Source: Candidatus Poribacteria bacterium (GTDB taxonomy: Bacteria > Poribacteria > WGA-4E > WGA-3G). Taken from it: a stretch of 42,231 nucleotides of DNA. The notes under the pieces were generated by a model. The model did not search any database. It had not been told where the DNA came from and worked only from the letters and a program-made list of their open reading frames with translations. Made by a program: the position numbers and the translations under genes. Positions within the stretch are counted from its first letter, which is position 1. Every line of letters starts with the position of its first letter. Positions 1 through 42,231 of the stretch are shown piece after piece. The DNA lies in assembly GCA_021295715.1 (NCBI GenBank), contig JAGWBV010000079.1, forward strand, positions 3,876-46,106. The letters are read 5' to 3'.

Positions 1-1206
1 TTTCGGCGGACGTGTGCCCCACCAGAAGATGTCGTATCCGACAGGGGGACCACCCATTTCATAGAAGTTATCGTAAATCTCGTGCTCGTTCGCAATACGT
101 TCAATCTGATACTCAGGCATGACGTAACGCATCTGTGCGAGGAAGAGACGAATCATCGCTTGCGCAGGTGCGTTCACACCGCAGTCGTCAAAGACGAGGA
201 ATCCACCTTTTTCAACGAGATAGCGACGCATACCAGCGGCTTCAGTCTCAGTGAGACGGCTATCCATTTTACCACCACCATACTGCCGTCCGAGCAAGTT
301 ACGAGAACGGGTGAGTGACGGATCGTGTCCTGTCATAAAGACGAAGGGTGTTTTGAAGAGGTTAGCATCGGTAAGTTTCAATGCGCCACCTTCAACGTTC
401 ATGTCGGTTTTAATCTTCGTACGCTCGTTGAGCCATTTCGTCAATGCGTTGAGGGAAGAAGCATCAGCCCACCAGTCAGAGAGACTGTGACGGATCCGTG
501 TGAAACGGAAGACGCCTCGGATGTCCTTACCTTTACCGATAACGCGTCCACCGGGTTCGCCTCTGGGCAGGGGTGGTACTTCAACGTTACCGAGTGTGAT
601 GTTTTCAACGACATCGCCGAGCGCATCGCGTGCGGCACCGACGTTTTCAACCATTGCGAGTCCGGGTGGACGTTCAAAAGCGACCTTCACCTGCACAACG
701 CTGCCTGCGACACCACGACCGATGTTAGCCGGTCCAGCGGAGGGGGCAGTTGCGACAGGGGCAGAGAACGCCAAGGCACCAGGGGCATCCGAAACAGGTA
801 GGTCAGCGTGTGTTACAACTGTCGGCACGGGTGCGTTCGGCGTAACCACTCTTGGTACATTCGGATTAATCGGTGCGTCCACTCTGACGGTTTGGTTTGA
901 AAATTCGAGCACTGTCTGCGGTTGGAAATTCGACTTCGCAACAAACGCAGTCGTTACACGAGGCTGTACTTGAACCTGTTCGACGACGACGGTGTTTTGT
1001 GTTGGAACCGTCGGCTTAATAATAGGTTTTACAACAGGTTTGCGGACCTTAGGCTTCGGTGGCTCCTTGGGTTGGAGCACTTCAGCACCCACGAGATCTT
1101 TGAACTGTTCAGTTTGCGTGACGAGATAAATGCCAGCAATGAACGCTATGACCGCGTGAAGTACCAATGAAGTCATCAAGGCACCTGAGGTTCGTTTTGC
1201 ACTCAT
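1..1206 (-). CDS. DUF4159 domain protein with TonB-like N-terminus (3' end outside window)
   Basis: An open frame of 402 codons runs from an ATG at 1206 to the window edge, so the C-terminus is missing. GGAGG lies 8 bases before the ATG, which fixes the start. One membrane helix (about residues 8-27) is followed by a Pro/Lys-rich stretch (about 45-65) and a Val/Pro-rich linker, as in TonB-type periplasmic spanners. The second half reads as DUF4159: a segment rich in 'RYL-KGGFLVFDD' and 'MGGPPVGYDIFWWGTRP' features. I infer an inner-membrane protein projecting into the periplasm. DUF4159 has no established activity, though the family is common in Planctomycetes and Poribacteria, often near ExbD and VWA/MoxR genes. 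The VWA protein at 8141 has a similar N-terminal layout. Confidence 0.8.
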   Translation of the reverse strand, partial: MSAKRTSGALMTSLVLHAVIAFIAGIYLVTQTEQFKDLVGAEVLQPKEPPKPKVRKPVVKPIIKPTVPTQNTVVVEQVQVQPRVTTAFVAKSNFQPQTVLEFSNQTVRVDAPINPNVPRVVTPNAPVPTVVTHADLPVSDAPGALAFSAPVATAPSAGPANIGRGVAGSVVQVKVAFERPPGLAMVENVGAARDALGDVVENITLGNVEVPPLPRGEPGGRVIGKGKDIRGVFRFTRIRHSLSDWWADASSLNALTKWLNERTKIKTDMNVEGGALKLTDANLFKTPFVFMTGHDPSLTRSRNLLGRQYGGGKMDSRLTETEAAGMRRYLVEKGGFLVFDDCGVNAPAQAMIRLFLAQMRYVMPEYQIERIANEHEIYDNFYEMGGPPVGYDIFWWGTRPPK

Positions 1207-1258
1207 TCGTTATTACCTCCAAGGGAAATTTGCGTATCCTACAGAAAATAAAAAGTTG

Positions 1259-1391
1259 TTGATGCAGGGATATATGCAATTTCCGTGCCAATGTGATAAA
1301 CACTGAATTGGCGATGAATCCCTGCATCAAACGGGTTAAGCTGCACGAAAAGGGGCAATCTCTTTTTAAGCTGCACAAAAAGGGGCAGTCT
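1259..1391. repeat. 12-bp inverted repeat plus two tandem 26-bp repeats
   Basis: A perfect 12-base inverted repeat (TTGATGCAGGGA at 1259-1270, its complement at 1319-1330) encloses a smaller CCAAT/ATTGG pairing. Directly beside it, two near-identical 26-mers (1336-1361 and 1366-1391, starting TTAAGCTGCAC and containing AAAAGGGGCA) sit 30 bases apart. The block fills the gap between the DUF4159 gene and the lipoprotein gene, both on the minus strand. Its role is unknown; there is no T-tract that would mark it as a simple terminator. Confidence 0.6.
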
Positions 1392-1419
1392 TTAGCAACC
1401 GTGTGCACCAAAATCGGAC

Positions 1420-2091
1420 TTATTCGACTTTGTCGGCAGCTGTTGTAAAGAAGCGGCCTGCCTCCTTAAGCCGGGGTTTACCTTTGTGAAAGCCAAAGAT
1501 GCCAAGGTTATTTTCGGTACTGCTATCCAACTCGTGGATCTTCCACCCATCCTTTTCCTCTTTCACCAGATAGAGATGCGTTTCGCCAGGAAACGCGCCT
1601 TTGTAACAATTGTAGCCTATGGCACTCGCTTCAATTTTGCTGCCTTTATAGCGAATCCAAAAATCTGTCAATTGGTCGTTCTGACCCCATTTGGATCCCT
1701 TTGTCCCGATGCCGATCCACAGACCTTCGATAGCGATTTCAACATTCCTCCAGCCGAAGGCGATTGGCACCGGTTCATTTCCGGCAAAGATTGTTCCGAA
1801 GGCAACCTTGCCGTCATTCGTCCGGAAAGTCTCCCCAATGGCTTTGAGATCGTTGTCGTTAAAGGCTTTGTAGAAGGCAGCATAGACCTCTTGAATTGCG
1901 GCTTTTTCTGCTGCGAAGTCGATAGGCGGTTTCGCAGCAACTGCTGGCGTATCAGAACTCGTAGATGAGGCACTTTCTGTCGGCTTTTCAGCGGATTCCT
2001 CTTCGGTGTCGCCACCACATCCTACAATGCCGACGCTCATGATGCCTACTGCGAAAAGGACAAGCACGAGCCACGTTAATCTCGATTGCAT
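1420..2091 (-). CDS. SnoaL-like (NTF2 fold) lipoprotein
   Basis: The 223-residue product starts with a lipoprotein signal peptide (basic start, hydrophobic core, lipobox IVGC at about residue 25) and a Ser/Thr/Glu-rich linker. The rest resembles the SnoaL-like/DUF4440 class of NTF2-fold proteins, with 'IQEVYAAFYKAFNDNDLKAI' type helices after residue 60. I chose the ATG at 2091 because AAAGGAGG lies 9 bases upstream; the frame is open to 2160, but the longer start would bury the signal peptide. Such domains bind small ligands or act as scaffolds and no substrate can be named. Transcription probably begins at the consensus promoter at 2257-2285. Confidence 0.75.
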   Translation of the reverse strand: MQSRLTWLVLVLFAVGIMSVGIVGCGGDTEEESAEKPTESASSTSSDTPAVAAKPPIDFAAEKAAIQEVYAAFYKAFNDNDLKAIGETFRTNDGKVAFGTIFAGNEPVPIAFGWRNVEIAIEGLWIGIGTKGSKWGQNDQLTDFWIRYKGSKIEASAIGYNCYKGAFPGETHLYLVKEEKDGWKIHELDSSTENNLGIFGFHKGKPRLKEAGRFFTTAADKVE

Positions 2092-2124
2092 TTTTCTAAA
2101 TTCCTCCTTTAGATTCATTACATT

Positions 2125-2147
2125 GCTTGCAAGCGAGCGTTGCAAGC
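2125..2147 (-). other. hairpin in the 5' leader of the SnoaL lipoprotein gene
   Basis: GCTTGCAA and its exact complement form an 8-bp stem around a 7-base loop. It lies between the promoter (2257-2285) and the start codon (2091), about 35 bases upstream of the ATG. It could stabilise the mRNA or act as a control element; no known riboswitch is recognised. Confidence 0.45.
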
Positions 2148-2256
2148 CGGTCGCATCCAAAAAAAAAATCGCGCTTTCCAGTTTCCCAAATGCGTATCAG
2201 GCAAAGATTCGCCGCTTAATGGCTAAGATACACTTTCCATGGATGCTGTTTAAGAC

Positions 2257-2285
2257 ATTATAACGTCTTTACAAAAATATGTCAA
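2257..2285 (-). promoter_or_regulatory. consensus sigma-70 promoter for the SnoaL lipoprotein gene
   Basis: On the minus strand TTGACA (2285-2280), a 17-base spacer and TATAAT (2262-2257) match the full housekeeping consensus. The -35 box touches the stop codon region of the upstream GT9 gene (stop at 2287), so the lipoprotein gene has its own promoter and a leader of about 160 bases. Confidence 0.85.
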
Positions 2286-2286
2286 G

Positions 2287-3453
2287 TTAATTTGTCACCG
2301 CTGATGCCTGTTGCTGTTTAGGGTCCAATTTCTCAATTTTCGTCAAATAAGCAGCCGCTTCAAGAGTCTGAATTACATGAGAAACCTGAATTTCGGACAT
2401 ACACCCCGCTTTTCCAAATCGACAGGTCGTACCTAAACAGGGACAGTCAGACTTCCGCTGAATCGTTTGACACTTTTCACCCGCTGGACCGAAACGGGTC
2501 GGATCTCCGGGTCCATACAATCCAATTGTCTGTGTGCCAACGGCAGCAGCGAGATGCATCGGGCCGCTATCGTTCCCGATAAACACATTGCATGTGGGCA
2601 AGATTGATGCCAACTGTGTCAGCGTCGTTTTGCCAGCGATATTGATTGATTCACCTCGCATCAGTGCTTGGATTTCGGTGATGATCGGTATTTCATCTTC
2701 CACACCGACAAACAGAATGTGTGCACGTTTTTGGGCAATCAGCCAATCCGCTAATTCGGCATACCGCTCAGGCAGCCACCGTTTCAGTACAATCGGGGAC
2801 CCAGGATGGATAGCAACCAACGGGTGTTGCCTCTCAATCTGATATGTGGCAAGGAAATCGGATGCCCATTTTTTATCTTCTGCTGTTACTGCGAAGATTG
2901 CGGTTTGGACAGGCGTTGGGATGCCGACTTGCCTTAAGACATCGAGATTACGCGTCGTTTCGTGAGTCCCACTGAATTGTGCCAAACCTAATTTGTTTGC
3001 AACTTGTAGGGCTCCACGACTGAGTCGTTTCGGCGTGAGTCGTCCGAATGCAAACCAGACAGTCCGCCAATCGCTGCGGAGTTCCACCATCAGATCGTAT
3101 TTTTGACAGCGTAACTCTCGGTAGAGCTTAAACGTTTCTCTGAGCGATGTCGGCTGCCCTGTGCGGCAAAAAGCGGGTGAATTGTATTCTATCACGTGAT
3201 TGACATCAGGATGCTTCTCTAAAACGACGCGACTCCACGCACCGGTGAGTGCGTGCAGTTCAGCGTTTGGATACGCTCGACGGAGATTCGAAAACACCGG
3301 TGTTGCTAACAGGACATCTCCGAGATGGTCGAGTTTGATAACAAGGATTCGTTCCGGCGCGAAAGATTTCGGAAACCAACGTTTCCGATAAAAAAGCCAC
3401 TGCACGACAGCGGAAGCGATTAGCGTGAGAATTTCGGGCGCGTTCTGAAACAT
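2287..3453 (-). CDS. glycosyltransferase family 9 (heptosyltransferase-like)
   Basis: The 388-residue product has the two-Rossmann GT-B layout of GT9. The N-terminal signature ILVIKLDHLGDVLLATPVF is at about 36-54. The C-terminal donor-site signature GNDSGPMHLAAAVGTQTIGLYG is at about 290-312, followed by a Cys-rich segment (CPCLGTTC...GC). Family members transfer heptose or related sugars to lipopolysaccharide core on the cytoplasmic face; the actual sugar cannot be read from sequence. Residues 7-20 are hydrophobic and may sit on the membrane. There is no Shine-Dalgarno before the ATG at 3453, and a promoter ends 8 bases upstream, which suggests a leaderless mRNA. Confidence 0.9.
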   Translation of the reverse strand: MFQNAPEILTLIASAVVQWLFYRKRWFPKSFAPERILVIKLDHLGDVLLATPVFSNLRRAYPNAELHALTGAWSRVVLEKHPDVNHVIEYNSPAFCRTGQPTSLRETFKLYRELRCQKYDLMVELRSDWRTVWFAFGRLTPKRLSRGALQVANKLGLAQFSGTHETTRNLDVLRQVGIPTPVQTAIFAVTAEDKKWASDFLATYQIERQHPLVAIHPGSPIVLKRWLPERYAELADWLIAQKRAHILFVGVEDEIPIITEIQALMRGESINIAGKTTLTQLASILPTCNVFIGNDSGPMHLAAAVGTQTIGLYGPGDPTRFGPAGEKCQTIQRKSDCPCLGTTCRFGKAGCMSEIQVSHVIQTLEAAAYLTKIEKLDPKQQQASAVTN

Positions 3454-3461
3454 CTTTTTGC

Positions 3462-3490
3462 AGTTTACTGAATTTGTGGGGATTTGTCAA
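3462..3490 (-). promoter_or_regulatory. promoter giving a probably leaderless GT9 transcript
   Basis: TTGACA (3490-3485), a 17-base spacer and TAAACT (3467-3462) on the minus strand. The -10 box ends only 8 bases before the GT9 ATG at 3453, so transcription should begin at or next to the start codon. This fits the missing Shine-Dalgarno sequence. Confidence 0.7.
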
Positions 3491-3871
3491 AAGGAATTCC
3501 GTCCAGTGAATCCGTAGTGGTCCGCCAGCCGCCGCGAACGTGTATCGCTAATCCACCGCTCACACGCAATATCTCCCGAAAGAATCTTCTAACATCTCTC
3601 TATCCCACCCGACTGTCGACTCACAAATTTTGTTATACTGTTCATTATTTGAACAAATTTGTCCATTTTCTTTTACAAAAATCAGATAAAATAGCAAAAT
3701 AAGGTAGGTTTTGCTATTTTTCGGACTGGCACCGTCCTTGCTAAACATTATATTGGAGTTCCTTACGAGATATATAGAGTTACTCGGATACTCAAAACAA
3801 AAAGGCAGTGGATGTGGAATCGTCCCCAAAATTATTCAAATAATTTCTAAGAGGTATTGGAGGCATCTATT
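3491..3871. other. AT-rich divergent intergenic region
   Basis: No credible gene is visible between the GT9 gene and the small ORF at 3872. The region holds an AT-rich part (3620-3720) with partial palindromes such as GTTCA-TTATT-TGAAC, and the 12-bp hairpin listed separately. It must contain the promoter for the plus-strand lipoprotein gene, but no clear -35/-10 pair was found. Confidence 0.5.
3688..3720. terminator. 12-bp AT-rich hairpin, possible terminator or operator
   Basis: AAAATAGCAAAA (3688-3699) and its exact complement (3709-3720) surround a 9-base loop, with T-runs on both strands. It could end transcription in either direction or bind a dimeric regulator upstream of the cytochrome gene. 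The weak A+T stem makes terminator function uncertain. Confidence 0.4.
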
Positions 3872-3940
3872 ATGTTTGTAAGAATCAATAAAGTCTTGAC
3901 ACGACAGACTTATCGAACGATGAAGGACAATTACTCATGA
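3872..3940 (+). CDS. 22-codon upstream ORF coupled to the cytochrome lipoprotein gene
   Basis: GGAGG at 3860-3864 precedes an ATG at 3872, opening a 22-codon frame (MFVRINKVLTRQ...YS). Its TGA overlaps the ATG of the downstream gene as ATGA at 3937-3940, the usual signature of translational coupling. The peptide is basic and matches nothing I recognise. It may be a leader peptide controlling entry to the downstream gene, or simply a ribosome-loading device, since the downstream gene has only a modest AAGGA. Confidence 0.45.
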   Translation: MFVRINKVLTRQTYRTMKDNYS

Positions 3941-5370
3941 AGACGAACACACGCATACACTTCTTATTCACTCTTGGCTTACTATTTCTTGCCCTCAGTT
4001 GTGGGCCTGATGGGAGTGACATCCTACGCCCCTCTGACATATTCGATGTCACACAAACATTGCTCGCGGAAACGAAGGAGTCCCCTAACACTCAGGCTCC
4101 GCTTGACTCTCAGGACACCTATAACACAGTGCTTGCACCTATCCTCACAGAACGTTGCGCTATTAGAGGTTGTCACGTTACTGGTGGTCCAAAGAACCTT
4201 GATTTTACTACATATAGCAGCTTCACGAAAGGTGGCGATGATGGCGCAATATTTATCCCGGGCAATGCTAAAGATAGTACTGTTATTAAGGAGATCGTTT
4301 CAGGCAGAATGCCGCCTTACGGGGATCCGTTGACTCCTGCCCAAATTCAGGCATTTCGGGATTGGATTAATCAAAGTGCAGCCGATGACAGTTCAGGTGC
4401 CGATAAACCTGACAGCCAGGCCTCCGTTTTGCTGGATACACCCGATGCAGTTGAAATAACCCATTACAGCAATTGGCAACTCACAGAACGCACACCGCCT
4501 ATGGTTCGTGATGGTATAACGATATTTACAAAGGTCGTGTTTGCTAAAAATGCGCCTTATAGAGTTGCCAATGATTCCTCGGCGCGTCCGGATATAAGAT
4601 ATATATTATCGAGATCTGACGGGAGCAAAGTGGAGAGGCGTTATAGTATTGTACCGCGCGACTCTACTGGTAGCGACTTTGTAAGTGCTGACTGCAAGCC
4701 TATAGAGGGCACAAAAGTATTTGTCTGTAAGTACACGCTTCCTGTTTCTGACTTCACGGAATTTTCTGTAAATATCCTCGGTATTGTACTTGATGGCACT
4801 TCGTTGAAGATCGACTCAAAACGGGTACCGGAACAACAAGAAGTACTTCAACAACAACCAGTGCAACAACCCCCTACGCCTCAGGTTGTCTCCTTTGAAC
4901 GCGATCTTTTGCCTATTCTGAGAGGACGGTGTGCGTTTGCTGGCTGTCATGTTGCTGGAGGTCCCGAAGGCATTGATCTCAGCACGTATGAAGCTTTTGC
5001 GAGGGGTGGAAACGATGGTCCCATCTTCATCCCTGGGAATCCCGCGAGCAGCGATATTATCGAAGAAATCGTTTCAGGAAGGATGCCACCCGGTGGACCC
5101 CGCCTGACAGATTCCCAGATCCAACTTTTCATTGACTGGATTAATCAACAAAAACCAACAGTTCTCAACCGAGACAATAATGTTGCTACTCGAACAACTT
5201 TCCCTCCAAGCACTGCAACGAGTAACGATGACGACGATGATGATCACGACGATGATGACCACGACGACGATCACGATGACGATGATGATGACGACGATCA
5301 CGATGACGATGATGATCACGACGATGACCACGACGACGATGATGATGACGATGACCACCATGATGATTAG
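3937..5370 (+). CDS. lipoprotein with two CX4CH cytochrome-c-like domains and an Asp/His tail
   Basis: The 477-residue product has a lipoprotein signal (lipobox ALSC, Cys22). Two homologous domains of about 90 residues follow, each with a CX4CH motif (C74-C79-H80 and C332-C337-H338) and a downstream GRMPP giving a possible Met ligand (M125, about M383). This is the layout of planctomycete-type c cytochromes, but with four residues between the cysteines rather than two. A beta-rich spacer of about 150 residues lies between them. A Gln/Pro linker precedes the second domain. The last 47 residues (431-477) are only Asp and His (39 D, 8 H). I infer a surface or periplasmic electron carrier or metal-binding protein. 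The tail may chelate metal ions; that is untested. Confidence 0.75.
   Translation: MKTNTRIHFLFTLGLLFLALSCGPDGSDILRPSDIFDVTQTLLAETKESPNTQAPLDSQDTYNTVLAPILTERCAIRGCHVTGGPKNLDFTTYSSFTKGGDDGAIFIPGNAKDSTVIKEIVSGRMPPYGDPLTPAQIQAFRDWINQSAADDSSGADKPDSQASVLLDTPDAVEITHYSNWQLTERTPPMVRDGITIFTKVVFAKNAPYRVANDSSARPDIRYILSRSDGSKVERRYSIVPRDSTGSDFVSADCKPIEGTKVFVCKYTLPVSDFTEFSVNILGIVLDGTSLKIDSKRVPEQQEVLQQQPVQQPPTPQVVSFERDLLPILRGRCAFAGCHVAGGPEGIDLSTYEAFARGGNDGPIFIPGNPASSDIIEEIVSGRMPPGGPRLTDSQIQLFIDWINQQKPTVLNRDNNVATRTTFPPSTATSNDDDDDDHDDDDHDDDHDDDDDDDDHDDDDDHDDDHDDDDDDDDHHDD
5227..5367 (+). repeat. GAY/CAC codon repeat encoding the Asp/His tail
   Basis: About 140 bases consist entirely of GAT, GAC and CAC codons. 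Asp blocks of 3, 4, 5, 6 and 8 are separated by single His codons, ending in His-His-Asp-Asp. GAT and GAC alternate irregularly, so the codons are varied although the protein is uniform; that argues for selection on the protein rather than recent slippage. Confidence 0.85.
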
Positions 5371-5406
5371 CAGGGATTCCAATATTGCTGCTACTTCACC
5401 GCTCCG

Positions 5407-5440
5407 TAGAGGCTGGTTTCAGACCAGCCTCTATATTTAA
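5407..5440 (+). terminator. intrinsic terminator after the cytochrome lipoprotein gene
   Basis: TAGAGGCTGGT (5407-5417), loop TTCAG, then the exact complement (5423-5433) make an 11-bp GC-rich stem, followed by a short T-rich run. It sits 37 bases after the stop codon and before the next promoter. Confidence 0.8.
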
Positions 5441-5484
5441 GCCCACCTCCTTCACTATTCAACAAAAAGCAAACCCAAACCCAT

Positions 5485-5514
5485 TTGCATTCGTCAGATA
5501 GATTCTGATATACT
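5485..5514 (+). promoter_or_regulatory. probable sigma-70 promoter for the RPH/PEP-synthase-like gene
   Basis: TTGCAT (5485-5490), 18-base spacer, TATACT (5509-5514). Predicted transcription start near 5521 lies at the alternative TTG codon (5523), which supports the ATG at 5556 as the true start. Confidence 0.6.
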
Positions 5515-5555
5515 ATTTTCACTTGCTTTTACCCCTCACAGACGAATTTAAGCAC

Positions 5556-8114
5556 ATGCAATTTATCAAATACTTTTCAGAGATCGACGATGCCGACTTG
5601 CCGCGAGTCGGCGGAAAAGGGTTGAACCTCGGAAAACTGACGAGGACCGGGTTTCCAGTACCGAACGGTTTTTGTGTCACCACGGATGCCTATCGCTTGT
5701 CTGTTGAAGGTCTATTGGAACAGAATCAGAGTAACGTTAAAGACATCGAATTATCACCAGAACTCGTTGCAGAAATCCATGCGGCGCGAGAAACATTGCA
5801 GACAGCTGCGGTCGCAGTGCGTTCCAGTGCCACAGCAGAGGACCTGGCAGAAGCGAGTTTTGCGGGGCAGCAGGATACCTTTTTGAATGTAACACCCGAT
5901 AAACTTTTAGACGCGCTGAAAGCCTGCTGGGCATCACTCTGGTCGGAACGAGCCATTGCCTATCGGCAGACGCAGAAGATCCCTGATGAAGGATTAGCAA
6001 TGGCAATCGTTATTCAAGAAATGTGTGAATCAGATGTTTCTGGCGTGCTTTTTACTGTTGCTCCGTTTAATGAGAACGCCGCTATTATTGAATCGAATTG
6101 GGGATTAGGTGAGTCGGTTGTATCTGGTGCGATCACGCCTGATAGTTTTTACGTATCGCGGGATACAGGTGAGGTACTGGAAAGAAGTATCGCTACGAAA
6201 TGCGAAATGGTAACTGCTGCTGGTGTCAGTGCGGTCCCCTCTGCACAGCAGGATACCCCAAGTTTAACGGACGCGCAACTGAAGGAGCTCACACAACTCG
6301 GCAGGCAGGTTGAAACCTACTATGGACAACCGATGGATATTGAATGGGCACTTGCAGACGGACAGTTTGTCCTGCTGCAGTCCCGTTACATTACTACATC
6401 CGCCGAACCTGTCACACATCTTAGTCAAACACATTCCATCTCCGAAGCAGATAAAGAAAGCATTGAGAAAATCCGTCAAGAGGAAATCCAGATATTGGAA
6501 GCACGTGCCGATGAACAGGGGACCGTTTGGTGTCATCATAATCTTGCGGAGGTGCTACCGGCTCCACTCCCGATGACGTGGGAGATTCTGAAGAAATTTA
6601 TGTCGGGTGCGGGTGGGTTAGGTAAAGCGTATCAAGGCTTGGGGTTTTATCCAAGTGAGCGCGTCAATCATGAAGGGATTCTTGACCTGATATGTGGGCG
6701 GGTCTATGTTAATTTGAACCGTGAGGCGGAGCTCCATTTCGACGGTTTCCCATTTGCACACGATTTTAACGCCTTGAAGCAAAACCCACAAGCAGCGATG
6801 TATGCGCAGGCACAAACCGATATTACGCGGAGTAACGCCTCATTTTGGTTGAAACTACCGCTCCATATCATCCGTATGAGCAGAGCGGAGATGCGGCTGC
6901 GGCAGTGCCGCTCTGATTTCGGCCGATCGCTAACTGAAGAAGCATTTCCGGCGTTTCAAGCGGAAGTAGAAGCAGAGCGAAACATTTCATACTCAGACCT
7001 AACGGATATCGAATTAGTGACGAAGTTTGAAGAATGGTGTGCTAAAACACTGGACGACTTTGCACCGAAAGCCCTGACCGCTACACTCCTCGCCGGGTTT
7101 TCACTTCAACGATTGGAGGCGGCTCTTCAGAAGTGCTTGAATGAAACAGAAGTAAAAACTTCCGCGAGCAGGCTTATCAGTGGAATTTCTGGTAATCTCA
7201 CCGTTGAAACCAACGAGAAATTGTGGGAAGTGGCAACAGGAAACTTGACCCTTACCGATTTCCTAAAAGATTACGGACATCGAGGCGTTGATGAGTTTGA
7301 ATTAGCACAACCCCGTTGGCGCGAAGATACCACTTATCTTGAACAGATCGTCGCCTCTTTCCAACAAGAGAATGCTGAATCCTCTTTTTCTAAGGATGAT
7401 GGGGCGAAGCAACAGATAGAACAACGTGAGTCGGCGGAAAAGGAACTCGCCGCACACCTGAAAAATAAAACGGGTTTAAGAAAGCAGATTGAGAGCGAAC
7501 TGGACTTCACAAGACGCTACATGCCCTTCAGAGAGACAGCGAAATTTTACCTTATGCTCGGTTATGAACAGATTCGACGTGCCCTGCTTGAATTGGATCG
7601 CCGTTATCGACTCGATGGCGGTGTCTTCTATCTCGTGGCTGATGAATTACGACGACTCACAAACGGTGAGGTATTCAGTGATCTTATCACTGCCCGTAAG
7701 ACGAAGCGCGAATTGATGTTACAAATTGAGGTGCCGGACGTTATCTTCAGTGATACATTGGATCAGATCGGTATCTCGATACCCCTCGAAGCGGTTGATA
7801 CACTCACTGGAGTGGGCGTTTCGGCAGGTGTTGCAACAGGACACGCGCGCGTGCTTCTGACACCGACAGATGTGCGACCATCCGACAGGAATTATATTCT
7901 GGTATGCCCGTCAACCGATCCGGCATGGACCCCGCTTTTTCTGCCTGCAGCGGGACTGGTGATGGAGCGAGGGGGGATACTTTCACACGGTGCGGTCGTT
8001 GCCAGAGAATATGGCGTGCCTGCTGTGGCGAACATCCCGAACGCAACTCGCCGTATTGCTGACGGGCAGATGCTCCAAGTTGATGGGAATCATGGAACGA
8101 TCTCAATTTTTTAG
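5556..8114 (+). CDS. PEP-synthase-like / rifampicin phosphotransferase-type enzyme
   Basis: The 852-residue enzyme has an N-terminal PPDK/PEP-synthase ATP-grasp domain (about 1-310; GGKGLNLGKL, VRSSATAEDLAEASFAGQQDTF). A middle domain of about 420 residues follows. At the C-terminus is a swivelling phosphohistidine domain with GGILSHGAVVAREYGVPAV; His at about 811 is the catalytic residue. This order, with no C-terminal PEP/pyruvate barrel, matches rifampicin phosphotransferase and the wider dikinase family rather than true PEP synthase. The reaction is probably ATP to AMP with phosphoryl transfer to an unknown acceptor; antibiotic resistance cannot be claimed from sequence alone. A TTG at 5523 would add 11 residues but lies at the predicted transcription start. 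The next gene follows after 26 bases. Confidence 0.85.
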   Translation: MQFIKYFSEIDDADLPRVGGKGLNLGKLTRTGFPVPNGFCVTTDAYRLSVEGLLEQNQSNVKDIELSPELVAEIHAARETLQTAAVAVRSSATAEDLAEASFAGQQDTFLNVTPDKLLDALKACWASLWSERAIAYRQTQKIPDEGLAMAIVIQEMCESDVSGVLFTVAPFNENAAIIESNWGLGESVVSGAITPDSFYVSRDTGEVLERSIATKCEMVTAAGVSAVPSAQQDTPSLTDAQLKELTQLGRQVETYYGQPMDIEWALADGQFVLLQSRYITTSAEPVTHLSQTHSISEADKESIEKIRQEEIQILEARADEQGTVWCHHNLAEVLPAPLPMTWEILKKFMSGAGGLGKAYQGLGFYPSERVNHEGILDLICGRVYVNLNREAELHFDGFPFAHDFNALKQNPQAAMYAQAQTDITRSNASFWLKLPLHIIRMSRAEMRLRQCRSDFGRSLTEEAFPAFQAEVEAERNISYSDLTDIELVTKFEEWCAKTLDDFAPKALTATLLAGFSLQRLEAALQKCLNETEVKTSASRLISGISGNLTVETNEKLWEVATGNLTLTDFLKDYGHRGVDEFELAQPRWREDTTYLEQIVASFQQENAESSFSKDDGAKQQIEQRESAEKELAAHLKNKTGLRKQIESELDFTRRYMPFRETAKFYLMLGYEQIRRALLELDRRYRLDGGVFYLVADELRRLTNGEVFSDLITARKTKRELMLQIEVPDVIFSDTLDQIGISIPLEAVDTLTGVGVSAGVATGHARVLLTPTDVRPSDRNYILVCPSTDPAWTPLFLPAAGLVMERGGILSHGAVVAREYGVPAVANIPNATRRIADGQMLQVDGNHGTISIF

Positions 8115-8140
8115 GCAGCCTCGTAGTGGGGAAACGGAAT

Positions 8141-9223
8141 ATGCTGCTACTCGACACCTATTCAGATAAACTTCAGCAGAAGCGTAGAAAAACTCGTCGA
8201 GCGTTTCTGGTTTCGCTGGTTCTACATGCCATTGCGACAATAATTATCGGTCTCGGTTATATTCAGTGGTATCGACCGATGCAACCTTCGGAGCCGCTTA
8301 CTTCAGAAGCCATTGCGGTGACATCCCTCCAACGTTTTCATGTGAATAGTACCCGCAAACGTTCTATGCCGGCTACGCGGCGGTCAACGCCGACGCGTTC
8401 CAAAACCTCGCCCGCTCTTAAGCAAAACGTTGCGAAACTGGTGCATTCAGCACCGCCAACCGCTTCGAGTGCCGCTATTCCCGTGCTGAGGACAGACGCT
8501 CGGTTACCAATGGCTGAGACATCCCTGCGCGAGCAGACCACAGAAACGCTTGCGTGGAAAACGATTGCGACCACGCAGACCCAAACACCTACCATCGCAC
8601 CCAAGCCAAAAACTGGTCAAGGCGAGACTGCGATGAACACAGCAGATACTAACAGTCCTGCTCAACCGATTGACAGAGACGCACGGATGGGAGAGGCATT
8701 AGAAGGTATCGCGGAGAGCGTCGCTGACGGTAACACCGAAACCGCTGTTGACCTCGTTTTTCTGCTTGACATTAGCGGAAGCATGATAGATAATATCCGT
8801 GCAGTCGGTAGACAGCTGAATCGGATGGTAACGGTGTTTGAAAAGGATGGTATTGATTTCACACTCGGAATCGTTATCTTCAGGTATCTTGAAGGCGATA
8901 CAATTATCCATCCACAAACGCGAGACAGCGAGAAATACAAACGCCTGTTAACTTCGCACGTTGTCGCCGCTGCCGGAGATGAACGGGCACACAATGCGAT
9001 CATAAAAACAATTCGACGCGTCAACTTCCGCGAAGGGGTAAACCGCCGATTCATTCTTGTCACCGATGAAGCGAGCAAAGGGTCTTATACGCTACCAGAA
9101 GTGTTAGCACAATGCTTCCAAAACAACATCATTGTAGATGTTATCGGTATTAATCATACCACACATAGGGCGTTAACGACGAAAACTGGGGGACTCTGGT
9201 ATCCCATTCCGATACAGGAGTAG
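8141..9223 (+). CDS. membrane-anchored VWA domain protein
   Basis: The 360-residue product starts with a basic stretch (KRRKTRR) and one membrane helix (about 22-42). A Ser/Thr/Pro-rich linker of about 140 residues leads to a von Willebrand factor A domain. Its MIDAS metal site is visible as D210-I-S-G-S at the start of the fold, with a TDEAS motif near its end. VWA domains of this kind bind metal and partner proteins; the topology puts the domain outside the membrane. The N-terminal half is built like that of the DUF4159 protein at 1-1206. It lies 26 bases after the RPH-like gene, so the two are probably cotranscribed. I chose the ATG at 8141 over a GTG at 8126. Confidence 0.8.
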   Translation: MLLLDTYSDKLQQKRRKTRRAFLVSLVLHAIATIIIGLGYIQWYRPMQPSEPLTSEAIAVTSLQRFHVNSTRKRSMPATRRSTPTRSKTSPALKQNVAKLVHSAPPTASSAAIPVLRTDARLPMAETSLREQTTETLAWKTIATTQTQTPTIAPKPKTGQGETAMNTADTNSPAQPIDRDARMGEALEGIAESVADGNTETAVDLVFLLDISGSMIDNIRAVGRQLNRMVTVFEKDGIDFTLGIVIFRYLEGDTIIHPQTRDSEKYKRLLTSHVVAAAGDERAHNAIIKTIRRVNFREGVNRRFILVTDEASKGSYTLPEVLAQCFQNNIIVDVIGINHTTHRALTTKTGGLWYPIPIQE

Positions 9224-9251
9224 CAGTCAGCAATCAGCAAACAGCGGTCAG
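9224..9251. repeat. CAGTCAGCAATCAGC-type short repeat
   Basis: This stretch directly after the VWA stop codon belongs to a family of short repeats built from GACTGCTGATTGCT-like units, seen again near 22775, 23503, 33846 and 37328. All lie in gaps between genes. Confidence 0.6.
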
Positions 9252-9280
9252 AGGAATAATTTTCAACGCAGAGATTTAGT

Positions 9281-9381
9281 TTTAACGAAAACTTAGCCCG
9301 TAACGAAGTGGAGGGCGGATCTACGGAAAGGCACTTCAAATACTAATTTCACGTCAGTTAACCGCAAGGAAAATTAAAAAG
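9281..9381 (+). repeat. leader repeat copy 1, ending at a start codon
   Basis: A full-length copy of the dispersed leader repeat. The upstream GC-rich module TAGCCCGTAACGAAGTGGAG with GGCGGAT is at 9294-9320, a variable middle follows, and the downstream module CCGCAAGGAAAATTAAAAA ends at the ATG of the isomerase gene (9382). The embedded AAGG is the only Shine-Dalgarno candidate for that gene. Confidence 0.8.
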
Positions 9382-10146
9382 ATGAAATGGTCATTGAATA
9401 CTTATCAAACCTGCCAAGAGTGGGAACTCGAACGTATACTTGACACCGCTGCCGCGACCGGCTATCATGGTGTCGAATTATTAATGGACTACAAGCAGAA
9501 ACACGGATTTGAGTGGGATACGCCAAGAGAGGCTTGGGACGGACTCAAGGCACAGGTCGATGCGAGTGCCGTTGTTATCTCCTCACTCACGAGTTGCCAA
9601 AATTTTCACTCCGAAAACGCTGCCGATCGTAAAGAAACCGTTCGACGCGTTACACGCGTAATCGACATGGCGGAATTTATGGACTGTGATCATGTTCGAG
9701 TGCTCGGCGACCGATATACTGATGAGAATCGCGACGCTATTGTTGGTTACGTCACGGATGGGCTGAAGGCTCTCGGTGCTTACGCCGCTGAAAAAGATAT
9801 TACTGTCTCTATTGAGATGCACGGTTCCTTCACAGATCCGGATTCGGCAATGGAAGTCATCGAAGGTGTGAATCTCCCGAACGTCGGCTTCGTCTTCAAT
9901 TCGCAATTCATTGGTTGCGATGCTGGGAGTATTGATCCCCTCTTTTCGCGTGTAGGTTCACACATTACTGCGGTGCATACACACCGTGTGGAAGAACCTG
10001 AGACGTTTGACCTCTACCGGCAGATGTTCCAATGGCTCAATCGCATCGGTTTCTCAGGCTACATCTCCAACGAATGTGCTTATACGGGTTCCGACCCGGA
10101 GAAGGTGCTTGCCCTGTACGTAGGAATTTTCAAGGCGTTTGTTTAA
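9382..10146 (+). CDS. sugar phosphate isomerase/epimerase family TIM barrel
   Basis: The 254-residue product is a single-domain xylose-isomerase-like TIM barrel (COG1082/AP-endonuclease-2 superfamily). Likely metal and substrate ligands are the Glu in SIEMHGSF (about 137), His residues in VHTHR (about 195) and the Glu in SNECAYTG (about 232). Members isomerise or epimerise keto-sugars or inositols in the cytoplasm; the substrate here is unknown. It heads a tight plus-strand operon with the FG-GAP gene (2 bases downstream) and the sulfatase-like gene, which suggests carbohydrate breakdown. Translation is initiated from leader repeat copy 1. Confidence 0.85.
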   Translation: MKWSLNTYQTCQEWELERILDTAAATGYHGVELLMDYKQKHGFEWDTPREAWDGLKAQVDASAVVISSLTSCQNFHSENAADRKETVRRVTRVIDMAEFMDCDHVRVLGDRYTDENRDAIVGYVTDGLKALGAYAAEKDITVSIEMHGSFTDPDSAMEVIEGVNLPNVGFVFNSQFIGCDAGSIDPLFSRVGSHITAVHTHRVEEPETFDLYRQMFQWLNRIGFSGYISNECAYTGSDPEKVLALYVGIFKAFV

Positions 10147-10148
10147 AA

Positions 10149-11510
10149 ATGGACACCCCACAATCAGCACACCTTTATAAACGGGTCGCAATTCCAGACG
10201 CGTTTCTGAATGAAACATCGGAAAACGCGTGGGGTGGCGATATCCGCATCGGTGATCTGACGGGCGACGGAACGGTTGACTTACTCGTGTACAAATCGCT
10301 CGGTGGTATTCACCCCTGTTTCCTCGGCGCGTTCACGTTGGAAGGTGAACCCCTCTGGTCCATCGGGGATAAGAACCTCGAAATTAGAGATGCGGATGCA
10401 AAGGACACCACGCTAACGACCCTCTCGCCCGACCGCCCCGGTCCTGTCGCTATTTACGATATAGATGCCGATGGACAGGCAGAGGTCATCTGTTTCTGGG
10501 TAGACGTGGATGCTCCAGAAGTGAGTAAATGGGATCTGTCCGCAATCCGCCTAATGATTTTAGACGGTGCCACAGGTGCCGTCAAACATACCTCTGCGCC
10601 GGACGCGTTGTGCCAGTGTAATGCGTCCGCTGAAGGCGAAATCCATATCTCCAACTACGTCCATCAACGATTGATGATTGCCAATCTCTGCGGAAATGCC
10701 CAACCACAAGATTTTGTCGTGAAGGTAGGTGTGAATCTGCTCGCTTTTAACCATAAATTGGAACTGCTCTGGCAGTATACCGACGCGTGGTTCCGTTATC
10801 CGAAGCACTCTGCATACATTCCAGCAGTCGGCGACTTTAATGGTGACGGACGCGATGAAGTTAACGGTGGCAATTTCGGTCTTGCTGCGGATGGCACAGT
10901 CCTTTGGAATCATTTTTTTGGCGATAATATGGACTCGGTTTTAGTTTCCGAATGGAATGGCAGGAACCGAGCGATCCTCTCCGGTGGCGGACAGGTGGTG
11001 GATGCCGAAGGCAATCCGATTCTCTCACTCGGTTTCGACGTTGTGCCACATGGACAAGAGATTCGGTGTGGCAGATTACTACCAGACGCGCCTGAAAACG
11101 CTTTGGTTATCCGATATAACGGACACCACACCGACCTGATGATCGTAGACAACAACGGGCAGATTAAAAATAGGTTTAACGTCGATGAAACGCCGAACAA
11201 TACAGGCTTGGAAATTATCCGCTGGAATGGGGACGATACTTGCGAATTGATTTATAGTCCTGCTGCGCTCTACGATAGTAGCGGAAACAAGGTGGTGATG
11301 TTCCCTGAACTGCCGCCACCCAGAGGTGGGAAAATGGGCTGGTATCACTGCTTTCCTGCGGATGTTTGCGGCGATACACGCGAAGAGGTTATCCTCTACG
11401 ATCCGTATAGCGACGCTGTTTATATCTACACACCCACGCCTTTCCAACCCGACCTGTTCGTTGGATACCAACATACCGAGCGGCAATATAACACCCGTTT
11501 AATGGATTGA
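10149..11510 (+). CDS. FG-GAP/VCBS repeat protein
   Basis: The 453-residue product contains repeated calcium-loop motifs typical of integrin-alpha FG-GAP propellers: GDLTGDGTVD (about 32), DIDADGQAE (about 105), GDFNGDGRDE (about 228). The start at 10149 lies 2 bases after the upstream stop; a longer frame from 10032 would overlap the isomerase gene. No signal peptide is visible, which is unusual for this class and may mean a cytoplasmic role or an uncommon export route. Similar propellers are found in rhamnogalacturonan-lyase-like proteins. Context (isomerase before, sulfatase-like enzyme 3 bases after) favours a role in polysaccharide use. Confidence 0.7.
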   Translation: MDTPQSAHLYKRVAIPDAFLNETSENAWGGDIRIGDLTGDGTVDLLVYKSLGGIHPCFLGAFTLEGEPLWSIGDKNLEIRDADAKDTTLTTLSPDRPGPVAIYDIDADGQAEVICFWVDVDAPEVSKWDLSAIRLMILDGATGAVKHTSAPDALCQCNASAEGEIHISNYVHQRLMIANLCGNAQPQDFVVKVGVNLLAFNHKLELLWQYTDAWFRYPKHSAYIPAVGDFNGDGRDEVNGGNFGLAADGTVLWNHFFGDNMDSVLVSEWNGRNRAILSGGGQVVDAEGNPILSLGFDVVPHGQEIRCGRLLPDAPENALVIRYNGHHTDLMIVDNNGQIKNRFNVDETPNNTGLEIIRWNGDDTCELIYSPAALYDSSGNKVVMFPELPPPRGGKMGWYHCFPADVCGDTREEVILYDPYSDAVYIYTPTPFQPDLFVGYQHTERQYNTRLMD

Positions 11511-11513
11511 AAT

Positions 11514-12791
11514 ATGCAGAACAAGGTTGTCAATAAATTTCTACTCATCTCGATCGATTGTTGGCGGTTCGATGCCCTCAGTCGGACGAATCCGTTTTTT
11601 AACACGCCAAAGTTCGACCTGTTGACGCAGGATTTCTCGCTCGCTGAAAAGTTTTTCGTGCCAGCACCGGCGACGCGTCCCTCGCATACCTCCTATTTTA
11701 CGGGACTTTATCCGTTTGAACACGGGGTCTACGGACAAACCTATCTCAAGATGTTTGAAGGCATCCCAAACCTGTTCCAGATATTTGATGACGCAGGCTA
11801 TCATATCACGGGACGTTCCGAACGTCCGGAAGTGTTCCGTTTCCTTGATTTTGAGCCGTTCATCACGTCGGTTGACCCAAACGCGAATGCACAACATCTC
11901 GGTTCGCTTGAAGACCTTGTCCAGCAAATCAATCAACCTTCTGACGTGCCGCAATTCTGTTTTCTGCATTTCTGGTATACACACGGCGGTTACGGCATGA
12001 GCGGGATCCCGGGAGCACCGAGCCTCAAATCACTTGTGGATAACGGTAGGATAGATGAGGCATTGCGGTTCTATTACGCCGCTGCGACGCACATACTCGA
12101 ATTCAAGTTAGTTGAAATTCTGAAGCAACTTCAACTCTCGGACTGGGCAGTCTTCATCTTTGGAGATCACGGCGAAGGTATCTGCGAGGAAATTACCGAT
12201 CACGGCGGCACACTCAATCAGAATGTGTTACACGTGCCACTGTTGGCACATATCCCTGGTGTATCAAATCTCGCCCTCTCATTTGAAAGTCCAAACCCAC
12301 CGATTTCAGCGATCGACCTGTTCCCGACGATTACAAATCTGGCGGGTATTGATGTAGACTATCACGGATATGGACGAGACCTATTGTCTCCATCGAAAAT
12401 TGACGAAAACCGTTTAGTATTGTCGGAGTTGGATAGTCTCTACGGGGTCGGGTTCCTCAGTCGGGACAACTTAGAGATGCCACACCATCGCGTGACCTCT
12501 CGGACGACGGTCGATAATGAGGAAATCCGTAAGTATTCGGAAGGCGTTCGGCTCTGGTCGTTGACGGATGGTGAGTATCTCTATCGAGAAGATGAGCAGA
12601 CGGGTGAGTTTGTGTATCGACATGTGCTGAGCGGCGAGGATCTCACCTGTGAGGACCCAGACCGTTTTCGCGACGCTTACGACGAAATTTTGATGAATTC
12701 TAATTATCAGCACCTGCTGACCCAAGAATCCACAGATGAGGAGACGGAGATTCTGGAAGGCAAATTGCGGGATCTGGGGTATGTTGAGTGA
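11514..12791 (+). CDS. sulfatase-superfamily hydrolase/transferase with Thr nucleophile position
   Basis: The 425-residue enzyme belongs to the alkaline phosphatase/sulfatase superfamily. Metal-site motifs are visible at the N-terminus (SIDCWRFDAL, D15) and later as FGDHGEG (about 218-224). The nucleophile region reads APATRPSHTSYFTGLYP (about 51-67). Compared with the sulfatase pattern C/S-x-P-x-R, the formylglycine Cys/Ser is Thr54 and the Arg is His58. It therefore cannot be a formylglycine sulfatase; Thr is the nucleophile in phosphoethanolamine and phosphoglycerol transferases of this superfamily. No signal peptide or membrane helices are present, unlike those transferases. Third gene of the isomerase operon. 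Substrate unknown. Confidence 0.8.
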   Translation: MQNKVVNKFLLISIDCWRFDALSRTNPFFNTPKFDLLTQDFSLAEKFFVPAPATRPSHTSYFTGLYPFEHGVYGQTYLKMFEGIPNLFQIFDDAGYHITGRSERPEVFRFLDFEPFITSVDPNANAQHLGSLEDLVQQINQPSDVPQFCFLHFWYTHGGYGMSGIPGAPSLKSLVDNGRIDEALRFYYAAATHILEFKLVEILKQLQLSDWAVFIFGDHGEGICEEITDHGGTLNQNVLHVPLLAHIPGVSNLALSFESPNPPISAIDLFPTITNLAGIDVDYHGYGRDLLSPSKIDENRLVLSELDSLYGVGFLSRDNLEMPHHRVTSRTTVDNEEIRKYSEGVRLWSLTDGEYLYREDEQTGEFVYRHVLSGEDLTCEDPDRFRDAYDEILMNSNYQHLLTQESTDEETEILEGKLRDLGYVE

Positions 12792-12810
12792 TGTTGCATG
12801 CCTGTCTTCC

Positions 12811-13140
12811 CTATTTGTTCACAGGAAAGACGCTTTCGCTGTCCGGCTTGAAAGGATTTTTGTTGACCAAGGGGATATTCCCTTTTTTTCGCTCAACGAG
12901 TTCCCAATCGCCGGTTTTCCAATGTTTTTCATAAGCATAAATAACGGCGTGTGCACACCAGTCTGGATCCTCAAATTCCAACCAGACACGTTTTGCTTGC
13001 GGATGAATCTCATCGTCTATGGAGGCGACGGCGTGTTCATGATTCTCGGACCAGATAAGGCACTGTTGCTTGGGTTCTGATGGATGTAAGCTTTCCAGTG
13101 CTTCTCTGCTCGTTAGCGTAAACAGATCCCTGTATCTCAT
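12811..13140 (-). CDS. hypothetical protein, 109 residues
   Basis: A small soluble protein rich in Trp, Glu and Lys (RVWLEFEDPDW, KHWKTGDWELVERKKG) with no motif I recognise. The ATG at 13140 is preceded by GGAAAAG; the longer frame from 13242 would overlap the upstream phosphodiesterase frame. It follows that gene by 16 bases and is probably cotranscribed with it. Confidence 0.5.
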   Translation of the reverse strand: MRYRDLFTLTSREALESLHPSEPKQQCLIWSENHEHAVASIDDEIHPQAKRVWLEFEDPDWCAHAVIYAYEKHWKTGDWELVERKKGNIPLVNKNPFKPDSESVFPVNK

Positions 13141-13156
13141 CTTTTCCGCACCGTCT

Positions 13157-13613
13157 CTACAGTTCGTGAATTGTTGCCTCAAGCGTCTCAAGACCAACAA
13201 CGGCAACTGTTGCCTTCCCCGTCGTCCAACCACCGGTTTCACCAGGATTGAGTAGGAGCGATTCTCCCTTCTGGATGTCTATCTGGTGGGTGTGTCCGTA
13301 GACGACGATGTCGTAATCGCCACTTTTGGCAATAGGGATGGCGAGTTCGGGGTAGTGCATCACAGCGATGTTTCTGTCGCCGAGCGATACACTTGCAAGA
13401 TTGGGATGCACCTCACCGATTGCTTCAAACCGTTGTGCAACGACGACACGCTCGCCGTCATTGTTTCCAAAAACGCCGACAACGCGGCAGTTTAGATCGG
13501 CTAACGGGTCAATCGCAAACGGCGCGATAAAATCACCAGCATGGACGACGTGCGACAGCGCGTTCGACGTTCGGGATGTTGTCGTGACTGTCAGACATGA
13601 CACCAAGTTTCAT
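13157..13613 (-). pseudogene. YfcE/MJ0936-type phosphodiesterase, frameshifted near the N-terminus
   Basis: A metallophosphoesterase in two frames. The first (ATG at 13613, MKLGVMSDSHDNIPNVERA) carries metal motif I (DSH). The second, read from about 13560, continues HVVHAGDFIAPF, GNND, and GHTHQIDI with the other metal ligands, and ends in LLLNPGE. Family members have about 10-11 residues between the first helix and the VVHAGDF strand; here almost none remain and the phase changes. I infer a lost segment of about 23-26 bases at 13546-13560. The intact protein would be a small cytoplasmic phosphodiesterase. Either this is a pseudogene or an assembly error. The start is abutted by leader repeat copy 3. 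Confidence 0.75.
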
Positions 13614-13707
13614 ATTTTTAACTTTCCTTGCGGTTAAATAAGGTGCATCTGAATTAGCGAGTACGTTTCTTAAACCCGCGCCCCACTTCGTTACGCGCTA
13701 ATGTTTT
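13614..13707 (-). repeat. leader repeat copy 3, ending at a start codon
   Basis: On the minus strand: GCGCGTAACGAAGTGGGGCG (upstream module, 13707-13670 region), a variable middle, then CCGCAAGGAAAGTTAAAAA ending at the phosphodiesterase ATG (13613). Confidence 0.8.
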
Positions 13708-13780
13708 TGAATCTTAATCGTGTAGATTCCCAAAAACCTCCGCGTAAGCGGAGCGAAAACCCAACAATTAAAAAATCTGT

Positions 13781-15035
13781 TTAGGCGACTACCGAGACAG
13801 GCACTCTGTGGATAACATTTCCGAGGTAGCCTTTCGGGTTCCACGTTTGGTTGAAAGGCTGCGCGGCACCCGTTTCGTCGAACGCGCGTGCCCATATTTC
13901 ATAATAACCGCTATTGGCAAAGGTAAGTTCGGCTTCCCAATGATACCAAGCGTATCTGTTTGATGGCGGAATCAACCGGGTTTCCTGCCACTGAAGACCG
14001 AAATCTGTAGAGACCTGCCCACGCATGACCTCTCGCCTCTATCGGGACTCCTGCTGCAAATTCCAGATGTGGTTCGGGACGGGTTATGAGCGACTTAACC
14101 TGCCATGCAGTCGCGATACGCATATCTTCAATCGGAGGCTTATCTCCCGGTGCTATTGGGTCAGCTGGAATACGATAGGAATATCCGCTCATCTTTTCCG
14201 AGTCGTGGACCTGATCCCGCACCCAGATACGGTTGAGCCACTTTTGCATGGTGCTGCCGATCCATCCGGGAACAATCAATCTCGCGGGGAATCCGTGGGC
14301 TGCTGGCAACACTTCTCCATTCATCTTAAGAGCGATAAGTGTGTGTTCATCCATCGCTTTCTCAATTGGAATTCCACGTGAGAAGGGTTCACTTCCGTCA
14401 TTGGGTACATCTTCGCCGTAATTTCCGGTATAGACAGCACTCGACTTCAAACCTGCGGCTCGTAAAACATGGCGCAAACGGACACCTGTCCATTCGCTAC
14501 AGGCGACTGCGCCGCGCTGCCATGGGGTTCCACTCACCTTCGGTTCAAAGAGGTTTCTTCCGTTCCCCGCACATTCCAATACGACTTCCATGGTAACCTG
14601 TGGAAAACGCGAAAGGTCATCCATTGACAGTGCCAGTTCTTTATGAACTTCTCCATCTATGACCAATTTCCATCCACGGAGATCCTTTCCTACCGCTCGC
14701 TCTGGAATGCCACTGTTATTACGGACGAAATGTCGCGCGGTTGGGGTAACGTCGTCGTTGAGGAAGTGTGGAGCGAACTCACCGTTAAAAGGATTCTGCG
14801 AATGGACGATCATGTCCGACTTCGGAAGTCCCGCCGCTTGTGCGTCAACTAAGACAATAGGCGCGAGTCCCCTACCGAACAAACCTCGGTCAACGGCTTC
14901 ACATCCTGCTCCAAACATCCCTAAACTCGCGAGCAGTGCCCCCTTGCCGATTTTGGCAAGAAAGTCTCGTCTCGTTGCGTCAGGAACAGTTTCAAGTCCA
15001 TGCGTAAAATTGGATTTGCGACCTGATTTTTGCAT
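13781..15035 (-). pseudogene. sulfite-oxidase-like molybdopterin enzyme, frameshifted in the C-terminal domain
   Basis: A Tat signal (TRRDFLAKIGKGALLASLG) leads into a sulfite-oxidase-type Mo-pterin domain; VLECAGNGR holds the expected molybdenum-ligand Cys. The first frame runs correctly to RGHAWAG (about 14020), then becomes nonsense. A second frame (14026-13781) supplies the Mo-oxidoreductase dimerisation domain (VSTDFGLQWQETRLIPPSNRYAWYHWEAE...). Relatives have about 8-9 residues between these points, so roughly 23-29 bases are missing. The ATG at 15035 was chosen for the Tat signal; a further ATG at 15077 is possible. The product would be a periplasmic SoxC/YedY-like oxidoreductase. Pseudogene or assembly error. 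Confidence 0.8.
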
Positions 15036-15094
15036 AGTTGTAGTTCGTTCTTTTGGGCGTTTACAAGGTGCAGTCATCAAAGAAATCAGAGCGT

Positions 15095-15937
15095 CTACTC
15101 AAAAAACGCTGCGTTGGGTTCACCGCGATAGAGGACCACGCGATATTGCAACTTCAAAGCTTCATCGGATGCGAGATGCAGGGGTTCATAGTAAACGAGC
15201 GAGGGATGGATCAAACAGTAATTTTCTCGGTTGCGTACCCACCACGTCGTCGGATAACGAGGGTTATCAGGATGATCGACGATAGCAACACCATAGGTTT
15301 TGTTGTCCGTAGGGTGTTGCGAAGTGAAGCTGCACCAACGGCTCTGTTTGCCGAAGATGTCCATCGGTTCGGTGCGTCCATCGGCATCTAACAAGCTCCC
15401 CGGTGTGATGATATTGTCGAATCGGATCGCCATGCCGCTGTAGAACCTGCCGTCTGCCCCGGGTTCACCGCGCCGTAGATCCAAAACGACCTCACGCTCG
15501 TTCGGTTGTAACGTCAACGACACGAAAATCTGCATCGTATCCGTTGTGGGCGGATGGACGACTATCTCTCGCTGCTCGGTGAGATGCGTCAAGCCCTGCC
15601 AATCTATCCACGCGTTCTCAGCCGTTAAACTTGCGCTGTCGGCATCTGCACTTTGCGCGACAATCCGCTGATGGACGATTTTGCCGAAACCTGTCGGGTC
15701 GCTGCCGGGTGTCGGTTGTTCCCAGAAATTGACTTCGTTGACCTTTTTCCACGCCACCCATAGACCTTGGTGATGCACATGATCGCCAGGCTCATTCATC
15801 GTGAGTGGCGGGGCACCGGGTAGATTCAATGGATGACAAAAGGGACGGTTGCCGTCTTCAGGAAAATGGTACCCCAAGATCTGCTGCCTGTCCCAAGCAA
15901 TCGTTAAACTGTGTTGTGTCTGTGAAAGTGAAAACAT
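15095..15937 (-). CDS. PmoA-family protein (DUF6807)
   Basis: The 280-residue product matches the family named PmoA in Pfam (now DUF6807): the conserved DHVHHQGLWVAWKKVNEVNFWEQ region (about 51-73) and a beta-rich C-terminal half (GMAIRFDN, WCSFTSQHP, VAIVDHPDNPRYPTTWWVRN). Despite the name it has no membrane segment and is not membrane methane monooxygenase. Members occur in carbohydrate-use clusters of Planctomycetes and Poribacteria with sugar isomerases and Gfo/Idh enzymes, and the fold resembles glycoside-hydrolase-like beta sandwiches. Here it is downstream of a TIM-barrel isomerase on the same strand. The ATG is abutted by leader repeat copy 4. Confidence 0.8.
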   Translation of the reverse strand: MFSLSQTQHSLTIAWDRQQILGYHFPEDGNRPFCHPLNLPGAPPLTMNEPGDHVHHQGLWVAWKKVNEVNFWEQPTPGSDPTGFGKIVHQRIVAQSADADSASLTAENAWIDWQGLTHLTEQREIVVHPPTTDTMQIFVSLTLQPNEREVVLDLRRGEPGADGRFYSGMAIRFDNIITPGSLLDADGRTEPMDIFGKQSRWCSFTSQHPTDNKTYGVAIVDHPDNPRYPTTWWVRNRENYCLIHPSLVYYEPLHLASDEALKLQYRVVLYRGEPNAAFFE

Positions 15938-15976
15938 TTTTTAATTTTACCTTACGGAGAAATCAAGTGGGTTAGA
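15938..15976 (-). repeat. leader repeat copy 4 (downstream module only)
   Basis: Minus strand: CCGTAAGGTAAAATTAAAAA runs straight into the ATG at 15937. The GC-rich upstream module is not recognisable; a short AACCCACTTGAT stretch is shared with copy 7. Confidence 0.7.
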
Positions 15977-16098
15977 ACTATCAAGCTCATCTCTGAAATC
16001 TGAAGAAACACCCAAGCAAAAACACGCAAGCGGACAGAAGAGAAAGTGCCTAATAAACAAACCCCTTGATCCAACGCCTTGTGAATCATCAAAAATCC

Positions 16099-16923
16099 CT
16101 AATTGAGGTAAGGGTTCACGACTTCGCGTTCAATAGATAAGCCTTCCCATTCATCATCACCGGGTCCGTCGTAGATGAGGGTATGGGGTCCGGCGAAACC
16201 CGCCTTTTGGGTGAGATCAAGGCATTGCACGTAATCTTCCGTGTCCATTTCACGCGGTGCTGCGAAATGTGCTTTGGTATGACACGATTCCGCCCACGAG
16301 GCAATCGCGGCGAGATCTTCATACTTGGTATCGCCACGCCAGTTCCCAAAGTCGAGACAGAGTCCCACTTTTCCGTCTAATCCGTCTAAAATGGTATTGA
16401 CATTTTCAGGTGTAGAGAAGATGGAGAACCAGTTTTCGCTCATTACGCGGATGCCTGCGGTGTCAGCGCGTTCGGTAAGCTGCGCGAGGACATCGCGGCT
16501 CTGCGCCACCGTTTCCGCGGACGGATCGGCTTTACCACCAATGACACGTGCACACGTCGCACCGAGTTCACCAGCGATATCGATCCACTTTTCAATCCAT
16601 GCAATGTCGCGTGCTGCGTCAGAGGGATGGGTGATGTCGCCGTCGTCAATCAGTAGAGAGAAAAGCTCAACGTCCGCAGCGGAGAGTGCAGCACGGAGTT
16701 CAGCGAGATAGGTTTTCTCGACAGAAGGCAGATGGAAATGACAAATCTCTAAGGTGTTAATGCCGAATTCGGCGACACGTGCGGGTAATTCTAAGAGGGG
16801 AATAGGTCCCTTGTTATGGGTTTCGGTTGGGATTTGCATGTCGTGCGCGGGTCCCGTGAATCCCGGTTTTCCAAGTTGTCGATGCAAACTCCATGTTGAG
16901 ACTGAGAGTCGAGGTATTGACAT
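16099..16923 (-). CDS. sugar phosphate isomerase/epimerase family TIM barrel
   Basis: The 274-residue product is a second xylose-isomerase-like TIM barrel, not closely alike to the one at 9382. Likely ligands: Glu in MSENWFSIF (about 162), Asp in LCLDFGNWRGD (about 186), His in CHTKAHF (about 210). The ATG at 16923 has GGAGAAG 8 bases upstream; the longer frame to 16953 is less likely. It precedes the PmoA-family gene by about 160 bases and may be cotranscribed. Cytoplasmic; substrate unknown. Confidence 0.85.
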   Translation of the reverse strand: MSIPRLSVSTWSLHRQLGKPGFTGPAHDMQIPTETHNKGPIPLLELPARVAEFGINTLEICHFHLPSVEKTYLAELRAALSAADVELFSLLIDDGDITHPSDAARDIAWIEKWIDIAGELGATCARVIGGKADPSAETVAQSRDVLAQLTERADTAGIRVMSENWFSIFSTPENVNTILDGLDGKVGLCLDFGNWRGDTKYEDLAAIASWAESCHTKAHFAAPREMDTEDYVQCLDLTQKAGFAGPHTLIYDGPGDDEWEGLSIEREVVNPYLN

Positions 16924-16988
16924 AGTTTTACTTCTCCAAAGTAGCAGGTCCACTTCGTTGTGCCGTTACATAGATTCCTAAAATAGAC

Positions 16989-17738
16989 TTATGTGAGTAT
17001 AGACTTTAGTATCTCAAGAATATCTTCATGGTGTGAAGGGCTAAGCATTCCGAACACTTTCACCATCTCAATAACTATGCTGTAGTTGCTCTTATCTATC
17101 ACAAATTGCGCTATTTCTTTTTTCTCTGCAATACGACCAATTAGGCTTTCGCTCACCTGAAGTTCTGTAATAGAAAAACATAAATAAAGCATTGGTTGGA
17201 TACCAATTGCGTTTTGCTTTTCCCGTATGGTAATCTCTGCAATGATTTCATATTTTCCAAATTTATATACAAGTTGTGGATAATTCAGGGTCATTCCAAA
17301 GAACGTAGTGTCATTAATTTGTTTCTCAACAGGATGTGTTCTGGTTATCTGGCAATCCGGGTGATTAGAGATCAAGTTCTTTTCATCCAGATGAGATAAA
17401 AATTCAACAGTCCCCTTTAATTCTGAAGAAGTAATCATATCCCAAGAATAGAAGTAATATAGATATTCGGACAACTCGTACAAAACCTTCTTCTTGCCAT
17501 TGGCTCCAATGAACGATATTTGAGGCAAGGAGGAATTACTCCTTTTCGCGTATTCTAAATCGTAACCTATTTGCCACTCAACATAATTGTTTTGGGTGAG
17601 AGGCACACTTCTGGTAGCATGTGGGTTGCCATACTCATAAAACATGCTCCTTGATTTAATTCTTATTTTCCGCTTATGTTCTGCAAGCGGAATATCTACA
17701 AGGATTCTCTTGTTCTCTTCATCAAACATGATGCTCAC
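16989..17738 (-). CDS. probable restriction endonuclease partner of the adjacent methyltransferase
   Basis: The 249-residue product matches no family I can name. It overlaps the 3' end of the methyltransferase gene by 17 bases, as expected for a cotranscribed type II pair. A stretch KYEIIAEITIREK (about 165-177) could be part of a PD-(D/E)xK-like core, but this is a weak guess. Codon use is markedly AT-rich (many AAA, ATT, TAT) compared with neighbours, consistent with horizontal transfer. Function as the nuclease rests on position alone. Confidence 0.5.
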   Translation of the reverse strand: MSIMFDEENKRILVDIPLAEHKRKIRIKSRSMFYEYGNPHATRSVPLTQNNYVEWQIGYDLEYAKRSNSSLPQISFIGANGKKKVLYELSEYLYYFYSWDMITSSELKGTVEFLSHLDEKNLISNHPDCQITRTHPVEKQINDTTFFGMTLNYPQLVYKFGKYEIIAEITIREKQNAIGIQPMLYLCFSITELQVSESLIGRIAEKKEIAQFVIDKSNYSIVIEMVKVFGMLSPSHHEDILEILKSILT

Positions 17739-18900
17739 CCAACAATAATTTGAAATACATATCTAATTCAGATGCGGTCTGTTGCTCCTCCATCGGATTA
17801 ATCTGAAAATGTTTTTTTAGGAAAGGATGATGTCTAACAGTATCATTGATAAAACAGGATTTATATTGTCTGAAAAGCTCATCATCTATAAGTACATCAC
17901 AATTTCCAAAATAGAAAGGAAGTCTATGCAGGTTTCTTTTGAACACATCTACATAGGCATAATAATCAAGTTTTCGTTTGTCAATTACAATTGTATTCGC
18001 GCTATAACTTTCAACGAAAGTGCGATTTCTTTTTAATGCGTTGATGTCTCGCATCGTCCAAAAAAACAGAGAATCCTCATTTTCGGAGTGATGGATATTT
18101 CCCTCTATCGATGAAAATAAGGGATAATCAGATGTTGGTCGCTTCTTCTTCGGATATTTATCAATGTAACCCGTAATATAATCAAAATCATCAAGACAAA
18201 AATCGCTTTTATCTGCTACACGGAAACGGAAAGAGCGGACAAAATTGCAGGTCATTCCTTGCGTATTTCTCTGGTAAAGCGCAAGGATAATTGGGAAAGG
18301 TGTGTGTTTCGCGGATTCAGGAAATTCCCAACTGCTGATTAATAGACCATCTAACAATCTATAGTTCGCAGTGAACTCCTTTAATCGTCTAAAATTCGTA
18401 GGTTTTATTAAATAGGATAACGGATGCAAAACACAAATGAGGTCCGCCTCGAGTTTATTATAGGAACGAAGAAATGATATGCCTAAGTCTCGACACGCTA
18501 TATCTTCATCAATGTCAAAATCGACATTTTTGATACTTTGACGAATAAGTGATGTTCTATCGTTATAGGGAGGGTTTCCAACCACTATCAAATTGGACTG
18601 CTGAGGAATAGCGAATTTTGCCCTTGATACATTGCATAACGCATTCGTCCGAAAGAACCAAACTTTATCGTTGTTCTTTTTCGCCACATCGATTGCAGTT
18701 TCATCAATATCACATCCAATTGTGATAGACCGTTTGCTATTTCTCAGAAAATCCCCGTATCCACACGCGCTATCAATGATAATGGTCTGTGAAGACACAT
18801 AAGGCGCAATCATCTCCCAAGCGATATTCACAATCTCGGGTGGCGTATAATAACTCCCTAAATTCACTCTGTTCTCATACGCTAAGTGTGCTTGACTCAT
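17722..18900 (-). CDS. type II N6-adenine DNA methyltransferase
   Basis: The 392-residue enzyme has the motif order of gamma-class N6-adenine methyltransferases: motif X-like YTPPEIVNIAW (about 18-28), AdoMet motif I DSACGYGDFL (about 43-52) and catalytic NPPYND (about 108-113). A C-terminal target-recognition region of about 200 residues follows. It would methylate adenine in a site recognised by the downstream endonuclease. The sequence is AT-rich like its partner and both differ from the surrounding genes, suggesting acquisition as a unit. The recognition site cannot be predicted. Confidence 0.85.
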   Translation of the reverse strand: MSQAHLAYENRVNLGSYYTPPEIVNIAWEMIAPYVSSQTIIIDSACGYGDFLRNSKRSITIGCDIDETAIDVAKKNNDKVWFFRTNALCNVSRAKFAIPQQSNLIVVGNPPYNDRTSLIRQSIKNVDFDIDEDIACRDLGISFLRSYNKLEADLICVLHPLSYLIKPTNFRRLKEFTANYRLLDGLLISSWEFPESAKHTPFPIILALYQRNTQGMTCNFVRSFRFRVADKSDFCLDDFDYITGYIDKYPKKKRPTSDYPLFSSIEGNIHHSENEDSLFFWTMRDINALKRNRTFVESYSANTIVIDKRKLDYYAYVDVFKRNLHRLPFYFGNCDVLIDDELFRQYKSCFINDTVRHHPFLKKHFQINPMEEQQTASELDMYFKLLLGEHHV

Positions 18901-18983
18901 TTTTTTAGGAAGATTTTCTCCTCACAAGAAACATCGTTCCTTGAGGGTTGAAACAATATGTTATGATGGTAAACCCCAAACCG

Positions 18984-19700
18984 CTACAGATTTTGATTAA
19001 TCCACGCGACGACTTTTTCGACCATGACGAGAGTGCCATCACCAGAAAAGACGTGATCCACACCCGGCAGTTCGAGAAGCTCCGTATCTTCGTTTGCGTG
19101 CTGTAGGATGTCGTGGCTATCCTCAATAGGAACGATATCGTCCTCAGTGCCGTGCACCAAAAGCCATGGAACCGCAAACTGACTCGCGTTTTTTGCGACA
19201 CTGTCTATTGTCGCCATATCATCTACATAAGTTTGTGAGAGTGGGCAATCAGGCTCATCCCACATAAAGCCTTCATCGGGTGTGGCATCACCGAATTCAC
19301 GTTCTGCAAACGCTTTTGTGTGCACCATTCCCGCGAGCGAGACGAGTGCTTGTATGCGTTCATCGGCAGCAGCACGCAGTACGCCAACCGCACCGCCCAT
19401 GCTATGTCCTACGTAGCAGACGTTGTATCCATCAAGCGCGTCAATGACATTTCCGAGGTCTGCCACCTCTTTTGTGATAGTGGAATCTGTAAATGCCCCC
19501 TCCGAATCACCGTTGCCGGAGAAGGAGAAGCGCAGCGCAGAAATGCCAGCCTCAGCAAGCCCCTCTGCCAAAGCGACGAGTGCAGGTCTGTCCTTGTTGC
19601 CGGTAACGCCGTGTCCGATCACCACAATTCTGTCGCCCTCGCCTCTGTGAACGGAGTAATCAAGGCGTTCACCGTGTTCGTTTCTAATTTCGCCCAACAT
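18984..19700 (-). CDS. alpha/beta hydrolase
   Basis: The 238-residue product is a compact serine hydrolase. The oxyanion/nucleophile region is VIGHGVTGNKDRP at the N-terminus and GHSMGGAVG (Ser at about 99). The acid is in HGTEDDIVP (about 187) and the His in LPGVDHVFSG (about 218). It resembles small cytoplasmic esterases of the FrsA/YjfP or acylglycerol lipase-like group; the substrate is unknown. The ATG at 19700 is chosen because AAGGTGG lies just upstream; a GTG at 19709 would overlap that site. Confidence 0.85.
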   Translation of the reverse strand: MLGEIRNEHGERLDYSVHRGEGDRIVVIGHGVTGNKDRPALVALAEGLAEAGISALRFSFSGNGDSEGAFTDSTITKEVADLGNVIDALDGYNVCYVGHSMGGAVGVLRAAADERIQALVSLAGMVHTKAFAEREFGDATPDEGFMWDEPDCPLSQTYVDDMATIDSVAKNASQFAVPWLLVHGTEDDIVPIEDSHDILQHANEDTELLELPGVDHVFSGDGTLVMVEKVVAWINQNL

Positions 19701-19756
19701 AAAAGCCACCTTTGCTACATTTTGCAGTTCCTGCCGTATTTTCTACAGATATTGTA

Positions 19757-20086
19757 CTAATCTGCCGAAACAATCTTCTCTAGGACCTCTTGAAGATAGA
19801 CATCTATTTCTAATTGACGACGTGCTGCGTTCAATGCAATCCGACTGTACAATTCAGGGGTTGTTTCGATCGTGAGTGTCCCTGAGAAAGGTTTATCTGG
19901 TATTTTTCCTTGTTCTTCGCAGACTTCAAAGTAAACCTCAAGTGACTTCTGCATCTCTGTTCGAAGTTCGGTTACGGATGCTCCATAAAATGTAATTACA
20001 TCTTGTGTATTGATCACAGTTCCATGAAAGAGGTCTATTTCCGGATCAAAATCAACGACTCCGATATAACCTTTATACTCAATCAT
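19757..20086 (-). CDS. HicB-family antitoxin-like protein (solitary)
   Basis: The 109-residue product matches the long HicB type: an N-terminal HicB fold (YKGYIGVVDFDPEIDLFHGTVINTQDVITFYGASVTELRTEM), a PFSGTLTIETTPELYSRIALNAAR stretch and a C-terminal ribbon-helix-helix-like end. HicB normally neutralises the HicA mRNA interferase and represses its own operon. No HicA-like frame of 50-90 codons lies on either side, so this is solitary and may now be only a DNA-binding regulator. Confidence 0.75.
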   Translation of the reverse strand: MIEYKGYIGVVDFDPEIDLFHGTVINTQDVITFYGASVTELRTEMQKSLEVYFEVCEEQGKIPDKPFSGTLTIETTPELYSRIALNAARRQLEIDVYLQEVLEKIVSAD

Positions 20087-20202
20087 AGTGTAATCCCGCT
20101 GTTCATCCGTTATGTATCATGACATTATTTCAAACACATTAGCAGCAGCGCGAGAAGCTGCGCTACTGCTAATTTTCGTCACCTTACAAAACAGATATCG
20201 AA

Positions 20203-22500
20203 TTAGTGTCCATTGCTTTTCAACGCTTGGACAACCTTCTCCGGTTTGATCGGCAATTCGGTAATCCGCACACCGATAGCATCTTTGACAGCGTTCGCCA
20301 TCGTTGCCAATGTTGGCGTAATCGGTGGTTCACCAACACCTTTGGCACCATAGGGACCGTTGGGGGCAGGCACTTCAACAATGACAGATTCGACCGTTGG
20401 AAGATCTGCCGAGGTTGGGACGCGGTAATCGACAAAGCCGGGATTAACGTTACCGTTCTCGCCGTACTGCATCTCTTCCATCATTGCCCAAGCATACCCT
20501 TGGACTGTGCCACCTTCGATTTGTCCTTCAACAGCCATCGGGTTGATAGCGTAGCCGACATCTTGCGAAGCGACGAGTTTGAGGACTCTCGTTCTGCCGG
20601 TGTCTGGATCTACTTCAACTTTTGCAATCTGCGCGGCGAGTGCCGGTGTGCTGGGTTGTCGAGCGAAGGAACCTTTTCCAACGATAGGACCCCCGGTTGT
20701 GGACAGGCTATACGCCGCAAGTTCACCCAACGAAATGGATTTCGGCGGATCTGCGGTAACAACATGGACCTCTCCATCTTTGAGTTCGAGATTGTCCACG
20801 TTCATATTGAGTCTCTCAGAGGCGAGTTCAAGAATTCGTTGGTGAGCGTCTTCCGCTGCCAATTTTGCGGTGTTGCCCATTGTGAAGGTAACAACACTGC
20901 CACCCGAACCGGTAGAATAGGGTGCGGAATCTGTATCGCCGCGTCGAATCGTGACGCTTTCATACGGCACTGTCAGGATTTCGGCGATAATCTGTGAAAT
21001 CGCGGTATCCGTTCCGGTGATGTCCATAGACCCATGGAAGATACGGGCACTCCCGTCTTCATGGACAGAAACATAAACACCACCGGGTCCACAGCCGTTT
21101 GTCCAATCGCCAACAGCGACACCCCATCCTTGGTTCTCACCGGCTTCCCGATCCCACCATCCAGCGGCATCAGCGACGGCTTCCAAAGTCTCTTTGTAAC
21201 CCACTTTCGGTTCCTCTGCGCCTGCGGGGACGGGGTCACCTTCTTCGCGCATGTTTATCAGACGGAACTTAACGGGATCCATGCCGATACGTTCAGCGAT
21301 CTCGTCGAGTTGGGATTCACCTGCGAAAATCGCTTGTGGGGCACCGGGCGCTCTGTAAGCAGCAGTACCAGATTTGTTGGTGTGAACACCATAAGCGTCT
21401 ACCTTGAGATTCGGAATTTTATAGACCCCGCGTACTCGAATCGTGCTACCGATGGATGCGCCGGAGACGGAACCGGAATCCCAAAAAGCGAGTGCTTCCC
21501 GCGCAAGGATGCGTCCGTCGTTCGTGGCACCTGTTTTGATTTTAATAACACAACCGGGTGCCGGTCTACCATCAATGAATTCCTCTTCACGCGTCATCTG
21601 GACACGGACGGGACGCCCTGTTTTCTGCGAAAGCAGCACCGCAGGAACGTGCGTAATAATCACACCGAAACGTCCACCAAAACCGCCGCCCATTGTTGTG
21701 CCGATGACATTAATTTGCGTCAACGGAATACCAAGGGTTCCAGCAATACCTGAACGGATCGCGAACGGGCCTTGTGTGGATGCCCAGACCGTGATTTTAC
21801 CGGATGAATCTGCGCTGGCGACAGAGACGTGCGGCTCCATGTAAGTTTGGTGGACCCGTGGAATTACATAGGTATCTTCAACAACGACATCCGATTCAGC
21901 AAATCCTTTCTCAACATCACCCGCTTCGGAGTGGCTTTCGGCGGAGATGTTATAGTAAACTTCATCAGGATATTCCTCTAATGCTGCCTCAAGTCTGCTG
22001 ATTTCGTCGCTGTGATCGTTTTCCTTATCGCGAGAGAGTCTCCGGATCTGTGTACTGATTCCCCTTCGATTGGGACCATCCTTTGTTGCATCACCGTGCA
22101 GGCGAGGTGCTGATGGCTGAATCGCTTCCATAACGTCTTGCACAACCGGTAGGACTTCGTATTCAATTTTAACGAGTTCAGCGGCTTCCTCGGCAACATC
22201 GGGATCGGTCGCTGCAACGGCAGCAAGCGGTTCACCCAAGTAAAGGACTTTATCAGTCGCGAAGACTCTTCTACCGCTCGGTACATCGTCTTGCGTAATA
22301 ATCGCCCTGACACCGGGAAGTTTTTCGGCTTCGCTGGTGTCAATGCTGAGTATGTTGGCGTGTGCATGTTTACTGCGGACGATTTTACCATAGAGCATAC
22401 CGGGTGGATGAACATCTGCCCCGTATTGAGCGGCACCGGTTACCTTTTCAACAGCATCAACACGTGCGACCGTTTGTCCGACAACAGTATATTCTGACAT
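20203..22500 (-). CDS. CO/xanthine dehydrogenase-type molybdenum subunit (CoxL/XdhA-like)
   Basis: The 765-residue product is the large molybdopterin subunit of the xanthine oxidase family: N-terminal a/b hammerhead (GQTVARVDAVEKVTGAAQYGADV), TMGGGFGGRFG cofactor loop (about 268), YRAPGAPQ (about 365) and the catalytic Glu in GAKGVGEPPITPT near the C-terminus. The active-site loop of true CO dehydrogenase (AYRCSFR) is not present, so it oxidises another substrate, probably an aldehyde or N-heterocycle. The ATG at 22500 follows AAGGAGAATGAG. It is last in a minus-strand operon CoxM - CoxS - zinc-ribbon - CoxL. The product is cytoplasmic with FAD and 2Fe-2S partners. Confidence 0.9.
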   Translation of the reverse strand: MSEYTVVGQTVARVDAVEKVTGAAQYGADVHPPGMLYGKIVRSKHAHANILSIDTSEAEKLPGVRAIITQDDVPSGRRVFATDKVLYLGEPLAAVAATDPDVAEEAAELVKIEYEVLPVVQDVMEAIQPSAPRLHGDATKDGPNRRGISTQIRRLSRDKENDHSDEISRLEAALEEYPDEVYYNISAESHSEAGDVEKGFAESDVVVEDTYVIPRVHQTYMEPHVSVASADSSGKITVWASTQGPFAIRSGIAGTLGIPLTQINVIGTTMGGGFGGRFGVIITHVPAVLLSQKTGRPVRVQMTREEEFIDGRPAPGCVIKIKTGATNDGRILAREALAFWDSGSVSGASIGSTIRVRGVYKIPNLKVDAYGVHTNKSGTAAYRAPGAPQAIFAGESQLDEIAERIGMDPVKFRLINMREEGDPVPAGAEEPKVGYKETLEAVADAAGWWDREAGENQGWGVAVGDWTNGCGPGGVYVSVHEDGSARIFHGSMDITGTDTAISQIIAEILTVPYESVTIRRGDTDSAPYSTGSGGSVVTFTMGNTAKLAAEDAHQRILELASERLNMNVDNLELKDGEVHVVTADPPKSISLGELAAYSLSTTGGPIVGKGSFARQPSTPALAAQIAKVEVDPDTGRTRVLKLVASQDVGYAINPMAVEGQIEGGTVQGYAWAMMEEMQYGENGNVNPGFVDYRVPTSADLPTVESVIVEVPAPNGPYGAKGVGEPPITPTLATMANAVKDAIGVRITELPIKPEKVVQALKSNGH

Positions 22501-22528
22501 CTCATTCTCCTTTTTCATGTGATAACTA

Positions 22529-22759
22529 TTATGCACTTGCAACGAGTTGGTGGAGTTTACCGCGTCCGATAGCAGTATTGCATTTTTTACAGACTTTGAC
22601 GGTATTCTCTCCGACTTCTCGTTCGTAAAGGACCTTCACACCGGTGCGCTCACAAACTGGACAGGTTCCTCGACCGTTGTTATATTCACCGTTGTGGACT
22701 ACCCCGTTCGGATCTATGTAAAGGTGTCTTATGCCTTTTCCTCGATGAGTCTTTGCCAT
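22529..22759 (-). CDS. small zinc-ribbon protein inside the Cox-type operon
   Basis: The 76-residue product has two Cys pairs (TCPVC at about 32-36 and VCKKC at about 55-59) in a classic zinc-ribbon spacing and a basic C-terminus. AGGAGAAAGC before the ATG is a strong ribosome site, so it is expressed. It sits between the iron-sulfur and molybdenum subunits. It may help cofactor insertion or maturation, or may bind nucleic acid; neither is shown. I do not recognise a named family. Confidence 0.7.
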   Translation of the reverse strand: MAKTHRGKGIRHLYIDPNGVVHNGEYNNGRGTCPVCERTGVKVLYEREVGENTVKVCKKCNTAIGRGKLHQLVASA

Positions 22760-22774
22760 GCTTTCTCCTAATAT

Positions 22775-22807
22775 TGGCTATCAGCAATCGGCTTTCGGCT
22801 ATCAGTG
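22775..22807. repeat. GGCTATCAGCAATCGGC-type short repeat
   Basis: Two alternating units, GGCTATCAGCAATCGGCTTT and CGGCTATCAG, of the same short-repeat family as 9224, 33846 and 37328. It occupies the gap between the CoxS-type and zinc-ribbon genes. Confidence 0.55.
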
Positions 22808-22828
22808 AAGAGGTTTTCTGATTCAGGT

Positions 22829-23353
22829 TCAGGTGCGCCCTCTTGACGCAAGCCGCGTGTGGACTTGCGTGACAATGCCGATGACCGATGGCTGATGGTT
22901 ATTTTGCAGATGTTTGGCAAGAATCTTTGTGTATCCGGTGCAACGGCAGATATTCCCGCCGAGTGCATGCCTGAATTCTTCTTCGGTCCTTTCCGGATTT
23001 TCGTCTAAAAGTGCCTTTGCTGCCATGATGAAACCGGGGGTACAGAAACCACACTGATAACCGCCTGTGTTAATAAACGCCTGTTGGACAGGATGAAGTT
23101 CACCGTCACTGGCTAACCCTTCAATGGTGGTAATCTCTTTTTCAGAAGCCGTGACACCGAGCACCATACAGGATGTAACGGCTTTACCATCAACAATAAC
23201 AGTGCAGGCACCGCAGTCGCCTGTACTACACCCTTCTTTGGTACCCGTTAAACCGATCGTATCGCGGAGCACAGCCAACAGGGTTTTGCGTGGTTCAATG
23301 AGTAAATCGTATTCGTCCCCGTTAACCTTTAGACTGACAGGGTGTTTTGCCAT
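22829..23353 (-). CDS. 2Fe-2S subunit of the Cox/xanthine dehydrogenase-type enzyme (CoxS-like)
   Basis: The 174-residue product has a plant-type ferredoxin domain (CSTGDCGACTVIVDGKAVTSC, about 42-62) and the second all-helical 2Fe-2S domain (QCGFCTPGFIM and ICRCTGYTKI, about 100-145). It passes electrons from the molybdenum centre to FAD. Members usually end soon after CRCTGYTKI; here about 25 extra residues (NNHQPSVIGIVTQVHTRL...) look as though the frame runs into repeat DNA. The ATG at 23353 is preceded by GGAGAAAAAAT and by leader repeat copy 5. Confidence 0.9.
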   Translation of the reverse strand: MAKHPVSLKVNGDEYDLLIEPRKTLLAVLRDTIGLTGTKEGCSTGDCGACTVIVDGKAVTSCMVLGVTASEKEITTIEGLASDGELHPVQQAFINTGGYQCGFCTPGFIMAAKALLDENPERTEEEFRHALGGNICRCTGYTKILAKHLQNNHQPSVIGIVTQVHTRLASRGRT

Positions 23354-23490
23354 ATTTTTTCTCCTTTTTTAATCTTACCTTGCGGATTTTTAACTATTCC
23401 TTGCGGAGGAATAACGTGCGTTCCAACTCTAACGTGCGTCCCTCAAACCCGCCCTCCGCTACGCTTACGGGCTACGGGTTTGGAACTAAC
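23354..23490 (-). repeat. leader repeat copy 5 with a doubled downstream module
   Basis: Minus strand: CGTAGCCCGTAAGCGTAGCG with GAGGGCGGG (about 23477-23446), a middle part, then two downstream modules in tandem (CCGCAAGGAATAGTTAAAAA at 23406-23387 and CCGCAAGGTAAGATTAAAAA at 23385-23366), followed by GGAGAAAAAAT and the CoxS ATG. Confidence 0.75.
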
Positions 23491-23502
23491 GAAAACCTCT
23501 GA

Positions 23503-23521
23503 ACCGACTGCTAATTGCTAT
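23503..23521. repeat. ACCGACTGCTAATTGCT short repeat
   Basis: A single unit of the GACTGCTGATTGCT-type family placed between leader repeat copies 5 and 6. Confidence 0.45.
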
Positions 23522-23640
23522 TTTACCTTGCGGTTAAACAATTCTTAATTTTACCTTGCGGAAGCACAACGGACGTTTCAACTTTGACGTGCGTTGCTCA
23601 TATCCGCCTGCGCCGATGTTGCTGGCTTCTGTTCCGATTG
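23519..23640 (-). repeat. leader repeat copy 6, not next to a start codon
   Basis: Minus strand: a GCCAGCAACATCGGCGCAGG-CGGATAT upstream module (variant shared with copy 8), a middle rich in GACGT/AACGT, and two downstream modules (CCGCAAGGTAAAATTAA at about 23561-23543; CCGCAAGGTAAAAT at about 23533-23519). Copies 5 and 6 together fill the 313 bases between the FAD and iron-sulfur genes. Confidence 0.7.
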
Positions 23641-23666
23641 TAGGAGGGCGATAACAACAATTGGAC

Positions 23667-24515
23667 TTATGCCCTCGCGACTGCCTCTTGTAAGGTTCGC
23701 CTTGTAAGAACATCAACCATTTCTCTGCGATGTTCCGCGGAGCAACGTAAATCGGATATTGGGCTGGAGGCTGCTGCAGCGGCTTCGCCGGCTTGTTGCA
23801 GAAGTTCCGCTGTCAACTCGTTTCCTCTTAAAAGATTCTCTGCCTCCGTCGCACGAATCGGTGTAGGCGCGACAGCTGCGAGTCCGATTCGGGCATCTGT
23901 TATCGTCCCGTTGTCCAGATTGACAGCAGCAGCAACACCGATGAACGCCAGATCCATCACTTCACGGATTTTATGCTTGATGTAGTGGGAACCAGACGCG
24001 GGATTCGGCAAACGAAAGCGTGTGATAATCTCACCGGGTACTAAGACGGTCTGCCCGGGTCCTGTGAAAAGCTCGTCAATTGACACACTCCGCTCGCCAT
24101 CAGCACTTGCGATGTCAACCTGTGCGTCAGCGACCAGCAAACCGGCAACTGTATCTGCAGCAGGAGAAGCGTGCGCAATGTTGCCACCGACAGTTGCGAG
24201 ATTACGGATCTGGATAGAGCCGATTTCTGAGGCACCTTCTGCTAATGCAGTATGGTGATCCTGAATATCTGCCGATAATTCAACCTCTCGCACCTTCGTC
24301 ATCGCACCGACGCTAATACTGCCATCAGCTTCTGTGGTAACACCCGCTAATCCCGGAATTTTCTGCAAACTAATTACGGACTGCGGCGTTTCGGTGAGTG
24401 CCTTCATACCAATAACGAGGTCCGTTCCGCCAGCAAGGAGCTGCGCATGCTCCTGAGCGAACAGCCGCGATGCTTCCGCGAGGGTGGTAGGTTCAAAAAA
24501 CTCAAAACCTTTCAA
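23667..24515 (-). CDS. FAD-binding subunit of the Cox/xanthine dehydrogenase-type enzyme (CoxM-like)
   Basis: The 282-residue product is the molybdopterin dehydrogenase FAD-binding subunit. The pyrophosphate loops are AGGTDLVIGMK (about 26-36) and ATVGGNIAHASPAAD (about 102-116), followed by the C-terminal CO-dehydrogenase flavoprotein domain (HKIREVMDLAFIGVAAAV...). The start is taken as TTG at 24515 because GGAGG lies 8 bases upstream and the family begins at FEFFEPTTL; the frame is open to an upstream start at 24557, but that would lie inside leader repeat copy 7. First gene of the operon. Confidence 0.85.
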   Translation of the reverse strand: MKGFEFFEPTTLAEASRLFAQEHAQLLAGGTDLVIGMKALTETPQSVISLQKIPGLAGVTTEADGSISVGAMTKVREVELSADIQDHHTALAEGASEIGSIQIRNLATVGGNIAHASPAADTVAGLLVADAQVDIASADGERSVSIDELFTGPGQTVLVPGEIITRFRLPNPASGSHYIKHKIREVMDLAFIGVAAAVNLDNGTITDARIGLAAVAPTPIRATEAENLLRGNELTAELLQQAGEAAAAASSPISDLRCSAEHRREMVDVLTRRTLQEAVARA

Positions 24516-24527
24516 ATTTAATCCTCC

Positions 24528-24655
24528 ATTTTTAATTATTCCTTGCGGTTCGATCAAGTGGGTTTGTCGATGAACGTCCCTCTCCGTATATCCGCCCTCC
24601 TATCGCAGGTCTCCTATAAAGGCTTGCGGAACAATGTTACGGGCTACGTTTGCGA
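24528..24655 (-). repeat. leader repeat copy 7
   Basis: Minus strand: CGTAGCCCGTAAC, a 37-base insert not seen in copies 1-3, GGAGGGCGGATATACGGAGA, a middle part, and CCGCAAGGAATAATTAAAAA (24547-24528). It ends just before the GGAGG of the CoxM-like gene, so here the gene supplies its own ribosome site. The rest of the 276-base gap to 24791 shows no gene. Confidence 0.7.
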
Positions 24656-24791
24656 GGCTATTTATCATAACCCAGTACCGCTTCTCTTTAATTAATCAAG
24701 GCGTGTATATGTTTCCACAGACCCAACGACACCCTTTAAAGGATACCCGATTGAAGGGAACTTGTCAACTTTAAATTCGCTGAATGCGCTC

Positions 24792-26036
24792 CTATGGAAT
24801 GTGCCAACCCGGTATCGGTTCCGCGCGGAGTCCTTCCAACTCATAAAGTTCCTCTACGCTGATTTCGCGACCGAGTTTCGCTGACAAGAGCGCACCACTC
24901 ATAATCTCCGTAACCTTCAGACCAACATCCCCATTACTCACGGGTTGGGCATCACTGTTGCAGGCATCAAGGAAATCACGGAACTTATCGGGGAAGGACA
25001 CATCTGGGAACTCCAATGGTGTCTCGACAAGATTGCCCTGATAACGTCTACGATTGCCCTGATCATCGGTATCCCATTCCCCTTTTTCAAGGAAGAGCTT
25101 ATCGTTGCTAAACGAACCTTCAGAGCCGAAAATGAAGATACCTTGCGGTTGACCTGCCATATTGCTGGACCAACCGTTCTCATACGTAAAGGACATCCCG
25201 TTCGTAAATCGGACGAACACAGATACGTGTTCCTCAACATCATTGACCTCTTCACCTGTGTATTCAGGGAGCATCCCACGATAGGCGATACCACTAATTG
25301 TGGCGGGCTGTGGTGAACCAAGGAGATAGATAGAACGATTGATGAGGTAGACACCTGTGTCATATATGGTGCCGCCACCACTGTAAACAGAATGGAGGAA
25401 CCATCTGCCGTAGCCAAACATATCCACATTCGGTCTGCCGCGGACACGGTAACTGGTGAGTCTACCGTAATAAACATCACCAATTTTCCCAGAGGTAACA
25501 TAGTCCCGAATGGCGTAGCTTGTCGGATCAAGGCATGTGCCGCCGCTCTGGTATGCGAGTTTAACGCCAGCGGCATCACACGCATCCCGCATATTTCGCG
25601 CCTCTGTTGCCGTGCGCGCCATCGGTTTTTCGCAGAAGACGTGCATTCCAGCTTGTGCGGCTGCGACTGTAGCGGGTTCGTGGACAAATGGCGGTAGGGC
25701 AAGGCTGACAGCGTCTAAATCGCACTCCGTTATCATTTCGTTGTAGTCGCTAAAGATTTTGACTCCGTTGTCAGCATATTCCGCCAAGAGTGCAGCATCT
25801 GCTTTCAATTGCTCTCGCGCTTCCGCTGTATCCGCCTTTTCTGCTGCCTCGGCTGCAGTTTCCGCGCGCGATGCTGCACCGGAAAGGACTTCCGCATGTC
25901 GCCGCTTCACATTCGCTTCCACTGTATCGCAAACAGCAACGATTTCGGCGTGCTGCGGATGTGCAAGATACCCGTTGACATGTGAACCGGCTATCATACC
26001 GCATCCAATAATCCCGATTTTAATCCGTTTTGACAT
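24792..26036 (-). CDS. Gfo/Idh/MocA-family oxidoreductase
   Basis: The 414-residue product has a Rossmann NAD(P) site (IGIIGCGMIAGSHVNGYLAHP, about 7-27) and the EKP motif (CEKPMARTATEARNM, about 134-148) whose Lys is catalytic. The C-terminal alpha/beta domain has the open-sheet pattern. It probably oxidises or reduces a sugar or inositol derivative. Unlike typical members it carries an Ala/Glu-rich insertion of about 30 residues (about 55-85) between the second strand and DYNEMI, predicted to be helical. Starts at ATG 26036 with AAGGAG upstream. Confidence 0.9.
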   Translation of the reverse strand: MSKRIKIGIIGCGMIAGSHVNGYLAHPQHAEIVAVCDTVEANVKRRHAEVLSGAASRAETAAEAAEKADTAEAREQLKADAALLAEYADNGVKIFSDYNEMITECDLDAVSLALPPFVHEPATVAAAQAGMHVFCEKPMARTATEARNMRDACDAAGVKLAYQSGGTCLDPTSYAIRDYVTSGKIGDVYYGRLTSYRVRGRPNVDMFGYGRWFLHSVYSGGGTIYDTGVYLINRSIYLLGSPQPATISGIAYRGMLPEYTGEEVNDVEEHVSVFVRFTNGMSFTYENGWSSNMAGQPQGIFIFGSEGSFSNDKLFLEKGEWDTDDQGNRRRYQGNLVETPLEFPDVSFPDKFRDFLDACNSDAQPVSNGDVGLKVTEIMSGALLSAKLGREISVEELYELEGLRAEPIPGWHIP

Positions 26037-26148
26037 TATAAACTCCTTGATAGCATTCTCTCAACAGCAAGCCCTTATTTGCGCGTCTCAGTATACGAAA
26101 CCTGCCACTTTCCAACGTAAGGGATTAACAACGATTGCGAAATTGTGC

Positions 26149-26814
26149 CTACAGTGCACCTGCTGGCGAACTCCCAGCACCTACCTTGACGTGTGTATCC
26201 GCCAACTGCGTTTCCACGTGCGCAATACACTCCTGAAGGTTCTGAAATGGGGAACTCGGATATGACTCTATACTAAAATTCAGGTCGTTCTCACCGAAGG
26301 TTACCATATCCACACCGGGTTTCGCGAATTTACGGACGTTAATGACGGCATCCACAGATTCGATCTGTAAGATGAGAATGCCGGTATTGTTCCACCACTC
26401 GGCGTATTCAAGGCGGTCCAAGCCCTGTTTTATGCCGTAAGCACCGCTGGGACCCCAACTCCGTTTTCCCATCGGCAGATAGTAGAAGAAATCAATTGCT
26501 TCGTCCACCGTTTCAACGCTCTCGACCTGTGGTACAACAATAGCAAGGGGACCCAAATCCAACAGATTCCCTATGAGATACGCGTTGCGCGTATGTTTGA
26601 TACGAAGTTGGACACCGACATCGAATTCGCTCGCCATTGCACAATATTCGACGAGTTGGTCTTCATTTGCGGGTCCATGTTGATGGTCAACACTAACTAA
26701 ATCGTAGGCACCTTGACCGAGAACGGCTTCCATTTCGTCGCGGGTGCAACCGAACGGGACACCAGATGCAATGTTAATCGCTTCCTTATTATGAATGCGT
26801 TGTTTTAAAGACAC
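26149..26814 (-). CDS. HpcH/HpaI aldolase family protein
   Basis: The 221-residue product is a class II pyruvate aldolase/citrate-lyase-beta-like TIM barrel: SVDHQHGPANEDQL (His/Asp region), VVPQVESVETVDEAI, RSWGPSGAYG and ILQIESVDAV with the metal-binding Glu. GTG at 26814 is taken as the start because AAGGAGGG lies 7 bases upstream and the promoter at 26855-26882 is downstream of the alternative ATG at 26919. It would cleave or form C-C bonds in 2-oxo acids; substrate unknown. Confidence 0.85.
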   Translation of the reverse strand: MSLKQRIHNKEAINIASGVPFGCTRDEMEAVLGQGAYDLVSVDHQHGPANEDQLVEYCAMASEFDVGVQLRIKHTRNAYLIGNLLDLGPLAIVVPQVESVETVDEAIDFFYYLPMGKRSWGPSGAYGIKQGLDRLEYAEWWNNTGILILQIESVDAVINVRKFAKPGVDMVTFGENDLNFSIESYPSSPFQNLQECIAHVETQLADTHVKVGAGSSPAGAL

Positions 26815-26854
26815 GGGGATGCCCTCCTTGGGACTCAACCAAATTGTGATGTCT

Positions 26855-26882
26855 ATTATAGGGGTTTTGAGATTTTTGTCAA
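26855..26882 (-). promoter_or_regulatory. sigma-70 promoter for the aldolase gene
   Basis: TTGACA (26882-26877), 16-base spacer, TATAAT (26860-26855). Transcription would begin near 26848, about 34 bases before the GTG start, which rules out the upstream ATG at 26919. Confidence 0.8.
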
Positions 26883-26986
26883 GTCTTTTGAAATCACAAA
26901 CTCCTCTAACTTTCCTCAAAGAGACATGAAATTTAGAGAAGACCGACAGTTCAATGGTGCTGTGAAACGCGAAATCAACCGAAACC

Positions 26987-27015
26987 TTGAAAATTTTACG
27001 AAATTTTGTTAATCT
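26987..27015 (+). promoter_or_regulatory. probable promoter for the TolB-like gene
   Basis: TTGAAA (26987-26992), 17-base spacer, TAATCT (27010-27015), followed by AGGAGGAA at 27030-27037. It diverges from the aldolase promoter. Confidence 0.5.
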
Positions 27016-27057
27016 GTATTCTTAACAACAGGAGGAATCTGTGTATTAGGAACGGCG

Positions 27058-28128
27058 TTGTTGCTAAGTGGAGGTCTGCTATTCACAGTCAACTGGGCAG
27101 ACGCTGCTAATAGTGAGTGGATCTCTTTCGCATCCAATCGAACAGGAAACTTTGATATCTATGTCGTGGACACCAACGGCGAAAACCTCCGCAACTTGAC
27201 GAACCACCCGGCACGCGAATTGGAACCGGCGTGGTCTCCTAATGGACGTTTCTTGGCTTATGTCTCTAACCGGGACGGCGGAGATTTCAAAATCTATGTC
27301 ATGAATACAAGAACAGGAGAACAGCGGCAACTCACAGACCACCATGAGAGCGAATGGGCACCGGCTTGGTCTCCAAATGGAAAATGGATTGCCTTTGTCT
27401 CCCGTAGCGATGAAATTGTGCCGCCGGTTAAATTTAAAATAACGAGCCACATCTACAGAATAGATGCCAACGGTGCAAATCTGGTGCAGTTGACAGACCA
27501 AGGGAAAAACCTTCGACCTGCGTGGTCTCCCGATAGCAAACAAATCGCGTTCGTGTCCTACCATCGGGGTGAAGAGAGGATAGGTCTCTACATAATGGAT
27601 GCCGATGGGAGAAAGTTGAGACGCGTCGGTGACCAAAAGGTACAGGCAGTTAATGGAATATTTCAAAGTGAGTGTGCTTGGTCTCCCGATGGCAAACAGA
27701 TCGCTTTTAGTATTGTAGTCCCAAGGAATGATCGCATGCACTTGTGCGTGATTGACGTAGATGGTAAAAACTTTCGTCAACTCACCCAAGGTGGTCCCAT
27801 ATTAAAACCAGTGATAGCAGAAAAACCAGTAATAGCGGGAAAGCAACCGCCACCCACTTTTCCGTTTCCGGAGATTCGCCAACCTACGTGGTCGCCGGAT
27901 GGAAAACAGATTGCTTATGTCTATTCGACAAACTTTTTTTCTGCTGACATCTATGTTATAGACGCGATGGGAAACGGACGCGGGATGCCGCTTGTGACGG
28001 ATGCAGGTGTAAAGGATACAGGACGAAATCTATCTCCTGCGTGGGTGCCGGAGGGGTTTCTCTCTGTATCCCCAACTGGGGAGAAGCAAATAACGCTCTG
28101 GGGGAGACTCAAGCATCCTGACAAGTAA
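27058..28128 (+). CDS. TolB-like beta-propeller protein
   Basis: The 356-residue product contains WD40-like PD40 repeats with the recurring AWSPDGKQIAF motif (at least five copies) alternating with IYVMD/LRQLT strands, as in the TolB C-terminal propeller. A hydrophobic N-terminus ending WADAA suggests export to the periplasm. The start is uncertain. TTG at 27058 gives an oddly short signal without basic residues; the good GGAGG at 27031-27035 points to a start near 27041, but GTG there reads into a stop after two codons. A one-base error near 27041-27048 would restore a normal signal peptide. No TolB colicin domain is present. Confidence 0.75.
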   Translation: MLLSGGLLFTVNWADAANSEWISFASNRTGNFDIYVVDTNGENLRNLTNHPARELEPAWSPNGRFLAYVSNRDGGDFKIYVMNTRTGEQRQLTDHHESEWAPAWSPNGKWIAFVSRSDEIVPPVKFKITSHIYRIDANGANLVQLTDQGKNLRPAWSPDSKQIAFVSYHRGEERIGLYIMDADGRKLRRVGDQKVQAVNGIFQSECAWSPDGKQIAFSIVVPRNDRMHLCVIDVDGKNFRQLTQGGPILKPVIAEKPVIAGKQPPPTFPFPEIRQPTWSPDGKQIAYVYSTNFFSADIYVIDAMGNGRGMPLVTDAGVKDTGRNLSPAWVPEGFLSVSPTGEKQITLWGRLKHPDK

Positions 28129-28147
28129 AAACTGCGGAGAAGAATTA

Positions 28148-28891
28148 ATGCATACCATCCATTCCACTTTGACGGAAGCGGAGAAGTGGTATTTCGATTT
28201 ACACGGGTTCCTCGTTTTACGGAACGTTATCCCAAAAGACGAAATTGAAGAGATGCTAAAGGTGATTCAACATTGGTTGACAATTGACGAAGTTGACATT
28301 CCACCGCCGCTCGATCGCGGGCTACAGGAGCCTTGTAAGACACACATCGGACATATCCAGTATGGGCATCGTCTTTTTGAAGACCTTGCGATGAATCCTG
28401 ACATTATGCGGGTTGTGGCGGGATTGACTATGAACGCCCCACGGCTGTTTCACTGCAATTTCACGATGATGACGAAGCACGATGCTCCCCAACATTTTCA
28501 TCGTGACGACAGCGGGTTCAAATACGATTACCAAGCCGCCGCTGGACATATCTATTGCAGCCACATTGCGACATGGGTCGCACTCGTGGATGTCCCACCC
28601 GGAACTGGCTTTTGCCTTGTCCCCGGCAGTCATAAATCTCTGTTTCAGACCCCCGAGAATCTGCCTGTGAAACACGATCCACCGACCTCAATTACACTCC
28701 CGATGGAGGCAGGCGACGTAGCGATCTTCTCGACGAATCTGCTCCACGATGCGAGTCCGTGGACAGAGGATTACCCACGGATGAACATCTTCCAACGTTA
28801 CCAACTGAGTGCTTATTTCAATGAGACTGGAAAAGGTGGATACCCACTTGACGAATATCGCGATAAAATCTCGGATGCCCAATACGAATAA
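28148..28891 (+). CDS. phytanoyl-CoA dioxygenase family protein
   Basis: The 247-residue product is an Fe(II)/2-oxoglutarate oxygenase. The facial triad is visible as HFHRDD (His and Asp, about 117-121) and the distal His in LLHDASPW (about 200), with an Arg about ten residues on (RMNIFQRYQ) for 2-oxoglutarate. Members hydroxylate lipids or small metabolites; the substrate cannot be told. It follows the TolB-like gene by 19 bases and precedes an SDR by 37 bases, probably as one operon. Two more PhyH proteins lie at 35028 and 36023. Confidence 0.85.
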   Translation: MHTIHSTLTEAEKWYFDLHGFLVLRNVIPKDEIEEMLKVIQHWLTIDEVDIPPPLDRGLQEPCKTHIGHIQYGHRLFEDLAMNPDIMRVVAGLTMNAPRLFHCNFTMMTKHDAPQHFHRDDSGFKYDYQAAAGHIYCSHIATWVALVDVPPGTGFCLVPGSHKSLFQTPENLPVKHDPPTSITLPMEAGDVAIFSTNLLHDASPWTEDYPRMNIFQRYQLSAYFNETGKGGYPLDEYRDKISDAQYE

Positions 28892-28928
28892 CGGCAGTAA
28901 AACCCGTTTTACCCAATGGAGGATAAGA

Positions 28929-29690
28929 ATGCGTTTAAAAGGACAAGTCTGTATTATTACGGGTGGTGGAAGTGGTATCGGCCGCGGTGCCGCCCTCGCA
29001 ATGGCACAAGAGGGTGCGACGGTTGTCATTAACGGTAGAACAGCATCGAAATTAGAATCTGTCAGTGCTGAAATTTCGGACGCGGGCGGGACAGCAGCGA
29101 GTTACACACTCGATGTGGCTGACTACGACGCTGTCGAACAGATGACTGCCGATGTGCTCGATAAATTCGGACAGATTGATGTGCTTGTGAACAACGCCGG
29201 ACACAGTTCACAGCATCGACGACTCCTCAACACGCCCCCAGAGGAGATGCGTTCGGTTATTGATTCCAATCTAATCGGCACATTTTTCTGTACGAAAGCG
29301 GTTGTGCCGGCGATGCTGGCAGCGAAATCCGGGACGATTATTAACATCTCGTCGCTTGCGGCGGTCACCCCGGGTCCGTTTAGCGGTTTCGCTTACGGCG
29401 CGGCGAAGGCGGCGGTTATTAATTTCACGGAATTCCTCAACGCCGATTTACGGAACACCGGTATCCGAGCGAGCGTCGTTGTTCCGGGTGAAGTGGCAAC
29501 ACCGATTCTCGACAAACGTCCGATTCCACCGGATGCTGCCGCACGCGAGATGATGGTAGATGTCGACGAGACTTCAGCGGCGATTCTGCTAATCGCAACG
29601 CTACCGCAGCGGAGTAATATCCCGGAATTAGTCATTCGCCCGACGATGCACCGGAATATGACAGGTGAAATCGTCGAACTGGACGATTAA
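28929..29690 (+). CDS. short-chain dehydrogenase/reductase
   Basis: The 253-residue product has the full classical SDR set: TGGGSGIG (about 11-18), NNAG (about 89), catalytic Ser and YGAAK (about 158). It binds NAD(P) and oxidises or reduces an alcohol/ketone. The ATG at 28929 has GGAGG 8 bases upstream; the longer frame to 28809 overlaps the PhyH gene. Likely cotranscribed with the TolB-like and PhyH genes. Confidence 0.9.
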   Translation: MRLKGQVCIITGGGSGIGRGAALAMAQEGATVVINGRTASKLESVSAEISDAGGTAASYTLDVADYDAVEQMTADVLDKFGQIDVLVNNAGHSSQHRRLLNTPPEEMRSVIDSNLIGTFFCTKAVVPAMLAAKSGTIINISSLAAVTPGPFSGFAYGAAKAAVINFTEFLNADLRNTGIRASVVVPGEVATPILDKRPIPPDAAAREMMVDVDETSAAILLIATLPQRSNIPELVIRPTMHRNMTGEIVELDD

Positions 29691-29714
29691 TGTTTTTGGA
29701 CTTATTGAACTCGA

Positions 29715-30743
29715 TTACCGGTATATCGAGGTTTCAGGATAGTAGCGCGCCCATGCGAACCAATAGATATTGACAGCAGGCAGCCGCTCTAAACGGTTGC
29801 CTTTATCTTTACCCGATACTGCTTCGCCGGTAACGAGATTCCAAGGCGTCCCGGTATTGTCCGTTACAAAGTACCTATCTTGGTGACTAAAGGTCCGCGC
29901 CTCCCCCGCTACGCTCCGATTAAAGACCGCCGTTGCGAACGACGTTTTATCGTGAAAGATGAGTAGCGGCACCTCACCGAGTGTATCGTTGATAACAGCA
30001 GTTTTCGTAAAATGTGTCAATGGATACGCGCGAAATTGCGTGTTACCCTCCTCAGCCTGGATCTGAACGCCGATGACGAGAGACTTGTTAGGTAACCTGT
30101 CATCGGTGTACTCCATCCCGCTGACACCTGCGCGCTGGCTGGCGTGATAATCTGCATAGACATCTTGACTCTGGTTCTCACGCATTCCAACTCTGGTAGG
30201 TACGGACAAAACCTCTGTTTTTGGATAATTAAGTTGCCATGCCTTCCACGCTATCTGTGGCATAGAGGCGAGTGGCTTCAACTGTTTACCTTTGAGCGGT
30301 CCTCGTATCGCTTCCCCAGTGATATGCGACCAGAGGGAACGGGTCTGATGGTCATACATTAACAGGGCATCTCTCCACAATTTACCGCTAACACCAAACG
30401 TATAGGTCTTCCCGTCAAGTTCCCGGCTATACACGATAGCCGTTTTGCAGAGCGGTCACCACGTCGTGGCGATTTTCAGTCCACCGACAACGTCGTTGAC
30501 GATTTCGTGTCCGTTCAGCAGATAGAGTGAATAGGCATGACTTTCGTCGTTGAAGGTTACGCCAATGACAGGGGCATCCGCGTCTAACTTTGCTCCGCTG
30601 GCTGGCACAAATTGAGGATCGGTGATAGCCGGGATGGCGTCAAAAGGTAATAGCGTTCGGATTGCGTCGTCTGTATAATCTGCTGCGGTTGCGCAGAGAG
30701 TAACAAAGAATAGTAGTATGAGGATGCGTATGTAGTTTTTCAT
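29715..30743 (-). CDS. DUF3179 protein, candidate selenoprotein (in-frame UGA)
   Basis: One continuous frame of 342 residues runs from ATG 30743 to 29715 with a single TGA at 30458-30456 (codon 96). It has a signal peptide (MKNYIRILILLFFVTLCATA), then the DUF3179 pattern AIPAITDPQFVPA, DAPVIGV, LNGHEIVNDVVGGLKIATTW-[TGA]-PLCKTAIVYSRELDGKTYTFGVSG. In the family, as I recall it, the TGA position is the first Cys of a C-P-L-C redox-type motif, so selenocysteine (U-P-L-C) is the natural reading. A hairpin of bacterial SECIS type follows directly. TGA still ends other genes here (11510, 12791, 36847), so it is not a general recoding. The function of DUF3179 is unknown; the product should be periplasmic or secreted. 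The alternative is a nonsense mutation. Confidence 0.8.
30424..30442 (-). promoter_or_regulatory. candidate bacterial SECIS hairpin
   Basis: On the minus strand CGGCTAT, loop CGTGT and ATAGCCG form a perfect 7-bp stem, starting 13 bases after the TGA codon so that the apical loop begins about 20 bases downstream. Known bacterial SECIS elements sit immediately after UGA, with a short apical loop that carries a G in its first two positions; the loop here starts C-G. It lies wholly in the coding frame (TAIVYSR). Confidence 0.7.
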
Positions 30744-30800
30744 GATCCTTTCCTTGCTGTTCGTGCACAGAATGTATAACAGTATTATTGCTTTTAGCCT

Positions 30801-31226
30801 CTACGTAGATGGCTGCCCACTCGCGAATTGTAACAATCTTCTTCTGTTAACATGTTCAGGACGATTCATATTCAAAGCATCAATTGTTGCTCTGCCTGAC
30901 AGTGTGCGTCCGATAATATAGAGAAGATTTTCACTCCACATAAAGTGTCGTTTCCACCGTTTAGTTCTCGGATTAAAAAGTGGACTTTGTTGACCGGTTT
31001 GTGGGTCGCGGGCATGTGTTTTAGTGTGCTTATGTGTGTTGCACCATGGACACGCCCATGCCAAATTGGCTAATTCGGTTTTTCCGCCGGCATTTCGTGG
31101 GAGGATGTGATCACAGTGAAAGGATGCATTACTGACGCTGTCAGATGATTGGCAGTACTCACAAAGCCCGTTTGCACGCTCTCGTACACGGCGACGCAGG
31201 GCAGCAGGAATGGACTCAGAAGGCAT
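30801..31226 (-). CDS. HNH endonuclease
   Basis: The 141-residue product has a typical HNH core: zinc-binding CEYC (about 22-25) and CPWC (about 60-63), and the HNH residues in FHCDHILPRNAGGKTELANLAWACPWCNTHK. Small proteins of this kind nick or cut DNA; many are mobile-element or defence associated. The gene overlaps the end of the upstream gene by 11 bases and so is translationally coupled. No group I intron or intein signs are visible. Confidence 0.85.
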   Translation of the reverse strand: MPSESIPAALRRRVRERANGLCEYCQSSDSVSNASFHCDHILPRNAGGKTELANLAWACPWCNTHKHTKTHARDPQTGQQSPLFNPRTKRWKRHFMWSENLLYIIGRTLSGRATIDALNMNRPEHVNRRRLLQFASGQPST

Positions 31227-31542
31227 TAATTCCCTCTTTTAAGCCTAATTCGGCAGTAACCTCGCCTAATGTTTTTTCTCTCTCCTGAGCCAAAGTGATG
31301 AGGGCTTCAATGCGTTTTAAGTTCCTTGCTTCTAATTGACTCAGCAGGGCTTGATACTCTGTCAGTTCATCTTCGCTTAAGGTCTCATTTTCACACTTAC
31401 GCCACAATTCCTGATACCGCTCTTGCTCCTTTTCAGGCAATTGCGAGTTTTCTTGAATGATTGCTAATAGCAAAGCTTCTTTATCGGCACTGTGTTTTTG
31501 CGCCCAGTCGAAGTTAGAATCGTGTTTGTTGGTTTGTGCCAT
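31216..31542 (-). CDS. coiled-coil hypothetical protein coupled to the HNH nuclease
   Basis: The 108-residue product is highly charged (Glu, Gln, Lys) and almost all helical, with heptad-like leucines. I recognise no domain. It overlaps the HNH gene by 11 bases and shares its promoter at 31632-31661. Small helical genes next to HNH genes recur in cyanobacteria and similar genomes, so a partner or inhibitor role is possible but unproven. Confidence 0.65.
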   Translation of the reverse strand: MAQTNKHDSNFDWAQKHSADKEALLLAIIQENSQLPEKEQERYQELWRKCENETLSEDELTEYQALLSQLEARNLKRIEALITLAQEREKTLGEVTAELGLKEGINAF

Positions 31543-31631
31543 TGGACTTTCTCTCCAAGTCTAAATCTGAACAAATATTGAGACGAAAGTGTTTGTCTAA
31601 GAGATTTTTAGTACTTGCAGTGGTTAAATTC

Positions 31632-31661
31632 AGTATAGCATGCGAAACAAACAGATGTCAA
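31632..31661 (-). promoter_or_regulatory. sigma-70 promoter for the HNH operon
   Basis: TTGACA (31661-31656), 18-base spacer, TATACT (31637-31632), giving a leader of about 83 bases before the ATG at 31542. Confidence 0.75.
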
Positions 31662-31718
31662 ATTAAAAAGGAGAGTCCTATCAACGTTTACATCACTTCG
31701 CGTTCGTAAGAAACGGTG

Positions 31719-31750
31719 TTATTAACGTTTGTGTTGCTTTACGTTAATAA
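31719..31750. promoter_or_regulatory. 10-bp inverted repeat, possible operator
   Basis: TTATTAACGT (31719-31728) and its exact complement (31741-31750) with a 12-base spacer, between the HNH and M42 promoters. It lies upstream of the -35 of the M42 gene, where an activator or repressor dimer could bind. A related AACGTTTACATCACTT stretch is at 31683. Confidence 0.45.
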
Positions 31751-31792
31751 AAAATAGTACAAGCTTCTATTGGATATAAATCCACTTAAAAG

Positions 31793-31821
31793 TTGGCACA
31801 AAATCGTAGGCGTGCTATAAT
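31793..31821 (+). promoter_or_regulatory. sigma-70 promoter for the M42 peptidase gene
   Basis: TTGGCA (31793-31798), 17-base spacer, TATAAT (31816-31821), followed by AAAGGAA at about 31847-31853 and the ATG at 31861. Confidence 0.8.
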
Positions 31822-31860
31822 GCTCGCAAATAATAGCACAATCACCAAAGGAATGCATAG

Positions 31861-32931
31861 ATGAACGAAACATCAATTGAACTCCTCAAATCATTGACAC
31901 AAGCAGATGGAATCCCCGGCTACGAAACAGAGGTACGCGAGATTTTTCGTGATGCTGTCGCTGATGTTGGTCCAATCGGGACAGACAGATTAGGAAGTAT
32001 CTTTTGCACGCGCGCTGGAAATGCTGAACAACCCCGAATCTTGCTGGATTCACATTTAGACGAGATCGGTTTTGTTGTGCAAAATGTCACGGATAACGGA
32101 TTCGTCAAGTTTCTACCGCTCGGCGGCTGGTGGGCACACACACTTTTAGCACAACGGGTCACGATTACAACGAAGTTAGGTAAAGTGCCGGGAGTGGTCG
32201 GCTCTACACCACCGCATTTGCTCTCAGGATCGCGTGATAAGGTCTTAGACATGAAAGACCTGTTTATCGACATAGGGGCGGAGAGCGAAGAACAGGCAGC
32301 TGAGGAGTTTGGCGTATTACCCGGATGCCCAATTGCCCCTTATGGACCCTTTATGCCGTTGAAAAATAGCAAATTGTTCTCTGCCAAAGCGTTCGACAAT
32401 CGTGTCGGTGTAGCGATTGTAATTGAAGCACTTTTGAGACTTGATGAACATCCGAATACCGTCATCGGAGCAGGGAGCGTGCAAGAAGAGGTAGGACTGC
32501 GAGGTGCGAGGACGATGGCGGCAAGTGTGGAACCCGACCTCGCAATTGTGCTTGAGGGACCCCCCGCTGATGATACGCCAGGATTAAGCGTCGGCTCGAC
32601 ACAAGGGAAACTTGGCGGCGGTGTGCAAATTCGGATCATCGATTCTTCAATGATTGTCAATCCGAAGTTGGCAGATTTTGCGATCGAGACAGCAAAGCGA
32701 CATGAGATACCGTACCAACTTGGTGTGCGTCAATCCGGTGGAACGGATGGCGGTGCCATCCATCAATCCGGTAGAGGTGTGCCGTCCGTTGTGCTCGGCG
32801 TGCCATCGCGTTATATCCATAGCCATGTCTCAATCATTAACATTGATGACTACACCGCAGCGTTGGACTTGACGATGCATCTTGCGAGCGAAATTGACGC
32901 ATCTGCTTTGGAAGGATTTCTGTTCGGTTAG
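31861..32931 (+). CDS. M42-family metallopeptidase (glutamyl aminopeptidase-like)
   Basis: The 356-residue enzyme has the dinuclear metal ligands of M42: His/Asp in LLDSHLDEIGF (about 59-69), Asp in KAFDNRVG (about 177), catalytic Glu pair in QEEVGLRGA (about 207) and the last His in SRYIHSHVS (about 319). M42 peptidases form cytoplasmic dodecamers that trim N-terminal residues from peptides. Length is as expected (about 350). Its own promoter is upstream; the next gene starts 65 bases downstream. Confidence 0.9.
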   Translation: MNETSIELLKSLTQADGIPGYETEVREIFRDAVADVGPIGTDRLGSIFCTRAGNAEQPRILLDSHLDEIGFVVQNVTDNGFVKFLPLGGWWAHTLLAQRVTITTKLGKVPGVVGSTPPHLLSGSRDKVLDMKDLFIDIGAESEEQAAEEFGVLPGCPIAPYGPFMPLKNSKLFSAKAFDNRVGVAIVIEALLRLDEHPNTVIGAGSVQEEVGLRGARTMAASVEPDLAIVLEGPPADDTPGLSVGSTQGKLGGGVQIRIIDSSMIVNPKLADFAIETAKRHEIPYQLGVRQSGGTDGGAIHQSGRGVPSVVLGVPSRYIHSHVSIINIDDYTAALDLTMHLASEIDASALEGFLFG

Positions 32932-32996
32932 GCATTCAGTTCGTCCCGCTGTCCGTTTGTTTTAGAATCCCTAAATCCACTATTGGAGGATAAGTA

Positions 32997-33836
32997 ATGG
33001 AAACCACCTTACCGAAAATCTCGTTTTGTAAGCATCACATCAGTAAGTTGGTGATTGGGGATAATCCAATCTACGGCTATTCTCACTTCAACCAACTCCT
33101 TTCGCAGCACCAACAAGAATACCACACACCAGAGCGTGTCGTAGCAACGCTCAAACGGGCAGAAGAGGCTGGACTTAATGCATGGCAGAATAGCTTAACG
33201 GAACGCTCACTCTCCGACCTACAGCGGTACCGAGAAGAAGGTGGCACCATGAACTGGTTCTGCCTCAGTCCGGGTGGACTTTGGTATGAGGAACCGGACG
33301 CTGTCTTTGAAGCGGCAAAACACAACCCGTTCGGTATGGCACCGCACGGTGGGGGTGTTGGTCACAGGTGTTTGCGCGAAAATAGGCTCGATCACCTACA
33401 GGACATCCTCAAACGGGTTCGTGATACGGGTGCTCTCGTTGGATTGTCTGTCCACGATCCGAAACTCCTACATATCGCTGAAGACGAGGATTGGGATATA
33501 GACTACTATATGACTGGGCTTTATAATCTACACGGCGGTGCTGACAAGTTCAGGGAGAAATTCGGCTACGCGCCTCTCGGTGAAATCTACGCGCGGGAGG
33601 ATCGCGATGAAATGTGTAAAGCGATACAGCGTACAGATAAGCCGTGCCTCATTTTCAAAGTACTCGCAGCAGGCAGGACCGTTGGAAGTTCGGATCAGAT
33701 TCGCGAAGAGGTGAAATTCGCGATAGAAAACACCAAATCGATTGATCCGCTCTTACTCGGTATGTATCAACAATTCGGCGATCAGATCGGCCACAACGCG
33801 CAGTTGATTACGGAACTCTGTGCGGAATTAGAATAG
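32997..33836 (+). CDS. TIM-barrel-like hypothetical protein
   Basis: The 279-residue product alternates strands and helices in a barrel-like pattern (LVIGDNPIYGYSHFN, VVATLKRAEEAGLNAWQNS, GLSVHDPKLLHIAEDE, YYMTGLYNLHGG, PCLIFKVLAAGRTVGS). Histidine and Asp/Glu residues at strand ends suggest an enzyme. It has no assigned family that I can name; parts recall aldo/keto reductases or sugar isomerases. GGAGG lies 8 bases before the ATG. The aldo/keto reductase gene follows after a repeat-filled gap of about 150 bases. Confidence 0.65.
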   Translation: METTLPKISFCKHHISKLVIGDNPIYGYSHFNQLLSQHQQEYHTPERVVATLKRAEEAGLNAWQNSLTERSLSDLQRYREEGGTMNWFCLSPGGLWYEEPDAVFEAAKHNPFGMAPHGGGVGHRCLRENRLDHLQDILKRVRDTGALVGLSVHDPKLLHIAEDEDWDIDYYMTGLYNLHGGADKFREKFGYAPLGEIYAREDRDEMCKAIQRTDKPCLIFKVLAAGRTVGSSDQIREEVKFAIENTKSIDPLLLGMYQQFGDQIGHNAQLITELCAELE

Positions 33837-33845
33837 ATCGAATAT

Positions 33846-33968
33846 TAGCCATCAGCGGAATAGCAATCAGCAGTCGGCAAAGAAGCAGTCAGTAAGAGGA
33901 TTTTGTTAAACGAAACCCTCTTTACCGATAGTTTCCGATAACCATTTTTACTGACTGCTGACCGCCAT
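33846..33968. repeat. paired GCAGTCAG-type repeats forming an inverted repeat
   Basis: AGCCATCAGCGGAATAGCAA and CAGCAGTCGGC units are followed by AGCAGTCAGTAA (33884-33895) and its exact complement (33948-33959). This is a 12-bp stem around 52 bases, ending shortly before the reductase ATG (33988). Same short-repeat family as 9224, 22775 and 37328. Confidence 0.6.
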
Positions 33969-33987
33969 ACATCATGGAGGCTGAAAA

Positions 33988-34971
33988 ATGGAGATGCGAA
34001 CGTGTGGAAAATCTGGAATTGAAATCTCAACGATGGGCATTGGATGTTGGTCATACGGTGGTGGCGACTATTGGGGACCGCAGGCACAATCAGATGTTAC
34101 CGCTGTTGCGAACGCGGCATTAGATGCTGGCATTAACTTTTTCGATACAGCGGAGGGATATAACAACGGACGCAGCGAAGAGGCACTCGCCGTTGCACTG
34201 AAGGGCAGGCGAAATGAGGCTGTCATCGGCACGAAGGTAACCAGACCAGATCCCGCTACGATACGTGAACACTGCGAAGCGAGTCTCAACCGGTTGCAAA
34301 CGGATTATGTTGACATCTATATGATTCACTGGCCCGACGATGAGATTGCTATCGAAGAAAGCATGGCTGAACTCACACGCTTACAGGAGGATGGGCTTAT
34401 CCGTGCCATCGGCGTAAGCAACTTCGGAGTGGAGCAACTCACGGCGGCTCTTAACACAGGCGCGACTATCGCCGTGAATCAACTCTGCTACAACCTACTT
34501 TCACGGGCAATAGAACCGGAATTGCTTCCACTCTGCCGAGAGCGTAACGTCGGTATTTTGGGATATATGCCACTGCTGCAGGGAATTTTGACGGGGCAGT
34601 ACAAAAGCGCGGAGGAGATACCATCGGTGCATTCTCGGTTCCGCCATTTTCGAGATGACCGAGAACAGGCTTCGCACGGCGAAGAAGGTGCCGAAGAAGA
34701 AATGTTTGAGACGCTGGAGGCCATCCGGGAAATAGCAGAAGCGGAACAGATTCCAATGGCTCGGCTTGCTATTGCTTGGGCAATGGCACGCCCCGGTATC
34801 ACGTGCATGCTCGTCGGCACTCGAAATATCAATGAACTGACGCAAAACTTGCACGTCATCGACTACACGCCGTCTGCTGATGTGATTGAGAGTCTTGACA
34901 CAATCACCACACCACTTTTAGAAAAAATGGGTGCAAACCCGGACTACTTTACAGGAGCACGTATCCATTAG
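33988..34971 (+). CDS. aldo/keto reductase
   Basis: The 327-residue product is an NADPH-dependent (alpha/beta)8 oxidoreductase. The catalytic tetrad is visible: Asp and Tyr in FFDTAEGYNNGRSEEAL (about 50-66), Lys in VIGTKV (about 80) and His in YMIHWPDDE (about 115). It reduces aldehydes or sugar ketones in the cytoplasm; substrate unknown. GGAGG is 9 bases upstream of the ATG. Confidence 0.9.
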   Translation: MEMRTCGKSGIEISTMGIGCWSYGGGDYWGPQAQSDVTAVANAALDAGINFFDTAEGYNNGRSEEALAVALKGRRNEAVIGTKVTRPDPATIREHCEASLNRLQTDYVDIYMIHWPDDEIAIEESMAELTRLQEDGLIRAIGVSNFGVEQLTAALNTGATIAVNQLCYNLLSRAIEPELLPLCRERNVGILGYMPLLQGILTGQYKSAEEIPSVHSRFRHFRDDREQASHGEEGAEEEMFETLEAIREIAEAEQIPMARLAIAWAMARPGITCMLVGTRNINELTQNLHVIDYTPSADVIESLDTITTPLLEKMGANPDYFTGARIH

Positions 34972-35027
34972 TTTGGCATAGGCACAGCGCATTCTGTCCC
35001 TGAAGATAGTCAGAGAGGAAGAAATTT

Positions 35028-35915
35028 ATGATGGAACAGTTAGGTAAATTTAACAAAGACTTAGGCAGGCCCTTGGCAACAGCACCGGCTGATCTTACGC
35101 GAACAAATGCTGATGGTAAAGCGGTTGTTCCTTTAACACAAGAACAGAAATACCTGTTTGACAAAAACGGATGGCTTTTGGTGCCGGGCGTACTAACGGA
35201 ATCAGAGATCGAAGAGATACGTGATTTCTGTTACCGCCTAAAGCACGACCCTGAAACGATTCCTCAACACCATCGTTCAACCTACGGTGGTCCCTTGGAA
35301 AAATTGACAGATCATCCGGTGGTCGTGGCATTCGGAAACGAATTTCTCGCGACCCCCTATCTCGCATCGGACACCTGTTATGGATTCCGCATGGAAATGA
35401 GTTTTTTGGCATTGCGCGCTACAACGGATGAGCCACCTTTCACATTCCATGCCCACAACGGCAACGGTTTGTGGAGAATGCCAGGAGATTGCCATCAATA
35501 TTCTTGTCTTCCGGGTCAGGCGTATAGCGGTTTGACGCGCGTCGTCTGGGAACTCAACCCCGTGGAGAAAGATGACGGCGGGACGATGTTCATTACAGGG
35601 AGCCACAAGGCAGCTTATACTGCGCCAGAGGGCGCGCATACACAAGATTGGGAGTTCTGGGATACCTACTCCTGTCCTGCTGGATCTGTCATTATGTTCA
35701 CAGAAGCAATTACGCATAGTGGGCAGCCGTGGCAAAACCCTGATACCGACCGAGTGGCAGTCTTCAACGCCTATAACTCTGTGGATAAGCGATGGAGCCT
35801 CTCGAAGCCGCCACAGGCATTGCTCGATGAAATGCCGCCCAAACGCCAGACCCTCTTCCGAGATGCCTATGTAAAGGGTAACGTTACCGGAACGAAGTTT
35901 GATATGGCATTATAA
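35028..35915 (+). CDS. phytanoyl-CoA dioxygenase family protein with unusual HxH motif
   Basis: The 295-residue product has the PhyH fold: FDKNGWLLVPGVLTESEIEEIRDF at about 45-68, GTMFITGSHKAAY, and a distal ITHSGQPWQNPDTDRVAVFNAYN (His at about 226, Arg at about 238). The first metal-ligand motif is not the usual HxD: at the expected place it reads FHAHNGNGLWRM (about 140), with His or Asn where Asp should be. The iron site may be non-standard, or the carboxylate may come from elsewhere. Starts at ATG 35028 after GAGAGGAAG. Confidence 0.8.
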   Translation: MMEQLGKFNKDLGRPLATAPADLTRTNADGKAVVPLTQEQKYLFDKNGWLLVPGVLTESEIEEIRDFCYRLKHDPETIPQHHRSTYGGPLEKLTDHPVVVAFGNEFLATPYLASDTCYGFRMEMSFLALRATTDEPPFTFHAHNGNGLWRMPGDCHQYSCLPGQAYSGLTRVVWELNPVEKDDGGTMFITGSHKAAYTAPEGAHTQDWEFWDTYSCPAGSVIMFTEAITHSGQPWQNPDTDRVAVFNAYNSVDKRWSLSKPPQALLDEMPPKRQTLFRDAYVKGNVTGTKFDMAL

Positions 35916-35933
35916 ATAAAGCATCAACGAAAC

Positions 35934-36022
35934 CGTAGCCCGAAACGAAGTGGAGGGCGGATCCTGAGCGAAAAGCGTCAAAGCACAAACCACGTCGTTT
36001 AACCGCAAGGAAAATTAAAAAG
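35934..36022 (+). repeat. leader repeat copy 2, ending at a start codon
   Basis: Upstream module GTAGCCCGAAACGAAGTGGA with GGGCGGAT (35935-35962), a variable middle, then CCGCAAGGAAAATTAAAAA (about 36003-36021) ending one base before the PhyH ATG (36023). Its downstream module is identical to that of copy 1, over 26 kb away. Confidence 0.8.
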
Positions 36023-36847
36023 ATGACACCGAAACAGCGTTATTTGTTTGATGTAACCGGATACCTTCACTTGGAAAATGTTATCACCGGCGATGCGTTA
36101 GCAGAGGCTTCTGAGGCGGTTGATAGATATATCACGACCCCTCCCGATGCATTGCCTCCGGGCTTTGAGATACAAGGACTCCATCAGCACGGGTTCGCCT
36201 TCGATAAATCGCTTGAACGTTTAACGGTGCATAAGGCTCTATGGCCGATTATCAAAGAGTTAACGGACAACCAGCCACGGTTTGCCAGGGGTTCCTTGAA
36301 GCATGACAGACACGATTTGTGGGAAGCCGGAGAGCGGGCAAAAGTGAATCCGGGCGGACTGCACTGTGCGCGTGATGATTACGGGTGGTATAGCACGCGT
36401 TACGAGGCTGGCGACGGGCGTATCTACTGCGATAACTTCGTCTGTTTTCCCTATTTTACGGAGGTCTATCCGGGGGATGGTGGCCTCATCGTAATCCCAG
36501 GTTCGCATAAGAGTGAGTTTGATCGACCAAAAGAACTGCTGACACTTAACGAAGAAGATGGCATTGACCCAATTGATGATCCCGTATTCGTCAATATTAC
36601 ACCGAAAGCAGGCGACATTGTGATTATTTCGGAGTTGCTAACGCATGGTGTGTTGCGCTGGAAACCGAAAGATCGAGATCGCCGGTTTCTCGTTTTACGG
36701 TATTTCCCACAGTACACCGGTAAGCATAATTTTCCGGAGCCTATTCTGAACAGATTATCCCCAGAGACGTTGGAATTGGTAGAATCCGCGGGATATGGAC
36801 ACATCAAAGAGATTGTGAAGCAGGATGAGGTTACGCTGACAGTGTGA
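36023..36847 (+). CDS. phytanoyl-CoA dioxygenase family protein
   Basis: The 274-residue product is the third PhyH protein of the window. Features are FDVTGYLHLENVITGDALAEA (about 9-29), GGLHCARDDYGW (first metal site, about 110), GGLIVIPGSHKSEF (about 153) and a distal His in ELLTHGVLRW with RFLVLRY Arg (about 207-225). The HxD spacing is altered (HCARDD), so which acid binds iron is unclear. It follows the previous PhyH gene on the same strand, with leader repeat copy 2 between. Substrate unknown. Confidence 0.8.
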   Translation: MTPKQRYLFDVTGYLHLENVITGDALAEASEAVDRYITTPPDALPPGFEIQGLHQHGFAFDKSLERLTVHKALWPIIKELTDNQPRFARGSLKHDRHDLWEAGERAKVNPGGLHCARDDYGWYSTRYEAGDGRIYCDNFVCFPYFTEVYPGDGGLIVIPGSHKSEFDRPKELLTLNEEDGIDPIDDPVFVNITPKAGDIVIISELLTHGVLRWKPKDRDRRFLVLRYFPQYTGKHNFPEPILNRLSPETLELVESAGYGHIKEIVKQDEVTLTV

Positions 36848-36865
36848 ACTGCATGAAATTTCGGA

Positions 36866-36898
36866 TAGATGCACAACTTTCCCCAGCACTTGCATCTA
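36866..36898. terminator. 8-bp inverted repeat between convergent genes
   Basis: TAGATGCA (36866-36873) and its complement (36891-36898) with a 17-base spacer, between the PhyH and atpC stop codons. No T-tract; possible weak bidirectional terminator. Confidence 0.3.
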
Positions 36899-37306
36899 CA
36901 AATTACTTGCGGCTTTGATCCGGTTTTGTGCTCGGGCGAGTGCTGCCTCTGCTCGCGGGCGGTTCAGGTCGGGTGCGTTCGCGGTGAGTTGGGTTTGGGC
37001 ACGCTCAAGTGCCTGCTCGGCACGCTCTATGTCGATTTCGGACGCCCATTCCGCTGTTTCAACTAAAACGGTGACACCTGTGCGGAGCACTTCAAAGACC
37101 CCACCACTCGTTGCCATTAACTGGGGTGTCTCAGACGATTCACGGATGCGGATCTCACCAACCTCTAAGGCGGTTAGAAACGGAATGTGTCCGGCAAGAA
37201 TCTGAAAGTTGCCTTCAACTCCCGGCGCGCTCACGCTCGTCACATCCGCTTCATAAACCGACTGTTCCGGTGTCCGAATTTCAAGATGAAAACTTCTACT
37301 AAGCAT
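36896..37306 (-). CDS. atpC: F1 ATP synthase epsilon subunit
   Basis: The 136-residue product has the N-terminal beta-sandwich (FHLEIRTPEQSVYEADVTSVSAPGVEGNFQILAGHIPFLTALEVGEIRI) and the two-helix C-terminal part rich in Ala/Arg/Glu that can inhibit the rotor. It binds the gamma subunit in the central stalk. GGAGAC lies before the ATG. Last gene of the atp cluster, 51 bases after atpD. Confidence 0.9.
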   Translation of the reverse strand: MLSRSFHLEIRTPEQSVYEADVTSVSAPGVEGNFQILAGHIPFLTALEVGEIRIRESSETPQLMATSGGVFEVLRTGVTVLVETAEWASEIDIERAEQALERAQTQLTANAPDLNRPRAEAALARAQNRIKAASNL

Positions 37307-37327
37307 AAAACGAAGTCTCCTTCCGAA

Positions 37328-37357
37328 AGCCGACTGCTGATAGCCGACTGCCAGTTA
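37328..37357. repeat. GCCGACTGCTGATAGCCGACTG short repeat
   Basis: Two units of the GACTGCTGAT family in the gap between atpD and atpC, within the atp operon. Confidence 0.55.
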
Positions 37358-38744
<1,387 letters not shown>

Positions 38745-38831
38745 TTTTTTAATTATACCTTGCGGTGGAACGGCGGGATTTGTGCCTCAACATGTCTTTC
38801 TCTGTAGCCGCCTGCGCCGTTGTTGCAGGCT
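38745..38831 (-). repeat. leader repeat copy 8, ending at the atpD start codon
   Basis: Minus strand: GCAACAACGGCGCAGGCGGC upstream module (as in copy 6), a middle part, and CCGCAAGGTATAATTAAAAA running into the atpD ATG (38744). Confidence 0.75.
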
Positions 38832-38850
38832 GCCTAATTTGAATCATCTT

Positions 38851-38960
38851 GTCAATGGTACCCACACGCTAAAGCGTGGAGCTTGTGCTTCCTCGCGACT
38901 GCGGTTTTCTCTAAGAGTCCACCGTCTGACTGTCGCTCCACTTTAGGCAGCCAAGCCTGC
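38851..38960 (-). ncRNA. candidate omega RNA region at the TnpB element right end
   Basis: The bases just after the tnpB stop, down to the right end, contain CCACGCTTTAGCGTGTGG, a hairpin typical of IS200/IS605 right ends. In studied TnpB systems the guide RNA scaffold covers this region and the guide is the flanking DNA past the end (here from about 38850 downward). Assigned by position, not by a covariance model. Confidence 0.35.
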
Positions 38961-40055
38961 CCGTTTGATATTGATAGCAGCGTTTACGTCTCTGTCGTGG
39001 TGTGAACCACATTCGGGACATGTCCACTGTCTATCTGAAAGAGAGAGTTCTTTGTTATGAAAACCACAATCACTACAAGGTTTTGTTGTTGCTGTCCATT
39101 GACTGATTTTGACAAAGGTTTTACCGTGTTTAGCACACTTTTGTTCGAATATCTGTAGAAACTGCCCGAAGGCATGGTCAGAGACTTTGCGTCCCCAAAG
39201 ACGTTTCATGCCGTCAAGGTTCAGCGTTTCAAAACAGAGGGTATCAAACGCTGTGCAAAGTTCGGTAGCAAGTTTCCACTGCCAATCTTCTCTTTGTCGG
39301 GCAACTTTTCTGTGCTGCCTTGCCAAAGCACGACACGCACGATACCAATTGTTAGAACCTTTGACTTTACGACTCAGTGCTTTACTTAGAGACTTCAACG
39401 TTTGTAGGGATTGTTTGAAAAACTGCGGAGATGCTATCTTCTTGCTTTCGCTATTTGTGAGGAATGTTTTGTTTCCATAATCAAACCCTGCGCTCTTACC
39501 CGTCTTGGGTTTCGGTTCGGCATCGTCAACATTCTCGCACGAAAAGCATATCCAATAGTCACCGCAGTTATCACGTTTGAGTGTGATTGCCTTGATGAGA
39601 CCTTTGATTTCACGGTGTTTGTGGAAGGAAAACCACGTGCCTATGCAATTGATTTTGATACGATTTTCTTCAAATGTGTATCCAGCTTGTGTGAACGTCA
39701 TGGAGTTGTATTTATGACGGGGTTTGATTTTCGGTCTCCCCACTTTGCGTGTCGTTTTACCTGCTTTTCGGTCTTTGATATTGTCAAAGAAAGCGTCTTG
39801 TGCTTTACCATAACGCAGCACAATGTCTTGAACAACTTGACTCGGTAGGTCTGCCCAATGCGGTTTGGTTCGCTTTTTGAGTTTCGTGATATGCTTATTG
39901 ATACGACTGGCTGAAAGGTTCTTACCGAACATGCGATAATACCGACGTGCCAAGAGCATGATATGAACGTGTATTTGCCACATATCGTCAAGCATATTGC
40001 CAAGTTTGAGTGTGTTCGATTGGTGCTGAAGTTTGAATTTGTAAGATTTTCTCAT
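38943..40055 (-). CDS. tnpB: TnpB (IS605 OrfB) RNA-guided nuclease
   Basis: The 370-residue product has the RuvC-like catalytic set: Asp in GFDYGNKTF (about 193), Glu in LCFETLNLDGM (about 272) and Asp in DRDVNAAINIKRAG near the C-terminus, with a zinc ribbon (CSDCG and CPECG, about 324-344). TnpB proteins cut DNA next to a TAM using omega RNA and help the element persist. Length is typical and no damage is visible, so it may be active. Start is the ATG at 40055; no strong Shine-Dalgarno is seen. Confidence 0.9.
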   Translation of the reverse strand: MRKSYKFKLQHQSNTLKLGNMLDDMWQIHVHIMLLARRYYRMFGKNLSASRINKHITKLKKRTKPHWADLPSQVVQDIVLRYGKAQDAFFDNIKDRKAGKTTRKVGRPKIKPRHKYNSMTFTQAGYTFEENRIKINCIGTWFSFHKHREIKGLIKAITLKRDNCGDYWICFSCENVDDAEPKPKTGKSAGFDYGNKTFLTNSESKKIASPQFFKQSLQTLKSLSKALSRKVKGSNNWYRACRALARQHRKVARQREDWQWKLATELCTAFDTLCFETLNLDGMKRLWGRKVSDHAFGQFLQIFEQKCAKHGKTFVKISQWTATTKPCSDCGFHNKELSLSDRQWTCPECGSHHDRDVNAAINIKRAGLAA

Positions 40056-40065
40056 GGATTATCAC

Positions 40066-40149
40066 GTATCACGCTTTTACCCCTTTGTAGTGGGTAGGAC
40101 CGACACGCTACCAAGCGGCAACGCTACAAATGTCGGTCCAACGTGATAC
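40066..40149. repeat. nested palindrome upstream of tnpB
   Basis: Outer arms GTATCACG/CGTGATAC (40066-40073, 40142-40149) and inner arms GGACCGACA/TGTCGGTCC (40097-40105, 40131-40139) form a nested hairpin, with a GTAGC-containing central part. It lies between the left end and the tnpB ATG. It is longer than the usual subterminal hairpin and could regulate tnpB or be a separate small insertion. Confidence 0.55.
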
Positions 40150-40298
40150 TCTAATTATACTACATTTTTTGCTGAAAGTCAAATGTTTTTTCAATGACAA
40201 ACCTATACGCCGTCTACATCCCGCAAGCTAAAGCATGGGGATTTGACGGGGAGTGTCAAGCCATAGTTTTCTTGGCCCCTGTGCACTCCTATGCACAG

Positions 40299-40742
40299 TC
40301 AGAGACTCGGACATGCCTTTTGGAAGTGGTCAAGTGCTTCTGCCCGATTGATTAACGCGTATTGCCGATTTCGAGTTGGCATGAGAAGATTCACGCGTTG
40401 AATTTTCTGATTCAGGTTTTCGAGTTTTTCACTATATTGCGCAATAACGCGAGCACGTTCCTGTTGCGGATACTGCTCGACGATAGCCGCTAACCGCTCC
40501 CGACGACCTTTTAAGTTTATGAGGATTCTTTCAAGTTGCACTTCTTCCCGCTTGATTTCTTTCTCTAACTCAACCCACCGAGGCGCAAACCCGTTCTCTT
40601 TCAGAAGTCGGTTTGCCATCCGTGCCTGTGGTGTGAGGAAGGGATTCGTGTCCAACTTGATCGGTTTACCTTCGCCGGGCAAATTTGCGAATTCGCCACG
40701 TTCCATTGCCTCTTCAATCTGTTTGTTGACATTGATCGGCAT
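40299..40742 (-). CDS. DUF1992 protein (DnaJ-homologue C28 conserved domain)
   Basis: The 147-residue product begins with the DUF1992 signature: IEEAMERGEFANLPGEGKPI and NPFLTPQARMANRLLKENGFAPRWVELEKEI (about 9-62), followed by a long basic helical part that may form a coiled coil. The domain occurs in bacterial YhdN-like and eukaryotic DNAJC28 proteins; its role is unclear. It is unusual to find it between atpG and atpD. The ATG is abutted by leader repeat copy 9. Confidence 0.85.
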   Translation of the reverse strand: MPINVNKQIEEAMERGEFANLPGEGKPIKLDTNPFLTPQARMANRLLKENGFAPRWVELEKEIKREEVQLERILINLKGRRERLAAIVEQYPQQERARVIAQYSEKLENLNQKIQRVNLLMPTRNRQYALINRAEALDHFQKACPSL

Positions 40743-40765
40743 TTTTTAATTTTCCCTTGCGGTTC
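40743..40765 (-). repeat. leader repeat copy 9 (downstream module)
   Basis: Minus strand: ACCGCAAGGGAAAATTAAAA running into the DUF1992 ATG (40742). The upstream module is weak; GCGCC and CGTCCGCC fragments remain to about 40800. Confidence 0.7.
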
Positions 40766-40820
40766 GGTAAGGTGAATTAATGGAATGGCGGACGATCAGA
40801 GGCGCATAGTTTAAAACCCC

Positions 40821-41699
40821 TTAACCTTCGAGCGCGGCTGCGCCGCTTACAATCTCGGAAATTTCTGTTGTGATCTGCGTTTGACGTGCCCGGTTGCGTT
40901 GGAGAATCAGTTCATCAATAAGTTCTTTTGCCTTCTGCGTAGCATTTTCCATCGCTGCCATTCGGGCTGCTTGCTCCGCGGCGTTGGAATCCAGAAGGAC
41001 TTTCCACATTTGCATGTTCAGATGTTTACCGAGTAGCATTTCAAAGAGTTCCACTTGTCCCGGTTCATAAACATAATCAAGAAAAAGTTCATCCCCCTCT
41101 GGTATTTCAGGTTCTAAGGGGAGCAGCTGCTCAATAAGCACCGTCTGAAGAATAGCAGACTTGAAGTTGTTATAGATAACCTCGACTTTATCGATTTTCT
41201 TATCTGTATAAAGATGTTCAAATTCGTGAACAACATCAACAGCCGTTTGGAACTCAAGCTGACGGAAAATATTGATGTAGGCATCGGTGATGTCGTAATC
41301 GCGCCGAGCGAAATGCTCTTGCGATCGTCTGCCGATACAGATGAGCGTCACATCGGCACCACTCTCTTGATAATGTTCTATGCGTTGTGTCGTTGTCCGA
41401 ATAACGTTACTGTTGAAACTACCACACAACCCACGGTCGGCGGAGACAGAAACGATGCAGACATGCTTTGTCTCGCGTTGTTCAAGTAGCGGATGCGTTA
41501 TTGCCTGATTTTCAGTATCCATCTGCGAGATGAGGTGCCCTAAGATCGTGTTGAGTTTATCGGCGTAAGGACGCGTCGCATTAATATTTTCTTGGGCACG
41601 GCGGAGCCGCGCAGCAGCTACGACGCGCATTGCATCGGTGACCTGCTCAATATTTTGAATGCTGGCGATACGCCGTCGAATTTCTCGTAAGGTTGCCAT
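40821..41699 (-). CDS. atpG: F1 ATP synthase gamma subunit
   Basis: The 292-residue product begins with ATLREIRRRIASIQNIEQVTDAMRVVAAARLRRAQ and ends with the paired C-terminal helix (ENATQKAKELIDELILQRNRARQTQITTEISEIVSGAAAL), the two signatures of gamma. ADRGLCGSFNSNVIR (about 86-100) marks the Rossmann-like domain. It is the rotor shaft coupling proton flow to catalysis. GGAGG is some distance upstream (about 28 bases), so the start region has no close ribosome site. Confidence 0.95.
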   Translation of the reverse strand: MATLREIRRRIASIQNIEQVTDAMRVVAAARLRRAQENINATRPYADKLNTILGHLISQMDTENQAITHPLLEQRETKHVCIVSVSADRGLCGSFNSNVIRTTTQRIEHYQESGADVTLICIGRRSQEHFARRDYDITDAYINIFRQLEFQTAVDVVHEFEHLYTDKKIDKVEVIYNNFKSAILQTVLIEQLLPLEPEIPEGDELFLDYVYEPGQVELFEMLLGKHLNMQMWKVLLDSNAAEQAARMAAMENATQKAKELIDELILQRNRARQTQITTEISEIVSGAAALEG

Positions 41700-41791
41700 T
41701 TTTTTTACTTATAGGGTCTTGGAGTTTCCTCCTACATTTGTTGGATTTTACTACGTTCAACCCAACCTACAATATTTCAAAGCATTAAACC

Positions 41792-41887
41792 GAACAGCAG
41801 CTCGTAAGCGTAGCGGAGGGCGGATATACGCATATAATCGTCATTTTATCCAATCTACCTGACCGAACCGCCAAGTTAAATTAAAAG
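41792..41887 (+). repeat. leader repeat copy 10, opposite strand to the atp genes, degenerate
   Basis: Plus strand: GCTCGTAAGCGTAGCGGAGG-GCGGATAT (about 41800-41826), a middle part, and an altered downstream module ACCGCCAAGTTAAATTAAAA (41867-41886) that reaches into the atpA stop codon. No start codon follows, so this copy cannot serve as a leader. Confidence 0.65.
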
Positions 41888-42231
41888 TTTTCTTTGAACG
41901 CTTTTACTGCAGTGTGTAAGGTCTCAAGGAGTTCATCGCCTAACAGCCCGGTTTCTGCAACTTCTGTGAGAAGTTCGGCGTGATTCCGGTCAAGGTATTG
42001 CAAAAATTCGGATTCAAACCGTGCCACTTCTGACTCCTCAACATCATCCAAGTAACCGTTAGTGCCACAAAAGATAGAGGAGACTTCGCGTTCGACAGGC
42101 ATCGGTTGATATTGCGGTTGTTTCAGCAATTCAACGAGCCGTGTGCCGCGTAGCAGCAAGGATTGCGTTGTCGCGTCCAAATCCGAACCAAATTGCGCAA
42201 AGGCAGCAACTTCTCGGAAACTCGCGAGATC
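41881..42231 (-). CDS. atpA: F1 ATP synthase alpha subunit, C-terminal part (5' end outside window)
   Basis: The 116 visible residues start LASFREVAAFAQFGSDLDATTQ, the conserved segment opening the C-terminal helical domain of alpha, and include LLRGTRLVELLKQPQYQPMPVE and the usual helical end. The frame is open to the window edge. Order on the minus strand is atpA-atpG-(DUF1992, TnpB element)-atpD-atpC. Confidence 0.95.
   Translation of the reverse strand, partial: DLASFREVAAFAQFGSDLDATTQSLLLRGTRLVELLKQPQYQPMPVEREVSSIFCGTNGYLDDVEESEVARFESEFLQYLDRNHAELLTEVAETGLLGDELLETLHTAVKAFKENF

Follow-up and report, generated by a model that had tools for sequence, protein, structure and literature searches.

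Does the one TGA that lies within an otherwise open frame of this contig end a gene, or is it read as selenocysteine (Sec)? The DNA derives from a member of Candidatus Poribacteria, a phylum of sponge symbionts, and the window, i.e. the whole stretch of 42,231 nucleotides analysed here, had been read before from its letters alone. This sequence-only reading described a minus-strand frame from 29715 to 30743 with 342 codons and a lone TGA (30458-30456), coding for a probable selenoprotein of the DUF3179 family, and the frame and its coordinates proved to be exact. The gene and the parts of its protein are the following.

29715..30743, minus strand: DUF3179 selenoprotein gene, 342 codons through the UGA and then TAA, with a full-length PF11376 match
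30456..30458, minus strand: codon 96, the TGA for Sec, which opens the UPLC (UxxC) motif
30447..30449, minus strand: codon 99, TGC, for the resolving Cys in the UxxC motif, the same in all 24 aligned Sec and Cys homologues
30681..30743, minus strand: putative N-terminal export signal MKNYIRILILLFFVTLCATAA, recognised by inspection of the sequence
30171..30629, minus strand: N-terminal domain with the UxxC motif (AlphaFold2 domain model, mean pLDDT 91.1), part of an internal duplication
29715..30143 (boundary approximate), minus strand: C-terminal degenerate copy of the N-terminal domain without UxxC, from local self-alignment

With an amino acid in place of the TGA, the translated frame matches positions 2-292 of the 292 positions of the PF11376 profile with 261 bits (E=1.8e-77), far above the cut-off of 27 bits, and the match continues unbroken across the TGA as had been claimed. 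Searching NCBIfam with the protein matched no model, and a search of solved structures by sequence gave none that is similar. The closest named homologues come from Candidatus Poribacteria MAGs and reach 89% protein identity. An alignment of 24 DUF3179 sequences has E79, N82, D83, C95 and C98 invariant (numbering from the row without Met); a HEIVND motif, with its E, N and D invariant, is kept together with both positions of the U/C-x-x-C motif. Some relatives possess a lipobox-like LFGC at the N-terminus. The first and the second half of the protein share homology, since local self-alignment scores 119 whereas 200 shuffles reach at most 45; only the first half carries UxxC. In some Sec genes (L108, L109, L110; several genomes of the same family) an insertion lies between the halves and the profile match is split at position ~195.

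Nothing in the genetic neighbourhood hints at the function. Of 44 relatives, 41 have a convergent SDR gene near DUF3179 and 31 have a PhyH gene, but none of the window genes upstream of DUF3179 is kept in most relatives. Immediately upstream lies a small HNH endonuclease ORF (30801-31226, minus strand), which is near DUF3179 in two of the 44 relatives only. Further along the window, a TnpB-like gene (OrfB_IS605/Cas12f1-like TNB) and a gene with a DJC28 domain (38943-40742, minus strand) are located between atpG (40821-41699) and atpD/atpC. The atpD gene for the ATP synthase beta subunit (37358-38744, minus strand) appears in two frames, with ~23 bases lost in a conserved stretch, which is probably an assembly error. 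A phage relative was searched for and none was found.

The distribution of the TGA was compared across homologues. All 47 close homologues in the alignment have TGA at codon 96, as do 43 of the 43 complete named Poribacteria loci. A phylum-wide search identified DUF3179 in 75 of 85 Poribacteria genomes, 69 of which (counted by hand from the genome-by-genome rows) possess a copy with exactly one TGA; the single-contig genomes G005, G010, G022, G029 and G044 belong to these. As had been proposed, the TGA stands for the first of the two Cys in a CxxC motif. Examination of 16 further distinct DUF3179 copies, among them paralogues from the same genomes, gave Cys at this site in every case. A second and more distant class of UGA-containing DUF3179 genes, with the motif UHLC, occurs in other poribacterial families (L101, L102, L213). 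Strong purifying selection acts on both sides of the UGA, with a median dN/dS of 0.056 for the upstream part and 0.077 for the downstream part. Within the window, 30458-30456 is the only TGA that has long open flanks as well as a UxxC motif. As judged from these comparisons, the UGA is a sense codon at the position of a conserved Cys.

Behind the TGA the sequence-only reading had noticed a hairpin with a perfect 7-bp stem, and both its position and its loop are as described.

30442-30424, minus strand: SECIS hairpin CGGCTAT-CGTGT-ATAGCCG with a 7-bp stem, starting 13 nt past the TGA
30435-30431, minus strand: SECIS loop CGTGT, 20 nt separating the UGA from the loop

A comparable hairpin follows 76 of the 1481 TGA trinucleotides on both strands of the window (about 5%), therefore the hairpin alone is weak evidence. 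What exceeds chance is its conservation across species. In 44 UPLC genes the synonymous diversity at U+5 to U+9, which are the hairpin codons, is 0.018 in comparison to a gene mean of 0.477, and this is the minimum among 275 five-codon windows. Among 39 distinct sequences the stem is paired in 97.8% of cells, and sliding the partner strand destroys the pairing. The stem pairs 20-32, 21-31 and 22-30 show compensatory changes on both sides, these double changes stemming from few lineages and coinciding with some amino-acid changes. Adding the most distant UGA copies of the UHLC type did not change the pairing pattern; they keep the position of the hairpin with a different stem sequence. By this comparative evidence the hairpin is constrained as RNA and is a SECIS element under selection.

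An in-frame TGA can in general be a sequencing error or a nonsense mutation, and the locus would then be a decayed or miscalled Cys gene. Unrelated stop codons in close relatives had been named beforehand as a sign of such decay; instead, the TGA stands at the same codon in 69 genomes, closed ones included, other stops are absent, and the purifying selection extends downstream of it, which leaves a negligible chance for an error or a true stop. A TGA read as sense in this gene would also be expected if UGA coded genome-wide for an ordinary amino acid, e.g. Trp as in genetic code 4. However, TGA ends four of the 25 window genes checked and is thus an ordinary stop elsewhere, as the sequence-only reading had stated; the aligned residue of the homologues is Cys and not Trp, and the genome contains selB and a tRNA-Sec gene with the anticodon UCA. 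A reassigned code is accordingly a vanishingly improbable explanation, and on the basis of the TGA in 69 genomes, the dN/dS values, the Cys alignment and the TGA stops elsewhere we reject all of these possibilities.

More weight has to be given to the decoding machinery of the source genome, whose assembly (5.14 Mb in 175 contigs) is rated 96% complete. It harbours selB (350 bits, above the cut-off) and selD (360 bits), the latter with an in-frame UGA of its own, and next to selB the candidate tRNA-Sec gene.

L016:1501-2424 (G000:C29:59245-60168): selD, itself a predicted selenoprotein gene (CAGUASK)
G000 contig C54:31679-31784 (locus L003:1501-1606): tRNA-Sec gene after selB, 3' half absent

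With 39.5 bits this candidate stays below the gathering score of 47 bits because the T-arm and the 3' end of the acceptor are absent; the sequence matches that of the relatives up to TTCG, after which the 3' half is lost and the start of lipA abuts. In relatives selC is intact at the selB-lipA locus and is often followed by a repeated element. A 42-bit tRNA-Sec match on contig C7 is a tRNA-Leu. For selA no match above the cut-off was obtained in the assembly, and weak selA-like matches on contigs C12 and C6 were set aside because similar weak matches occur in relatives which also have a true selA. Of the four sel genes that the sequence-only reading had named, selB and selD are therefore present, while selA was not found and selC is cut at its 3' end; relatives mostly have both, with selA above the cut-off in 51 and tRNA-Sec in 54 of the 60 genomes searched. 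The co-occurrence of SelA and SelB in most sponge-symbiont bins has already been reported (PMC5649159).

Could the source strain have recently lost Sec decoding, selA being gone and selC carrying a small deletion, with DUF3179 as a relic in which the UGA terminates? The missing selA and a tRNA-Sec that equals that of the relatives up to TTCG and then breaks off are what such a loss would leave behind, but the genome has intact DUF3179 and selB genes and an intact selD with its UGA, and the assembly is fragmented. The distance between selA and an AddA-like helicase gene is about 2-3 kb in relatives, and contig C150 of the source genome begins exactly at the start of this helicase gene. The contig end thus falls next to the syntenic selA cluster, and the simplest explanation is that the stretch with selA was left unassembled; in several relatives' MAGs, too, selA is near contig ends or split. 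The similar loss of 23 bases in atpD makes an assembly loss the likelier cause for selA as well as for the cut tRNA-Sec. We consider a recent loss in this strain improbable, with a slim chance of being true, and it would be inapplicable to the DUF3179 family at large. Most likely, the absence of selA and of the 3' part of tRNA-Sec in this MAG reflects an incomplete assembly.

The evidence that the minus-strand DUF3179 gene is a genuine selenoprotein gene is thus very strong, and the claim of the sequence-only reading stands on the shared TGA, the selection on both sides of it and the conserved SECIS hairpin. With a probability of roughly 0.93 we hold that it encodes an exported selenoprotein of Candidatus Poribacteria into which SelB and the SECIS element direct Sec at UGA 96, the gaps in selA and tRNA-Sec being most likely a matter of assembly. 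SelB carrying Sec-tRNA(Sec) would bind the hairpin just past codon 96, and Sec would be inserted instead of termination, giving a protein of 342 amino acids whose redox motif is U-P-L-C. A reversible selenenylsulfide could form between Sec and the Cys three positions further on, and from this we infer a thiol/selenol oxidoreductase. The protein would most likely be an exported selenol-thiol oxidoreductase, either periplasmic or membrane-anchored.

The assertion that no selenoprotein of this family is known has to be withdrawn. DUF3179 is listed among the UxxC/T selenoprotein families (PMC9312934) and again in PMC13188914, where Zhang & Gladyshev 2007 is named as the source, and among the RefSeq product names is 'DUF3179 domain-containing (seleno)protein'. 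Because of these two reviews and the RefSeq naming, the poribacterial gene does not represent a new selenoprotein family; it is a well-supported Sec member of a family which is already on published selenoprotein lists. Among the papers searched, none names a DUF3179 selenoprotein from Poribacteria, and no functional study of the family was found. What is left of the claim is a Sec clade across the phylum, the tandem-domain architecture and a weak lead to a Rieske-like fold. It should also be noted that selenoprotein genes of this kind are split in two by standard annotation.

In a tree of 38 sequences the Sec and Cys forms are found on opposite sides of one branch (support 95/87). For the sequences sampled, the tree is therefore compatible with a single origin of the Sec form, which may be considered. 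Most of the sampled Poribacteria keep Sec in one exported protein, and the retention of the same UGA at 59% identity and beyond suggests a real selection for Sec over Cys.

The AlphaFold2 model of the full protein (pLDDT 89.9) resembles Rieske [2Fe-2S] ferredoxins in Foldseek, with probabilities of up to 1.00 for several of them and E-values of only 0.02-0.3; for the isolated domain the E-values are worse than for the full model. The homology hinted at by this fold search is not supported by profile comparison, as hhalign gives DUF3179 and Rieske profiles a probability of 0.2%. A Pfam search of the protein yielded no Rieske match, and the CxH...CxxH set of cluster ligands is absent from the DUF3179 alignment. 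That DUF3179 consists of tandem Rieske-like beta domains in which the UPLC selenol-thiol pair replaces the iron-sulfur cluster, forming an exported Sec module across most Poribacteria, is a doubtful proposal which we rate as unlikely. If true, it would make DUF3179 an exported Sec redox module on an unusual scaffold.

Compared with known systems, the protein thus shares with Rieske ferredoxins a likeness of the model in Foldseek but differs from them by lacking the CxH...CxxH ligands. The hairpin does not depart from the stated limits of bacterial SECIS elements in the bSECIS model: its 5-nt loop, its 7-bp stem, the G at loop position 2 followed by U and the spacing of 20 nt are all within the published values quoted in PMC13188914. 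According to what PMC13188914 cites from Zhang & Gladyshev 2007, the delta symbiont of Olavius algarvensis has DUF3179 UxxC/T selenoproteins. As far as this published description goes, and by description rather than by alignment, these share the Pfam family, the UxxC motif and the type of Cys-to-Sec position with the poribacterial gene, while their host bacterium belongs to a different phylum. The Cys-containing DUF3179 proteins of other bacteria and of halophilic archaea likewise comprise the full-length domain, but with CPLC or CPxC at the position of the UPLC motif, i.e. with Cys in place of Sec and without the TGA.
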